Shown here piece after piece: positions 1 to 64,000 of a stretch of 64,000 bases of DNA (position 1 is the first letter of the stretch; the number at the start of each line of letters is the position of its first letter). The notes under the pieces are model-generated. The model was not told the origin of the DNA. It made no database searches and worked only from the letters and a program-made list of their open reading frames with translations. Source of the DNA: Candidatus Woesearchaeota archaeon CG10_big_fil_rev_8_21_14_0_10_37_12 (GTDB lineage Archaea; Nanobdellota; Nanobdellia; Woesearchaeales; ARS49); NCBI GenBank assembly GCA_002762795.1, contig PCYA01000018.1, forward strand, positions 1 through 64,000, given 5' to 3'. The position numbers were made by a program, and so were the translations under genes.

Positions 1-2631
1 TGCTTGTTCTGCTTGATCTCTATATGATTTCCAGTCATTTTTTTCTCTGTCGTAAATTTCAGTGGTTTCTGTTGTTTCTGGTTTTCCTGTTGTTCTGCCG
101 TTTTCTATTTTCCATTTTTCTGTTGTTATTATTCTGTATCTGTCCGTAGCATCTTCTGGGTCTTCTAATATTGTTATAATGTCTTGTTGTGTTCTTATGC
201 CTTGTTCTCGATGAATTTGTTCAATGCGTGTTCTGTATCTGTTTCCTATTTTTCTTTTTGAGTGTGGTATTGTTTCTATTCCATCGCATTCTGATTTTGT
301 TACCTTCCATGCTCCTTTTACTTTCTTCCATGTGATGCGTCCTTCATCAAAAATATTGCTTATTTCTCTTTCATTTCCGTTTTGTGTGTATGTGTATTTT
401 GTTCGTGTTTCTTGTACTATAAACGCATCTTTTTTGCTTTTTCGTTCGATGACTTCTTCTATGATTTTGTCTTCGAGTGTTGTTGTGAATGTGTATGTGT
501 CTATGTTTTCTGTTCTTGTTTCTTCTTGTCTTCGTTGTAGTGTGCGATACGTTAAATCTTGATCTGGTCTATATGTTGTGACTGTGACAGTTTCACTATT
601 ATCAATATTGTCTGGCGTCCATATTATTTTTTTATCAAGTGTTTGGCTTGTTTGTTGTGAGTGGTAGCTGAATCTTTCTGTTATATTGTCTGCACTGTAT
701 GTTCTGACTACTGTGTGTTCAGTTAGCCAGTCTATAGTTTTCTGTCCTTCTTGTTGTGAATGTACTTTGTTGTGATTTATGATTTCTTCTGCGAGTGTTG
801 GTTCTGAACTAACAGCGTATGATCTATTGCGTGTGTTGAGTGGTTGGCTATTCCATGAAGTCTGTCCGTTCTCATTGATTCGTACAATATTGCCTTGTTG
901 TAGAATGCTATCTGCTCCGAGGACATATGTTGGCACGGGGTTTATTGCTGCGCGTTCAAATTCAAGTATTGCGCGGTCAGCGAGCTCATCTGCGTTTAAT
1001 TCTGTTCTTGTTGTTGCTTGTTCAGGTTCTGGTGCAGCAGGAATTGCTGTTTGTGGAATTGGAGTTATATCTTGCCAGTTTTCTCCTTCCTTTTTTTCAT
1101 AAACGCGTAGTGTTGATTTTCTGTTAAACGTTTCATCTCTTTCATCTATTCTATATTCGGTTGTGTCTTTTGTTGCTGTCCATTTTGTTCCTAGTTTTGT
1201 TTCTTGTTTTTGTGTTATTGTGTGCTTGGTTCTTCTGCCATCTTTTTCTTCATAAGCGTGTGTTTCTATTGTTTTGTGATTTTCGGTTCCTGTTATTTTT
1301 TGTGTTGTGTATGTTTGCTCTCCTTCTGGTTCTACGCGTTTCCATCCAAACAAGTTTTTTTCAAAGATAAACATTCCGTCATCTATGAGGTCAGGAACAA
1401 GTAATTCTTGGTCGTTTTCTTTGCGTACAATTCTGCTTCTGCGTTCTGTTAATTTTTTGTTTTTTCTGTTGTATTCTTGGTTTACAATTTCTTCTATTTC
1501 GCATTCTTTGTTATCGACAATGGCTTTTGTTTTGAATCTGTATTCAGTAATGTCGGCTGTTTCTGTGCTGTATGCGTGTACTGTTGCTTTGCGTGGTGTT
1601 TCTGCATCTGTTGTTAATTCCGTAAGGAGCATTCCTTCTAGTCCTTGTGTTAGTTTTCCTGTCCAGTTGATTGTTTTTTTATCATTGTTTGATTCACCTG
1701 TTCTGATTGCGAATTTTTCAGTGATGGTGATGTTGTTTGCTTTAGCTTGGCATGTTCTGTCTAGTGTTGCTTTAATTCTGTCGTTTCCTGTGAGCGTATG
1801 GCGTCTTCTGTCTTCTATTAGTGATGGTCTTCTCAGCGTAATACCTTTAATTTTGTAGGTTCTCGTGCGATTGTCTTTTCGTTTTCTGCTTTCTCGTGTC
1901 GCTTCTTCTTCGTATTCTTTTGTTCCACTGATAATGCCAGTACGGTTTTCGTCAATTACTGTGTATGGTGCTGCTGGTAGTCCGAGTTGTTCTACGCGGT
2001 ATTCTATTGGTAATTCTTTTGTTGTTGCTATTCGTATGCTGTCTTGTCGTGCGGTTGTTCCTGTGATTGGTGTTGGATCTGTTGCAGTTGTTTCTGATCT
2101 TGATGCAAGTAAAGAGGGGTCTGTTTGTTGTATTATTGTTGGGTCATTAGCTCCTGAAGGTTCGCCTTCTCCTAATGTGATTGTTGGAGAGTTCGCGCTT
2201 GCGTCTGCAACAACTGCTGGTGGTAGTGCAGTTGTTGCATCTGGTGGTATTGGTTCTTGAGCTGTTCCTGCATCTGCTGGTGGATCAACAACTTCGCCAC
2301 TAATCTGCCCGTCATTGTTTGTAATTCGTACAGTAACTCGTGTTGAATCATGTGGTGCTGGTTCTGCAGGTATTGCAATTTCTTCAGCAGCAACAAGTCT
2401 TCCTTCTCTATCAAATTCAAAAGTATGTTGTCCAAAGAATGATGTTCCGCCAGGTCTGTCATCAGCTTGTGCAGCTGCTAGTTGTGGAGATCCTATTGTG
2501 CCATCATCTATTGTATTTGCTACATTTGCTGTTGCTTCTGGAATTGTTGGTCGAGGTAGTTCGTAAGCTAATCTTTTGTCATCGTCTGTTGGCCGTACTT
2601 GCCTTATTCGTGTGTTGTCTAATTCAGTCAT
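1..2631 (-). CDS. Large repetitive Thr/Glu/Arg-rich protein, truncated by window edge (at least 877 codons)
   Basis: Not in ORF track. Hand translation from ATG at 2631 (MTELDNTRIRQVRPTDDDKRLAYELPRPTIPEATANVANTIDDG...) stays open to base 1. ATGA overlap with the stop of the upstream gene (2628-2630). Contains beta-rich units similar to those in the neighbouring 854-aa protein. Confidence 0.85.
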   Translation of the reverse strand, partial: MTELDNTRIRQVRPTDDDKRLAYELPRPTIPEATANVANTIDDGTIGSPQLAAAQADDRPGGTSFFGQHTFEFDREGRLVAAEEIAIPAEPAPHDSTRVTVRITNNDGQISGEVVDPPADAGTAQEPIPPDATTALPPAVVADASANSPTITLGEGEPSGANDPTIIQQTDPSLLASRSETTATDPTPITGTTARQDSIRIATTKELPIEYRVEQLGLPAAPYTVIDENRTGIISGTKEYEEEATRESRKRKDNRTRTYKIKGITLRRPSLIEDRRRHTLTGNDRIKATLDRTCQAKANNITITEKFAIRTGESNNDKKTINWTGKLTQGLEGMLLTELTTDAETPRKATVHAYSTETADITEYRFKTKAIVDNKECEIEEIVNQEYNRKNKKLTERRSRIVRKENDQELLVPDLIDDGMFIFEKNLFGWKRVEPEGEQTYTTQKITGTENHKTIETHAYEEKDGRRTKHTITQKQETKLGTKWTATKDTTEYRIDERDETFNRKSTLRVYEKKEGENWQDITPIPQTAIPAAPEPEQATTRTELNADELADRAILEFERAAINPVPTYVLGADSILQQGNIVRINENGQTSWNSQPLNTRNRSYAVSSEPTLAEEIINHNKVHSQQEGQKTIDWLTEHTVVRTYSADNITERFSYHSQQTSQTLDKKIIWTPDNIDNSETVTVTTYRPDQDLTYRTLQRRQEETRTENIDTYTFTTTLEDKIIEEVIERKSKKDAFIVQETRTKYTYTQNGNEREISNIFDEGRITWKKVKGAWKVTKSECDGIETIPHSKRKIGNRYRTRIEQIHREQGIRTQQDIITILEDPEDATDRYRIITTEKWKIENGRTTGKPETTETTEIYDREKNDWKSYRDQAEQA

Positions 2632-5192
2632 AGTGCTTCAGGCGCTCCTGATTTTGGTTTCTGGTCAATTTCAAATGCGATCGTTTCGTGTTCGAGTATG
2701 ATTGGTTCTTCTGTTCCTCTATACGCACGTAATATTCTGTTTTCAACAACTCGTGCAGGATCAGTTGTTGTCGGAATGGTGCATCTGGTTTCGATGATTT
2801 CTTCTAGTGATTCATCGTTTATTGATGTTCGGTACACGTAACCTATTGTGAGTACTGTTCCTTGATCAGTATCTCTTGATGTTCTGTATCTTGTAAGTTC
2901 TGTATATTCTTGATCTGCATCATATTCGCAGAGCTGTACATCTCCATCAGTAGCTGTTTGTGATTTTTTTCTGAATGTTATTTTTCTTTGGTGCAAGCCA
3001 TCGTCCTCAGGTATGTACGTATCTTCTGTGACTTTATTAGCTTCGTATTCTCTGACGCAGGTTAGAGATTTGCATGTCATGCTTTCTCTTTCCAGTTCAA
3101 TGCCATCAACACCATCTCCTGTTAGATAAGAACTGGTGTGTTCGTATTTTTCATTTTTGGTGGTTACTTGTACTCCATATCGGCTGGCAGTTATTGTGCA
3201 TATTGGTTTATCAAAATTAAATGGAGGGAGTTCATCGTCTGAATAAGGCTCATCTTCGGATAAACCAGAAGGTCTGCCAGATGTTTCAGGCAATCGTGTT
3301 GATTGTTCTTGATCAAGTGTCCATTCGCCATCTTGTTGTGTCCAGACAAGTCTGCTTCCCTCAACAAAGGTTTTTTCGTCAGGAGTATCAGCGTGATATG
3401 TTTCCATTGTTCGCATTTCGCTGAATCTTCCTCGTGAAGGTGTGTGTCGGTGTTCTATTTTTTCTTCAAGAACTCGGCCATCCTCTTCAGGTGTTGTAAA
3501 TATGTATCCTGTTACTTCTTTTCCATCATTTGTGAATGTGTATCGTTCTAATTCAGTGTTTCCATTGTTTGCTTCAAATGTAGTGACTTTTGCAATTCCA
3601 TCTTCTTCCTCTTTGTCTGTTTCTGTCCAGACAATGCGTGATGTTTGGTTTGGTGTTTCATCAGCTGCTGCAGTACCTGCAAATGTTTGTTGAGTGATGA
3701 CTGTTTTACCATTTCGTGTTTCATATCTTCTGACGAGCGTTTCTAGTTGGTCAAAGCGGGTTTTTTCTGTTCGTTCATTTGTAAGTGCAGGAGTTTCTCC
3801 AATGTTGTAAACGCGTGTACGAGCATAAAAGTCTAGTTGGTTGAGTTGTCTGTGCTCGTTTACACTTGTTTGAGAATCTTGGCGATCAATGCTGAGAATT
3901 TGATAATCTTGAGAATAGACTGTCTCTCCTCCAGATATTTCAGCAAGTGATTCAGCCAATGCTGTTCGAGGAATTGGTTCAGTTTCTGCTCGACTTCTCT
4001 CAGCAAGGTCAGAATTATTTGCAGAAACAGCTGCTAAAGAATCATCATTCTCTGCTGGATCTGGAACAACCATTGCTTGTTGTCCATGAGTTTCTTCGTC
4101 ATCATCAACTTCAGGTGGCTCAACAACTATTTCCCACTTATCTTCTCTTTTTTCCCAGTAAAGTGTAGTTGCATAGTCGAGGTCTTTTATTTTTTCTGAT
4201 GAGGTATGTTCTTCAAAGAATCTTTGCTCCCTGAATGTTCCATCATTAGGGTTGTAAATAAATCGTATTTCTTCTATTTCTTCTCTGTCGTTGGTGTTTC
4301 TTTTGTTAAATACGTATTCAGTTATTGAAACTCCGTCTTCTATTCGGGTGTATTTTTCAAGTTGAGTTGCTCCGCTTGCATGGAACTTTGTTTCAGTAAC
4401 ACCATCAATTTCTTCTTGTTCTGTTTCTGTCCAGATAAGTCCGTACTTGCGCTCTTTTCCTTCGTAGAAATCTCTTGTCACTCTTTCTTTATCATCTTGG
4501 CGTGAGTATCTCGTGACTGTTGTTTCTAATGTTTCTTTGCCAGAGAAATCTCTGCCTTCGAACTTTAATTCAGGAGTTTCTCCAGAAATATCATATGTTC
4601 TTTTTCGTGTATCTGATAGTCCATCAGGAAGAGTTCTTCTTTCAGTTACTTTGGCAAGTTCATTTATGTATTCGATATTACAAATTTCAAACTGTGGTTC
4701 TTGAATAACTGATTCTCCAAGCTCTGCTAATGTATTTGCTTCTCGTTTTGCAGGAGAGCCATCTCCGTCTAAAGGAATCGCTCTGTCTTGTTTTGCAAGT
4801 AAGTCTTCTAAATTACTTCCTGCTGGTACGTCATTCCATTTTTCTGTTTTTGGTGGGTTGAACCATTGTGCTGCTGCAGGGTTTGTTTCTTTTAATCGTC
4901 CTAAAGCGGATCCTATCACTTTGAAAATACCAGAGTCTGTTGATGTATCTGAGGGAATATATGTTTCATCTGTTCTTGTTGTAACTCGTACGCCGTTTGG
5001 TCTTTCTTCTGTTCTGTATCTATATAGTGTTGCTTGTTGAAAACCAGAGGGCGTGTTTTGTATAACAACGTGATCAACATATTTTCCTTTATTATCTGTT
5101 TCAATTGTACCACGATCGATTGTTATTCCTTCTTGCGCCAGAAGTTGTGTTAACCGCAGTCCTTCTTCTTGTGGTATGTGAGGGTCAGTCAT
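2628..5192 (-). CDS. Repeat-containing protein (854 aa), at least two ~170-aa internal repeats
   Basis: Long ORF; repeats aligned by eye: RTYDISGETPELKFE...LIWTETEQEEIDGVTETKF...ATTLYWEKREDKWEI and RVYNIGETPALTNE...IVWTETDKEEEDGIAKVTTF...SRLVWTQQDGEWTL. Confidence 0.85.
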   Translation of the reverse strand: MTDPHIPQEEGLRLTQLLAQEGITIDRGTIETDNKGKYVDHVVIQNTPSGFQQATLYRYRTEERPNGVRVTTRTDETYIPSDTSTDSGIFKVIGSALGRLKETNPAAAQWFNPPKTEKWNDVPAGSNLEDLLAKQDRAIPLDGDGSPAKREANTLAELGESVIQEPQFEICNIEYINELAKVTERRTLPDGLSDTRKRTYDISGETPELKFEGRDFSGKETLETTVTRYSRQDDKERVTRDFYEGKERKYGLIWTETEQEEIDGVTETKFHASGATQLEKYTRIEDGVSITEYVFNKRNTNDREEIEEIRFIYNPNDGTFREQRFFEEHTSSEKIKDLDYATTLYWEKREDKWEIVVEPPEVDDDEETHGQQAMVVPDPAENDDSLAAVSANNSDLAERSRAETEPIPRTALAESLAEISGGETVYSQDYQILSIDRQDSQTSVNEHRQLNQLDFYARTRVYNIGETPALTNERTEKTRFDQLETLVRRYETRNGKTVITQQTFAGTAAADETPNQTSRIVWTETDKEEEDGIAKVTTFEANNGNTELERYTFTNDGKEVTGYIFTTPEEDGRVLEEKIEHRHTPSRGRFSEMRTMETYHADTPDEKTFVEGSRLVWTQQDGEWTLDQEQSTRLPETSGRPSGLSEDEPYSDDELPPFNFDKPICTITASRYGVQVTTKNEKYEHTSSYLTGDGVDGIELERESMTCKSLTCVREYEANKVTEDTYIPEDDGLHQRKITFRKKSQTATDGDVQLCEYDADQEYTELTRYRTSRDTDQGTVLTIGYVYRTSINDESLEEIIETRCTIPTTTDPARVVENRILRAYRGTEEPIILEHETIAFEIDQKPKSGAPEAL

Positions 5193-5341
5193 TGAGTGCT
5201 ACCTCCATACTTGTTAAAAAAAGCGTGTTATTATGTGTTGTCCAAATCATTACTCTCCCTCAAAACAGCATCACAAAGAATGATATATAAAGCTTTCGTC
5301 TTGTTACTACTAATAAATGACTTTTAAGAAGTTTCTTGCTT

Positions 5342-5464
5342 TAGGCAACTTTGAATTTGTCAGTTTTTTGGTGAATGGCGTGAACGCCCTGTGATTTTTG
5401 TCGTCGATATTCAAAGTTGGCTTAGGAAACTTTGACTCAATTTCAATAGTTTTTCAAAGTTCCC
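5342..5464. repeat. Two-arm palindromic intergenic element (copy A)
   Basis: GGCAACTTTGAAT...ATTCAAAGTTGGC followed by GGAAACTTTGA...TCAAAGTTCCC; near-identical arms recur at 21100-21321 and partly at 19620-19742. Confidence 0.8.
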
Positions 5465-5481
5465 TTTACACTTTTAGCTTA

Positions 5482-6138
5482 TTAATTTCCGCTGTGTTTT
5501 TGTTGTCCTTGCTTTTGCTCTTCAGCGCGTACTTCTCGTTTGTATTCGTTTTCTATTTGTTCGCGTTTCATCTGGTAAGAAGTTCTTTCTGCGCGAAGTC
5601 TGTCTATTTCTAGGTGTATTGTTTCTTGTTCTTGTCTTCCTAGTGCTTCTAGCTGTCGTCTTTTGCTCAGAATTCCTGATGGCAATCTGGTTCTTTCTTG
5701 AGGTAAACCATACATGTCTGCAAGTCTTCCTTCAAGATATTCTCTCCGATAGTTTTTTGCTCCTTTGATTGTTACTCCGTCTAATGTTTGTGTGCTTTCG
5801 TATGCAATGCGTCTCCAGAATTCAGCGTAATCTGCATCTGTTGTTTTCCATCCAGGTTGGTCTGCTTTTATTTTTTCCCAGAGGTTATTTACAATTGTTT
5901 CAGCATCCTCGTTGTTAGTGTATTGTGTTTGTATTTTGATTGTTTTTCCGTTGTTGCTGCCGGGCTTGATTTCTATGATTTTGAAGTCGCCGGATATTTT
6001 TCCGCCTTCGCTATTTTCAACGTCTGTTATACTGGTTTTCCTTGTATTTGGTGCAGTTTTTTCTTCTCCTGGAAGCATGTAGCAGCTTGCTATTGCTACC
6101 AGAGATCCTATGGTTGCGCTGGCGAGTAGTCCTCTCAT
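5482..6138 (-). CDS. Predicted lipoprotein with charged C-terminal helix (218 aa)
   Basis: MRGLLASATIGSLVAIASCYMLPG: signal peptide with lipobox-like IASC; C-terminus Glu/Arg/Lys/Gln-rich helix. Confidence 0.75.
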   Translation of the reverse strand: MRGLLASATIGSLVAIASCYMLPGEEKTAPNTRKTSITDVENSEGGKISGDFKIIEIKPGSNNGKTIKIQTQYTNNEDAETIVNNLWEKIKADQPGWKTTDADYAEFWRRIAYESTQTLDGVTIKGAKNYRREYLEGRLADMYGLPQERTRLPSGILSKRRQLEALGRQEQETIHLEIDRLRAERTSYQMKREQIENEYKREVRAEEQKQGQQKHSGN

Positions 6139-6290
6139 GTGTTTTTAAAAAAGGATATCTTATTTAAATCTTTCCAGAATAACTACTGTAAAGTAACCAC
6201 ATATTTTATTTGTTGTGATACTCTGCTCCTTGGGGCGGTTGGGTTTGTCCTTGTTTTGCTTGCGATTGATGAGTATCATACGTTAAAAAT

Positions 6291-6522
6291 ATCCGGAGCT
6301 CTGCTCTCCGGTGTGATTTTTATTGCAAAGTTCGCAGGACTTTGCACTGGGGTTTAAAACCCCGCCCAGCTGGAAGTTGGAGACTTCCAGCTTGCTCAGA
6401 AAATTACACACCTATATGATTTTTGTAATTTTCTGACATTTAGGGCGAACTTTACAAGTAGAAAAACGCACGATAAAATACCCCGACCTTCAGGTCGGGG
6501 AATAGTGCATTTTTCTTTATTT
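6291..6522. repeat. Composite nested palindromic element with REP-like hairpins
   Basis: TCCGGAGCTCTGCTCTCCGG, ATTGCAAAGTTCGC...GGCGAACTTTACAA, GGGGTTTAAAACCCC, AGCTGGAAGTTGGAGACTTCCAGCT, CAGAAAATTAC...GTAATTTTCTG, CCCCGACCTTCAGGTCGGGG; outer frame shared with 24911-25043. Confidence 0.85.
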
Positions 6523-6628
6523 TTGTCTCAACATTCTCCTATGCTTTCTGACTTTTTTCGTCGAAACGTTTATAACTGCTAACTTCTTACTTCTGACTGA
6601 GAACTTTAAAAGGGGTTTAAAGGGGGAA

Positions 6629-8200
6629 ATGGCACTTGTTGAGAATGTTCATCTAAATTGGTTTCTTGAATTCTTAATTTTAACACTTTTGTTTACTTTG
6701 TTTGTGTATATGGGTGGAAAAAACTTTTTTGCGAAGGATAAGGAGATGAAAAAGCTTATGCGTTTCACGTCTGTTGTTGCAGGTGCTGTTGCTGCGCTTG
6801 GTATTAAAGCGCGAGTTGATGGTTCTATTCTTGAGTTGATGTATGAAAGCGCATTATTCTGGCCTGTTATGTTACTGGTTGTTGCTGCTGTTTTGGTGCG
6901 TTTTATTGTTGCGCCGATTGTGAAATCTTTTACAGGGCAAATAACTGGTAAGTGGAATTGGTTTAATGTTGGTTTTATTGCCTTGGTTATTGTTGGCTTG
7001 TTTTGGTTTTTCTGGGAAGAAATAGTTTCTGGCTTGTTTGGTGCAATTAGTTTTGGAAAGATTGGTTTTTTCTTGTTGTTGTCTTTTGGGATTTGGTTGT
7101 GGTTGAAGTATAAAGTTTTTGAAGGTGGTAAGGGTCTTGGTTACAAATCATTTGTCGTGTTTACAATTTTGTTTGCGTTTTTCTTTTTTGGTTATGGTGG
7201 TTGGTGGGGTTTGATAATTTTAGCGTTGATCGCTGTTGCTGTCGCGTTTGCTTTTTATTGGGCAAAAGTAAAATTGACAGGCGTTACTGGAGAGCTTAAA
7301 AAAGCAGGAAAAGAAACGTATGAGCGTACTGTTTGGGATACATTTCTTGGCGGGCGCAGGGAAGCTTCAAGCGATTTTAAAGTCAGTGAAATTACTGATA
7401 ATATTTCTGCTGCTGTTGCTTCAACAAGGAATACTCCTGATTTGAGTTTAGCGTCTGCTCCTGGAGGAATTTTTATGAGGAAAATGATGCGTGATCTTGC
7501 AGCTGCAAAGATTGTTGTTGATCAGGTTAAGAAAATGAGTGGTTTGTACGCAATTGTGACAAAGCTTGCTCGTCGTGTTCAGGCGATGGGGACGCGTGTG
7601 AGTAGTGCTTTTGCAGAAGCAAATAGAGCAGGACGTGCTGATGAGGCCTTGCAGGGGCGCCAAATTGAATTGCTCACTCAATTAAATCTGAGGCAGCGTG
7701 GCGCTCCTCCTACTTTGTATGAGAATTTGCAAACGCTTGCTGCACAAATTCGTGAAGTTAGTTTTTCAAATTTGGAAGGGTTGTACAAAGCATATGAAGC
7801 AGCGCTTACTGCGTATAGTAAAAAACCAAGTGCAGAAGGAAAGAATGCTCTTGAGTCTGCAAGAAAATCTTTAAATGCAGAACTAAAAGAAGTTCAGGAA
7901 AATTCAGATATGATTCGCGCTACAACAAATCTTGAGAGGTATACTGCAATGGCTAACAATTTTGAGCAGGACGTTGAAGCGTTTGAAAGGGCTTGCCTTG
8001 GTGAAGTTGTTCCTGAAGAAGGTGAAGGTGCTCGTGAAGGTGCTCCTGAACCTGTTGCTGAATCCGGCGCAGTTAGTGCTGGCAAGCTAACAGAAAGTTT
8101 GGTTGATGATGTTGGTACTAATATAAAAGAGGTTTCTGATTTGGTTGCTAAAGTCGATAGTGTATTGGACGATCGTACTTTTTTGGAGGGCAAGGCGTGA
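6629..8200 (+). CDS. Multi-TM membrane protein with C-terminal coiled-coil region
   Basis: 523 aa; about seven hydrophobic segments in the first 230 aa, then a helical, charged tail. Start of a four-gene operon. Confidence 0.85.
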   Translation: MALVENVHLNWFLEFLILTLLFTLFVYMGGKNFFAKDKEMKKLMRFTSVVAGAVAALGIKARVDGSILELMYESALFWPVMLLVVAAVLVRFIVAPIVKSFTGQITGKWNWFNVGFIALVIVGLFWFFWEEIVSGLFGAISFGKIGFFLLLSFGIWLWLKYKVFEGGKGLGYKSFVVFTILFAFFFFGYGGWWGLIILALIAVAVAFAFYWAKVKLTGVTGELKKAGKETYERTVWDTFLGGRREASSDFKVSEITDNISAAVASTRNTPDLSLASAPGGIFMRKMMRDLAAAKIVVDQVKKMSGLYAIVTKLARRVQAMGTRVSSAFAEANRAGRADEALQGRQIELLTQLNLRQRGAPPTLYENLQTLAAQIREVSFSNLEGLYKAYEAALTAYSKKPSAEGKNALESARKSLNAELKEVQENSDMIRATTNLERYTAMANNFEQDVEAFERACLGEVVPEEGEGAREGAPEPVAESGAVSAGKLTESLVDDVGTNIKEVSDLVAKVDSVLDDRTFLEGKA

Positions 8201-9900
8201 CTTTACAGGCTGAGTTAGAGCAGGAACTAAAGCGTTTGGAGAGTGAAGATAAAAAGAGTTTTCGAAATCTTAAGCCGGAAGTTGTTAAGTTAATAAGGCG
8301 TGCCAAGGTTGTTGTTGATGCTTTGGAGCGTGCAAGGTTTGCTAAGAAGCAACTGGTAGAGTTTGATGAGCGTATTAGAACTTTTCAGAGGACTGCACAG
8401 TCAGAAGTAAGGCGTCTTAGTGAGGCTGACGCGCGGGCAGTTATTGAACAAAAGAAACGCGCTGTCGCACAGTATTGGCAAAGTAAAAAAAATGATGTGC
8501 TTCCTGCTTTGAACCATGTTGTTTCTTCTGCTTTTTTAAAAGCAAAAGATGATCTTAAGCGTGACGGTGAAGCTATGTTTGCTCGTTTGAGGGGACTTCC
8601 TGTTGGCAGGGGTGAGTCTGATAGAGACTTTTTGAATCGCATTGCCAGTTCTGTTGAATCTATTGCTAAATCTACAGATGACTTTATTGCTTCTGCCAAA
8701 AACGTTTTAAAGAATATTGAATTGTTTTACCAACAGTTCAAAAAAGAGCTTGATTGGCTTAATAGTGTTCGCAATGAGTTTGCGGGAGTTAGTTGGTTTG
8801 ATGAAGGTGTCAAATTTAATTCAGATCAGATCAATGATTTTCTTAAACAAGTAAAAAGTATTGAAACTATTGTAACTGACTATTTGACTGCACTTGTTGA
8901 TTTTAAAAATGGCAGGTTGAGTAAGGCTGTTTCTTTTATTGACTCGATTAAGAAGTTAGGAGTTACAAAGATTGATCGCGAACGTATTGAATCTGGTTTT
9001 AGTGATCTTGTCAAAAGTTTTAACGTAGTTAATAAAGGGAATTATGGTAGTTTTTCTACTTATGTTGTTAGTGTTAATAACTACCTAAATAAAAGATCTG
9101 AGGTACTTGGTGATAATGTTGCTATTTTTAAGAAAAAATATGTTGATCTCAAAGGAGAAAATAATGCGGCATTATTAAATAAAAAATTAGCAGAACAGAA
9201 AGAAATTCTGCAAGCTTTGCAATCCCAAGTAGATGATATAAGTGAGTCTTTTGAAGAGTCTGATGCTTGGAGAGAACGCGCAGGTAAGTCTGTAATAGAT
9301 ATTGAAACTAAACTGAAAAAAACATCTATTGAGATTGATGCACAACATGCAAGACTTGAAGCAGAAGGTTTGGAGTATGAAACTAAAAGAGCAATAAATG
9401 AACTTAAAAGTATAGAGAAACAACTTAAAGCGAATAAACAGCTGCTTTTCGGGCTTGGTGAGTATGTTAGAAAAAATAAAGAGCGGTTTGAAGTTGTTGA
9501 GAATGAAGTGATTGCATTAGCTGGTCAGTTTGGAATTATTGAACAAGCTATTTCACAAAAAGTGGTTGATAGAGCAAGATCCATCCTAGAAGAAAAAATT
9601 GAACCAGGAATTGAGAAAGTGCAGAGAGAACTGGCCGATTTGAAATTTAATCTGGTTGTTGAAGAATTTAGTAAGTGGGAGTCTGCTTTTGGTAATGCTT
9701 TGGTAGTAATTAATGAACAGTTAAATAAGATTGAAGAGTTTATTGAATCAAGGCTTTCTGCAAGTTCTGGAGGCAGGCATTTTGTTAATGCTGTTGAGCG
9801 TGAGTCATTCCATAGAGAAACTGAAGAAGGATTGGAAGGGTTACGTGGTTTAGGTAGAGGAGGGAATGCATCTACAGGTGATGCGTCTGAGTGGGTATAA
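8197..9900 (+). CDS. Long coiled-coil protein (567 aa)
   Basis: Overlaps previous stop by 4 nt; translation is almost entirely helical/heptad-like (MTLQAELEQELKRLESEDKK...). Confidence 0.85.
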   Translation: MTLQAELEQELKRLESEDKKSFRNLKPEVVKLIRRAKVVVDALERARFAKKQLVEFDERIRTFQRTAQSEVRRLSEADARAVIEQKKRAVAQYWQSKKNDVLPALNHVVSSAFLKAKDDLKRDGEAMFARLRGLPVGRGESDRDFLNRIASSVESIAKSTDDFIASAKNVLKNIELFYQQFKKELDWLNSVRNEFAGVSWFDEGVKFNSDQINDFLKQVKSIETIVTDYLTALVDFKNGRLSKAVSFIDSIKKLGVTKIDRERIESGFSDLVKSFNVVNKGNYGSFSTYVVSVNNYLNKRSEVLGDNVAIFKKKYVDLKGENNAALLNKKLAEQKEILQALQSQVDDISESFEESDAWRERAGKSVIDIETKLKKTSIEIDAQHARLEAEGLEYETKRAINELKSIEKQLKANKQLLFGLGEYVRKNKERFEVVENEVIALAGQFGIIEQAISQKVVDRARSILEEKIEPGIEKVQRELADLKFNLVVEEFSKWESAFGNALVVINEQLNKIEEFIESRLSASSGGRHFVNAVERESFHRETEEGLEGLRGLGRGGNASTGDASEWV

Positions 9901-11606
9901 TGGTGAGTTTTAAGCAGCAAGTTGAGGATAAAGTAAGAGAATTGCAGTTGTTGCTAAATCAGGGAATTGATACTAATTCATTGATTTCCCAATCAAATGC
10001 TGTTTTGAGAGAAGTGAATGAAATTGGTGATTTGTTGCAAAAAGGGGGTTTTAAGCAAAAGCTTGATGATCATTTAACTGAAATTACAACTCGTCTTGCA
10101 AAAGTTGAAGCTGCGCACAGAGCAATTCATGCGAATGAATCTTCTGAATTATCTCCAATGGATGTGAGTATAGAGATTAGAGATTTGAAACAATTGCGTG
10201 TAGAGTATGATAAAACGTTGAGGGAAGAAGAGCAGTTTAAGCAAAAGATGGATCGTGTACGTGCTGATGTGCAGGGTTTTCTTTCATCTGCAGATAAAAT
10301 AATCCAAACGCATACTGCACAGTTTGTTGCAAAGATTGCAGAAATTAGAACACTAATGCGCAAGTTATTGGCGCAGCAAAAGTCAGCAAATGCTGCTGCA
10401 ACAGATTTTTTGAGCGCATTTAATTCTTTTATGCAGGAGAATTTTTCAGCAATAGGCGAGCATAAGCTGTTGACGAGTTTGCTTGCAAAACTCCAGGAGC
10501 TTGATGCAGAAAAATCAACAATAGTGATTGTTGAAGGAAAACGTTTGCATCAAGATATCTTGCGTTTAGTTGCAGAGTTGTCGGTGCAAAAAGCTGTTGC
10601 TGAAAAGACTCAAAAAATAATTCAAGATGCAAAGCCATTAGAAAAACAAACAATTACGCTTTTGAAAAATGCAGGGAAAACTCCAGTATTATTGTATTCT
10701 GAACTTTTTGAGAAGTTTACTGCTTGGAGTGCAAGGTTAGCAGAGCTTCCTGATAAAACAATAGCTTTAGTGGGAGCAAAACGAAGATTGGATAGTGAAA
10801 AGCAACATCGTGCAATGAGTGTTGTTGCGTTTGAAAAGAAGTGCGCCGAGTTGATTGATGAAGCAGATAATTTGTTTGTTCAGAAAATGAGTGCTGAATT
10901 GCAGGAAACGAAGATTTTTGTTGAGGATGTGCTAGCTCAAAAAAGAACTTTTGCTGAACAAATGGCAACACTTACCGTTTCTTTTGCAGAGCAAGATGAA
11001 CGATTGGCAAGAACGCGAAAAGAGCTTACAGATTTATTTGTAGAACGCAAAGAGGACAAAGATAAACGCGTAACACTGATTGTTCAGGCAAGCAGAATGT
11101 CTAGTGAAATAACAAAGTTCAAACAAGTGCTTATCGCGTTGGGAATGACATTGACAAGAGTTGAACAGTTAGATGTTTCATTTAAGAAATTAATCAAGCT
11201 TGCAACTGGTTCTATAGTAGCATATGAAAAAAAGGGAAGTAACAGGAAAGATGTTGAGTTGCAAGTTTCAGATATTCACAGGAAAACAATACAGGTGCAG
11301 GAGTGGTGGAAAAAACAAACAAGCAGTTTGCAACAGCGTATTGCAGATGCAATAGCACAAGTAAAGACTTTAACAGGGCTTGTTGATGAACATGTGGCAG
11401 TTGTGCAACAGTTTGTTGAGAAGGTTGCTGTTGCATCGCTTCCAGCATCTTTGGAGCGTGCAAAAGTAGTGTTGCAAACGTGGGGGAAGGACAGGCGCGA
11501 ACAATTGCGTGCCGATACAATAACGGCGCGTGATATTTATGCAGAGCAGGAGGGCAGACTGGCAAAGCTTCTTGCAAAAGCGGAAGCGCTTGCAGGTTTG
11601 AATTAA
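9900..11606 (+). CDS. Long coiled-coil protein (~568 aa)
   Basis: TAATG overlap with the previous gene (MVSFKQQVEDKVREL...); ORF track places an upstream start at 9891. Confidence 0.85.
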   Translation: MVSFKQQVEDKVRELQLLLNQGIDTNSLISQSNAVLREVNEIGDLLQKGGFKQKLDDHLTEITTRLAKVEAAHRAIHANESSELSPMDVSIEIRDLKQLRVEYDKTLREEEQFKQKMDRVRADVQGFLSSADKIIQTHTAQFVAKIAEIRTLMRKLLAQQKSANAAATDFLSAFNSFMQENFSAIGEHKLLTSLLAKLQELDAEKSTIVIVEGKRLHQDILRLVAELSVQKAVAEKTQKIIQDAKPLEKQTITLLKNAGKTPVLLYSELFEKFTAWSARLAELPDKTIALVGAKRRLDSEKQHRAMSVVAFEKKCAELIDEADNLFVQKMSAELQETKIFVEDVLAQKRTFAEQMATLTVSFAEQDERLARTRKELTDLFVERKEDKDKRVTLIVQASRMSSEITKFKQVLIALGMTLTRVEQLDVSFKKLIKLATGSIVAYEKKGSNRKDVELQVSDIHRKTIQVQEWWKKQTSSLQQRIADAIAQVKTLTGLVDEHVAVVQQFVEKVAVASLPASLERAKVVLQTWGKDRREQLRADTITARDIYAEQEGRLAKLLAKAEALAGLN

Positions 11607-12815
11607 ATGGCAAACGAGCTTATTGAAAGTATTAAGAACACAAAAGCTACAGTTGCTGCTTTAAAGAATGCGTGTGAAAGGAGAATAGAATTATTGGGTG
11701 ATTTAGATGCACATTTGATGCGTTTAAATATTGCAGTGACTTCTGGAAATACTGCGTTAGCAGCGCATCAACGGCAAGGGTATGAAAAAACGAGAAAAAT
11801 TATTCAAAATGCAGAAGAGCTTCTTGGAAACCAGTTAACAAAAGTTTCTGAATTTTTTGAAAAAGATTGGAAACAAACTGAACTGATTCTGTCTCGTTGG
11901 CAGGTAGGTTCAACAGCAGTCAAGTCAAAAGTTGATGAGCTGGAAAAACAATTTAATGAATTTAAGGGTAAAACAGTTGAAGAAGGTTTGTTGGAAGTGA
12001 GATGGGGTGAGGCTTCGAGAGGTCAGGGTTTGAGCAGGGAAGAGAGGATGGTTGTAAAAGAACAGCAGACTATTTTGCAAAAAGCAGTTTCTGATGCAAA
12101 TGAAATAAGAGTTTTTTTGGTTGAGTGGGAGAACAGGCTTTCTAAAACACAAGCAGATATTGAAGAGTTTGTTGTTAAAACAGTTGGTTGGCTTTCTTGG
12201 ACTGATGGTGTTGGTTTGCTGAAACAAGTGCGTAATTTACGGCTTGAAGCAAGGAGAATACAAGGAAAGCGCATGATGGGTCCTAAAGAAGTTCAATATT
12301 GGCTTGCTTGGGATGCTAAAGCAGGTCAGTTAGAAAAAAGAAGTAATGAGGTTGTTAATTCGTTGCAGCATATGAGGCAGCTCACAAGGGAGCGTTTTGG
12401 AGATGCATTAAAAATTATTACAAAAGAACAGTCAAAAATTAGTGCAGCATTAGAGTCAGCAACTAATTTAGAGAGTGTAACTCGGCAAGCAAGAGAAACA
12501 TTTGAAAACATAAAGTTCACGCTTGTCCTTCAGACATCGAAGGGACCGCAAGAGTTGGTTCTTGGTATTTCTGAAATTTATAATGCAACATTGAAGGCAA
12601 AAGACAGTTTTGTAAAACCAATAGACGGTGTCAAAAACGATTTTAATGCGGTTAGGGCTGGTTTTGAAGAACTGAAAAGTTTAAGGTCAAGTTCAGAGCA
12701 AACGGGTTTTTCGTCTGATGTTGAATTAGAGCCGGTAGGTGCAACATCTTCAGGTTTTCGTTTAACACCTGATGAATCTTATGATTGGGGAGAAGAATTG
12801 TTTAAAAATATTTGA
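11607..12815 (+). CDS. Coiled-coil protein (402 aa)
   Basis: Starts immediately after the previous stop; helical and charged. Confidence 0.85.
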   Translation: MANELIESIKNTKATVAALKNACERRIELLGDLDAHLMRLNIAVTSGNTALAAHQRQGYEKTRKIIQNAEELLGNQLTKVSEFFEKDWKQTELILSRWQVGSTAVKSKVDELEKQFNEFKGKTVEEGLLEVRWGEASRGQGLSREERMVVKEQQTILQKAVSDANEIRVFLVEWENRLSKTQADIEEFVVKTVGWLSWTDGVGLLKQVRNLRLEARRIQGKRMMGPKEVQYWLAWDAKAGQLEKRSNEVVNSLQHMRQLTRERFGDALKIITKEQSKISAALESATNLESVTRQARETFENIKFTLVLQTSKGPQELVLGISEIYNATLKAKDSFVKPIDGVKNDFNAVRAGFEELKSLRSSSEQTGFSSDVELEPVGATSSGFRLTPDESYDWGEELFKNI

Positions 12816-12842
12816 GCAACATTTTTAACCAGTACATAATGT

Positions 12843-13832
12843 TTGATATTTATGCAAAAAATGTGTTTAGGCATTGAAAGCACAGCCCATACGTTTGGTG
12901 TAGGCATAGTTACGTTTTCAGGGGAAATTCTTGCGAATGTGAAAAGCACATTTCAAACAGAGAAAGGTGGTATGATTCCAATAGAAGTTGCGAATCATCA
13001 TGAAAAAGTTAAGCAAACAATTTTTGATAAAGCGTTGAAAGAAGCAAACTGCACAATAAAAGATATTTCGTTGATTGCTGTTGCTGTTGCTCCTGGTTTG
13101 TCTCCTTGTTTGTTTGTTGGTTTGAATTTTGCAAAACAGATAGCAAAAGAAAATAATCTGCCTATTGTTGGCATTAATCATAGTATTGCGCATTTGACAA
13201 TAGGTAATTTGGTGTGTAAGATAAATGATCCTGTTTATCTCTACGTTTCTGGTCCGAATACGCAGGTGATTGCAAAGTCTGGAAATAAGTTTAGGGTTTT
13301 TGGTGAGACTGTTGATGTTGGTTTGGGTAATATGCTTGATAAGTTTGCTAGAGAGATTGGTTTGGGTTTTCCTGGCGGCCCAAAAATTGAACAGCTTGCT
13401 AAGAAAGGAAAAAACTACATTGAATTACCGTATTCTGTGAAGGGCATGGATGTTTCGTTTGCAGGGATGTTAACAAAAGCTTTGCGCTCAAAAGCAGAGA
13501 AAGAAGACTTGTGTTTCAGTCTTCAAGAAACTTCATTTGCAATGCTTGCAGAGGTTGCAGAGCGGGCGTTGGCTCATACTGGCAAGAAAGAATTGTTGTT
13601 GATTGGCGGTGTTGCAGCAAATAAACGGCTTGGCAAAATGCTTGATGAAATGTGTAAAGCAAGAGGTGCTAATTTTTTTGCAGTTCCGCTTGAATATTCT
13701 GGTGATCAGGGTGTCATGGCTGCTTGGCAGGGAATTTTGCAATACAAAGCAGGTGAACGAACTGATATTGCAAAACTTGACATTCGCCCGTATGAAAGAA
13801 CTGATGAAGTGGATGTTATTTGGAGTTCATAA
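12843..13832 (+). CDS. kae1: KEOPS tRNA N6-threonylcarbamoyladenosine protein Kae1 (TsaD family)
   Basis: CLGIESTAHTFGVGIV, NHHEKV, GPGLSPCLFVG-like and NHSIAH motifs; later in-frame Met starts are possible. Confidence 0.93.
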   Translation: MIFMQKMCLGIESTAHTFGVGIVTFSGEILANVKSTFQTEKGGMIPIEVANHHEKVKQTIFDKALKEANCTIKDISLIAVAVAPGLSPCLFVGLNFAKQIAKENNLPIVGINHSIAHLTIGNLVCKINDPVYLYVSGPNTQVIAKSGNKFRVFGETVDVGLGNMLDKFAREIGLGFPGGPKIEQLAKKGKNYIELPYSVKGMDVSFAGMLTKALRSKAEKEDLCFSLQETSFAMLAEVAERALAHTGKKELLLIGGVAANKRLGKMLDEMCKARGANFFAVPLEYSGDQGVMAAWQGILQYKAGERTDIAKLDIRPYERTDEVDVIWSS

Positions 13833-13864
13833 TTTTTTTAAACTAATTATTTACAGATATTTTT

Positions 13865-14335
13865 ATGTCACAAAAAACTTTTGAACAAATTTGCGCATTG
13901 CTAGACAAACAAAATATTCAGTATGAAGTTATGGAACATGAGCCTGTACGCACAAGTGAAGAGGCAGCTATTGCCCGAGGAAGAACTCCTGAAGAGGGTT
14001 TAAAGCGAGGTGCAAAAGCAATGATTTTGCGTAGTGAAGGTAAGTTTTATCAGTTTATTATTCCTGCGCACAAGCGTATTGATCTGAAGAAAGTTAAATT
14101 GTTGTTGCAAAAAAAGAGTTTGAGTTTTGCAACTGGAGATGAGGTTGTGCAGGTTACTGATTGTCTGCCGGGTAGTGTTCCTCCGTTCGGCAACCTCTGG
14201 AATATTCCTGTGTTTGCTGATTCTGGATTGAATGAAGAACTTGATTTTAATGCAGGACTTAGAGAGAAATCAATTACGATGAAAAGAGTTGATTGGGAAA
14301 AAATTGTTCAGCCAAGAATTGTTGAATTGTGTTAA
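13865..14335 (+). CDS. YbaK/ProX-type aminoacyl-tRNA deacylase
   Basis: 156 aa; EVMEHEPVRTSEEAA, AKAMILR, GSVPPFG, AGLREKSITM typical of the YbaK family. Confidence 0.85.
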   Translation: MSQKTFEQICALLDKQNIQYEVMEHEPVRTSEEAAIARGRTPEEGLKRGAKAMILRSEGKFYQFIIPAHKRIDLKKVKLLLQKKSLSFATGDEVVQVTDCLPGSVPPFGNLWNIPVFADSGLNEELDFNAGLREKSITMKRVDWEKIVQPRIVELC

Positions 14336-14797
14336 TTATCTTCTTTTCTTTTTACTTGCTTTTTTTCGTGCAGGTTTTTTAGCAGTTCGTTTTGCTGCTT
14401 TTCTGTTCACTGTTTTCTTCTTTGCTGTTTTGCGTGCTTTGCTTATTGTCTTTTTTGCAGTTTTTTTCTTTGTTTTTGGTACTTTGTTCTTTGATGTTTT
14501 CTTTTTACTGCTTACTGCCGACTTCTTGTTGTTTACTTTCTTGTTTTCTCCTCTGTTAATTGTAACTTTTGCAGGACCTTTAATTTCTAATGGTTTGATT
14601 TGTTTGATTTCTTTTGGTGTTAAGAATTTTTTCATTGTTTCATGTGTTTTCTCGTAAATGGCTTCTTCTGCTGGTGTTAATGGTTCGTAAATTAAACCGC
14701 ATTCTCTGCAGATGAGTTGGTCTCTTGTTGTGCTGTGTATGATGTTGTGGCTTGCACAATCTGGGCAGTCTTTTAGTTGTTTGATGTCTTTGATCAT
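14336..14797 (-). CDS. TFIIB-type zinc-ribbon protein with Lys/Ala-rich histone-H1-like tail (153 aa)
   Basis: CPDCASHNIIHSTTRDQLICRECGLIYEP (CxxC...CxxC), then KKTAKKTISKARKTAKKKTVNRKAAKRTAKKPARKKASKKKRR. Confidence 0.85.
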   Translation of the reverse strand: MIKDIKQLKDCPDCASHNIIHSTTRDQLICRECGLIYEPLTPAEEAIYEKTHETMKKFLTPKEIKQIKPLEIKGPAKVTINRGENKKVNNKKSAVSSKKKTSKNKVPKTKKKTAKKTISKARKTAKKKTVNRKAAKRTAKKPARKKASKKKRR

Positions 14798-14869
14798 GTG
14801 TTTTGCCGTGTTTGTTTGTTATTTAAATTTTGTGTACTTACGCTCTGGTGAAAAGCAGCTTGTTCGTCT

Positions 14870-16720
14870 TTACTTTAATTTCTTAAGGATGTCTTTTTTG
14901 CCTGTCCAGTCTATTGCTTGTTTGAGTACTTCGTTGATGTGTTCTACTGGTATTATTTTGATTTTTTTGAGTTTGTCTTTGTCCACAACAATGTCTTGTA
15001 AGTTTGTTTTTGGTACGATTACTTGTTTTAATCCTGCTTCTATTGCTGCTTCTACTTTTGCGCTTACTCCTCCTACGGGCAGTACATCTCCTCGTACGCT
15101 TAGGCTTCCTGTCATTGCTGTGTCTTGTCTGACTGGTACTTGTTGTAATGCGCTAATAATTGATACTGCCACTGCTATGCTTGCGCTGTCTCCTTCAACT
15201 CCTTCGTATGTTTGGAGGAATTGCACGTAAATATCGTGGTCTTTGATGTCTTTTGCAAAGTATTTTTTGACGATTGGTGTTACGTTTTTGACTGCTTCTT
15301 TTGCTATTATTCCTAGTTTGCCTGTTGCTACGATTTCTTTTTCTTTGCCCCATGGTCCTACTGCTGCTTCTATTGGGAGTATTATTCCTGAGTGTGTTGC
15401 TCCTCCTATTACTGCTAGTCCGTTTACTCTTCCTATTTGTTTTCCTGTTGTGATTATTATTTCGTATTCTCGTTTGCGTTCTATGTATCTGTCTGCAAGT
15501 TGTTTTTCAAGTGGTCTTGCAAGGTGTTTTCCTGCTATTACGTGTTGTTTTGTGACGAGTTTCGCGTTTTGTTCTTTTGCTAAGTCTCCTGCTGCTCTGA
15601 CTAATCCTCCAAGTTCTCTGAATCTTAGTGTGAGGTGTTCTTTTCTGTTTGCGAGTCTTCTTGCTTCGTTGATGATAGTGTCAATTGCGTCTTTGTTGAA
15701 GTGTGGTATTTTTTGGTCTCTTGTTACTTCTTGTGCTATGAATTGTGCGATTTTGTGTTGATTCTCGATTGTGTCTGGCATGGTGTCTTTCATGTATATT
15801 TCGTATCCATAACCTCGTATTCTGCTTCGTAGTGCTGGGTGCATGTGTTGTATTGTTTCTATGTTTCCTGCTGCTACGAGGATGAATTTGCATGGTGCTG
15901 GTTCTGTGCGTACCATTGCTCCTGCGCTTCGTTCGCTTTGTCCTGTTATTGCGTATTTTCCTTCTTGTACTGCGGTCAGTAGTTCTTGTTGTGTTATTGG
16001 GTTTAATGTTGCGATTTCGTCTATGAATAATACTCCCATGTGTGCTTTGTGTATTAGTCCTGCTACTACTCTTTCGTGTGCTGGTGTTCCTAAGCCTCCT
16101 GATTGTAGTGGGTCGTGTAGTACGTCTCCTAATAATGCTCCTGCGTGTGCTCCTGTTGCGTCCCAGAATGGTGCTTGTTTTTTGCCGTGGTTATCTACGA
16201 CTATTTTTGGGCTTTCGCCTTTTTTTCCTGGGAACATTTTTCTGCCCATGTTCATAAATAATACATAAGCGGCTAAGAAAAGCATTCCTCCAAGGAAGAA
16301 TGCTGCGAACATTATGTCGCTGTTGTATTGTTTTCTTACCCACCATGGCATGATCATTGCTGCTAATAATAGTGCGAGTAGGATGATATTTTGTACTCTG
16401 AACATTCCCATGCTTTGTATGCGTGCTTTTTCTAATAGATCTCTTCCTTTTCCTGCTGGTACTGTTCTGATTAATGGCTGGTTTTCATCATGCGGGTTGA
16501 GAAAGGCTAATATGTCTGTGAGTTTTTCTTTTGGTAAGAGTTCTGCTAATGCTAAGCCTAACATCGATTTGCCAGTGCCAGGCTCGCCAATTAGTAATAC
16601 GTGTCTTCTTTGGTGTGCTGCTTTTTTGATGATTTCTACTGCTTCTTCTTGTCCTATGACTTGGCCAATGATATTTTTTGAGACTGGTATTTCTGCTGTG
16701 GTTTTGTATTCTTTGACCAT
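14870..16720 (-). CDS. lonB: Archaeal membrane-anchored Lon protease (LonB)
   Basis: [10 protein letters not shown] Walker A, FIDEI Walker B, two TM segments inserted in the AAA domain, GDSASIAVA catalytic Ser motif. Confidence 0.93.
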
Positions 16721-16825
16721 TTGTTTTTAGACAGGAGTGTTGTTTTTAAGTCTTGTGATGTTTCTTAGAACACCACTTGCAAATGACAACAACCATAACA
16801 TTTATAACCCTCTTTTCTGTATTTA

Positions 16826-18061
16826 TTGGCTATGGTTACAACAAACCCAGTATGCTCAAAAAAGGTTGTGTGGCTTTCAGATCCTCATGATAAGCTTGGC
16901 TGGCCGAAGGTACGTCACGCAATTGATGTTGCAAAAAAGCATAATGCAACGCTTTTGATAGGCGGAGATCTGTTAAAACAGCAAGAGTTCATGCCTGTTT
17001 TGCAGGCAAGGCAGAAAGGTGTTGAACGTTTGATGTCCTGGGTTGCGTCTGAAGATCGTTCGTTGATGGCTCTTGCTGAGGAAGTGCGTCAGCATGGTGG
17101 TATTGAATCATTAGAAGATAAGATTCGTTCTCCTGATATTGATGAGGAAACAAGAAAGCATCGTGCAGAAGTTGCAACGATGTATAGGTTGCAGCAGGAA
17201 AAGATAATTTTAGTTCAGGAAAAATATGCTGGTACAGTTAAGTTTAATCAGCGTTGGATTGAAGAGGATATTAAGGATAAGAAAGAGGAGATTGATAGGA
17301 CTGTTCGTTTTTTGTATGCAGAACTTGATCATTTACTGGGCAAAGCAGGAATTAAGGCGTATGCTGTAACTGGCAATTGGGAAACGAATAGGTTCAGGAA
17401 TTTTCCTTGGAAGAATCTTGTTATAACAGATACGCAGGGTGTTTTTTCTGTTGATGGTATTGATTATTTTTCGACTGATAATTGGTATGAGGAAGTGAAT
17501 GGTGCAGAACAAGATGCATATTCGTATCATGTGAGAGATCCTGCAATTGGTGGTAATTCTGTTCTTGGTAGAGAGTTTGAGTTGATTTTGCGTCAGTTTG
17601 GGAATGAGCAGGATGTGCAGCTTGCACAGCAAGGTGTTATTTCTGAACGTTTGTTGCAATTAACAAATAATCCAGTATATCAAAGGTGGGTTGCGGATGG
17701 AAGAAAACAGTTTGGTGTTCGTTTGAGTCATAAAGGTCCTGGTCGGTTGGCAGAGGAGGGCGAACAGCATTATGGAGAAGGCGCAGGCGGTCGTTTTGTA
17801 AGCACGCATAATGGTGAATTAGTATGGTTTGGCGGGCATATTCATGATCCGTATGTTGTTGGTAGTCAGGATGATTTTATGTTAAAAAAAGAAGGTGATC
17901 AGCTTGCTATGGTTCCTGTGCAAAGGCAGTATGTGCGTGCTGGTCCGCAAATGTTTCATTTGATTAAACTTGAAAAATTTGCTGATGGTAAGACAAGAAT
18001 TGCAAAGAATGGTGTGCAGCCTTTTGTTTTTCCGGAAAGAGTTAGTTATGAACTGAACTGA
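16826..18061 (+). CDS. Calcineurin-like metallophosphoesterase
   Basis: WLSDPHDK, IGGDLL, VTGNWE, GGHIHD motifs. Confidence 0.75.
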   Translation: MAMVTTNPVCSKKVVWLSDPHDKLGWPKVRHAIDVAKKHNATLLIGGDLLKQQEFMPVLQARQKGVERLMSWVASEDRSLMALAEEVRQHGGIESLEDKIRSPDIDEETRKHRAEVATMYRLQQEKIILVQEKYAGTVKFNQRWIEEDIKDKKEEIDRTVRFLYAELDHLLGKAGIKAYAVTGNWETNRFRNFPWKNLVITDTQGVFSVDGIDYFSTDNWYEEVNGAEQDAYSYHVRDPAIGGNSVLGREFELILRQFGNEQDVQLAQQGVISERLLQLTNNPVYQRWVADGRKQFGVRLSHKGPGRLAEEGEQHYGEGAGGRFVSTHNGELVWFGGHIHDPYVVGSQDDFMLKKEGDQLAMVPVQRQYVRAGPQMFHLIKLEKFADGKTRIAKNGVQPFVFPERVSYELN

Positions 18062-18068
18062 CTTTTTA

Positions 18069-18647
18069 CTAAATAGGTATTTCTTGGTGTCCTTCTGGGT
18101 TTCTTGGTGGTAGTTGCATTGGTCCTCCTTGTCCAGCTTGTGGTGGTCTTCTGGGTTGTGTTGGAGCAAGTGTTGGTTCTGTTTTGAGTACAAAGCTGAC
18201 AACAAGCAATAGAACGCCAAGTATAACCGCTCCGATGATGAGTAATTGAAATGTTTGGTTTGATATGATTTGTGCGCGTTTAAATGCGAAGAACATGAAC
18301 ACGGCAAAGAGTACGAACATGAGTGCTCCGACGCTTTTGTTTCTTCCTATGTTTTCTGTTTGAAGCCCGCTAACTCCAAGGATTACTGATATTAAAACGC
18401 CTGTAATTAAGAATAGTACGAAATACATTACAATCATGTTGATGATGCCTAATAAGTTTGTTGCAATGACGATAAGAAAGCCAATGATGAATGCGATCAT
18501 TGCGTTGATTTTGTGTTTTGGTTTTCCATTTTCAACTCCGAATACGCGCGTATTTTGTAATACTGCATAAGTAATGGTGAAGACGAGTATGAACGGCAGG
18601 ATAACATCAACAAGTCCGAGTTGTGCAAGTGCTTCAAATGTGTTCAT
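18069..18647 (-). CDS. Small integral membrane protein (192 aa, 4-5 TM)
   Basis: Several hydrophobic segments; Pro/Gln/Gly-rich C-terminus. Confidence 0.75.
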   Translation of the reverse strand: MNTFEALAQLGLVDVILPFILVFTITYAVLQNTRVFGVENGKPKHKINAMIAFIIGFLIVIATNLLGIINMIVMYFVLFLITGVLISVILGVSGLQTENIGRNKSVGALMFVLFAVFMFFAFKRAQIISNQTFQLLIIGAVILGVLLLVVSFVLKTEPTLAPTQPRRPPQAGQGGPMQLPPRNPEGHQEIPI

Positions 18648-18713
18648 AAATTTATTTAATTAGTTGAGTTATAAAAAACTTCTCACTTTGAACATCTCAG
18701 TTCTAACTGCTCA

Positions 18714-19604
18714 CTACTTCTCAAAAGGCCTGCAAGTGTTGTAGAAATCGCATTGTCCGCTGCTCCATTTGCATAAGCCTCCTGGCTGTTTTGGATAATC
18801 GTTAATGTTGTTTGTTTGTGTGTTTTCATGTACGTGTGCTATTTCTTTTTTTGCCATTTCGACGAGTTCTTCGTCTACTTCTAGTATGCTTTCTTCTCCT
18901 TTTAAGAAATAAACGCCGACTTGTTTTGGCATGACTCCGTGTTTTTCGTAGTAAAGCAAAGAATAAATGCCGAGTTGCAGCAAATGTTCGTCAATGTTTT
19001 GTTTGCTTGATGTTTTGTAGTCCATTAAGCATACGCCGCAGTCTCGGTGTTCTATGGCGTCGATGAATCCTTGCACTGCGTGTTCTTGGGAAACGTATCG
19101 CAGCTCGCGTATTGGTGTTAATTTTTTGAATCGTTCTTGGAATGTTCCTTGTTGCTTTGCAATCTTTTGGCAGAATGAATTTGTCCAGTTGAATAACATC
19201 ATTAGTGTTTCTTCAAAATATTTGATTTCTTGTTCTTGGCTGAGTTCAAGTTTTACTAATTCTTCTTTGTAATTTTGCCATTCTTTTAATAATAAATTTT
19301 GCATGACTAACTTAAGATGCTGTTCATAATTATTGAGGCTGATCATGCTGGTTTCTATATCAAAAAAATGTTCTAAGACTGAGTGTGCGATGTTTCCTCG
19401 TACTTGGTAAATGTTTGATGTTGTTTCTAGTTCGAGAATATAAGAGTAATAATATTTTCGCGGGCATTGTTTGAATGTTTTTATGCTGCTCGGGCTTTGT
19501 ACTCTGCTTGCTGTAGGATGATTTTCTGCTATTGTTTGTGTGTCAGGTATTTGTAGAACTACAGTGCTTTCCTCTTTTTGCATAACTTGTTTTGAAGTTC
19601 GCAA
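18714..19604 (-). CDS. RecB/Cas4-like PD-(D/E)XK nuclease with Cys cluster
   Basis: SPSSIKTFKQCPRKYYYSY N-terminal motif, GFIDAIEHRDCGVCLMDYKTS catalytic D...DYK, C-terminal CKWSSGQCDFYNTC. Confidence 0.85.
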   Translation of the reverse strand: MRTSKQVMQKEESTVVLQIPDTQTIAENHPTASRVQSPSSIKTFKQCPRKYYYSYILELETTSNIYQVRGNIAHSVLEHFFDIETSMISLNNYEQHLKLVMQNLLLKEWQNYKEELVKLELSQEQEIKYFEETLMMLFNWTNSFCQKIAKQQGTFQERFKKLTPIRELRYVSQEHAVQGFIDAIEHRDCGVCLMDYKTSSKQNIDEHLLQLGIYSLLYYEKHGVMPKQVGVYFLKGEESILEVDEELVEMAKKEIAHVHENTQTNNINDYPKQPGGLCKWSSGQCDFYNTCRPFEK

Positions 19605-19614
19605 TGCTTTTTAT

Positions 19615-20110
19615 GTCTTTGGGTAATTTTGAATGTAGATGATAACCATATCAGAGCGTCACGCTACTCATCAGAAGCATACTGATTCAAAATTACCCTA
19701 GGAAACTTTGACTTTTTTGGATAGTTTTTCAAAGTTTCCTTTGGGTTCAAAACACGTAAACTTTACGCACTGTTCTGTAATTATTCCGTACAAATTACCG
19801 CAAGGCTCTTTAAACGCTAAAAATTCCACTATTCCGATGAAAATCAAAGATTTTCAGCGTGCAGCGAAAAATGTATTTTTCGCGCACAGAAAACCTCAAG
19901 GTTTTCTTGTGCCAAAAATCTCCGATTTTTTAGCATATTGATGGTGGTTTACTACGTAAACCACAGTTACATAGGTGAAATTTTGGCGTGCTCAAGCCAA
20001 GAAAATGCTTTGCATTTTCTGGCCCAGAAAATCCTTTGGATTTTCTTGGGAACCACGGAGTCATTACAGTAAAGATGAAGCTATTGCTTCATGCCACTCG
20101 TCTATTGACG
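19615..20110. repeat. Array of at least 8 consecutive short hairpins with two-arm palindrome (copy B)
   Basis: GAAAATCaaaGATTTTC, GAAAAATgtATTTTTC, AGAAAACCtcaAGGTTTTCT, AAAAATCtccGATTTTT, GTGGTTTactacgtAAACCAC, AAAATGCtttGCATTTT, AGAAAATCCtttGGATTTTCT, TGAAGCtattGCTTCA. Confidence 0.85.
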
Positions 20111-20145
20111 GGTGGTTCTTGACAAAACAATATCTTGTGCAGGAA

Positions 20146-20430
20146 ATGAAAGAAAAAATTGTATTGATCATTGCGTTGGGTCTGTCTTTAGTTGGCATTG
20201 TTTGCTTATTTTTTCTCCAGCCTGGAGTAAGCCCTGCAGAATTAAAATTAACTGGAGAAATAACAAAAATTTCTGATAAAGGTTCTATACAGTTTATTGA
20301 ATTTGCTCCTGATGATTTATTAACAGTTTCTTTCAAAGGTTTGGATCTGGAAAAGGGAAATGTAACGCTTGTTGGCAGGCTTCAAGAGTACAAAGGTCGT
20401 GTTGAGTTTGTGGTGATGCGAGTTGAGTAA
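20146..20430 (+). CDS. Small membrane-anchored OB-fold-like protein (94 aa)
   Basis: MKEKIVLIIALGLSLVGIVCLFFLQPG then KLTGEITKISDKGSIQFIEF...; ORF track start 19975 lies inside the hairpin array, so ATG 20146 is preferred. Confidence 0.7.
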   Translation: MKEKIVLIIALGLSLVGIVCLFFLQPGVSPAELKLTGEITKISDKGSIQFIEFAPDDLLTVSFKGLDLEKGNVTLVGRLQEYKGRVEFVVMRVE

Positions 20431-20462
20431 CTTATTTAAATAACTGAACGGTCTGTGTTAGA

Positions 20463-21047
20463 ATGAAATTTTTCTTAATCCGTCATGGCGAAACAACAGG
20501 TGATGTTGAGGATCGTTATGGTGGCGATTATGATGATTTGCTTACTTTGAAAGGCAAACGACAAAGTAAGGAGCTTGCAACTAAATTAAGAGTTAAAGAT
20601 ATTGAACTTATTTTTCATAGTCCGAAGTCGCGCGCAATGCAAACTGCAAAGATTTTGAGCGGAGAGCTTCATGCTCAGATGAAATCTGTTCTTGATATTA
20701 GGGAGCGCAATTATTATGCGCAGTTATCGGGAATGACAAAATCTGAAGCGCAGGAAAAATATCCTGAACTCGTTGCAGAATTAAAGCGAGAAAAAATTCG
20801 TCCGAATATTCCTGATGCAGAAGATTATGATTCTTTCAAAAAGAGAGTGTTGCACGCAATTGATCATATTGCTGAAAACACAGATAGCACAGTTGCAATT
20901 GTCTGTCATGGTGGGCCAATTAGTTGTTTTTTAAGAGAAGTTATTGGTAAAGAGTCAAAGAAGATAGAGGATTGTGCATTTTTAGAAGTTCAATATAGAG
21001 AAGGAATTTACAGTCTGAAAACTGTTGATGGTGTTGAGTTTGAATGA
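20463..21047 (+). CDS. Histidine phosphatase superfamily (phosphoglycerate mutase-like)
   Basis: FLIRHGETTGDVEDRYGG (RHGE), IVCHGGPI. Confidence 0.85.
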   Translation: MKFFLIRHGETTGDVEDRYGGDYDDLLTLKGKRQSKELATKLRVKDIELIFHSPKSRAMQTAKILSGELHAQMKSVLDIRERNYYAQLSGMTKSEAQEKYPELVAELKREKIRPNIPDAEDYDSFKKRVLHAIDHIAENTDSTVAIVCHGGPISCFLREVIGKESKKIEDCAFLEVQYREGIYSLKTVDGVEFE

Positions 21048-21099
21048 TATACTATTCTCTTCCGATTTGTAGCAATTTACAATAGAAGTTTTTTTAAAA

Positions 21100-21321
21100 G
21101 CAACTTTGAATTAGTCATTTTTTGGTGAATGGCGTGAACGCCCCATGATTTTTGTCGTCGATATTCAAAGTTGGCTTAGGAAACGCAAGAAAACTCTGGT
21201 TTTCTGCGCAACAAAAAACACTGTTTTTTGTGCACACATAAATCTTTGATTTATGTTGCGCCCAGAAAATTTTAAATTTTCTTGGGCTTTGACTCAATTA
21301 AGATAGTTTTTTAAAGTTCCC
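21100..21321. repeat. Two-arm palindromic element (copy C) with a 103-bp four-hairpin insertion
   Basis: Matches copy A (5342-5464) on both sides; insertion 21185-21287 interrupts GGAAAC|TTTGACTCAA and contains AGAAAACtctgGTTTTCT, CAAAAAACactGTTTTTTG, ATAAATCtttGATTTAT, AGAAAATTTtaAAATTTTCT. Confidence 0.85.
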
Positions 21322-21348
21322 TAAACTTAGCATCTTCCGAGTGCAAAG

Positions 21349-22772
21349 ATGGGGAATGAATTAACTGGTTGGGAAAATGATCTTGCAACGCTGATTGTTG
21401 GTGCAGATTCTTTGTTAGGTGGTGATTTTCGTTCACCAAGTGGCGGAGATCATTTTGTTGCAGAGCCTTGGACTGTTCATTGGACATCAGATGATATAGA
21501 AGCTGTTTATGACGATGTTTTCGCGCAAGAGTTAAGGAGAAAGGGTGGTGCTGCAGGTTTTAACGATTCTGCGGCAGTTGGAGATTTTGTAGCTCGTTAT
21601 GGTTTGCCGTTAAAGCAAAGGGACATTAATAAAGCGACTGTTGATCTTCCACCATTAAGAAGAAAGTTTATTGAAAATCTCACAAATGGCTTGAATCTTA
21701 TTGTACATACAGGACTTGCACAGGCAGGGATTGAAGGGGCTCACATGCCAGAGTTTGATGCGCGTTATCGTGCAGCAACAAGGCATGAAGGACCTATTCG
21801 TTTAGTTGATGTGTCTTCTTCAAGAGATCGTCTGAGAAGGTTGCTTCACGAACGAGGATATGATCAAACTTATTTAGTTGATGCGGTGCATGCGTGGGAA
21901 ACTGATCAAGAACGTTTGAAGCCTGAAGATATTCCTGGCAAAATTGAAGAAATTTCAAGAAAGCTAACGCCAGTAGTAAAAGAGCGTTTACTTGATCCTC
22001 TTATATTTCATATTCTGATGGTCCGTGGAGAAAATTAGAGGATGTTCCGTTTGATGGTTTTGAGTTTAAAATGATTTCAATCCCAAGTAAACCTCATGTT
22101 ACTGGTTCGCAAGCTTATACAGGCGGAAAGCGTGATGATGGACGGCCTGCATTGAGTGCTTTGTTTGAATATAATACTGCTTATTCTATGACTTATGTTG
22201 GTTTGATTGCTCTTTTTATGCATGAAGTCATGCCTGGCCACCATTTACATTCTGTCATGACTGATTTGAATCTTGATCTTGATGTTGAAGCAACAATGCC
22301 AACAATGTGCAGTCCGCAAGTTGCATTGTGGGAAGGTGTTGCGCAAAACGCTTTGAATTTCTTGTTTGACGATAGAGAAGAAGCGTACAGATTGGTAGGA
22401 AAAATATTTGATGTTGATCCAAAAGATGTTGAGATTCAATACGCAATTGAGGCATTAATTGATGCTGCAAAACATGACGGATCTATTCTTGGCCAACGAG
22501 AAGGGTGGAGTGAAGGGGGTGTGAAAGCATATGCGCGCGATATGTGTGCATTAACTGATCCTCTTCCGAATAAAATTTGGGGTTGGGGAAAACACCCACT
22601 TATTGGTCCGATGTATGGTGTTACGTATGATTATGGGAATAAAAAAGTTGCACGAGCGATTCGTGATCATGGACGGTTAGCAGTTGCACGTGTTGGGTAT
22701 AACACTAAAGGGTTAGTTGATATTGAAACGTTTAGAAAAGTGTTAGAGGGGGAATTAGAGCCTTTGAGATAA
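21349..22772 (+). pseudogene. DUF885-like zinc metallopeptidase, one frameshift
   Basis: ORFs 21349-22038 and 22071-22772 join if frame shifts near 21998-22005 (downstream frame reads YISYSDGPWRKLEDVPFDGFEFKMISIPSKP); second half has HEVMPGHHLH. Confidence 0.75.
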
Positions 22773-22899
22773 CTTAGAAAATCTTAAATAGAATACAGTT
22801 CTTCTAAAAGTTCATGACCAAAATACGCAAAACTCAATTTTCATTCTTTAACTTGCGTAGACGGTAAAGTTTTTAACCACTAACGAGGTTCCTTATTCA

Positions 22900-24588
22900 A
22901 TGTTTGAACAACAAATAATAAATGAATTGCAAAAGCATATCAAAGGCGAGATTAATTTAGAAGTGCCTCCTGATTCAAAGCTTGGTGATTTTGCGTTTGC
23001 GTGTTTTTCTTTGGCAAAAGAATTGAAAAAATCTCCTGTTGAGCTTGCAAAACAATTAGCAGAAGAAATTGAAAAGCCAGAAGGTGTTGAAAAGGTTGCC
23101 GCAACAGGTCCTTATGTGAATTTCTTTTTGGATAAGTCACAGTTGGCAAAAGAGTTAGTTAAAATAATTTTAAAAGAAAAAGAGAAGTATGGCGAGAGCA
23201 ATGAAGGCAAGGGCAAAACAATTGTTGTTGAATACTCCTCTCCAAATACGAATAAACCGTTGCATTTAGGACATCTAAGAAATATTTTTCTTGGCGATTC
23301 TATATGTAATTTGTATGCGAGCCAAGGGTTCAATGCAGTGAGAACGCAGATTGTGAATGATCGGGGAGTGCATATTTGCAAGTCAATGCTCGCGTACAAG
23401 TTATTTAACAAAGGCGACACGCCGGATTCTACTGGAAGAAAGTCTGATCATTTTGTTGGAGATTATTATGTGAAGTTTGCTGAGGAGGCAAAGAAAAATC
23501 CTGAACTGGAAACGCAAGCACAGGAAATGCTTGTGAAATGGGAGGAAGGTGACAAGGATGTTTTGAAGCTCTGGAAGTTGATGAAGGATTGGTGTGAGCA
23601 GGGGTATGATCAAACGTATGAGAATTTAAGTGTTGATCCTGGGAAACTGTACTATGAAAGTGATATTTATTTGAAAGGAAAAGAAATCGCGCTTGAAGGG
23701 CTAAAGAAAGGAGTGTTTAAGAAAGACGAAAATGGGGCGATTATTGTTGAGTTTGATGAATCAAAAAAGCTTGATAAAAAAGTGCTTGTGCGTTCTGATG
23801 GGACAGCTGTTTATATCACGCAGGATTTGTATCTTGATGTGTTGCGTTATGATGAGTATCAGTTTGATGAGATGATTCATGTTGTTGGTAATGAGCAAGA
23901 GTATCATTTTCAAGTGTTGTTTGAGGTTTTCAAATTGTTGGGTCATGAATGGGCAGATGGCTGTTATCATTTGTCGTATGGTATGGTAGAACTTCCTGAG
24001 GGGAAGATGAAGAGCAGAGAAGGTACTGTTGTTGATGCTGATGATTTGTTGTTAAGTGTTGAAGATTTATCAAGGGAAGAGATTACAAAGAGGTATGCTG
24101 ATTTACAAGAGGAAGAATTGCATGAGCGTGCACATGCTGTTGGCTTGGGAGCGTTAAGGTTTATGTTGTTGCATGTTGATCCGAAGAAGAAAATAGTTTT
24201 TGATCCGAAGCAAGCAATTTCTTTTGAGGGTGATACTGGACCATATTTGCTTTATACACACGCACGTGCGGCATCAATATTGGACAAGGCAGAAAAATTT
24301 AAAGAAGCACACTTCAAAACCTTGTCAGAGAGTGAAATACAGCTTGTTCTTGAGTTGTCAAAGTTTAAGCAAGCAATTCAGGGCTCTTTGCAGGAAAAAA
24401 GTCCGCATGTTCTCGTGCAGTATTTGATCAAGCTTGGAAGGGCGTTTAATGAGTTTTATCATCACAATCCTGTTTTGAAAGCAACAGATGAAGAAAAACA
24501 GAATCGTTTGCAGTTAGTCTTTGCAACAAAACAAGTTCTTAAGAATGGTTTACATCTGCTTGGCATTCGTGCGATTGATCAAATGTGA
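22900..24588 (+). CDS. argS: Arginyl-tRNA synthetase
   Basis: VVEYSSPNTNKPLHLGHLRN HIGH-type motif, KMKSREGTVV KMSK-like motif, class Ia C-terminal domain. Confidence 0.95.
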   Translation: MFEQQIINELQKHIKGEINLEVPPDSKLGDFAFACFSLAKELKKSPVELAKQLAEEIEKPEGVEKVAATGPYVNFFLDKSQLAKELVKIILKEKEKYGESNEGKGKTIVVEYSSPNTNKPLHLGHLRNIFLGDSICNLYASQGFNAVRTQIVNDRGVHICKSMLAYKLFNKGDTPDSTGRKSDHFVGDYYVKFAEEAKKNPELETQAQEMLVKWEEGDKDVLKLWKLMKDWCEQGYDQTYENLSVDPGKLYYESDIYLKGKEIALEGLKKGVFKKDENGAIIVEFDESKKLDKKVLVRSDGTAVYITQDLYLDVLRYDEYQFDEMIHVVGNEQEYHFQVLFEVFKLLGHEWADGCYHLSYGMVELPEGKMKSREGTVVDADDLLLSVEDLSREEITKRYADLQEEELHERAHAVGLGALRFMLLHVDPKKKIVFDPKQAISFEGDTGPYLLYTHARAASILDKAEKFKEAHFKTLSESEIQLVLELSKFKQAIQGSLQEKSPHVLVQYLIKLGRAFNEFYHHNPVLKATDEEKQNRLQLVFATKQVLKNGLHLLGIRAIDQM

Positions 24589-24644
24589 TTCACTGATTTG
24601 TGGCTGCGAGGTATTTTAAATAAACTTTTTTTAGGTGCACATGT

Positions 24645-25970
24645 ATGTTTCAAACAAGGAATTTTAACAAGTCATTAATTCACATTGTAAGTTTGTTTGG
24701 GTTGATTACGCTTGTTGAGGGTATTTTGTGGTATTTTATGCCGTTGTATTTTGAGTCAAAATTGCAGAATTTGTTTCTTGTTGGTGTTTTGATTTCTATT
24801 CACCCGTTCGCGTCGTTGATTGTGAGTTTGCCTACTGGTGATTTGTGTGATAAAATTAGCAGAAGGTTTGTTTTCATTCTCGGCTTGCTTGGTTTTACAA
24901 TGGCGTTCTTTTTATTGCAAAGTTCGCAAGAACTTTGTAGAGGGGTTTAATACCCCTCCATTTAGGGCGAACTTTGCAAGTAGAAAAACGCACGATAAAT
25001 ACCCCGACCTTCAGGTCGGGGAATAGTGCGTTTTTCTTTATTGTTTGTTGATAATTTTTTTGCGTTGTTGTTTTTTATGATTTTTTATGGGTTTTTTTCA
25101 ACAATGTATGGTATTAGTGCTTTTGTTTGTTTTTTGGATCATGCGCGTTCGCATGTTATTGGCGAGTCTGCGGGTTTGTTTACCTCGATCCAGTATGCGG
25201 GTTGGTTTTTTGGGACGTTTCTTGGCGGAGTTTTGTTGTTTGTGTTTGATGCAGGAGTGATATTGAAGCTTCTTGTGTTAATTTTGATTTTTCTTTCTGC
25301 GCTTGCCATTTTCTTTTTTCCTGGTAAAGCAGAGTTTAATTTTAAAGAAGTGATACTTGCAGAGCATATTCTTGCGAAAGATGGGTTTGTTGTTGGTGAG
25401 CTTAAGTCTATTTCTGTGTTGGGTAAGCCGTTAATATCGTTGTTGTTGTTTTCTTTTGCGTTGGGTTTTTGGGAATATACTATTTGGACGTTTGAACCGA
25501 TTTATGCGAATAGTTTGGGAAGTGGTTTTGTGCTTGGTGCAGTGATTTTGTGTTTGACGACATTGCCAGGAATGGTCTCGGGGTTTTTCGCTGGCAAGCT
25601 TGTTGATTTTTTTGGTGAGAAAAAAATGCTTGTGTTAGGAGCTGTTCTTGTTGTGCTTGGTCAAACAATTTTTCTTTTGAAACAGAATTTATTGTTGCTT
25701 GGAATATCCTTAGTTATTACGTCTGCTGGGGCTATTTTTATTTTGATTCCGTTGAGTTGTTACCAGAAAAAGTATGTGAGTAAGAAATTGCGCGGTGAAG
25801 TAAGCGGGACTGCTGATGCGTGTTATAGTATTGGCGGCATCCTTGGCCCGGTAGTTATTGGTGCATCACTCACGCTTGTTGATCTGAGCCAATTGTTTTA
25901 TTTTACGTCATTTATTTTTTTGATCGCAATTTGTTCTTTAGTGCTTATGAAAGATTTAAAATTCAGTTAA
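24645..25970 (+). pseudogene. MFS transporter interrupted by a 126-bp palindromic element
   Basis: ...GFTMAFFLL | element | FVDNFFALLFFMIFYGFF...; both halves are in the same frame, with four stop codons inside the element. Confidence 0.85.
24911..25043. mobile_element. Non-autonomous nested palindromic element inserted in MFS gene
   Basis: Perfect 13-bp IR TTGCAAAGTTCGC/GCGAACTTTGCAA, then AGAAAAACGCAC...CCCCGACCTTCAGGTCGGGG...GTGCGTTTTTCT; flanked by TTTATTG on each side. Confidence 0.8.
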
Positions 25971-26007
25971 TTGAGTACTTGTCAGGAGTTCTTAATCTTT
26001 TTATAGT

Positions 26008-26760
26008 TTGTTTTTAGCAGTGTTCTATATGATGTCTATGGAAAAGTTAATTCTGGTTTCAGTGTTGCTTGTTGCAGTGCTTGGTGCAGGGTTTATTTTC
26101 TTAACAGATAAAAGTGCAGGGCAGGCAATGCGAATGAAAAGTTTGCCAGGTGATAGTTTTGCATATGCGGATAGGGTAGCACAAAAGAATGATTTTTCGT
26201 ATGTGAATAAGCCAGTGCAAAGAAGTGATTTTGCTTATCAGGAAATGCAAACGACAGATATTTCTGATGTGAGTGATGGGAGGTATTGTCCGCAGCCAAC
26301 AAAGCCTGAACAGTTTTGTTTTGATAAAGAATGCAGTAAAATTATTGAATTGCAAAGATCAAGAGATACAAAATCTTTTGAATTATTGAAAAACTATCTG
26401 GAAAATTCACCTACAGGGCTTGCAAAGCAAAGGAATCAGTTTGCTGCGGCGTTGTTTAACGAGTTGAGTGAACTTCATACTGATATGAGTGTTTTTTCTG
26501 AAAGTGTTATCAATGATCAAATTAAAACAATCAAGGATAATGAAGGGTATATTGATGATGTGTATATAAATGGTAATTGTGCGTGTATTGATGCTTGGGG
26601 GCCAGATCCTTGTTTTAAGTTAACTCCTGCTGGATTAAGAAATAAAGATGAGTCTCAAAAGATTGTTGATGACATTTTGCAAAAAACAAAAGCGTGCACG
26701 CAAACATCTGCAGAAGTTGCTAAGATACAAGAGTTTGTTGATTTTAGTCAGGAATGTTAA
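26008..26760 (+). CDS. Secreted/membrane-anchored Cys-containing protein (start probably 26035)
   Basis: MEKLILVSVLLVAVLGAGFIFL N-terminal anchor; several Cys (CPQPTKPEQFCFDKEC, NCACIDAWGPDPC). Confidence 0.7.
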   Translation: MFLAVFYMMSMEKLILVSVLLVAVLGAGFIFLTDKSAGQAMRMKSLPGDSFAYADRVAQKNDFSYVNKPVQRSDFAYQEMQTTDISDVSDGRYCPQPTKPEQFCFDKECSKIIELQRSRDTKSFELLKNYLENSPTGLAKQRNQFAAALFNELSELHTDMSVFSESVINDQIKTIKDNEGYIDDVYINGNCACIDAWGPDPCFKLTPAGLRNKDESQKIVDDILQKTKACTQTSAEVAKIQEFVDFSQEC

Positions 26761-28487
26761 CTTGTCAGTTTTTTCAGTTCTTCCAATTCTTCTTTAATTA
26801 TATCAAATCCGTCTTGCCAGAATGCATCAGATGTAATATCAATTCCAACTTCTTTGAGTATTTTTGCAGGTGATTCTGAGCCACCATAAGACAAAATTTT
26901 CATATATTTCGATACGAATTCAGGGCCTTTTTGTTCGTACATTTTGTACAAAGCAAGCACTAATAAATTGCCGAAAACATATGCATAACAGTAAAATGGT
27001 GTGTGGTGTATGTGTGGTATGTAGCTCCATTCGTACTTAAAAATTTCTGCAATTGGTAATACGCCATCAAATTGTTCATTCAAATTATCGAGATATAATT
27101 TATTAAGGTCTTCTATTGTTGCTCCGTTTGCTATTTTTTCGTGCGCTTCAATTTCAAATAGTACAAAGTATGCTTGTCTGATTATTGAGGCGTACTGTCC
27201 ATCTAATAATTTAATAAGAACAGCTATTTTCTCGTTTTTGTCTGCTTCTTTTAGTAAACGTTGTGCAAGGAGCATTTCTCCAAATATGCTTGCAGTTTCT
27301 GCCATTGGCAATGCTGAATGAAATGTAAATTGTGTTTGTTCCGAGGCTGCCATTCCGTGGATGCCGTGTCCAAATTCGTGCATCATGGTAAACAAGTCGT
27401 TTAATTTGTTCACGTGGTTTAGCATGATGTATGGAGGCAAATCTTTCAAAACAGTGTAACAAAATGCTCCGCTTCTTTTGCTTGGTGTGAGTTCTGAGTG
27501 TACGTGTTTGTCGTCAAATATTTTTTTTGCTTTTTCATACGCGTCCTGGCTAAATTGTTTGTATGTTTCAAGAACGATTTTTTTGCTTTCCTCATAAGGG
27601 TATTCTATGTCTGGTTCTTTGTATGGAACATAAAGGTCATAGCGATCCATTTCTTTTAAGTTAAGTAATTTTTTCTTGATTTTGAAATATTCTTTGAATA
27701 ATTCAACGTTTTTTCTTACAACGTTCAGCAGAGCTTCTATGGCTTTGTCCGGTACATCATTGCCATGATTGCGGACAGCAATAGGTGTTTTGAATTTGCG
27801 TAATTTTAAGTTTTCGTTTTTCCAATCGTTGACGATGTTTTTGTAGAGTTCTCCAAGTACTGGTTGTTCTTCGCCGTATTTGCCGAGCACTAAGTCATAG
27901 CTTGCTTTTCGTTTGTTCCTGTCAGTACTTTGTTTGTATTGATTGATTTTTTCCTGGCTGAGTTTTTTGCCTTCGAATTCAAAGACAAATCTGTTTGTGA
28001 TTGTGTCGTATAAGTTAGTTAATGCTTCGCAGCCAGTAAGGTCTTTCAGATTTACAATTTGTTCTTCTTTTTCTTTGAGCGTGTATGGTTTGTTTGCTCT
28101 GATGCGTTCTAACATATAGCGATATTTTCCGCTGTTGTCAATGAATTTATTTGCATCGTTGTCGTTTAAGTCTTTAAACCATAAGCTGAAGAACATTGTT
28201 TCATTGCCTGCGTCTGTGCAGATTTCTGATATTTTTGATAAATAGCTTGTTCGTTCGCTGTCTGCGGTGTTTTCTGTGAACCAGAGTTCTGCGTACGCTC
28301 CTAATCTGCTGGTTAATTCGCTGAGTTTTTCTTTTTGTTTGATTATATTCATGAATTCTTCTACAGAAAGTGTTGGTTTGAGGGCAGATCTTAATTTTGT
28401 AAATTCTCGTGTTTGTTTTTTTAACTCAGCAATGAGCTTGCCGCTGTCTTCTTTTTTATACAAATCGTCAAGATTCCATGTTGGCAT
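26757..28487 (-). CDS. pepF: Oligoendopeptidase F (M3B metallopeptidase)
   Basis: TMMHEFGHGIH (HExGH) and typical M3 C-terminal segments. Confidence 0.93.
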   Translation of the reverse strand: MPTWNLDDLYKKEDSGKLIAELKKQTREFTKLRSALKPTLSVEEFMNIIKQKEKLSELTSRLGAYAELWFTENTADSERTSYLSKISEICTDAGNETMFFSLWFKDLNDNDANKFIDNSGKYRYMLERIRANKPYTLKEKEEQIVNLKDLTGCEALTNLYDTITNRFVFEFEGKKLSQEKINQYKQSTDRNKRKASYDLVLGKYGEEQPVLGELYKNIVNDWKNENLKLRKFKTPIAVRNHGNDVPDKAIEALLNVVRKNVELFKEYFKIKKKLLNLKEMDRYDLYVPYKEPDIEYPYEESKKIVLETYKQFSQDAYEKAKKIFDDKHVHSELTPSKRSGAFCYTVLKDLPPYIMLNHVNKLNDLFTMMHEFGHGIHGMAASEQTQFTFHSALPMAETASIFGEMLLAQRLLKEADKNEKIAVLIKLLDGQYASIIRQAYFVLFEIEAHEKIANGATIEDLNKLYLDNLNEQFDGVLPIAEIFKYEWSYIPHIHHTPFYCYAYVFGNLLVLALYKMYEQKGPEFVSKYMKILSYGGSESPAKILKEVGIDITSDAFWQDGFDIIKEELEELKKLTS

Positions 28488-28642
28488 ATGTTTTGTGGAA
28501 AATCTAATAGTTATAAAGTTGTTGTTTTTGTGGCAAATGTTTTTTAGATAACTAACTGCTTGCGTTTACGCTTAAAACGTTTTTACTTGGCTCTAAAATA
28601 GTTCTCGCGTGTTGGAGCAATCCCATGCCAATTATTGACAAA

Positions 28643-29377
28643 TCATTTCTTTACTTGTTTCCATATGAATTTGAAATAGTCTTCGAATGTTTTTTTGACG
28701 TTTTGGTTTTCTATGAGTATTGCTTGTGGTGGTTCTTCCCAGATGAAGATGGCTATTTTGTTGTCGTAGATGTTGATAGTGGCAGGTGATTCGACATTGA
28801 GTGGTATTGTTTTGTGTTCGGTGTTTTTTGTTTTCTTTTTTTGTCTTCCTTTTCGTATGATGAGTTGTGTTTTGATGTTTTTTTGTTCTTTTCTTTTTTG
28901 GAAGATTGGTGCGTAGTAAGGCATTTTTTTGCTGAAGTACCCCTCTGAGCCCATGACATAGTAGGTTTCTCCTTTTTTGTTTGAGTCGAGAATGTCTTGG
29001 AAAACTGTTTTGAGTCCTTTGTAGCCTTGGAATAGTTTTACGTTGCTTTTTTCTTTTTTGAAAGCGAATTGTTCTTGAAGTGCTGGGATTATTTTTTTAG
29101 CGATTTCTTCTTTTTCTTGGTAGTAGTCGAGTATTTTTTTAGGGTTTTCTGGGACGTAAATCGTTCGCTTGTTTTCGTGAATGGTTGAGACGACTCCTCG
29201 TTGGATGAGTCCTTTAAGTGCGTTGTATGTACTTGATCGGTCTAAGTGTGCTTCTTTGGCTATTTTTCCTGCGAGTGCAGAGCCTATTTTGATGAGTGTG
29301 AGGTAGACTTTTGATTCGTTTACTGAGTAGTTGAGTTTTTCTAAGTCTCTGAATAGGGTGTCTTGGAATATGTCCAT
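28643..29377 (-). CDS. TrmB-family transcriptional regulator
   Basis: N-terminal wHTH (LNYSVNESKVYLTLIKIGSALAGKIAKEAHLDRSSTYNALKGLIQRGVV). Confidence 0.85.
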   Translation of the reverse strand: MDIFQDTLFRDLEKLNYSVNESKVYLTLIKIGSALAGKIAKEAHLDRSSTYNALKGLIQRGVVSTIHENKRTIYVPENPKKILDYYQEKEEIAKKIIPALQEQFAFKKEKSNVKLFQGYKGLKTVFQDILDSNKKGETYYVMGSEGYFSKKMPYYAPIFQKRKEQKNIKTQLIIRKGRQKKKTKNTEHKTIPLNVESPATINIYDNKIAIFIWEEPPQAILIENQNVKKTFEDYFKFIWKQVKK

Positions 29378-29469
29378 GTGGTTGGTAAATGATGAGTACT
29401 ATATAAGTGTTGTTGTAGAATATTCTTCAACAAACATTCTTATTCGTTTGACTCGTTCTGAATAGCACA

Positions 29470-30222
29470 ATGGAAAGAGAAATAGAAATAAAATTTGGAA
29501 TTCCAACTTCCGCATATGAGGAAATTCTAAAAAAAGTCGCGCAGATAGCTCGAGATGGCGGATACGATGTGGTGGAGCCACGATTCGAGAGCCGAGAAAT
29601 ACAATATTACGATTGTCATATTGTGGGCGGTTACGGAGATTATGCGATTAATAAAGCGGGGGCAACAGTTCGCCGCGTTGGTCGTTTTGACTCGAATAAT
29701 CATCCTGCAATATTCAGGTACGATTTTAAGAAAGGAGTGTGGGATGATCGCGTAGAGCAAAGCAAATGGTCAAATAAGGAACTAATTCCTGAGGAAATTT
29801 GCGAACTTCTAGAACTTGGAGATAGCTATCGTAATCTTTTCCCAAGTGCTTTTGCGTATACAAAGCATGAAAAACAAAAGATGCGAAAAGGAATGACAAT
29901 AATTGAGGCAAGTGTTGATGCTGTTTCTGTTGTGACGAGACGTGAATTTGTTAAGGGGTTTTCACCAAAACTTGGCCCTCCGATCGGAGTGAGTGGTCCA
30001 TACGTCGATAGTGAAACAGGCAGGTATCTTGGTTTTCTTATAGAACAAAGAGATTACAAGTTTAATGAGTTAGAATTAGAGTTGGAAGAAGGAGAGGTGG
30101 CTGATTTGAAAGGTTTGGCAAATATGGTTAAAGAAGAATTGCAACTGCCGCGAGAATATCTTCAGAAATATTCAAAGATTCGTTTTTGGTTTCATTGTCG
30201 AGCGTATAGAAGAAGAACGTGA
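29470..30222 (+). CDS. CYTH-domain protein (class IV adenylate cyclase/triphosphatase-like)
   Basis: MEREIEIKF (ExExK) and alternating charged beta-strand pattern. Confidence 0.75.
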   Translation: MEREIEIKFGIPTSAYEEILKKVAQIARDGGYDVVEPRFESREIQYYDCHIVGGYGDYAINKAGATVRRVGRFDSNNHPAIFRYDFKKGVWDDRVEQSKWSNKELIPEEICELLELGDSYRNLFPSAFAYTKHEKQKMRKGMTIIEASVDAVSVVTRREFVKGFSPKLGPPIGVSGPYVDSETGRYLGFLIEQRDYKFNELELELEEGEVADLKGLANMVKEELQLPREYLQKYSKIRFWFHCRAYRRRT

Positions 30223-30280
30223 AAGATCACTCATCAAAATATGCTAAGATTCATAAATGGTTGAACAAGTCAGATTCTGA

Positions 30281-30377
30281 ACCGTAATATTTACGTCTTC
30301 TTACGAGTGAGCTTACGAACGAGTAAGTCTCGGAAATCGTAAGATTTACGGAGATTTTACCGCAAGGCTCTTTAAAC
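30281..30377. repeat. Short hairpin cluster ending in a 20-nt sequence shared with 19796-19815
   Basis: CGTAAtatTTACG, CGTAAgatTTACG and exact shared TACCGCAAGGCTCTTTAAAC. Confidence 0.7.
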
Positions 30378-30396
30378 CTAGACATCTTGTGTAGTC

Positions 30397-31566
30397 ATGC
30401 TAATTGACATATTCCTGGGTTTGTTCATTGGCATAATTTTTGGAATAATAGCAGGTTTGCTACCAGGAATCCATACAAATCTTATTGTGGTGCTTCTTGT
30501 TTCTGTTGCTTCTTTTTTATCAAGTGCTGATTTACTGTTGTTAGTAATTATTATTATCACAACTGCAATCACGAGTTCTATTGTTGATGCAGTACCTTCT
30601 GTTTTTCTTGGTGCATCAGAAGATGTGCTTTCCTTACTTCCAGGTCACAAGTTATTAAAAAAAGGTGCAGGAATAGAAGCTGTGAAGTTTTCTGTGGTTG
30701 GTAGTTTGCTCGGCGTTGTTTCTGGTTTGTTTTTTATTCCTGTTTTTATTCTCCTGTTCCCAATTCTGTTCACGCTCCTCAAACCAGTCTTGTTTTGGAT
30801 TTTGTTAGCTCTTGTTATGTTTTTGGTAATTAGGGAAAAAAGCGTTTGGCCAATAATCATTTTTGTATTAGCAGGACTTCTCGGTATGTTAACCTTAGAT
30901 GTAATTAAGCAGCCTTTGTTTCCGTTGTTGTCTGGTTTGTTTGGCGCGTCTACGTTGTTGTTCTCGTTATTGAAACAAGTTGAAATTCCAATTCAGCGTA
31001 AAACGGATATTTTGCGTTTGCCAAAAAAGAAGTTATCAATATCAGTTTTAACAGGTGTTTTGGCAGGAAGTATTGTAACGCTGTTTCCAGGACTAAGTCC
31101 TGCGCAGGCTGCAGCTCTTATGCCAAAACAAAAACCGTTGCAGTTTTTGGTGTTGCTTGGTTCTATTGGAACGATTGATGTGTTGATTTCGCTTGTAACG
31201 TTTTTTACGATTAACAAAACGCGTAATGGTGCAGTTGTTGGTATTAACCAGCTTGTTGGAACCATTTCATCAGAACTATTAGTGACGTTGTTATCAGTTT
31301 GTTGTGTTGCAACAGGTGTTGCAGTTATTTTTTCTTTGTTTGCTGCTAAATGGTATGCATCTTTGCTTGATTATATAGAATATGATTGGATTTCAGTTGT
31401 TGTTTTGGTTTTCTTATTTGTGATGACTTTCTTTTTGTCTGGTTTGCTTGGTTTGTTAGTGTTTATCACTGCAACTGCTGTTGGGTTGCTTGCTCCTTTA
31501 ACAGGTTGTTCAAGAAGTCATGCAATGGGGTGTTTGTTAATTCCTACGTTGGTGGTGTTATGGTGA
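30397..31566 (+). CDS. DUF112/TctA-like integral membrane protein
   Basis: IIAGLLPGIHTN and FPGLSPAQAAAL repeated motifs, ~10 TM. Confidence 0.85.
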   Translation: MLIDIFLGLFIGIIFGIIAGLLPGIHTNLIVVLLVSVASFLSSADLLLLVIIIITTAITSSIVDAVPSVFLGASEDVLSLLPGHKLLKKGAGIEAVKFSVVGSLLGVVSGLFFIPVFILLFPILFTLLKPVLFWILLALVMFLVIREKSVWPIIIFVLAGLLGMLTLDVIKQPLFPLLSGLFGASTLLFSLLKQVEIPIQRKTDILRLPKKKLSISVLTGVLAGSIVTLFPGLSPAQAAALMPKQKPLQFLVLLGSIGTIDVLISLVTFFTINKTRNGAVVGINQLVGTISSELLVTLLSVCCVATGVAVIFSLFAAKWYASLLDYIEYDWISVVVLVFLFVMTFFLSGLLGLLVFITATAVGLLAPLTGCSRSHAMGCLLIPTLVVLW

Positions 31567-31730
31567 GAGCTGACTGGGAGGTATCTTTACTTCAGTTAAC
31601 TGTAAGGAGAGGAATAAAGTATAAAGTTACACGAAGGCTTCCACAAGTTTACATTAGTGAAATTAAAATTTTTAGTGATAAACAAAAAGCGTTACAGTGT
31701 TTGTTGGAATGGTTGCAACAAGGCAGATAA
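31560..31730 (+). CDS. Small hypothetical protein (56 aa), translationally coupled
   Basis: ATG at 31560 overlaps the end of the DUF112 gene; MVRADWEVSLLQLTVRRGIKYKVTRRLPQVYISEIKIF... Confidence 0.5.
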   Translation: MVRADWEVSLLQLTVRRGIKYKVTRRLPQVYISEIKIFSDKQKALQCLLEWLQQGR

Positions 31731-32018
31731 TCTTTTCTGCAGCAAAACAACAAGTTCTGGTTGATTAAATTGAAACTCGTCAGATATGTTCATAGTCAAT
31801 AATCTTTTGTGCAAGCAAGTTTCTGGGAAGCGTTTAATAAGTTCTTTTCGTTGGAAATCTTCCATGACAAAAATGATGTCTGCCCATTCAAGTTGATCTT
31901 GTGTAACGAGTTTTTCACTATACAAGCCAGCAGAATCTGTTTGAAACTCTTTCTTAAACAAACACTCAGCTGTTTTACTTCTGTGTTTTCCTTGATTGCA
32001 GATGAAGAGGAGTTTCAT
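31692..32018 (-). CDS. Low-molecular-weight phosphatase-like protein
   Basis: FICNQGKHRSKTAE (CxxGxxRS-type P-loop), ADIIFVME. Confidence 0.75.
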   Translation of the reverse strand: MKLLFICNQGKHRSKTAECLFKKEFQTDSAGLYSEKLVTQDQLEWADIIFVMEDFQRKELIKRFPETCLHKRLLTMNISDEFQFNQPELVVLLQKRLSALLQPFQQTL

Positions 32019-32173
32019 TATATGATTTAGGATGAGAAGTTATTTAAATTTTGTTTCAATCCAAATGGTGTTGCTAAAACCAATTTGTTGGATGATTTCT
32101 GTAATTTTTACGTGACTTTCCGTAATTTGTCACAAGACACTAGACTTTTGAGAACAGAGTTTAATAACTGTTT

Positions 32174-32491
32174 TTGCATCAATGTATTAAAATGGAAGAT
32201 GGTGATTTAAAAGGTTTTATTGTTAAGAAATTATTTCATCACAATTATGTTGGAGGAAAACACACATCTATTGATAATCTTAAGAAAGGACTTCCAACAC
32301 ACATTAAGGGAGATGTTATCAGTGCTGTGAAATTGTTAATTAAAGAACAAATCATTCTATCTAAACCAACGTCGTATGGCGTGCAAGTATCATTAAATCC
32401 CAGAAAAAAACAAGAAATAGAGGTTTATTTCTTCATTGGGTCTAATACCCCGCAGCTCTGCTGCGATATGATTTTTCCCGATGAAGTTTAA
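32174..32491 (+). CDS. Small HTH-like protein whose C-terminus is encoded by a REP-like hairpin
   Basis: ORF runs into CCCCGCAGCTCTGCTGCG; the last ~15 codons are element-derived. Confidence 0.6.
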   Translation: MHQCIKMEDGDLKGFIVKKLFHHNYVGGKHTSIDNLKKGLPTHIKGDVISAVKLLIKEQIILSKPTSYGVQVSLNPRKKQEIEVYFFIGSNTPQLCCDMIFPDEV

Positions 32492-32530
32492 AAATACCCC
32501 GGAGCTCTGCTCCGGTGGGATTTTTATTTG
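32431..32530. repeat. REP-like hairpin pair, one nested in an outer stem
   Basis: CTTCATTGGG...CCCGATGAAG outer stem (9/10) enclosing TACCCCGCAGCTCTGCTGCG; followed by TACCCCGGAGCTCTGCTCCGGTGGGATTTTT. Confidence 0.8.
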
Positions 32531-32946
32531 AAATGAATCTAATTACAGAAAACATAATTAATAACTCCAAAAAATATAAATATGGGTCGTGTTTAATAAA
32601 AGATATGGAAAACTCAGTATTTATTAGAACATTTGGCAATTACCCTCTTGTGCGAATAATTGATTTTTTAATTTATTCAAGAGATTTTGATTACCCAATA
32701 ACAGAACTTGCAAAGAATGCCAATGTGAATTTTCAAACACTCAAAAAAATTTGGAAATCCTTAGAAGATAATGGGCTTGTTAAGAAAACGCGCATATTAG
32801 GTGGCGCACAATTGTTCAAAATAAACACAGAAAATCCAGTTGTGCAAAAGATTATTGAGCTAAATAATGTACTTTGTTGGAAAGCAATTGACGGAAAGAG
32901 CAAAATAGATGAGCAAGTTGTCAAGGTAAATGTTTCACGTCATTAA
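32515..32946 (+). CDS. wHTH transcriptional regulator (143 aa; start possibly 32533)
   Basis: Internal HTH: ITELAKNANVNFQTLKKIWKSLEDNGLVKKTR. Confidence 0.7.
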   Translation: MGFLFEMNLITENIINNSKKYKYGSCLIKDMENSVFIRTFGNYPLVRIIDFLIYSRDFDYPITELAKNANVNFQTLKKIWKSLEDNGLVKKTRILGGAQLFKINTENPVVQKIIELNNVLCWKAIDGKSKIDEQVVKVNVSRH

Positions 32947-33511
32947 CAACAAGTTCAGTGTATTTGCCGTTTTTATGTTCAAAAATAGTGATTGATCCGT
33001 TGTCAAAATCGTATGCGATTCCTTCTTCCAACGGAGCATCTTTGAGTATGCGCATTAACGCTCTTAAAACGCCAGAGTGTGTGACGATACACGCAGCAGG
33101 ATGGTTTGTTCGAGTTATTTCTTCGAGTGCTTTTTTTAGTCTGTCTTCCATTTGTTGCCATGACTCGCCGTTTGGAGGGACAAATGAATGTCTCTCATCA
33201 AGTGGCAGTTTGTCCAGCGTTTCTTTGATTTCGTTCCAGGTTTTTCCTTCCCAGTCTCCCCAGTCTCTTTCTTCAAAGTTTGCAATTTGTATTTCTACTG
33301 CTAAATCTTTTGCGAGAAGTTCGGCTGATTCTCGTGCTCTGGTTTCTGGTGAAGTGTACAATCCGTTAATGTTCTGTTGTTTGAGCACGTTTGCACAGTC
33401 CATGATTTGCAGTTTTCCTTTTTCTGTTAATAGCGCATCATCTCCTCGCTTGTGAATATGTCCTTTTACGTTGTGGCTTGTTTCTCCATGGCGAACAAAA
33501 ATGAGTTTCAT
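32921..33511 (-). CDS. Histidine phosphatase superfamily protein
   Basis: FVRHGETSHNVKGH, CIVTHSGVLRAL. Confidence 0.88.
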   Translation of the reverse strand: MKLIFVRHGETSHNVKGHIHKRGDDALLTEKGKLQIMDCANVLKQQNINGLYTSPETRARESAELLAKDLAVEIQIANFEERDWGDWEGKTWNEIKETLDKLPLDERHSFVPPNGESWQQMEDRLKKALEEITRTNHPAACIVTHSGVLRALMRILKDAPLEEGIAYDFDNGSITIFEHKNGKYTELVVNDVKHLP

Positions 33512-33540
33512 AATGGATTTAAACTTGAAATAATTAAAAA

Positions 33541-34650
33541 CTATTCCAAAAACATCAGCTTCCCATCAACAACCGTTCTGATTTTAATATTTCTTGTTGC
33601 AGTTCCTTTTTCATTGACTGAGAATGTTCCGCTTGCTCCTTGATAATCTTTGACGTTTAGAATATACCCTCTCACGCATTCAACTTCTTGTCCGCAAGCA
33701 TTGATTGCATCAAGTAAAATATTGAAACTGTCGAATGCGTTTGCTGCGACTGCTTCGTGTGGTTCATTGTATTTTTCTAAGTATCGTTGTGCAAACCATT
33801 GTTCGACTTGTGTATCAACAGGATCAAAGGTTGATGGGAAGATTATTCCTTCAATCAATTCTCCTGCTGCTGTTATTACTTCTGTGTCTTCTGCGTTTCT
33901 GATGCCGTATTTGTTTCCTTTAAATCCAATCTCTTCAAGTTGTTTCAGCATGTTAACAATCGGCGGTCCAAGTGCAATGATCATAATCGCGTCTGGTTGT
34001 GTTGCTTTTATTTTGGTGAGTTGTGTTCTGAAGTCTTTTTCTCCTGCTGGGAAGTTTTCTTGTGTTGTTATTGCGCCTCCAAGGTCTGTGAAATACTGTT
34101 CAAAGTATTTGGCGTTTTCTCTTCCATAATCATCATCCAAGTAAATAATTCCTATGTGTTTGTCGCCTTGCGAGTAACTGTGTTTTGCAAGTGATTTCAT
34201 TAATTCTTTTACTTCGCCAAGTAAAACAAAACCATATTTACCTTGATTAACGTAATTATCAATCCCCAATCCAGTTATTAAATAAATTGCGTTATTTTGT
34301 TCGTAATAATCCATTGTTGCACTAACAACAGTTGCGCAGAAGGGTCCTAAAATAAAGTCAAGTTCATTAAAATCAAGTAATTTTTGTGCAACAGTGATGC
34401 CTTCTGTAGGATTGCATTTGTCATCTTCGTAAATTAATTCTATTTTGTTCCGTTCTTCTTCAGAGAGTCTTTCGAGCGCAAGTTCTATTCCTCGATTAAC
34501 CCATTTTCCTGTTACTGCTGCAAATTCTGTGTATGGCGCGCTTACGCCTATTTTGATTTTTTCTTCTTGAATAACAAGTCCTGTTGGATTGTCTGTCTGA
34601 GAACAAGCTACTGCTGTTAATACAATGATTGCCACCAAAACCCATTTCAT
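33541..34650 (-). CDS. Branched-chain amino-acid-type ABC substrate-binding lipoprotein
   Basis: Lipobox LTAVACSQ; IKIGVSAPYTEFAAVTGKWVNRGIELAL; Peripla_BP_6-like fold. Confidence 0.88.
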   Translation of the reverse strand: MKWVLVAIIVLTAVACSQTDNPTGLVIQEEKIKIGVSAPYTEFAAVTGKWVNRGIELALERLSEEERNKIELIYEDDKCNPTEGITVAQKLLDFNELDFILGPFCATVVSATMDYYEQNNAIYLITGLGIDNYVNQGKYGFVLLGEVKELMKSLAKHSYSQGDKHIGIIYLDDDYGRENAKYFEQYFTDLGGAITTQENFPAGEKDFRTQLTKIKATQPDAIMIIALGPPIVNMLKQLEEIGFKGNKYGIRNAEDTEVITAAGELIEGIIFPSTFDPVDTQVEQWFAQRYLEKYNEPHEAVAANAFDSFNILLDAINACGQEVECVRGYILNVKDYQGASGTFSVNEKGTATRNIKIRTVVDGKLMFLE

Positions 34651-34706
34651 AATTTATTGTCAAAAACCGTAAAACTTATATGTTGTCTCTCTCATACGAG
34701 GGGACA

Positions 34707-35462
34707 ATGAACACAAAAGAACTTTTGGAAGGTATCGGACTGAGCAAAGGAGAAGTTAAGGTTTATTTTGCACTTTTAGAATTAGGTTCTTCTACAACTG
34801 GTCAAATAATAAAGCGAGCAAAAGTCTCAAGGTCTAAAGTGTATGAGATGCTTGACCGTTTAATGCAGAGAGGCTTAGTATCGTTTGTAATTAAAGAAAA
34901 CACAAAGTATTTTGAAGCAGCAAATCCTGAAGAAATTTTAGCGTATGTTTCAAAACAAAAGAAAAAGTTAGAAGAAAAAGAAACGCAACTTAAAAAATCA
35001 TTGCCTGAGTTAAAAGCAAAGCAAAAATCTGCAAAGAAACCACAGTCTGCAAAAGTCTATGAAGGATTGAAAGGCATTAAAACAATGTACAATGAACTTC
35101 TTAACGAGATGAAAAAAGGCGATGAATATTTTGCTGTTGCTGTTGAGCCTGAGGTGTATGAAGGAGATTTCTTGACATTTATTCAGAATTATCATAAAAG
35201 GCGTGCTGAAAAAGGGGTAAAAGTAAAACTTCTTGCGCATAACAAAATAAAAAGGGCAGTTCAGCAGTCAATTGCTAAAACAAAATTGTTACAAGCAAGA
35301 TATTTCTCGCAATCAGCCCCTTCTGCAACGCTTATTTACAAAGATGATGTTGCAACATTTGTGTGGTCTGATAATCCTACTGCGATAGTGATAAGCTCGC
35401 AAACAATTGCTAAAAGGTACAAGTCTTTTTTTGAAGAGCTTTGGAACGGATCAAAAGTATGA
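34707..35462 (+). CDS. TrmB-family transcriptional regulator
   Basis: MNTKELLEGIGLSKGEVKVYFALLELGSSTTGQIIKRAKVSRSKVYEMLDRLMQRGLV; GAGGGG upstream of ATG. Confidence 0.88.
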   Translation: MNTKELLEGIGLSKGEVKVYFALLELGSSTTGQIIKRAKVSRSKVYEMLDRLMQRGLVSFVIKENTKYFEAANPEEILAYVSKQKKKLEEKETQLKKSLPELKAKQKSAKKPQSAKVYEGLKGIKTMYNELLNEMKKGDEYFAVAVEPEVYEGDFLTFIQNYHKRRAEKGVKVKLLAHNKIKRAVQQSIAKTKLLQARYFSQSAPSATLIYKDDVATFVWSDNPTAIVISSQTIAKRYKSFFEELWNGSKV

Positions 35463-35498
35463 GAAATATTTATAATCTTATTTCAACAAAGCGAGTAT

Positions 35499-36682
35499 AT
35501 GCACTCGATTCCTAAAGACATAAGACTTCTTTCCTGGGCAACCGCTATTCGTTGGATTGGTTGGGGTGTTTTTGAAGCATTCATTCCTGTTTTTTTGTTC
35601 GCATTTGCTAATTCGTATGCAGAGACGGGCTTGCTGAGTTCTATTTATAACGTAGTTTTTCTGTTTATGTTGCCTTTTGTTGGTTTGCTTGCTGATCGTG
35701 TTGCTGCAAAGAGTATCATTTTGATTGGTTTGATCATTTACCCGTTTATTGGTTTGAGTTATTTTTTGGCAGGGGCGACAGGAATAGTGTTGTTTGTTGT
35801 GATTGCGCGTGCGCTAAATGGGGTGTCATATGCGTTTTATGGTATTGGAAGTGCAACATACATTATGTGTCATTCTCCCAAAAATTAATTGCTACGGTTT
35901 TTGGTTATTTTGATACGTTAACAAATTTTTGGTGGATTCTTGCTGTTTTCGCAGGGATGGTCATCATTAAGTTCGTGCCGTTACATTGGATGTTTCTTGC
36001 AATTATTCCTACAACGCTAATAACAATAGCACTACTTTTGTTCTTGTGCCCTGATCATAGAAAAAATTTGCGTGATGGTTTGCGCGATGTGTTTCATGCA
36101 AATTTTTATAGGTCTTTTGTGAGTGAAGTGAAAGAATGGGACGTTAGGTTAAAATTTTTTGCGTTTTTAAGTTTCTTTTTTACCTTTGTTGGGATGATTG
36201 CGGAGTTTTTTATTCCTATTTCAGCGTATGTGGGTGGTGCAAGTCTTTCTCAAATTGCCTTGCTGGGTGTTATAAGTGCATTGCCTGAACTTTGCGGAAG
36301 CCAGCTCGGAAAGTTAAGTGATAAGTTAAAAGAGAAAAGTGTTTTTTTCGGCGGATTGCTTATTTGTGCAATGCTCGTTTTGTTGTTTTTTACAAATGCT
36401 TATTTGTGGTATCTTTTTATCGCGTTTGGCATAGGGGTTGCTTTGGAGCTTATTGGCTTGGCAGGAACAGGTATTTGCACGCGTTTAAGCAAGCGTGATC
36501 AGTATGGACGTGTTAACTCTGCAATGCAGGGAATTAATGAGTTGGGAAGTCTTGCAGGGCCAATTGTTCTTGGGTTGATGATTGATGCAATTATGATTCA
36601 GGGGACCGCGCTTGTTTTAGCAGCTATAACGCTTATCTTGTTAATTTTCGTGCAGAGTAAACATATTTTAAGTAAGTCATAA
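35499..36682 (+). pseudogene. MFS transporter, split by a -1 frameshift at an A-run
   Basis: ORFs 35499-35888 and 35867-36682; ...IMCHSPK|KLIATVFGYFDTLTNFWW restored if CCCAAAAATTA had one more A. Confidence 0.75.
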
Positions 36683-36767
36683 TTGCCTCTTTTTTGGGAC
36701 AAAGCAGAAGGGATTTTTCAAGTATCTGAGCAAAAGCTTTTTAAATGGCTTGTTTTCTTGTTTGTGT

Positions 36768-37031
36768 ATGGCCGGAGTTATAGTTCATTTTAGGGGAAGC
36801 CAGAAGCGTAAGAAGGGCAACCAGGTAATTGTGGTTGTGCCGGGTGTTGATACTAATGAAAAAGCCAAAGCGTATGTTGGCAAAAAAGTTAGTTGGACTG
36901 CTCCTGGTAAGAATAAGACGACCATTTCTGGCAAGGTTTCTGCGCCGCATGGTAACAAAGGTGCATTGCGAGTTCTTTTTGAACGTGGAATGCCTGGTCA
37001 AAGCTTAGGCGAAGAAGTTAAGATTGAATAA
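36768..37031 (+). CDS. rpl35ae: Ribosomal protein eL33/L35Ae
   Basis: MAGVIVHFRGSQKRKKGNQVIVVVPGVDTNEKAKAYVGKKVSWTAPGKNKTTISGKVSAPHGNKGALRVLFERGMPGQSLGEEVKI; CTTTTTAAAT TATA-like box upstream. Confidence 0.92.
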   Translation: MAGVIVHFRGSQKRKKGNQVIVVVPGVDTNEKAKAYVGKKVSWTAPGKNKTTISGKVSAPHGNKGALRVLFERGMPGQSLGEEVKIE

Positions 37032-37033
37032 GT

Positions 37034-38068
37034 CTATTTTTCTAATATCTTAACAATTCCTTCATCTGCATTTATCTCAACTGTATCACCATCTTTCAAA
37101 ACTGTTGTAGCAATTTTTGTGCCAATAATGCAAGGAACTCCTAATTCTCTTGATACAATTGCTGCGTGACAGGTGATCCCGCCTTCGTCTGTAATAATGC
37201 CTGCTGCTTGTTTCATTGCAGGTACAAAGTCTGGTTTGGTCATTTCTGTGACGAGTATTTCTCCTTGTTTAAATTCTTTCAACTGTTCTTTTTTCAGGAT
37301 AAGACGCACAGTACCTTGTGCAGTTCCTTTGCACGCGCACATTCCTTTTAGTTCTGAAGTTTCTTTAATTTCTAATTGTTCTAATTGCAGTCCTTTTTCT
37401 TTGAGTTTTGCTGGAAGGTCATCAATCAAGATAAGTTCGTCGTTTAGTATGGCACAACCAGGAAGTCTTTTTTTGATTTCAGCAACTTCTTCATTTGTTA
37501 GTTTTCTTTCTTTTAATAAGAATAATTCTTCGGGAAGTAATACAAATCGAAGATCAGTATATTCTGGATAATGTTCTTTGATAAAATCAAGGTAAATGTA
37601 ATCTCCTTTGTCAGAGTACTTTTCGCTTTCTTTGCGAATTTCCATTGCAAGGTCTCTGACTTCTTGAGGTACGTGTTTGTTCCCGGGTAATGTGAAAAAG
37701 ATCGCCATTGGCGTCCACCAGTCTACAAATTCGTTGTAGAACCATTCAAGTTCGTTTATGTTAGAGAGTTTTTTCTTTCCAGAGACGTAAGGCCACATTG
37801 CTTCCCAATGTTTGTAGAATTTTTCTTTGAGTTTGTCAAAGTGTTGAGGATTTTTTTCTATTTGTTTTTGTGCAGAAATATCAAAGGATTTTAGTTCGTT
37901 TGTATCGTACCAGACTGATATTTTGTTCTCATTTTTTGCTCGTAAGAATAATAAGTTTTGTATTTTCGGCATCCATTTTCCAAAGCCTCTATTTACTTCG
38001 CTGTCATTCCATACGCGTGCGTAAAATAATGATTGTTCTCGTGAGAATGTTTTTGTTAAGGTTATCAT
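37034..38068 (-). CDS. PEP-utilizer-type phosphohistidine swivel-domain protein
   Basis: C-terminal GIITDEGGITCHAAIVSRELGVPCIIGT; N-terminal ~220-aa module shared with the 1046-aa protein. Confidence 0.85.
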   Translation of the reverse strand: MITLTKTFSREQSLFYARVWNDSEVNRGFGKWMPKIQNLLFLRAKNENKISVWYDTNELKSFDISAQKQIEKNPQHFDKLKEKFYKHWEAMWPYVSGKKKLSNINELEWFYNEFVDWWTPMAIFFTLPGNKHVPQEVRDLAMEIRKESEKYSDKGDYIYLDFIKEHYPEYTDLRFVLLPEELFLLKERKLTNEEVAEIKKRLPGCAILNDELILIDDLPAKLKEKGLQLEQLEIKETSELKGMCACKGTAQGTVRLILKKEQLKEFKQGEILVTEMTKPDFVPAMKQAAGIITDEGGITCHAAIVSRELGVPCIIGTKIATTVLKDGDTVEINADEGIVKILEK

Positions 38069-38137
38069 TTTATTAATTGGTGCTGCAGTGGATTTAAATA
38101 TGTTTTTCCCTAAATTTAAATATTACGAAAGTTTTCT

Positions 38138-38620
38138 TTGTTTCAAATAATGAAGAGGTATCAAGATAAGCCAACTATTTTAGCTCACTTTCTTACTAAG
38201 TGTGGTATTGATACTAATGTTCTTGTGGATTTGATTCTTTATCCGAGTTCTAAAGAATATTTTGAACAAAGGGGTTATTCTTTTCCAGACAAGTGTTTGT
38301 GCATAACAAGGCAAGTTCTGGGTGAAACAAAAGGCGTTCTTATCCACAAATATGGTTTCAGTGAAGAAAAAGCAGATAAAGAGATTAAAGCAATACTTGA
38401 TTTATTTTTTATTGAAATTTTGCCTTATGTTTCCGTTTATGATGATATTGAGGAAGTTGAGCGCATTGGAAAGAAATACTCACTTAATGAAGAAGACATA
38501 AGAATCATTTATTCGTTCTGGAAATGTAACCTTAAGCTTGTTATTGTGCGTGACAGAGCTTTTGAAAAAACGTGTGAAGAACTTAATATACAAACAGTTG
38601 TTTGGCCAATCTTTCCTTAA
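38138..38620 (+). CDS. PIN-domain protein
   Basis: CGIDTNVLVDLIL acidic N-terminal motif and VIVRDRAF near C-terminus. Confidence 0.7.
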   Translation: MFQIMKRYQDKPTILAHFLTKCGIDTNVLVDLILYPSSKEYFEQRGYSFPDKCLCITRQVLGETKGVLIHKYGFSEEKADKEIKAILDLFFIEILPYVSVYDDIEEVERIGKKYSLNEEDIRIIYSFWKCNLKLVIVRDRAFEKTCEELNIQTVVWPIFP

Positions 38621-38871
38621 TAAAAATTTTCAGAATCCATTAATTCGTACGCTTTTCTTTTATCACCATTGCATTTAGCAAGTGCTTTTTCCCACCTTTC
38701 TCTGCGGTAGTTTTGTACATTTTTTGGCACGTCTTTTAGTTCTTTTTCTTGGCTTAGTTCTGCATGGATTAAACTAAATGAGAGAACACTCCAAATTTTT
38801 TGGTTAAATTGCTGCAAGCCATCTAATACTTGCTCTCCAATTTTTTGAATATTTAGTGTTTCTTGAACCAT
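38617..38871 (-). CDS. Hypothetical protein (84 aa)
   Basis: Intact ORF converging (4-nt overlap) on the PIN-domain gene. Confidence 0.55.
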   Translation of the reverse strand: MVQETLNIQKIGEQVLDGLQQFNQKIWSVLSFSLIHAELSQEKELKDVPKNVQNYRRERWEKALAKCNGDKRKAYELMDSENFY

Positions 38872-38915
38872 GTTTTCATGATCGTATGTTTTCTATATAA
38901 ATTTGACGTTTTTTA

Positions 38916-41900
38916 TCAGTTCTTAATTATTCTTACAAGGCCTTTCTCTGCATCTATTTCTACGTAATCCCCTGTCTTTAAGACTTGTGTTGCTTGTTTT
39001 GTTCCTATCACGCAAGGCAATTTGAGTTCTCTTGCAGTGATTGCTGCATGGCAGGTTATTCCTCCTTCATCTGTTATTATTCCTCCAGCTTTTTGCATTG
39101 CTGCTAAGTATCTTGGTGATGTCATTTCTGTGACGAGTATTTCTCCTTTTTGGAGGTTGTCTGCTTCTGAATCAGTAACTACAAGCCGAACTTTTCCCTT
39201 CACTTGTCCTTTCCACGCACAAGTTCCTTTTAGTTCTGTAATGTTTGTTTCAGGTTTTTCTATTTGGATGTTTTCTTTTTCTAATATTTTATTTATTTCA
39301 ACTATTGAATATATTTTATTGTTGTATAGCGCGTATCCTGTTTCTCTGGTTTTTATTTCTTTCAGAGTTTTATTATCAGCAAGTCTGTCAAGATCTTCTG
39401 GAGCAACAAGTTTTACATGTTCGCCAAGTGCAGGATATTTTGTTTTGAGAAATGTGTGAAGTAAATCACTCAAGGTGGCAGTGTGTTTTTCTGTTTTTTC
39501 TCGGAAAGCAAGCAAGTCATTTTTGAATTGTTGGTTAACATCTAAGTCAAGCTTTGCTATTGTGTAGGGTGTGTTTAGTGCTGCCCAGAAGTTAACGAGT
39601 GTTGTGTAATATGTTTTGAATTCAGTGATATTTTCTATTTGTTTTCCGTGAGCATATGGCTCGAGCAACTTCCAGTTTTTCTCAATATCGTCCAGAAGTT
39701 GTTTTTGGAATTGTTTATTTTTGCTTTTTTCTATGAGCAATTTGTCAATTTCTTCTAGTTCTTTTTCATTGTAATAAACAGTTGTTTTTCTTTCTTTTGC
39801 AGGCATCATGAACAAGTTGTGTTTCACATCATAATCAAGATATTTTTTGTATCCTATTCTATCGCTTTCATTCCATAGGTAGAAGTAGAGTAAGGACATA
39901 TCTCTGGTGTAGATTGGAGAAAGAGTTATTGCTGCCGTTTTATTCTTACTTAAAATGGTAATTGTTCCAGTATTTGCATCTACTTCAACCAAATCTCCGT
40001 CTTTCAAAATTTGAGTAGCAACTTTAGTGCCTATCACGCAAGGTTTCTTTAATTCTCTCGCAACAATTGCAGCGTGACAGGTGATACCACCTTCGTCTGT
40101 GACTAACGCTGATGCTTTTTTCATAGCGGGCAGGAATGCAGGTGTTGTCATCTGAGAAACTAATATTGCTCCATCTATCATGTCTGGAATTTGTTCTTTG
40201 CGTTTCATTATTTTGACTGTTCCAGTTACTTTGCCTGGATGTCCTGTTTGTCCTTTGATTTCTGTTGTAGCAGGATTTGCTTTTTCAATTGCAAACTGAT
40301 ATTGTGTGTTTTTACTGGCATATTCTTCTAGCGGCATAATGTATTGTTCTGTTGGTGTTACGTACACAAAATTCTTTTTTCTTTCCAGCAAAATGTCTTT
40401 TGATGGATGTTTTTCTTTAAGTATTTCTTGTGTAAGTAGTGTTGATTCGCATCCTTTTAAGTGAGGATACAAGTTCAATAAAGTATTTCTAATTACGTTG
40501 TCTGCGTCATCAAAGAATGTATCTTCGTTGCGTATGTTATGAGATATTTCAAGAATTTCTTTGGGTGTTTTCTCATTAAGCCCGGGATAATAAAAGAGGC
40601 AGAATAGAGTGGTTATTTCATAGAGGTCTTTGATGAATTGTTTTAGGTCTTCAAGAGAATTCAGTTTTCCTTTTTCCAAGACTGGTTTTAATTTGTTTAA
40701 TTTTGCAGTATATTCTTTAACGGTTTGTTTCATTAAAGAGCTGTCTTTGTTTTTTTCTAAGAAGAAGTTTTGCATGGCATTATATGCTTCTGTACTTTCC
40801 CATACTTGTATAATTCCATCAATGATATGAAAAATAGAGGTATGATGTGGGTTTTCAAATCCAATTTTCTTTTTCAGTCCTTCGCTAAGTGCGTATTGGA
40901 ATACTTCTTCCATAACAATTGAGAAATCTCGTGTGTATGTGTTGATGAAATGAAGTTGATTTTTCTTTAAAACTCTGACAATCCCTTCATTCGCATCTAC
41001 TTCAACCAAATCACCGTCTTTCAAAACTATTGTTGCTACTTTTGTCCCTTGCAGCGTCGTAATCGGTCTACTCTGTGTAATAAAAAATTTGTCTTTTTCC
41101 AATGCCCATTCTACGTCAACTGGAAATCCGTAATGGTTTTCAATGTTAATAATAATTTTAGATAATTCAATAATTTGTTTTTCACTTAATTTTTGTTCTT
41201 TTCCTTTTTTTCCTAATTCTTGCCATTCATTACTGTTAACTTCAAACTGCTCACTGTCTACTTCATGCTGTTTACTGCCTACTGCTAACTGTTTACGTAC
41301 TAATTGCTTGCTCTGTTCTCCGATATGTTTCTCAATAATGTCCAATTTACCTTTCTCTACAACATAACTGTCTGGCGTAACTGAGCCAGATACTATTGCC
41401 TCGCCTAAACCAAATCCTGCTTCAATGATTAATTGGTTATAGTCCTGAGTAACGGGGTGCACAGAAAAAGCAATGCCTGAAATTTCGCTTGCGATCATTT
41501 TTTGTACAACAACTGCTACAGAGATGTGGTCTTCATGTAATTGTTGTTCAAATCGGTAAAAGATTGCGCGTGGTGTGAATAGTGATGCCCAGCATTTCTT
41601 AATGTTGCTTAACAAATCAGTTTTTGTTGTATTCAAAAAAGTATCTAGTTGCCCTGCCCATGCTGCGCTTGCACTGTCTTCTGCTGTTGCTGATGATCTA
41701 ACTGCTACAAATTCTGCGTTTAATTTGCTAAATTCTTTTTCAATTTCTTGTTTAATCTCCAAAGGAATGTTGCCTCCAAGAATGAGTGCTTGTATTTGTT
41801 CAGAAGCATTCTCAATGGTGTGCATTGCTTCTTTATTCACAGAGTGCAAAACAGTATCAATTTCTGTATGCAAATTATTCTCGTTCAAAAATGTTTCAAA

Positions 41901-42056
41901 TGCAGAGGATAACACAACAAATCCAGGCGGTACTGGTAAACCTGCAGATGTCATCTCTCCTAGGGAAGCTCCTTTTCCGCCTGCTAAGGAAACATCTTTT
42001 TTTGAAAGCTCACTGAATTGTTTAGTAAAAGACATACGTTCTATCTGAAAAAGCAT
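38916..42056 (-). CDS. ATP-grasp (PPDK N-terminal) fused to two full phosphohistidine swivel domains plus a third remnant
   Basis: SLAGGKGASLGEMTSAGLPVPPGFVV and VEWALEKDKFFITQSRP (ATP-grasp); TDEGGITCHAA twice; extra GTKVATIVLKDGDLVEVDANEGIVRVLKK swivel tail after the ATP-grasp. Confidence 0.88.
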   Translation of the reverse strand: MLFQIERMSFTKQFSELSKKDVSLAGGKGASLGEMTSAGLPVPPGFVVLSSAFETFLNENNLHTEIDTVLHSVNKEAMHTIENASEQIQALILGGNIPLEIKQEIEKEFSKLNAEFVAVRSSATAEDSASAAWAGQLDTFLNTTKTDLLSNIKKCWASLFTPRAIFYRFEQQLHEDHISVAVVVQKMIASEISGIAFSVHPVTQDYNQLIIEAGFGLGEAIVSGSVTPDSYVVEKGKLDIIEKHIGEQSKQLVRKQLAVGSKQHEVDSEQFEVNSNEWQELGKKGKEQKLSEKQIIELSKIIINIENHYGFPVDVEWALEKDKFFITQSRPITTLQGTKVATIVLKDGDLVEVDANEGIVRVLKKNQLHFINTYTRDFSIVMEEVFQYALSEGLKKKIGFENPHHTSIFHIIDGIIQVWESTEAYNAMQNFFLEKNKDSSLMKQTVKEYTAKLNKLKPVLEKGKLNSLEDLKQFIKDLYEITTLFCLFYYPGLNEKTPKEILEISHNIRNEDTFFDDADNVIRNTLLNLYPHLKGCESTLLTQEILKEKHPSKDILLERKKNFVYVTPTEQYIMPLEEYASKNTQYQFAIEKANPATTEIKGQTGHPGKVTGTVKIMKRKEQIPDMIDGAILVSQMTTPAFLPAMKKASALVTDEGGITCHAAIVARELKKPCVIGTKVATQILKDGDLVEVDANTGTITILSKNKTAAITLSPIYTRDMSLLYFYLWNESDRIGYKKYLDYDVKHNLFMMPAKERKTTVYYNEKELEEIDKLLIEKSKNKQFQKQLLDDIEKNWKLLEPYAHGKQIENITEFKTYYTTLVNFWAALNTPYTIAKLDLDVNQQFKNDLLAFREKTEKHTATLSDLLHTFLKTKYPALGEHVKLVAPEDLDRLADNKTLKEIKTRETGYALYNNKIYSIVEINKILEKENIQIEKPETNITELKGTCAWKGQVKGKVRLVVTDSEADNLQKGEILVTEMTSPRYLAAMQKAGGIITDEGGITCHAAITARELKLPCVIGTKQATQVLKTGDYVEIDAEKGLVRIIKN

Positions 42057-42080
42057 CTATAAATGGTTTTTGTAAGTGTG

Positions 42081-43151
42081 CTATATCCATTTAGGTGAGT
42101 ACTCAATTGGTTTTCCGGTGCTTACTTGTCGTATAGAGCTGCCGTTTGCATACCCTGCGTGTACTTCGCTTGTATCTGGATGTAGTGGATCACGCATTCT
42201 GAAGGCAAGGAGTTCTCTTTTTCTGTCAAGAACTTGTTGATCACAATCCATTCCTGGTCGTGTAAGTTCTCGGTATGTGCCTCCGACGCGTCCATCAAGT
42301 GAAACAAGAATTCTTGGATTGCTTCCATCTATTCGTCTTGCAATGATTTGGTCATCGCGTGTGTGAACATAACCAGTGGTTCCAAGGCGGAATTCTCCGG
42401 TTGTTTCAGTGGTGAGTTGTTGAAAGTTTCCGTTTGATGGATCAACACGGTACAAATTGGTAGCACTGCCATCTGAAATTGCAGCAAGTAGTTCAGAGCG
42501 GTCTGGATGCCAGGATATGTCTTGGGTTGTTCCTGGTAAGCTGAGTGTTCGTAAGTTTCTACCAAAACCCTGATTAAAGCTGGCAACATCAACAAGATAT
42601 ACTGTGCCTTCAGCAATAACTGCAAGTTGTGCGTCGTCTGGGCTGTATCTTCCTATGGATACAGTTGTTGGATCAAGATCAAAAATGTTTGCTTCTCCTG
42701 CACCATCTCTGTGAAATGGGTTAAGTGTTGTTGTATTGATTTTTGTTAGCACTTTAAGCCCGTCGTGTGTATACTCGATAGCACGAACAGGAGTTACTCC
42801 TGCGCTGTGGAATTCAGTGTCAAGTCCAGTATTGCGAGAGTATCGTCTAAGATCTACATCAGTTCCATGTGCGTAACCATATAAAAATTCAGCTCCGCTT
42901 GGGTGCCAGGTAACATCGTCTTCTATGGGGTATTTTGTAGAAAAAGTATCGTGGATTCTGCTGGAACCGTCTATTATGCTTAATTCAGGATCTGCAGCTG
43001 TTGATTGTCTGTGGATAATGGAAAGACGTGCTTTTCCAAGTGAGCTTTGAGTTGCTCTTGGTGGTGAGCTTGAACTGCTACACGCAATTGCTGCGAGTGG
43101 TAAGGATAATAACCATTTAAGTGTATTTCTTCTTCCTTCAAAATCTTTCAT
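42081..43151 (-). CDS. TolB-like beta-propeller lipoprotein
   Basis: RRNTLKWLLSLPLAAIACSSSSS signal (Tat-like RR, lipobox), repeated D.WHPSGAEFLY / ISWHPDRSELLA propeller motifs. Confidence 0.75.
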   Translation of the reverse strand: MKDFEGRRNTLKWLLSLPLAAIACSSSSSPPRATQSSLGKARLSIIHRQSTAADPELSIIDGSSRIHDTFSTKYPIEDDVTWHPSGAEFLYGYAHGTDVDLRRYSRNTGLDTEFHSAGVTPVRAIEYTHDGLKVLTKINTTTLNPFHRDGAGEANIFDLDPTTVSIGRYSPDDAQLAVIAEGTVYLVDVASFNQGFGRNLRTLSLPGTTQDISWHPDRSELLAAISDGSATNLYRVDPSNGNFQQLTTETTGEFRLGTTGYVHTRDDQIIARRIDGSNPRILVSLDGRVGGTYRELTRPGMDCDQQVLDRKRELLAFRMRDPLHPDTSEVHAGYANGSSIRQVSTGKPIEYSPKWI

Positions 43152-43251
43152 ATGTTCACCTCGTCCTAAGACACGCTCAATTACAAGGCTGTAATGTAAT
43201 AAAAATGTTTATTGTCACAAGCAAGGAAAGAATAATGGTTTTTTCTGGAAA

Positions 43252-43578
43252 CTATATTTGATATTTTACTATTTCTTCTCTCATTAGCTTAACTTTTTCT
43301 GTTTCTACTCTTTCAATCTCTGCATCAATTCCTGCCAATAATTTTTTTGCATCTCTTTCCTTGAGCGAGTGATAAATCATTTTTGTAATAGGACTATCTT
43401 TGAACCAGTTTGGACACGTTTCAAAATATTCGCTAGTTAATACTTCAGAAAGGTTAAAGTTGTTGTGATTAACTAAAGCGTCTTTGCAGCTTTCAAGAAT
43501 GTGCAATAATTCATTCAATTGCTTTCTTGAGATTTTGTAGTGTTTTTTCTTTGGCATTTTTCTCTCGTTCAGCTTCAT
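43252..43578 (-). CDS. Small helical hypothetical protein (start possibly 43557)
   Basis: Intact ORF; overlaps the preceding gene start region. Confidence 0.6.
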   Translation of the reverse strand: MKLNERKMPKKKHYKISRKQLNELLHILESCKDALVNHNNFNLSEVLTSEYFETCPNWFKDSPITKMIYHSLKERDAKKLLAGIDAEIERVETEKVKLMREEIVKYQI

Positions 43579-43777
43579 ATCTGCTAAGTGTTCCCATGAG
43601 TCCTCTCATGATCAATCCTTTGTCTTGGTTTGCAATTCCTTGTTCAATATAATCAGTATGTTTCTCGTCTGCTAATCCTTTGACGAGATCACGCACAGTC
43701 TCATAATCAATAGGATTTTGATTAATTAAAACAAGTGCTTTGCTTAGTTTTTGAATTGCTTCTAGAATTTCATCCAT
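43511..43777 (-). CDS. Small helical hypothetical protein (88 aa)
   Basis: MDEILEAIQKLSKALVLINQ...; coupled to the upstream membrane gene. Confidence 0.6.
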   Translation of the reverse strand: MDEILEAIQKLSKALVLINQNPIDYETVRDLVKGLADEKHTDYIEQGIANQDKGLIMRGLMGTLSRYEAEREKNAKEKTLQNLKKAIE

Positions 43778-44181
43778 CCTGGTAGTACTGGTTCAACAAC
43801 AGGGTAAACATATGGTGCTGCAATTATTAATGCTCCGATTAATATGCTGTGGAACCATGTTTCTCCCATGCCTGGTCCACCGCCTCCTGATTTTACGGCT
43901 TGACTTACACCGTGAATTTTGATTGCTGCAACTACACCAATTGCGATTTGTAATCCAATTGCTGTTCCAAGAAGAGGTATTCCTGATAATTGTGGTATTA
44001 AGCTTAATACAAATTCTGTGTTCATTGTTGCAAATACAAATAGTATTGATAAGACTAATGCGTGAATCATGTGTCCAAATCGGTGTGAAGGAACAGAGAC
44101 ATCTCTGTGAAGTACGATTGCTTCGTATGCTCCAATAATTATGCCAAGCGCAATTGGAGGACCAATTAATAATTCTGCCAT
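43762..44181 (-). CDS. Small 4-TM membrane protein (139 aa)
   Basis: Four hydrophobic segments; PGMGETWFHSILIGALIIAAPYVYP. Confidence 0.75.
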   Translation of the reverse strand: MAELLIGPPIALGIIIGAYEAIVLHRDVSVPSHRFGHMIHALVLSILFVFATMNTEFVLSLIPQLSGIPLLGTAIGLQIAIGVVAAIKIHGVSQAVKSGGGGPGMGETWFHSILIGALIIAAPYVYPVVEPVLPGWMKF

Positions 44182-44228
44182 GATTTCACCTCTTTCGATG
44201 TTATCAAGTTAAGTGCTTTATTTAAATG

Positions 44229-44987
44229 TTACTGTGTAACTTTCTTTTTTGCGAGTTCCCATAAGTTTTCAAAGTGTTGTTTATAGGTTTCTGCCATATT
44301 TTTGTTTTTAATCAGTACAGCGGTTACTGGGTTGCCCCATGTTACGAGTACAACTTTTTCACCGTATACGAAGGTGTTCGTGGGGTTGAATTGTTTTGAT
44401 TCGAGGAAACGATATTTTGTATAAGGGGCAGTTTCTTTGTCGAATAGGAAAACTTGTTTTTTCTTGAGGGTTATGACTCGTTCTTTGATTTTGTTTTTGC
44501 GTATATCTCGAAAGTATTGTTTCATAAATGTCGGAATTGTTTCTTGGTATTTTGCGTCGTCTATTCCTGTGACAAGCACTTCTTTTTTTGTTTTAATGAT
44601 GTCTTTTAGAAAATACTTCAAGCCTTCCTTCCCTTTGAACACTTCAACAGATGTATCTTCTTTTGGCAGGTTTGCCATTTCGTGTAATGCGGGAAGTAGG
44701 TCATTGAGTTCTTCCTCTTGCACTTCGAGTTTTTTTCTTTTATCCTCGATATATTGCTTGATTTTTCCGGGGTTTGCGGCTTGAAAATGTTTCTTTGCAC
44801 TGCGATATACCTGACTCACAATCCCTTTGTCCATGAGCTGTTCAAGTTTGTCGTACACGTGCACGCGGTATATGCCTGTTCGTTTTCCTATTTCATATGC
44901 AGTGCTGCTTCCAGCTTTCAATAAGTCAAGGTAAATTTTGATTTCGTTTTCTGTAAGTCCGATGTTTCTGAGCACTTCTGTATTCAT
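44229..44987 (-). CDS. TrmB-family transcriptional regulator
   Basis: MNTEVLRNIGLTENEIKIYLDLLKAGSSTAYEIGKRTGIYRVHVYDKLEQLMDKGIV. Confidence 0.88.
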   Translation of the reverse strand: MNTEVLRNIGLTENEIKIYLDLLKAGSSTAYEIGKRTGIYRVHVYDKLEQLMDKGIVSQVYRSAKKHFQAANPGKIKQYIEDKRKKLEVQEEELNDLLPALHEMANLPKEDTSVEVFKGKEGLKYFLKDIIKTKKEVLVTGIDDAKYQETIPTFMKQYFRDIRKNKIKERVITLKKKQVFLFDKETAPYTKYRFLESKQFNPTNTFVYGEKVVLVTWGNPVTAVLIKNKNMAETYKQHFENLWELAKKKVTQ

Positions 44988-45089
44988 GTATTTTCTTTTC
45001 GTTCTAAACTATTTAAAATTTTCGTACCAATATAGTACGACAATACTTTTTATACTTGTTTCTCGCAGGGGTGATCAGCGAGGTATAAC

Positions 45090-45857
45090 ATGGATAGCGA
45101 CGACTGGAAAACATTTACAACAAAATTGAAAACAGCAATGAACGATGAATATTTGGCAGTGAACAGGGAAAAGAATCCTTTTGCAAAGAATCTTAATGAA
45201 TTGTCTGCAGCGCAATTAACCTACGCGCTTGGTCAGTACACAATTTTCCCGAAAAATATTGTTTCATTTCTTTCTAGTGTGAGAGATTCTGCAAGAGTCA
45301 CTGGGTGGACTGAAGTTGATAATGAGCTGACAAGAAACATTGGCGAAGAGCTTGGAACAGAAACAGCAGGAACAACACATTACAATATGCTTGTAACAGG
45401 GCTTGCAGAAGGAATTGATAGTTTGCTTGAACGGAATTTTAGAGAATTGGCTGCATCGCCAGCAACACAGGCATTTGTTGATGGGATTCGTTCAAATACT
45501 CTTGATAGTAGATTAGCTTATGCAGTGGGAACAGCATACGCTTTAGAGAGTTCAGCAGTTCCTGAATTGGTGATTGTGCAAGATGCAGTGAATCAACTGT
45601 TCAAAAAAGTAACAGGAAAACCTATGCAGGAGGGAAAACTGCGTGAATTTTTCCGTAGGCATTTGGATGTGTGGGAGCCAGGTCATGAAGATGGGTTGCG
45701 TAATGCATCAGCAAACTACATAACAAGTGGGCAGTCAAAACAAGAATTCGAAGAGGGTTTCCGTAACACAATGGCAACAATGGATGCGTGGTGGACTTGC
45801 TTGTATGAAGAAACAATCAACCACATATCAATTGATAATGGAGGGTGGTTACAATGA
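45090..45857 (+). CDS. Heme-oxygenase-like fold protein (TenA/PqqC/HDO superfamily)
   Basis: NIGEELGTETAGTTHYNML, ALESSAVPEL, RHLDVWEPGHEDGL: candidate E/H ligand motifs of di-iron HDO proteins. Confidence 0.7.
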   Translation: MDSDDWKTFTTKLKTAMNDEYLAVNREKNPFAKNLNELSAAQLTYALGQYTIFPKNIVSFLSSVRDSARVTGWTEVDNELTRNIGEELGTETAGTTHYNMLVTGLAEGIDSLLERNFRELAASPATQAFVDGIRSNTLDSRLAYAVGTAYALESSAVPELVIVQDAVNQLFKKVTGKPMQEGKLREFFRRHLDVWEPGHEDGLRNASANYITSGQSKQEFEEGFRNTMATMDAWWTCLYEETINHISIDNGGWLQ

Positions 45858-46945
45858 AAATATGGAACGCAGTGTTGGTATTATTTTTGAGCATTTTTCT
45901 TGTAAGTTGCTCAGGAGAGTCAAATGAAACAATCAAGATTGGTTGGGTTGGTCCGTTAACGGGTGATGGTGCATCATTTGGTAAAGATAACTTATTGGGA
46001 GTAACGCAAGCAATTGATGATATTAATTCAAACTGGGGAGTAAATAACAAGCAAGTGGAGTTGATTGTTGAAGACAGCCAGCTCGATGAAACACGCATGA
46101 TTAATGCGTATAGCAAGTTCACACAAATCAATAATGTTAATGTGATTCTGTCGCCTGATTATGGGGGGCTTTTAGCAGTTGTTGACAAAGCAGATCAAGA
46201 AAAAGTAGTTATTGTAAACAGTTTGGATACGAGTGATGAATTGGCACGTGCAGGAAAGTACTTGTTTGCAGTAGGTATTCATGATGAGAATATTGGATAT
46301 GCGCTCGCAGACTTTGCAATCGAGCAATCAACAAGTGTTGCAGTAATTTATAATCAAGATCCTATTACTGCGTTAGTTGATGAAGCGTTTGAAAGAAGAT
46401 ATCAGGAACTAGGCGGCGAAACAGTAATAACTGAAGGATATAAGGATGCAAACAATGACTTTAGAACTATTTTGCTTAAAGTCAAAGAAAAAAGTGTAGC
46501 TATGGTTCTCGTGCTTGGGTTTGATGAGTCTGGATTTATTTTCAGACAGGCAAAAGAACTTGGTCTTAATTTCACATTTCTTGCAATGGATACTGTGACA
46601 AGTGAGAACTTTTTTGCAAATGCAGGGGATGCTTCAGAAGGAATATATTTCACGTCTTGGGATGCAACAGGCGCAGCATATCAAGAATTGGAAGCAAAGC
46701 TTAAAGCAAAGGGAACAGTTCCTCAACAACCGCTGTTTACAGCTGCAGGGTATGATGCGGTTCAGTTTGTTGCAAAAGCCATGAATGGCGGCGAATCTGG
46801 CAAAGCGCTGCATGATGCAATGTATGAAATTAAGAATTTGTATGGCATAACAGGAATACTGACGATGAGTCCTGATGGTATTGTAAGAACAGTGAATGAA
46901 GAGATGTATCAAATCCAGAATGGTGAGTTCGTAAAGCTTGGCTAA
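45854..46945 (+). CDS. Branched-chain amino-acid-type ABC substrate-binding lipoprotein
   Basis: MKIWNAVLVLFLSIFLVSCSGESNETIKIGWVGPLTGDGASFG lipobox; overlaps upstream gene. Confidence 0.9.
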   Translation: MKIWNAVLVLFLSIFLVSCSGESNETIKIGWVGPLTGDGASFGKDNLLGVTQAIDDINSNWGVNNKQVELIVEDSQLDETRMINAYSKFTQINNVNVILSPDYGGLLAVVDKADQEKVVIVNSLDTSDELARAGKYLFAVGIHDENIGYALADFAIEQSTSVAVIYNQDPITALVDEAFERRYQELGGETVITEGYKDANNDFRTILLKVKEKSVAMVLVLGFDESGFIFRQAKELGLNFTFLAMDTVTSENFFANAGDASEGIYFTSWDATGAAYQELEAKLKAKGTVPQQPLFTAAGYDAVQFVAKAMNGGESGKALHDAMYEIKNLYGITGILTMSPDGIVRTVNEEMYQIQNGEFVKLG

Positions 46946-46949
46946 TTTT

Positions 46950-47603
46950 TTATTCGGTCAGCACCATTTCAATCCGTTCTTTACCCGCACCTATGTTTTT
47001 TCTTTTTAGTTTAATCTTACCAATTTCTTTTGTGTTTTTAACGTGTGTTCCTCCGCAGGGCATTTTCCAAGTTTCACAAATCCACCACAATAGGTCTGGT
47101 TTTTCAGAATCAAATTCTCGTTTTATTTCATGTCCTTCTTCAATAAATTTGTTTGTTGCTTCTTCTATTTCTGGAACAACCTCGTTAAGTGGTTTGTGAT
47201 AAAGAAAATCCATGCGTGCTTTCTCAGCAGTAACATTTGAACCAATTACTTTCAACTTGCCGAGTTTCTCTTCAACAAAATAATACGCAATGTGCGCAAG
47301 CGAATGCAGTTTTCTTAATTTGTCTCTTTTTTCACCATCAATGACAACCTTGACTGTATCACCAACAGAAAAAGTTGGATCTTGTTCCAACACATATTCA
47401 ATATCAATAATTGCTTCTTTGTCTCCTTGTTTGACTGCTTCAATAACATTTATTCCGTTAATTGTTCCACTGTCTGATTGTTGCCCACCAGAAAATGCAA
47501 AGAAAATAGTCTGATCAAGCTTTACGTTTCTGCCATCAATAGAAGTTACTTTAGCTTGGCATTCAGTCAAATAAGGGTCTTGCCAGAATAGTTTTTTGGT
47601 CAT
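46950..47603 (-). CDS. AlaX-type alanyl-tRNA editing protein
   Basis: KLHSLAHIA and PCGGTHVKNTKEIG zinc/editing motifs. Confidence 0.88.
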   Translation of the reverse strand: MTKKLFWQDPYLTECQAKVTSIDGRNVKLDQTIFFAFSGGQQSDSGTINGINVIEAVKQGDKEAIIDIEYVLEQDPTFSVGDTVKVVIDGEKRDKLRKLHSLAHIAYYFVEEKLGKLKVIGSNVTAEKARMDFLYHKPLNEVVPEIEEATNKFIEEGHEIKREFDSEKPDLLWWICETWKMPCGGTHVKNTKEIGKIKLKRKNIGAGKERIEMVLTE

Positions 47604-47657
47604 TTTTTTGAAAGTAAAATCGATAAATATTTAAGGTTGTCGAGTAAATAAATAATT

Positions 47658-47852
47658 ATGACAGAGAACACTCTAATATTGGAAGAATTGCGCGAAATCA
47701 AAGCAAAATTATCTAACATAGAGAATAGTATGCCTGATCGTGATATGTTTCTTAACGCTGAAGAAGCTCAGTTATTATCAGAAAGTTTTGCAAATGAAAA
47801 AGCAGGAATTACGCGTTCTAGCAAGGACTTACGCAAAGAGCTTGGACTATGA
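47658..47852 (+). CDS. Antitoxin-like protein (64 aa)
   Basis: Small ORF with ATGA overlap to a RelE-like toxin. Confidence 0.7.
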   Translation: MTENTLILEELREIKAKLSNIENSMPDRDMFLNAEEAQLLSESFANEKAGITRSSKDLRKELGL

Positions 47853-48109
47853 GCTTTGAAGTTCATTACGATAAGCAACCGCAAAAATTCTTGAAAACTG
47901 CCGAAAAAGATATTGCAAGGCGACTAATTGAAAAAATTGATTCGCTATTTGTAGACTCGCCAGTTCCTCATGGAGCAAGAACAATAGTTGGGGAGCATGG
48001 AGTTTTCAGAGTTAGAGTTGGTGACTATCGAGCATTATACAGAATTAACTATCAAGATAAAAGAATAATAGTAATGAAGCTAGATAAGCGCCCTAATGTG
48101 TATGATTAA
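47849..48109 (+). CDS. RelE/ParE-type toxin (86 aa)
   Basis: MSFEVHYDKQPQKFLKTAEKDIARRLIEKIDSL...FRVRVGDYRALYRINYQDKRIIVMKLDKRPNVY. Confidence 0.85.
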   Translation: MSFEVHYDKQPQKFLKTAEKDIARRLIEKIDSLFVDSPVPHGARTIVGEHGVFRVRVGDYRALYRINYQDKRIIVMKLDKRPNVYD

Positions 48110-49071
48110 ATTGCATGCTCAAATATTCCTGTTGGCAAGTAATCGCTTGTCACTTCTTCATAAAATAAGGAGGTGTCTTGTATGCGTATGTTAAGTGGAT
48201 AGGTATTTCTTAATTCTTGCATGATTGTTCTCAATTCTCCTGGTTCTTTTACCAAGATGCCGCATTCAATATTCCAGTGTGCGATTGGTTTGTGTATGAA
48301 TGATATTTTTGGATGTTGTTTTAAATAAGCAGTTATTATTCTTTCTTGTTCCTGATTAACATTTTCTAATGTGAGCTGAATATTGTAGTGTTGTAATCCT
48401 ATTTTTTTAAGATCCGGAAAAATATAAAATTGTTTAATTGCTCCTGTTTGCTGTAGTTTTTTGATGCGCTTGCTTATCGCTTCAGGAGTGATTTTAATGA
48501 TTTTTGAAAGTGAAACTAAATCAATGCGTGCAGTGTTTCTAAGAATGGACAGGATATTTAAATCTGTTTTATCAGGAACTGTTTTGCAGGGTTTTGTTAT
48601 TTGCTTTTTTTGCACATTGAAATATCGTGAATGAAAATATTCATATGATGTCCATGCAACAACTTCATAATCGCCTATGTGTTGTCCAAATATTTCTTTA
48701 AATCCACTTAACAAACTGTTAAGATGGTCTGTACTTTTTGCGTAAAGGTCTACAATAACACTCCATTTTCCTGTTTGTGTTACTACCCAGCTGACAAAAG
48801 GGCTGTTCTTTAGTGTAGCGAGGATGTTTTGTTCCTTTTTTTCATCAACATTTCGTAACTCTATGTAAAATGCGTGTTTGGTATATCCGAATATTGCAAA
48901 GTCGATTTCTGTGCAAAAACATTTGATAACACCTTTTGTTTGTAATCGTTTGATGCGGTATCCTGCAACTTCTCGTGAAACTCCAACGTATTTGGCAATT
49001 TTGCTTATTGATTGTCTGCAGTTTTGTGAAAGTAATTGTAAAATCTTCCAGTCTTTGCTATCGAGTTTCAT
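48106..49071 (-). CDS. Tandem Lrp/AsnC-type regulator (two HTH-RAM units)
   Basis: LDSKDWKILQLLSQNCRQSISKIAKYVGVSREVAGYRIKRLQTKGVI and DKTDLNILSILRNTARIDLVSLSKIIKITPEAISKRIKKLQQTGAI. Confidence 0.88.
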   Translation of the reverse strand: MKLDSKDWKILQLLSQNCRQSISKIAKYVGVSREVAGYRIKRLQTKGVIKCFCTEIDFAIFGYTKHAFYIELRNVDEKKEQNILATLKNSPFVSWVVTQTGKWSVIVDLYAKSTDHLNSLLSGFKEIFGQHIGDYEVVAWTSYEYFHSRYFNVQKKQITKPCKTVPDKTDLNILSILRNTARIDLVSLSKIIKITPEAISKRIKKLQQTGAIKQFYIFPDLKKIGLQHYNIQLTLENVNQEQERIITAYLKQHPKISFIHKPIAHWNIECGILVKEPGELRTIMQELRNTYPLNIRIQDTSLFYEEVTSDYLPTGIFEHAI

Positions 49072-49152
49072 ATTTACTAAAACGAATAAAGATAATATAA
49101 ATATTTCGTTTTTGTAAAAAAGATACTAAGAAAATTTAAGTTAACTGAAGTA

Positions 49153-50211
49153 ATGACAAATTCAGTGATGGAGGAAAAAATGAAATTAGCGATGACAATG
49201 ACACTGTTGCTCTTACTAAGTGTAGCATGTGGAAATACAGAAAAAACAAACGAGATACACATTGCAGGTCTTCTGCCATTAACAGGAGATTTTGCTTTGT
49301 ACGGTACGGATGAAGCAGCAATTGCAGATTTTTTTGTTGAAGAATGGAACAGGGATCATGAACTCAAGCTAAACTTTTTTGTAGAGGACACGCAAAGTAA
49401 TGCGCGCGTTGCAGTATCAGCATTGCAAAAACTTCTTGTTCAAGAATCTGATGTTGTTATTATTACTCCTGCACCAGCTGCGCTGGCTGTTCAGTCAGTA
49501 TTAAATGAAAACAGGATTCTTTCGTTTGCTGTTGATGTAAACCCTAATCTTGCAAAAGGTTACATGGTTCAAAATTGGCCAACGAGTGATGAATATGCGA
49601 AACAGACAATTGCTGAAATGAGGAGAAAAAACCACACAAAGATGGGTTTGATATATAGAAATGATGAATTAGGTAGTTCAGTGAAAGATAGCATAATCGC
49701 TTTGTTTGATGGTGACTTGTTTGTTGAAGCAACAGATCCTGAAACAAAAGATTTTAGAGCACAAATAACAAAAATATCTGCGAAAACTCCTGATGCTATT
49801 TTTATCATTGGTAGCGGAGCAACGTTGGGTCTTGCAATAAAACAAATAAGAGCTATTATGGGCAACATTACTATTTACAGCGGTCCAGAAATTGGCTATC
49901 CTGATGTGCAAGAGTCAACTGGAGAAGATTTTCACAACATTGTGTATGCAGATTTGAATTTTGATTACACACAACCAAAGCTAAAAGCATTCAAAGAAAA
50001 ATATGTTGCGCATTTTGGTAGGGAACCTTCACCAGATTCAATTGTAGGATATAATGCGATAGTGTTGTTTACGAGCTGTATTCCGTTTGAAAGCAAAGAA
50101 GCCCTACTAACCTGTGTAAAAAATACAGAAGTAGAAGGACTTACAGGAAAGGTCAGTGTAAAGAATAATTTGATTGATTACAGCGAGATTATGACTTTGC
50201 AAACTGTCTAA
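49153..50211 (+). CDS. Branched-chain amino-acid-type ABC substrate-binding lipoprotein
   Basis: MKLAMTMTLLLLLSVACGNTEKTNEIHIAGLLPLTGDFALYG. Confidence 0.88.
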   Translation: MTNSVMEEKMKLAMTMTLLLLLSVACGNTEKTNEIHIAGLLPLTGDFALYGTDEAAIADFFVEEWNRDHELKLNFFVEDTQSNARVAVSALQKLLVQESDVVIITPAPAALAVQSVLNENRILSFAVDVNPNLAKGYMVQNWPTSDEYAKQTIAEMRRKNHTKMGLIYRNDELGSSVKDSIIALFDGDLFVEATDPETKDFRAQITKISAKTPDAIFIIGSGATLGLAIKQIRAIMGNITIYSGPEIGYPDVQESTGEDFHNIVYADLNFDYTQPKLKAFKEKYVAHFGREPSPDSIVGYNAIVLFTSCIPFESKEALLTCVKNTEVEGLTGKVSVKNNLIDYSEIMTLQTV

Positions 50212-51182
50212 TTCTTCATTCCTCTAAAAACATGCACTGTGTGTCCAACAGCAACTCCTTGTTTGTGCAATTCCAAAGCTTCCGTCGCACTTACTTTGTA
50301 AGGCGCAAGCAATTCTTTTATTTCTTTCCCCGACTTTTCTGTTGTAGGATTTGTTATTTTATGCTCTTCCAAAACTTTTTTGCTTTCTTCGTACGAATAA
50401 AAGTCAAAGGAAGTCCCATATTCTTTTTCTAATTTTGAATACCCAATGAAATCAATGAGCGCTTCTGTTTGCTCTTTGAAGCCAACAAGCACTTCTTGCA
50501 GTTGCAAACCACATTCGTCAAATAATTCCTCAACCAAATTCATAGGAATTCTGCCGCCAAGTTCTGTAATAATTGAACCATTTTGTTTTGTTATTTTTTT
50601 AGCGCTTTGAAGATATGCGTATTGTGCTGCTAATGCCCAGCCCACAAATTTTTCAGGAGGCTGATATTTGTCGTACAGTTCTGATTTCAGAAAAGTTCCT
50701 TTTTCTGCGCCTTTTGTTAAGTCTTCTTCGCCGCTTGCTGGCAGGTTTGGTATGTTTGCGTGAACAAAGTCAACTAAATAATCAGTCTTTTCAATTGGTT
50801 CGCAGAATGAGCCAACAAGAGGTATAAAGTCAATATTATTTTTCTCTAATGAATTGTTGAGGTTAAAAATTGTTCCTTTCAATATTTCTGCATCAACATC
50901 TGTTACAATTACATTTTTAAGTTGGTCTTTGAACAAGTGAACAAGAGCGATTGCTTCTACTCCACTGCAAATGCCTACAATTGCTGCATCTTTGATAATT
51001 TTATGCTCAGAAGCAAATATTCTCGTGAGTTCTTTGCAAGCAACAGCAGTGTAGAATGCCCAGTTGTCTTCTATTTTTTCTTTGTAAGGATACATTCCTT
51101 CTGTTTCTATGATTTCTATTCTGCCTGTTTCAATTCCTGCTTGTTGAAACAAAGGAGTTATGTTTACTTTCTTTCCATGCAT
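50208..51182 (-). CDS. Class I SAM-dependent methyltransferase-like protein
   Basis: AAIVGICSGVEAIALVHLF...NVIVTDVDAEIL motif I-like. Confidence 0.65.
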   Translation of the reverse strand: MHGKKVNITPLFQQAGIETGRIEIIETEGMYPYKEKIEDNWAFYTAVACKELTRIFASEHKIIKDAAIVGICSGVEAIALVHLFKDQLKNVIVTDVDAEILKGTIFNLNNSLEKNNIDFIPLVGSFCEPIEKTDYLVDFVHANIPNLPASGEEDLTKGAEKGTFLKSELYDKYQPPEKFVGWALAAQYAYLQSAKKITKQNGSIITELGGRIPMNLVEELFDECGLQLQEVLVGFKEQTEALIDFIGYSKLEKEYGTSFDFYSYEESKKVLEEHKITNPTTEKSGKEIKELLAPYKVSATEALELHKQGVAVGHTVHVFRGMKN

Positions 51183-51270
51183 GGACTTAAGATAAAGATA
51201 TCATTTTTATTCTTTTTGAATATGCTGTATATTGGAAATAATTATAATCTTGAAAGCACAATTTTGGATA

Positions 51271-51954
51271 ATGTATCTAAAAAAATTACAAACAGAACTT
51301 GAGAATCATTTGGGCGTAACGCATCCTTTTTTATCAAAAATCAACAATTTATCAACAGAACAACTAAAGATATTTGCATCCCAATTTTATTTGTACGTGA
51401 GGGAATTTCCTAGACTGATGGGCGCAATAGTTTATACTATTTCTGACGAGAAAGCAAGGTTACCTCTTGTACTTAATTTAATTAATGAATGTGGAGGACT
51501 AATAAATCTTGAAAAGTTAGATGACTCACATACACATCCTGCGCTATTCAGACGTTTCACACAAAAACTAGGAATACAAGATGATTACTTGGAAAAAACA
51601 AAACCGTTAAAATCAACAAAAAAATTTATTGATGCATACAAAAAACTATATTTGCAAAGCAGTGCCATTAAAGCACTCGGCGCAGTTGGTCCTGGAACAG
51701 AATGTGTTGTGCCAAAAATGTATGTGCCAATTCTTGAAGGACTAAGAAAGAAAAAAATGTTCTCAGAAAAAGATCTTGAGTTCTTCAGCTTACATTTACC
51801 AATTGATGAGGAACATTGCGAAATGATTTGCAAAGTGCTTGAGCCAATGTTGAAAACTAAAAGAGATAAACAAGAAGCAAGAGAAGGAGCTCTTGAAGCA
51901 TTAAATGCGAGAAAAAATTTTTGGGAAGGGCTCGATAAAGAAATTTTTGGTTAA
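51271..51954 (+). CDS. Heme-oxygenase-like fold protein (TenA/PqqC/HDO superfamily)
   Basis: SHTHPALFRRF, GPGTECVVPKMY, HLPIDEEHCEMI ligand-like motifs; ORF track start 51232, MYLKKL start at 51271 preferred. Confidence 0.75.
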   Translation: MYLKKLQTELENHLGVTHPFLSKINNLSTEQLKIFASQFYLYVREFPRLMGAIVYTISDEKARLPLVLNLINECGGLINLEKLDDSHTHPALFRRFTQKLGIQDDYLEKTKPLKSTKKFIDAYKKLYLQSSAIKALGAVGPGTECVVPKMYVPILEGLRKKKMFSEKDLEFFSLHLPIDEEHCEMICKVLEPMLKTKRDKQEAREGALEALNARKNFWEGLDKEIFG

Positions 51955-52095
51955 TGCTGCTTTTTTCTTCGTCAATAATTTATTTTCTTTTTAAACACCT
52001 TCATTCAAAACCTGAAAACATTACGAACACATTCAGAACCTTTACGCGTTTTTCACCGAAAGGCTTCTTAAGAAGTAAAATAATAAGAAAAATAC

Positions 52096-52210
52096 GGCGG
52101 CGTTGGCGAGCCAGGTACGCCGGAAGGTTGAGAGCCTTCTGTCCGAAAGGACTCCAGGGTTCAAATATCTTACGGTTTTGTGCCGAGGTATTGAAAATCC
52201 CTGCGCCGCC
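52096..52210 (+). tRNA. tRNA-Leu(GAG)-like gene with 32-nt insertion in the T-loop
   Basis: Acceptor GGCGGCG/CGCCGCC, D-arm GGCG/CGCC, anticodon arm GAAGG-TTGAGAG-CCTTC, variable arm GTCC-GAAA-GGAC, T-stem CAGGG/CCCTG with TTCAAAT then ATCTTACGGTTTTGTGCCGAGGTATTGAAAAT (52167-52198). Confidence 0.8.
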
Positions 52211-52236
52211 GTACCTTTAATACTAATGGTGATAGT

Positions 52237-52698
52237 ATGTTCATTAACTACAAAAAATTAGACATTTACCATATGGCGCATCACTTTGTGTTGGAAACGT
52301 ACAAGCTCTTGGAAGCTTTCCCTGCCATGGAAGCCAATAACCTAACCTCCCAACTAAGACGTGCAACCACATGCCTTCCGTTAAATATTGCTGAAGGCAG
52401 AGGTGCACGTTCAAACAAAATATTTCTAAATTATTGCATTTTTTGCTACAGATCTTGTTTAGAAGTTGAAGCTTGTTTATTGCTTGCAAAAGATCGTCAC
52501 TACATAACAGAAATCCAATACGATAACCACTTCGAAAGATTAACTCATTTTATCAGAAAACTCTATCGCTACATGCAATACTTAGAAAGCAAAATAGGAG
52601 ATAGAAAAACAGACAAAACAATGTGGTATAGACACGAAAAGTGGAAAGTTGAACAAGATAGGAATATGAAAGGGGAAGACATGGGAAGTTTGTGTTAG
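52237..52698 (+). CDS. S23/four-helix-bundle protein
   Basis: FINYKKLDIYHMAHHFVLETYKLLEAFP...NNLTSQLRRATTCLPLNIAEGRGA typical of the S23 IVS-type family. Confidence 0.9.
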   Translation: MFINYKKLDIYHMAHHFVLETYKLLEAFPAMEANNLTSQLRRATTCLPLNIAEGRGARSNKIFLNYCIFCYRSCLEVEACLLLAKDRHYITEIQYDNHFERLTHFIRKLYRYMQYLESKIGDRKTDKTMWYRHEKWKVEQDRNMKGEDMGSLC

Positions 52699-52699
52699 T

Positions 52700-53341
52700 T
52701 TATATTACATCTAGCTCTCTTGCTATTTTTAGCATTTCCTGAGTATCAGTATCGCGGATACATTCTTGGGCTTGTTCCCAAAATAAGTGTTGTGTTTTGG
52801 CCCACTCAGAATATTTTTGTTTGGCGAGTTTAGTATAGAAGTAAGTTCCTTCATCAATAAATTTGTTCTTTGCAAGAATTCTATGAACATGCTCTTCAAA
52901 ATCAATTCTATTCTCAGTTATGTACTTGCTACTGAATAAAACAAGTGTTGTTGGCAATACTTTAAATAAACTATCAGCATCACTTATTGCTTTTGCTTCA
53001 TTTGATATGTTGAGATTTCGTTCAAAAGTGTTTGCAGCGAGAACAATGTTTTCGATTTTTATAACTTCTTCCTCACTATAACTACATTCATCAAGTAACT
53101 TCGCGCGATATTCTTTTGCATCTTCTGGTTTTGAATCTGATTTAACAATATAATTCAAATCATGAACTAGTGCTGCGCTTTCAACAAGAAATAAATCAGC
53201 GTTAAGTTCTTCTGCAAAAATAAGTGATTTTCTTCGCACAAATTCTATATGGTGCCATCCGTGAAATAGTAGTTTATCTTTGTTTTCAAAATAAACTTTT
53301 TTGAGGTTTTCTTTTAGTTTTTGTAATTTATCTTTTTGCAT
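52700..53341 (-). CDS. HD-domain phosphohydrolase-like protein
   Basis: HGWHHIEFVRRKSLIFAEE...SAALVHDLNYIV (H...HD). Confidence 0.8.
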   Translation of the reverse strand: MQKDKLQKLKENLKKVYFENKDKLLFHGWHHIEFVRRKSLIFAEELNADLFLVESAALVHDLNYIVKSDSKPEDAKEYRAKLLDECSYSEEEVIKIENIVLAANTFERNLNISNEAKAISDADSLFKVLPTTLVLFSSKYITENRIDFEEHVHRILAKNKFIDEGTYFYTKLAKQKYSEWAKTQHLFWEQAQECIRDTDTQEMLKIARELDVI

Positions 53342-53424
53342 TAGAAATCAAAGTTCACACTATGTATTAAATAATTTCTAAAAATTAAAAATAAGACCAA
53401 TCATAGTTAGCAATGAAAATAAGG

Positions 53425-56315
<2,891 letters not shown>

Positions 56316-56488
56316 TTTTTTTCACTAAAAGTAAAGTATTTACTATTCTAGTGCTTATTCCAAAGCTAACTATGATCGGTCTCATTAAAATGAATCTGAT
56401 CTCAAGGATACATTTTTTGACCTTTCATCAACAATTTTCATTGTTGATAATTTCACGATATTTGTGAATGTGATTTTTGGTTTCGCAT

Positions 56489-56561
56489 GGACGCTGCGAG
56501 ATTCGAACTCGCGGCCCCTCGCTTGCAAAGCGAGTGCTCTACCAGGCTGAGCTAAGCGCCC
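56489..56561 (-). tRNA. tRNA-Ala(TGC) in 16S-23S spacer
   Basis: RC: GGGCGCTTAGCTCAGCCTGGTAGAGCACTCGCTTTGCAAGCGAGGGGCCGCGAGTTCGAATCTCGCAGCGTCC. Confidence 0.97.
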
Positions 56562-56698
56562 AAACAGTAGGCGGCAAGTAGTAAGCAGTTGACAGTTTGT
56601 ATCTGTGAACTGCATACTGTTTTACTGCTTACGTTTATGATAATAAAAGAGAAAGTACCTTATTTCAATTCAATTGTGTTTTTTCTTTAAAAAAGAAA

Positions 56699-58170
<1,472 letters not shown>

Positions 58171-58253
58171 GTTAGAAAACAAAATTGTTTTTCTTTGCAG
58201 AGGTTATTTTTGGACTATATTCGAAGAAACCTAACGCAGTGTTAGGAGCCGTT

Positions 58254-58339
58254 AATTGCCGTGATAAATGTTTGGTTTATTTTACGGCAATTACTGTTCG
58301 GAAAAATTAACTAATTTTGTTAATCACTTAATTTTTCCG
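58254..58339 (-). other. Two perfect inverted repeats upstream of 16S (putative pre-rRNA leader stems)
   Basis: AATTGCCGT(58254-58262)/ACGGCAATT(58284-58292) and CGGAAAAATTAA(58299-58310)/TTAATTTTTCCG(58328-58339). Confidence 0.65.
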
Positions 58340-58606
58340 TTACTTCGCGTTCCCATTTGTAGAATTATTCTACATAACCACTTATGGTCGCAATCGTATT
58401 TTTATTAATATAGAATTGACTTAAGGTACTTCCTCATACTCAACTTTGTTGAGCACTCATTCTATGAGCTTATTTTGCCCTCCTCAGTTTTCCCGAGGAT
58501 TTGTAGAAGTTTTGCCGGAACATTTACCGACTTGGAGATGATTTTATTGAGGAAAAGGGGGTCATATTTAAAGCTTTCTGTCGAACTTCACTTTATTTTT
58601 TTCGTA

Positions 58607-58900
58607 TTACACAAACGACGTATTCGGATTTTTTCGCTTTATCAACTTGTTTGTTTGCATTAACCCATCATACCATGCAACAAATTCAAAGTCGATTTGT
58701 TCTATTAATAATTTAAATTCTTCTGGCGAGATAAATTTGTATTTATTTGGTTGATATAATTTGATTTTTTTCCCTGAATCATGGACGAGCAATGTTAAGT
58801 TTTCTTGTAGTAATTGTTTTGATATGTTGATTAGTTTCTTTTCATAAATTGTTGTATGCAGATGCCATAATGGGGCTGTTTGGAAGTTTGTATTTATGTT
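58607..58900 (-). pseudogene. Possible remnant of a methyltransferase C-terminus
   Basis: Frame reads ...APLWHLHTTIYEKKLINISKQLLQENLTLLVHDSGKKIKLYQPNKYKFISPEEFKLLIEQIDFEFVAWYDGLMQTNKLIKRKNPNTSFV*; no clear ATG start, no motif I. Confidence 0.3.
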
Positions 58901-58942
58901 TGATTCTTACGGTTAACTTTAAACTGTTTGCTAAGAACGAAT

Positions 58943-59044
58943 TTATCTTCCTGCTCGCTTACGTTTCTCTTTCTTCATGCGCTTTCGCTGCCATTTCCAG
59001 CGCATTTGCCGTTTTTTCTTCCAACGTCGAGAACTTCTTTTCAT
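58943..59044 (-). CDS. rpl41e: Ribosomal protein eL41 (33 aa)
   Basis: Not in ORF track. RC translation MKRSSRRWKKKRQMRWKWQRKRMKKEKRKRAGR*; the MRWKW..KR core matches archaeal L41e. TTTATAAAC TATA-like box upstream. Confidence 0.88.
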   Translation of the reverse strand: MKRSSRRWKKKRQMRWKWQRKRMKKEKRKRAGR

Positions 59045-59174
59045 TTACGTACTTGGCAAAAGGGGCTGTTTATAAACATTGCGCTTCTGAAAGAGAGCAG
59101 TGTTTAAAACTGAAAACTCAGTTAATACTGTTTGCAGGGTAAATATTATATATTATTAGCAAGCATTTTTTTTT

Positions 59175-59591
59175 ATGGCGATTGAAAAAAAAGAGTCACG
59201 TTTCTCTGCTGAAGGGGCAAATTATGCAGGGGTGTTACGTGGGTTATCCAGAGAGCTTCCTCCTGAAAGAAGAGAGAAACGTCCTGATAGGTATGAGTAT
59301 GAAGTAACCTGTGTTGCACCGTCTGGCTTGGAGGTTACTATTGCAAGCGATAATTATCAGTCTGCACTTGATGATGCAGCAAAAACTGTAGACTGTCCTT
59401 CAACAGAAGTTGTTGTAACAAGAATAAAAGCAACAGCAGTATATGTTGACAGAAAACTTATTCCAGATCCTGAACCTGAGGGAGAGCCAGTAAGTTTTTT
59501 AGGAGGTTTGCTAGCAAGATTGGCTGGAATGAAGGTTGTTAATGGAAGAGCGTATGGTTCTGACCAATTTCGGTATAAGGGTCAAGAGTAA
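59175..59591 (+). CDS. Hypothetical protein (138 aa)
   Basis: Intact ORF between eL41 and tRNA-Glu. Confidence 0.6.
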   Translation: MAIEKKESRFSAEGANYAGVLRGLSRELPPERREKRPDRYEYEVTCVAPSGLEVTIASDNYQSALDDAAKTVDCPSTEVVVTRIKATAVYVDRKLIPDPEPEGEPVSFLGGLLARLAGMKVVNGRAYGSDQFRYKGQE

Positions 59592-59640
59592 TTAAAAACA
59601 ACACTTTTTTAAACAGATTATTTTAATCAAAATTTTATTC

Positions 59641-59731
59641 GCCGAAGTAGTATAGTCCGGTCAAGTATGCGAGGCTTTCGTGGTTATACCAAAGAGACCT
59701 TGAAACCCGGGTTCGAATCCCGGCTTCGGCA
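59641..59731 (+). tRNA. tRNA-Glu(TTC) with 16-nt intron at canonical 37/38 position
   Basis: GCCGAAG/CTTCGGC acceptor, stem CGAGG/CCTTG, loop CTTTCG|TGGTTATACCAAAGAG|A; intron 59681-59696. Confidence 0.92.
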
Positions 59732-59842
59732 TACAAAGTATGGCGAAGACGGAACGAGAAAACGTTGTTTTCTCTCCTTCGGCTTCGGCATTACGAAGTT
59801 ATGACGAAAAGAAAAACATTTTTTGTTTTTCTGCTTCGGCAT
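59732..59842. repeat. Hairpin array at tRNA-Glu 3' end with repeated CTTCGGCAT tail
   Basis: CTTCGGCAT at tRNA end and again near 59783 and 59834; GAGAAAA...TTTTCTC and AGAAAAAC...GTTTTTCT hairpins between copies. Confidence 0.75.
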
Positions 59843-59918
59843 TTTAAACTGCAAACTTTTTACTGTTTACTTCAAGAGAAAATAATAAGGAGGGTTTCGC
59901 CAATGCTCAACCCTCCGA

Positions 59919-60032
59919 TGGGCCCGAGGAGATTTGAACTCCCGACCACTGGTGGGCTTAGTTCTTGTTGGCTTTTTGTTTCCAGCAAGTGTCATATAAG
60001 ACCAGCGCTCCACCAGACTAAGCTACAGGCCC
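59919..60032 (-). tRNA. tRNA-Ile(TAT) with ~40-nt intron
   Basis: RC: GGGCCTG TA GCTTAGTCTGGTGGAGC G CTGGT CTTATA|TGACACTTGCTGGAAACAAAAAGCCAACAAGAACTAAGCC|C ACCAG TGGTC GGGAG TTCAAAT CTCCT CGGGCCC A. Confidence 0.85.
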
Positions 60033-60119
60033 AATAATTGGTTTTTTGATTCATTTTTAAATGTTTTCAGTGTGTTGTGTAACCAATAGAGGTTAAGTTT
60101 TGGTTCTCTGAGCTCTGGC

Positions 60120-60797
60120 TTATTTCCTTGTTATCAACTGTTTGATGCAAGTAAATGCTCTTGGTGCATCTTTTGATTTTAGAATAAATGTTAGTTCTGT
60201 TAATGTTGAGACGATTTCTATTGTGTTTATGTCTTCCCATGTTAGTTCTCTTGTTACTAAATAAAAGAATCCTGGCGTGTCGAGAAAATCGAGCGGTATT
60301 GTTATTGTGAGTGCGCTGAGGTCATCAATGATGTGTGTTACTGTGTCTTTTTTGAATTTGTTCAAAACTGATTTTTTGTGTTTTTGATTGGTTATGATTG
60401 TTATTTCGTAAATACCGTGTGTTAGTGTTAGAAAGTCTCCTCTTGGAAGGTCTACCAGTTCTGGCAGTTGTTTTGTTGCTTCAATGTTTTGCTTGTTTTT
60501 TTCAACAGTGATCTCGACTAAACCGTCACGGATGATTAGATCGCATTGCTCGTTGAATTTTAGTGTTTTGACAAAGGCAGTTTCTAGTTTTTCGTTCATT
60601 CTGCGCAATGCCATCATAACTGCTGCATGTGTTACTGGTTTGTTGAGTTCTTTTTCTACTTCGTTGAGAATGTTGTCTGCAAGTGCTCCGTAATTGATGA
60701 TTCCTTTTGTGAGTGCTTCCTGCAAAAATGGACGTTGTTTGACGATTTTTTCTACAATGTGGGCTACAGTTACCATACTAAAAAAAGACTTAACCAA
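60120..60797 (-). CDS. ACT-like-domain regulatory protein (225 aa)
   Basis: DLSALTITIPLDFLDTPGFFYLVTRELTWEDINTIEIVSTLTELTFILKSKDAPRAFTCIKQL resembles ACT repeats. Confidence 0.6.
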   Translation of the reverse strand: MVKSFFSMVTVAHIVEKIVKQRPFLQEALTKGIINYGALADNILNEVEKELNKPVTHAAVMMALRRMNEKLETAFVKTLKFNEQCDLIIRDGLVEITVEKNKQNIEATKQLPELVDLPRGDFLTLTHGIYEITIITNQKHKKSVLNKFKKDTVTHIIDDLSALTITIPLDFLDTPGFFYLVTRELTWEDINTIEIVSTLTELTFILKSKDAPRAFTCIKQLITRK

Positions 60798-61118
60798 GTT
60801 TATAAATTTTGTTATTTTGATAACAGAAAGTTATTTTTGTTTTATCCAGTTTATTGAGATATGAGTGATTCTAATTGTTAAAAGAAAAAATAATGCAATT
60901 CAGACTTTTTTTCGAATTAGTCTTTGGTTCAGCATTTTTTTAGGGGATTCCAATCAAGTTCCAACGAATAGGAATATTTTGCCAAAGACTAAAAAATACC
61001 AATATTTCAAATTACTAATGGGAAAAGTAAGAATAGCACCACTAAATAATGCCATTCCAATTCCTCCTAAACTTCTTCCCCAGAATCGTTTATTTGAATA
61101 CAGTTGATAAGGTATCAA

Positions 61119-61189
61119 TGCGCTCGCCGGGAATTGAACCCGGTCCCCAACGTTGGCAACGTTGTATCATACCACTAGACTACGAGCGC
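61119..61189 (-). tRNA. tRNA-Gly(GCC)
   Basis: RC GCGCTCGTAGTCTAGTGGTATGATACAACGTTGCCAACGTTGGGGACCGGGTTCAATTCCCGGCGAGCGCA. Confidence 0.96.
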
Positions 61190-61247
61190 TTATTTATTAT
61201 TTTTTTAGATCTGAACCCGCTCTTTAAAAAGTTTGCGAGACTGTAAC

Positions 61248-62564
61248 CTAAGAAACAGAAACCAATTCTCTTTCTTCAAAAGGTCCAGCTATAGCGATAG
61301 CTGGATTTACAAAATATTTGTTTGCAACATATTGCACTTCTGCGCTTGTTACTTCGTCAATTAATTTTGGATAATTAATGTCGTGTTCGTAACCTAGTCC
61401 TTGGATTTCGTATAATGCCAGGTAATTTGCTTGATCTTTTGTTTTTTGATGGTCTAAAAAGTAAAACCCTTTGAGTTTTTGTTTGACCATTGCAAGTTCT
61501 TCTTCGCTTACTTTTTCATTGCGCAATAGTTCAACTTGTTCTGTAATGCCTCCTAGTGCTTGGTCTTTGACGTCTCCTCTGCTCATCATTGTAATTTTCA
61601 TAAAGCCTGTGCTGCGAACGCTTGGCGTAATTGCATATGCTGTGTATGCTAGTGCTCGTTTGTCTCGTAATTCATAGAATAATCTGCTTCCTGATCCTGC
61701 TCCTAGGATGTTGCTTGATAATTTTAATGCGGGGAAATCTTCGTGTGTTGCAGGGATTAGCTGGTATCCTTGGTTGATGTAGAAGCTTTCTATGTTCATT
61801 TGTTTTGTTTGAACAGTCTTCTTTGATCTCTGTGGCAAAAATGTTGTTTGTTCTCGTATTCTTGTTGATTGCATGTTTCTGAACAAAGAGTGTATTGCGT
61901 TAACAGTGCTTTTTTCGCGAATGTTTCCTGCAACAGCGATTACAATATTGTTCGGAGCATACCATTGTTTATAATATTTAACAAGGTCTTCATGAGTTAT
62001 TTTTTCAATTGTTTCTTTGTAGCCTGCGGGAGGGTGTTGGTATGGGTGTCCTTGGTAGAATGTTGTCATAAATACTTCCTCGATAACACTGTTTGGCTGG
62101 TCTTTTTTTGCTTCGATTTCTCCGAGAATCAACTTTCTTTCGCGTTCAATTTCTTCTGTATCGAATGTTGGGTTTAATATTACATCTTGGAGTATTTCGA
62201 GTGCTGTGCTTATGCTGTCGCTTGGGATTTCAATGATTATTTCGCTGTATTCTACAAATGTTTTTGCTTCAATTGTTCCTCCTGCTTCTTCAATTTCTTT
62301 GGTGATTTGGTCTCTGGTTCTTTTTGTTGTTCCTGCGAGAATCATTCTGTTTGTGAAGCTGCCCAGTCCATGTTTTTCTCCGTCTGTAGCAATGCTTTTT
62401 TTAACCAGAAGATCTATTGCTGTCATTCCTGTGTCTGGGTTTTGTTTAAGTAAAAGTGTGAGTCCGTTGCCAAATACATATTTGCTTCCTGCTTCTGTAT
62501 GTTCTTCATATTGAATCGTAGTGCAGCCAGCAAGTAAAACCAATAATATCAGAATCTTTTTCAT
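61248..62564 (-). CDS. M16-family peptidase-like lipoprotein, catalytic motif degenerate
   Basis: Lipobox LLAGCTT; M16 fold segments but HGLGSF replaces HxxEH. Confidence 0.85.
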   Translation of the reverse strand: MKKILILLVLLAGCTTIQYEEHTEAGSKYVFGNGLTLLLKQNPDTGMTAIDLLVKKSIATDGEKHGLGSFTNRMILAGTTKRTRDQITKEIEEAGGTIEAKTFVEYSEIIIEIPSDSISTALEILQDVILNPTFDTEEIERERKLILGEIEAKKDQPNSVIEEVFMTTFYQGHPYQHPPAGYKETIEKITHEDLVKYYKQWYAPNNIVIAVAGNIREKSTVNAIHSLFRNMQSTRIREQTTFLPQRSKKTVQTKQMNIESFYINQGYQLIPATHEDFPALKLSSNILGAGSGSRLFYELRDKRALAYTAYAITPSVRSTGFMKITMMSRGDVKDQALGGITEQVELLRNEKVSEEELAMVKQKLKGFYFLDHQKTKDQANYLALYEIQGLGYEHDINYPKLIDEVTSAEVQYVANKYFVNPAIAIAGPFEERELVSVS

Positions 62565-63919
62565 ATTTTTGGTTTTACCTCGTAAAGAGTGTATCCTTTG
62601 AAATAATTATTTGCAACGCGTTGGATGTCTTTTGCTGTTACTTTGTTTATGTTTTCTATGAATGTGCTGTACTCGTGAATGTTTCCGTCTATCCATGCGT
62701 TTCCGATGTCAAATCCTATTTGGAAAACTTCTTCGTGTGATTTTAGTCTTTCTGCTTTGATGATTGTTTTTGCTTTTTTCAGTTCTTCCTCACCAACAGT
62801 TTCTGTTTTGAATCTTTCTAACTGTAAGAGCACTTCTGCTTTTGCTGCTGATGTTTTTTCAGGTTCTACGATAATGATTGTTTCAAATGCTCCTAGTTCG
62901 TTAAGTGCGTAATAATTGCTTTTTCCGCTTACAATGAGATGTTTTTCTTTTTTGATTTCTTTTTGTAGTCTTGAGCTTTCTCCTTCTGAAAAAATCGTGT
63001 TTAGTAAAATAGCAGCGTATTTATCTTTGTGTGAAGCTTCTGGCATGGTGTATCCTATTGCGATGTATGTGTTGCCTACATTTTTTTTGCTTGTTGCGTA
63101 TTTTGGTGTCGTGTTTGGCAGTTGTACTGGTCTGATTTGTTTTGGCAGTTCTTTTGGTTTGAAGTCTTTGAATGCATCTTGTACTTTTGCAATGGTTTCT
63201 TCTTTGTTTATGTTTCCTGCAATTATAATGTTCATGTTGTTTGGAACATACCAGGTGTTGTAAAATTCCTGCAATGGTTCTTTGTTCGCTGCTGCTTCTA
63301 TTGTTTCTTTGTATCCGATGATTGGGTGTTTGTATGGGTGTTCATCAACTAGTAATGATGTGAATTTTTCGTCAAGGTATTGTTCTGGGTTGCTGTCTAC
63401 AAGTCTTTGTTCTTCAAAAATGACTTCTTTTTCTTTTTGTATTTCTGTTTCATCAAATAATGGGTTGAATAGTAAGTCTGTCATGTATGGGAATATTTCC
63501 TCAAATTTGTCTGCTGGTACTGTAACAAAGTAGGTTGTCCAGTCAAGGGAGGTCATTGCGTTAAGGTCTCCTCCGAGTGATTCTACTTTTTTGTGGAAGC
63601 TGCCTACAGGTTGTGTTGCTGTTCCTTTAAACCAGATGTGTTCAAAGATGTGTGCAATTCCTTTGTATTCCAGAGGTTCGTCTTTTCCTCCTGCGTGTAC
63701 CCAGAATTGGATTGTTACAAGGGGTATTGATGGAATTTCTTTGACAGTTACTGTTAATCCATTTTCAAGAACAACTGGTTCAACTTTCTGGTCAAGTGCA
63801 GTGTATGGCACGTTTACTAATCCTAACGGGTTGTACCAAAAGCTTGCAATAGTTATTGCTAAAATAATTACTACAAAGATAGCTAATAAGCTATTGTTTA
63901 TCCTCTTTTTTCGTCCCAT
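62561..63919 (-). CDS. M16-family zinc peptidase, membrane-anchored, active-type
   Basis: GIAHIFEHIWFKGT (HxxEH); N-terminal TM; ATGA overlap with downstream M16. Confidence 0.9.
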   Translation of the reverse strand: MGRKKRINNSLLAIFVVIILAITIASFWYNPLGLVNVPYTALDQKVEPVVLENGLTVTVKEIPSIPLVTIQFWVHAGGKDEPLEYKGIAHIFEHIWFKGTATQPVGSFHKKVESLGGDLNAMTSLDWTTYFVTVPADKFEEIFPYMTDLLFNPLFDETEIQKEKEVIFEEQRLVDSNPEQYLDEKFTSLLVDEHPYKHPIIGYKETIEAAANKEPLQEFYNTWYVPNNMNIIIAGNINKEETIAKVQDAFKDFKPKELPKQIRPVQLPNTTPKYATSKKNVGNTYIAIGYTMPEASHKDKYAAILLNTIFSEGESSRLQKEIKKEKHLIVSGKSNYYALNELGAFETIIIVEPEKTSAAKAEVLLQLERFKTETVGEEELKKAKTIIKAERLKSHEEVFQIGFDIGNAWIDGNIHEYSTFIENINKVTAKDIQRVANNYFKGYTLYEVKPKI

Positions 63920-64000
63920 TGATGGGATTAAGAAGCTCTGTTAGATATTTAAATGTTTGGAAGAAAGAAAAAATAAAATTTAATTCTCTTTATGCGTCTT

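Follow-up and report, generated by a model that had tools for sequence, protein, structure and literature searches.

The 103-bp segment that interrupts one copy of a palindromic element in our window (the whole 64,000-nucleotide stretch of DNA that was analysed) is best read as two hairpin pairs, an outer one of 51 bp and an inner one of 52 bp that sits in the middle of the first next to a TGCGC repeat, and not as one array of four hairpins. Judging from sequence comparison, we consider it probable, at about three chances in four, that these are two copies of a non-autonomous mobile element of about 45-57 bp, consisting of head-to-head hairpins, which would move as a unit and produce arrays by nested, inside-out growth. 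The window belongs to a 1.35-Mb archaeal genome (G000; 19 contigs, 99% complete, a draft assembly of the metagenome type), whose Kae1 protein has Candidatus Woesearchaeota among its nearest named relatives, at 54-55% identity. An earlier, sequence-only reading had proposed that 5342-5464 and 21100-21321 share one element, the second copy having exactly 103 bp inserted between GGAAAC and TTTGACTC. We recovered both copies, the first at 5345-5464, and the insert, 21185-21287, has precisely this length (Table 1). Folded as the stretch 21186-21288, it reaches -35.3 kcal/mol, far more stable than 200 shuffles (-16.3 +/- 2.95; z -6.4), and 0/200 of these folded as well, so chance is a very poor explanation of its structure; by itself, the uninserted element at 5345-5464 is only weakly structured relative to shuffles (z -1.5). 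The four consecutive hairpins of the sequence-only reading do appear as four separate hairpins in the best-energy fold, although they belong to two nested pairs of 51 + 52 bp and not to one array. The complementarity of the GCGCAAC and GTTGCGC linkers is real, but the best-energy fold does without that outer stem. Taken together, the halves of the canonical outer pair, GCAAGAAAACTCTGGTTTTCTGCGC and CCAGAAAATTTTAAATTTTCTTGGGC, make 51 bp, and the centre formed by joining them, TTTTCTGCGCCCAGAAAA, is found uninterrupted elsewhere, in G007, G043 and G471. The inner pair recurs in loci L002 and L007 and in a second element, B (L022/L052), where it is also central in the usual pair (L022).

Table 1. 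Features of elements A and B and of the hairpin pairs within the window
Feature	Position	Strand	Remarks
Element A, interrupted copy	21100..21321	+	two palindromes, GCAACTTTGAAT...ATTCAAAGTTGGC and GGAAAC...TTTGACTC...AAAGTTCCC
Element A, uninserted copy	5345..5464	+	CTTTA direct repeat on both flanks
Element A, uninserted copy, strongly diverged	19621..19739	+	most diverged copy in the A tree
103-bp insert, best read as two nested hairpin pairs	21185..21287		between GGAAAC (21179-21184) and TTTGAC; TTTGACTC from 21288
Outer pair, '+' hairpin	21185..21209		GC-A-AGAAAAC..GTTTTCT-GC; ends in direct repeat TGCGC (21205-21209)
Inner nested pair	21210..21261		47 nt + second TGCGC (21257-21261) = 52 bp
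Outer pair, '-' hairpin	21262..21287		CCC-AGAAAAT..ATTTTCT-T-GGG
Element B, second mobile palindromic element with two hairpin arrays	19809..20124	+	from sequence comparison
Hairpin array in loop of B left palindrome	19835..19935		holds GCGAAAAAT/AGAAAACC pair, arms GTGC-GCAC-GTGC
Canonical +- pair in B at CTCAAG^AACCAC	19996..20050		CCAAGAAAATGC..GGCCCAGAAAATCC..CTTGGG

Is the pair a definable unit? The sequence-only reading depended on further hairpin arrays turning up in the genome, and with arrays parsed as hairpins of stem at least 6 and loop 3-5 (stretches of G000 totalling 464 kb, plus loci) we found 48 of them in the 464 kb, whereas a first-order shuffle gave 4. Each hairpin has an outer arm of 3-6 bp, one unpaired base and an inner stem. 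The unpaired base is an A on the 5' side in 51/63 hairpins of the '+' type and a T on the 3' side in 50/64 of the '-' type (distinct arrays, all sampled genomes), and a one-base bulge with outer arm is rare among isolated hairpins (29/548). Consecutive oriented hairpins follow the order +- 44 times and -+ twice (p 3e-11), with orientation assigned by a strict score; a tolerant score, allowing wobble and trimming, blurred + and -. The oriented consensus is (N)NNC-A-[AGC][GC]AAAA-tip-loop. The stem motif is CAAGAAAA/TTTTCTG, with a tip that is variable yet complementary: among hairpins picked by CAAGAAAA..TTTTCTG, pairing between the two not being required, tip pair 1 is complementary in 88/89, with all four pair types represented, and tip pair 2 in 77/89, so the structure is kept while the sequence changes. 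The most frequent departure from pairing is a T-G mismatch. Outer arms vary (GCAC, GTGC, GTAC, CCC, CGC, GCC) and form no fixed tag. By these sequence features the pair is a definable unit, namely two oppositely oriented hairpins, each having a single unpaired A (or T). A further regularity concerns the linker of the GCGAAAAAT../AGAAAACC.. pair, which is GCAC when the flanks are GTGC..GTGC and GTAC when they are GTAC (or TAC)..GTAC, that is, the reverse complement of the flanking repeat; the TGCGC case fits at 3/4 positions. This match could reflect guide:target pairing or a later correction of the palindrome.

The host of the 103-bp insert, element A, is a miniature mobile element, a miniature transposon with inverted ends and short target duplications. 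It is built of the palindromes GGCAACTTTGAAT..ATTCAAAGTTGGC and GGGAACTTTGA..TCAAAGTTCCC, its outer ends are inverted repeats, and direct repeats of about 5-6 bp (CTATAG, CTGTAG, CTTTAG, CTTAA) flank many copies. The genome-wide search of G000 that the sequence-only reading had suggested returned 68 matching pieces and, beyond the two copies first noticed, a total of 19 complete and distinct ones (20 parsed rows, one of which repeated the L028 copy from a second start). Thirteen of them are empty and six are filled at the identical junction AAC^TTTG, so that states before and after insertion do coexist in one genome, as had been claimed. The six inserts measure 51, 51, 54, 58, 103 and 103 bp, and the first hairpins of those of 51-58 bp have three unrelated stem sequences, each of them complementary. 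The insert breaks a stem that is continuous without it, and the copies that have diverged most (L028, L030 and the one at 19621 in the window) are all uninserted with the stem intact, which agrees with the earlier claim of insertion into a palindromic element and goes against an ancestral 103 bp. In the A tree, where support inside the family is low, the filled copies form no single clade and the two 103-bp copies fall in different parts, so either the array came to the same site twice or the copies exchanged it. Among 39 genomes of relatives the palindromes of element A occur in G000 only, matches elsewhere being to the hairpin array alone, and a pattern scan of the genome contig collection gave no match, so the element is narrow in distribution.

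Element B, which is unrelated to A, provides what on comparison is a clean before-and-after view of the same nested event as in the 103-bp insert. The state before reads TTTTCTGGGCCAGAAAA (L051); the state after (L022) reads TTTTCTGGGC, 54 bp ending in TGGGC and then CAGAAAA, i.e. TTTTCTGGGC[..]TGGGCCAGAAAA. The two are equal except in the stem tips, and TGGGC is repeated. Empty copies of B read CTCAAGAACCAC; in filled ones a hairpin pair separates CTCAAG from AACCAC, and in some copies the loop of the left palindrome holds additional arrays. A third family from another genus, E, also has empty and filled copies (54-55 bp, junction AGAA^), and in it a second pair divides the stem CAAACTTT..AAAGTTTG. 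G021 has the whole E element, which the orthologous site of G007 lacks, and an imperfect direct repeat of some 14 bp accompanies it. We also observed, at L032 1340-1640 of G021, an element of about 240 bp between genes, with the imperfect 14-bp direct repeat CACCATCTKTTTTT and no element at the orthologous site of G007; other G021 copies of it have different flanks. One more palindromic family was seen in the window at 6300-6520 and 24903-25045 (GCGTTTTTC..TTGCAAAGTTCGC.. with a CCCCGACCTTCAGGTCGGGG hairpin), its right part being 96-98% identical; the copy at 6330 has extra hairpins that the copy at 24903 does not, which suggests hairpin insertion into a palindrome here as well.

The pair is conserved across the class. 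The exact pattern CAAGAAAAN{3,12}TTTTCTGN{1,5}CAGAAAA was found in 17/359 genomes of the order, with a maximum of 38 matches in one genome, and the exact unit motif in 20/380 genomes of an even phylum sample, including other orders of the class, both counts being lower bounds from which variants escape (for example most of those of G032 and G023). A reversed control pattern gave 0 matches in the same genome sets. Draft assemblies make up most of the sampled genomes, and some arrays abut gaps; we noticed runs of N, that is assembly gaps, directly beside hairpin arrays in L004, L008, L029 and L042 near 5020, and array counts in draft genomes are probably too low. Insertion into a gene is documented for RsmE of G007 (Pfam Methyltrans_RNA), which carries an in-frame 57-bp pair. 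RsmE of the same-genus species G021 is without exactly these 57 bp, as are six further homologues (one from G000), so that with the outgroups empty the insertion is derived and the pair was not deleted elsewhere. The empty RsmE site has no palindrome. Pairs read through in frame were also seen in the C-terminal tail of eL31 (G023, L118 18538-19050, minus strand) and in a DUF357 protein (G007, L089 8498-8857, plus strand).

How might such arrays arise? A pair would enter as a unit, often where another palindrome has an arm or a loop, the centre of a pair already in place being one such site, and repeated central insertion would build arrays from the inside out, like a Russian doll. The first event at 21185 would have been the entry of a 51-bp pair into element A, at the junction AAC^TTTG; another pair would then have entered the central linker of this one, leaving the 5-bp direct repeat TGCGC; and element A, with its target duplications of about 5-6 bp, may carry the array onward. 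Outermost pairs show no target duplication and nested pairs one of 4-5 bp, so one mechanism may not account for the two kinds alike. Within G000, hitch-hiking on A and B makes up part of the spread, and there are therefore fewer independent insertions than copies. We infer that some enzyme transposes single-stranded or cruciform hairpins, with hitch-hiking on A, B and E. By analogy with REP and IS200-type hairpins, hairpins of single-stranded DNA would be what this trans-acting enzyme recognises, and the unpaired A or T would mark orientation. More tentatively, and with the odds rather against it, the pairs might form a class-wide archaeal double-hairpin family that inserts by palindrome recognition, picks its site by linker-target pairing and has a mobilising enzyme unrelated to Y1 transposases.

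The nearest known parallel would make the pairs archaeal REP/REPIN-type elements, moved by RAYT-like Y1 transposases of the IS200/IS605 family that have been lost or lie on another replicon, and this we regard as unlikely. Bacterial REP dimers, BIMEs and REPINs are short hairpins, some of them bulged, whose inverted pairs are the mobile unit (PMC3733652, PMC3116915), and some REP dimers sit inside longer palindromes (PMC3733652). The archaeal pairs share this layout of inverted, bulged hairpins (PMC3116915, PMC3733652), with the inverted pair as the unit (+- 44 vs -+ 2) in intergenic and sometimes intragenic positions, and the complementarity between internal linker and flanking repeat is reminiscent of guide:target pairing. 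However, they lack the GTAG-type tetranucleotide at the hairpin foot, as well as a CGTC tag, and they differ in their highly variable stem tips and arms, their nesting in their own centre and their DPANN hosts. Moreover, a Y1 (HUH, PF01797) gene was absent by Pfam from G000, complete to 99%, from G032, a single contig, and from G001, G007, G021, G065, G068 and G172. The repeat-flanked Y1 gene is thus missing from G000 and most carriers, and archaeal Y1 proteins have been reported in the plain IS200 subclass only (PMC6006769). Pairs lay near Y1 at just 1/14 loci examined. This exception, in G010, has two GC-richer +- pairs (ACGGAAC..GTTCCGT; L072 1272-1313 and 2728-2765) on either side of the Y1 gene and is the best candidate for an archaeal REPtron-like locus. 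No TnpB gene was found in G000 either.

Other explanations do without a transposition unit. Could template switching on quasi-palindromes during replication create the hairpins, keep them perfect and match arms to linkers, with no transposition enzyme involved? It would account for linkers that covary with the flanking repeats, for near-perfect stems with variable tips and for insertion that favours palindromes already there. Yet it would remove the lone unpaired base, whose identity and side are preserved from one family to the next, and it explains neither the CAAGAAAA/TTTTCTG motif common to different orders nor the new in-frame pair in RsmE, whose empty site has no palindrome; it is quite improbable as the origin of the pairs and may be a secondary, homogenising process. 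Slightly less probable again is that the arrays are functional RNA structures, for example terminators or processing signals at the ends of genes, which selection would have spread and kept. Stems rich in T on both strands could serve to end archaeal transcription, 3/5 arrays of G032 lie between convergent genes, and T-G is the commonest departure from pairing. In G000, however, the gene context of the arrays (tandem 17, divergent 7, convergent 5) is the same as the background (188, 95 and 67), and a terminator role is not supported there; arrays also occur inside other mobile elements and in frame inside coding sequences, and an Rfam search of the window matched rRNA and tRNA only, none of the arrays. 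One of these matches, a tRNA at 59919-60032 (minus strand), is 114 nt long, longer than a plain tRNA, was missed by ARAGORN in its bacterial setting and probably contains an intron. Least probable by far is that the 103 bp are ancestral and were deleted from the shorter copies. Such deletion would fit the coexistence of both states and the scatter of filled copies in the A tree; against it stand the emptiness and intact stem of the most diverged copies, the differing insert lengths (51, 54, 58, 103) at one junction and, for RsmE, the outgroups without the pair. Mobility of the pair as a unit remains the reading that we prefer.

Several further systems invite comparison. CGTC-tagged REPs and Rickettsia palindromic elements are short palindromes, found also as dimers and in genes, with no dedicated transposase known (PMC3733652). 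In-frame insertion into a gene (RsmE, with outgroups) is common to them and the archaeal pairs, whereas the latter have neither the CGTC tag nor a CCA tail and instead a C-A-AGAAAA base with one unpaired A. Mitochondrial double-hairpin elements, repetitive hairpin-forming elements and yeast GC clusters are hairpin mobile units as well, some of them double, in intergenic and genic positions (PMC2800124, PMC2670323). The archaeal pairs, too, are two adjacent hairpins inserted as a unit, but the hosts of the mitochondrial elements are organelles. To our knowledge, a fixed unpaired A or T with head-to-head order is not a feature of the mitochondrial elements or GC clusters. PATEs, palindrome-associated MITEs of IS200/IS605, are archaeal, palindromic and non-autonomous; G000 differs in having neither a Y1 nor a TnpB gene. 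Integron attC sites, whose box consensus is RYYYAAC/GTTRRRY, were considered and rejected, as no cassette arrays surround the elements and their ends, by inspection, do not fit that consensus. In the open-access literature searched, we found no comparable hairpin-pair element for DPANN archaea.

If confirmed, the pair would be a compact element with insertions that can be dated, are nested and here and there lie in frame in conserved genes, and its carriers would be small genomes that mostly lack the transposase expected as its mover. With it one could test what mobilises REP-like palindromes in the absence of a RAYT, a question that stands equally for the CGTC REPs.
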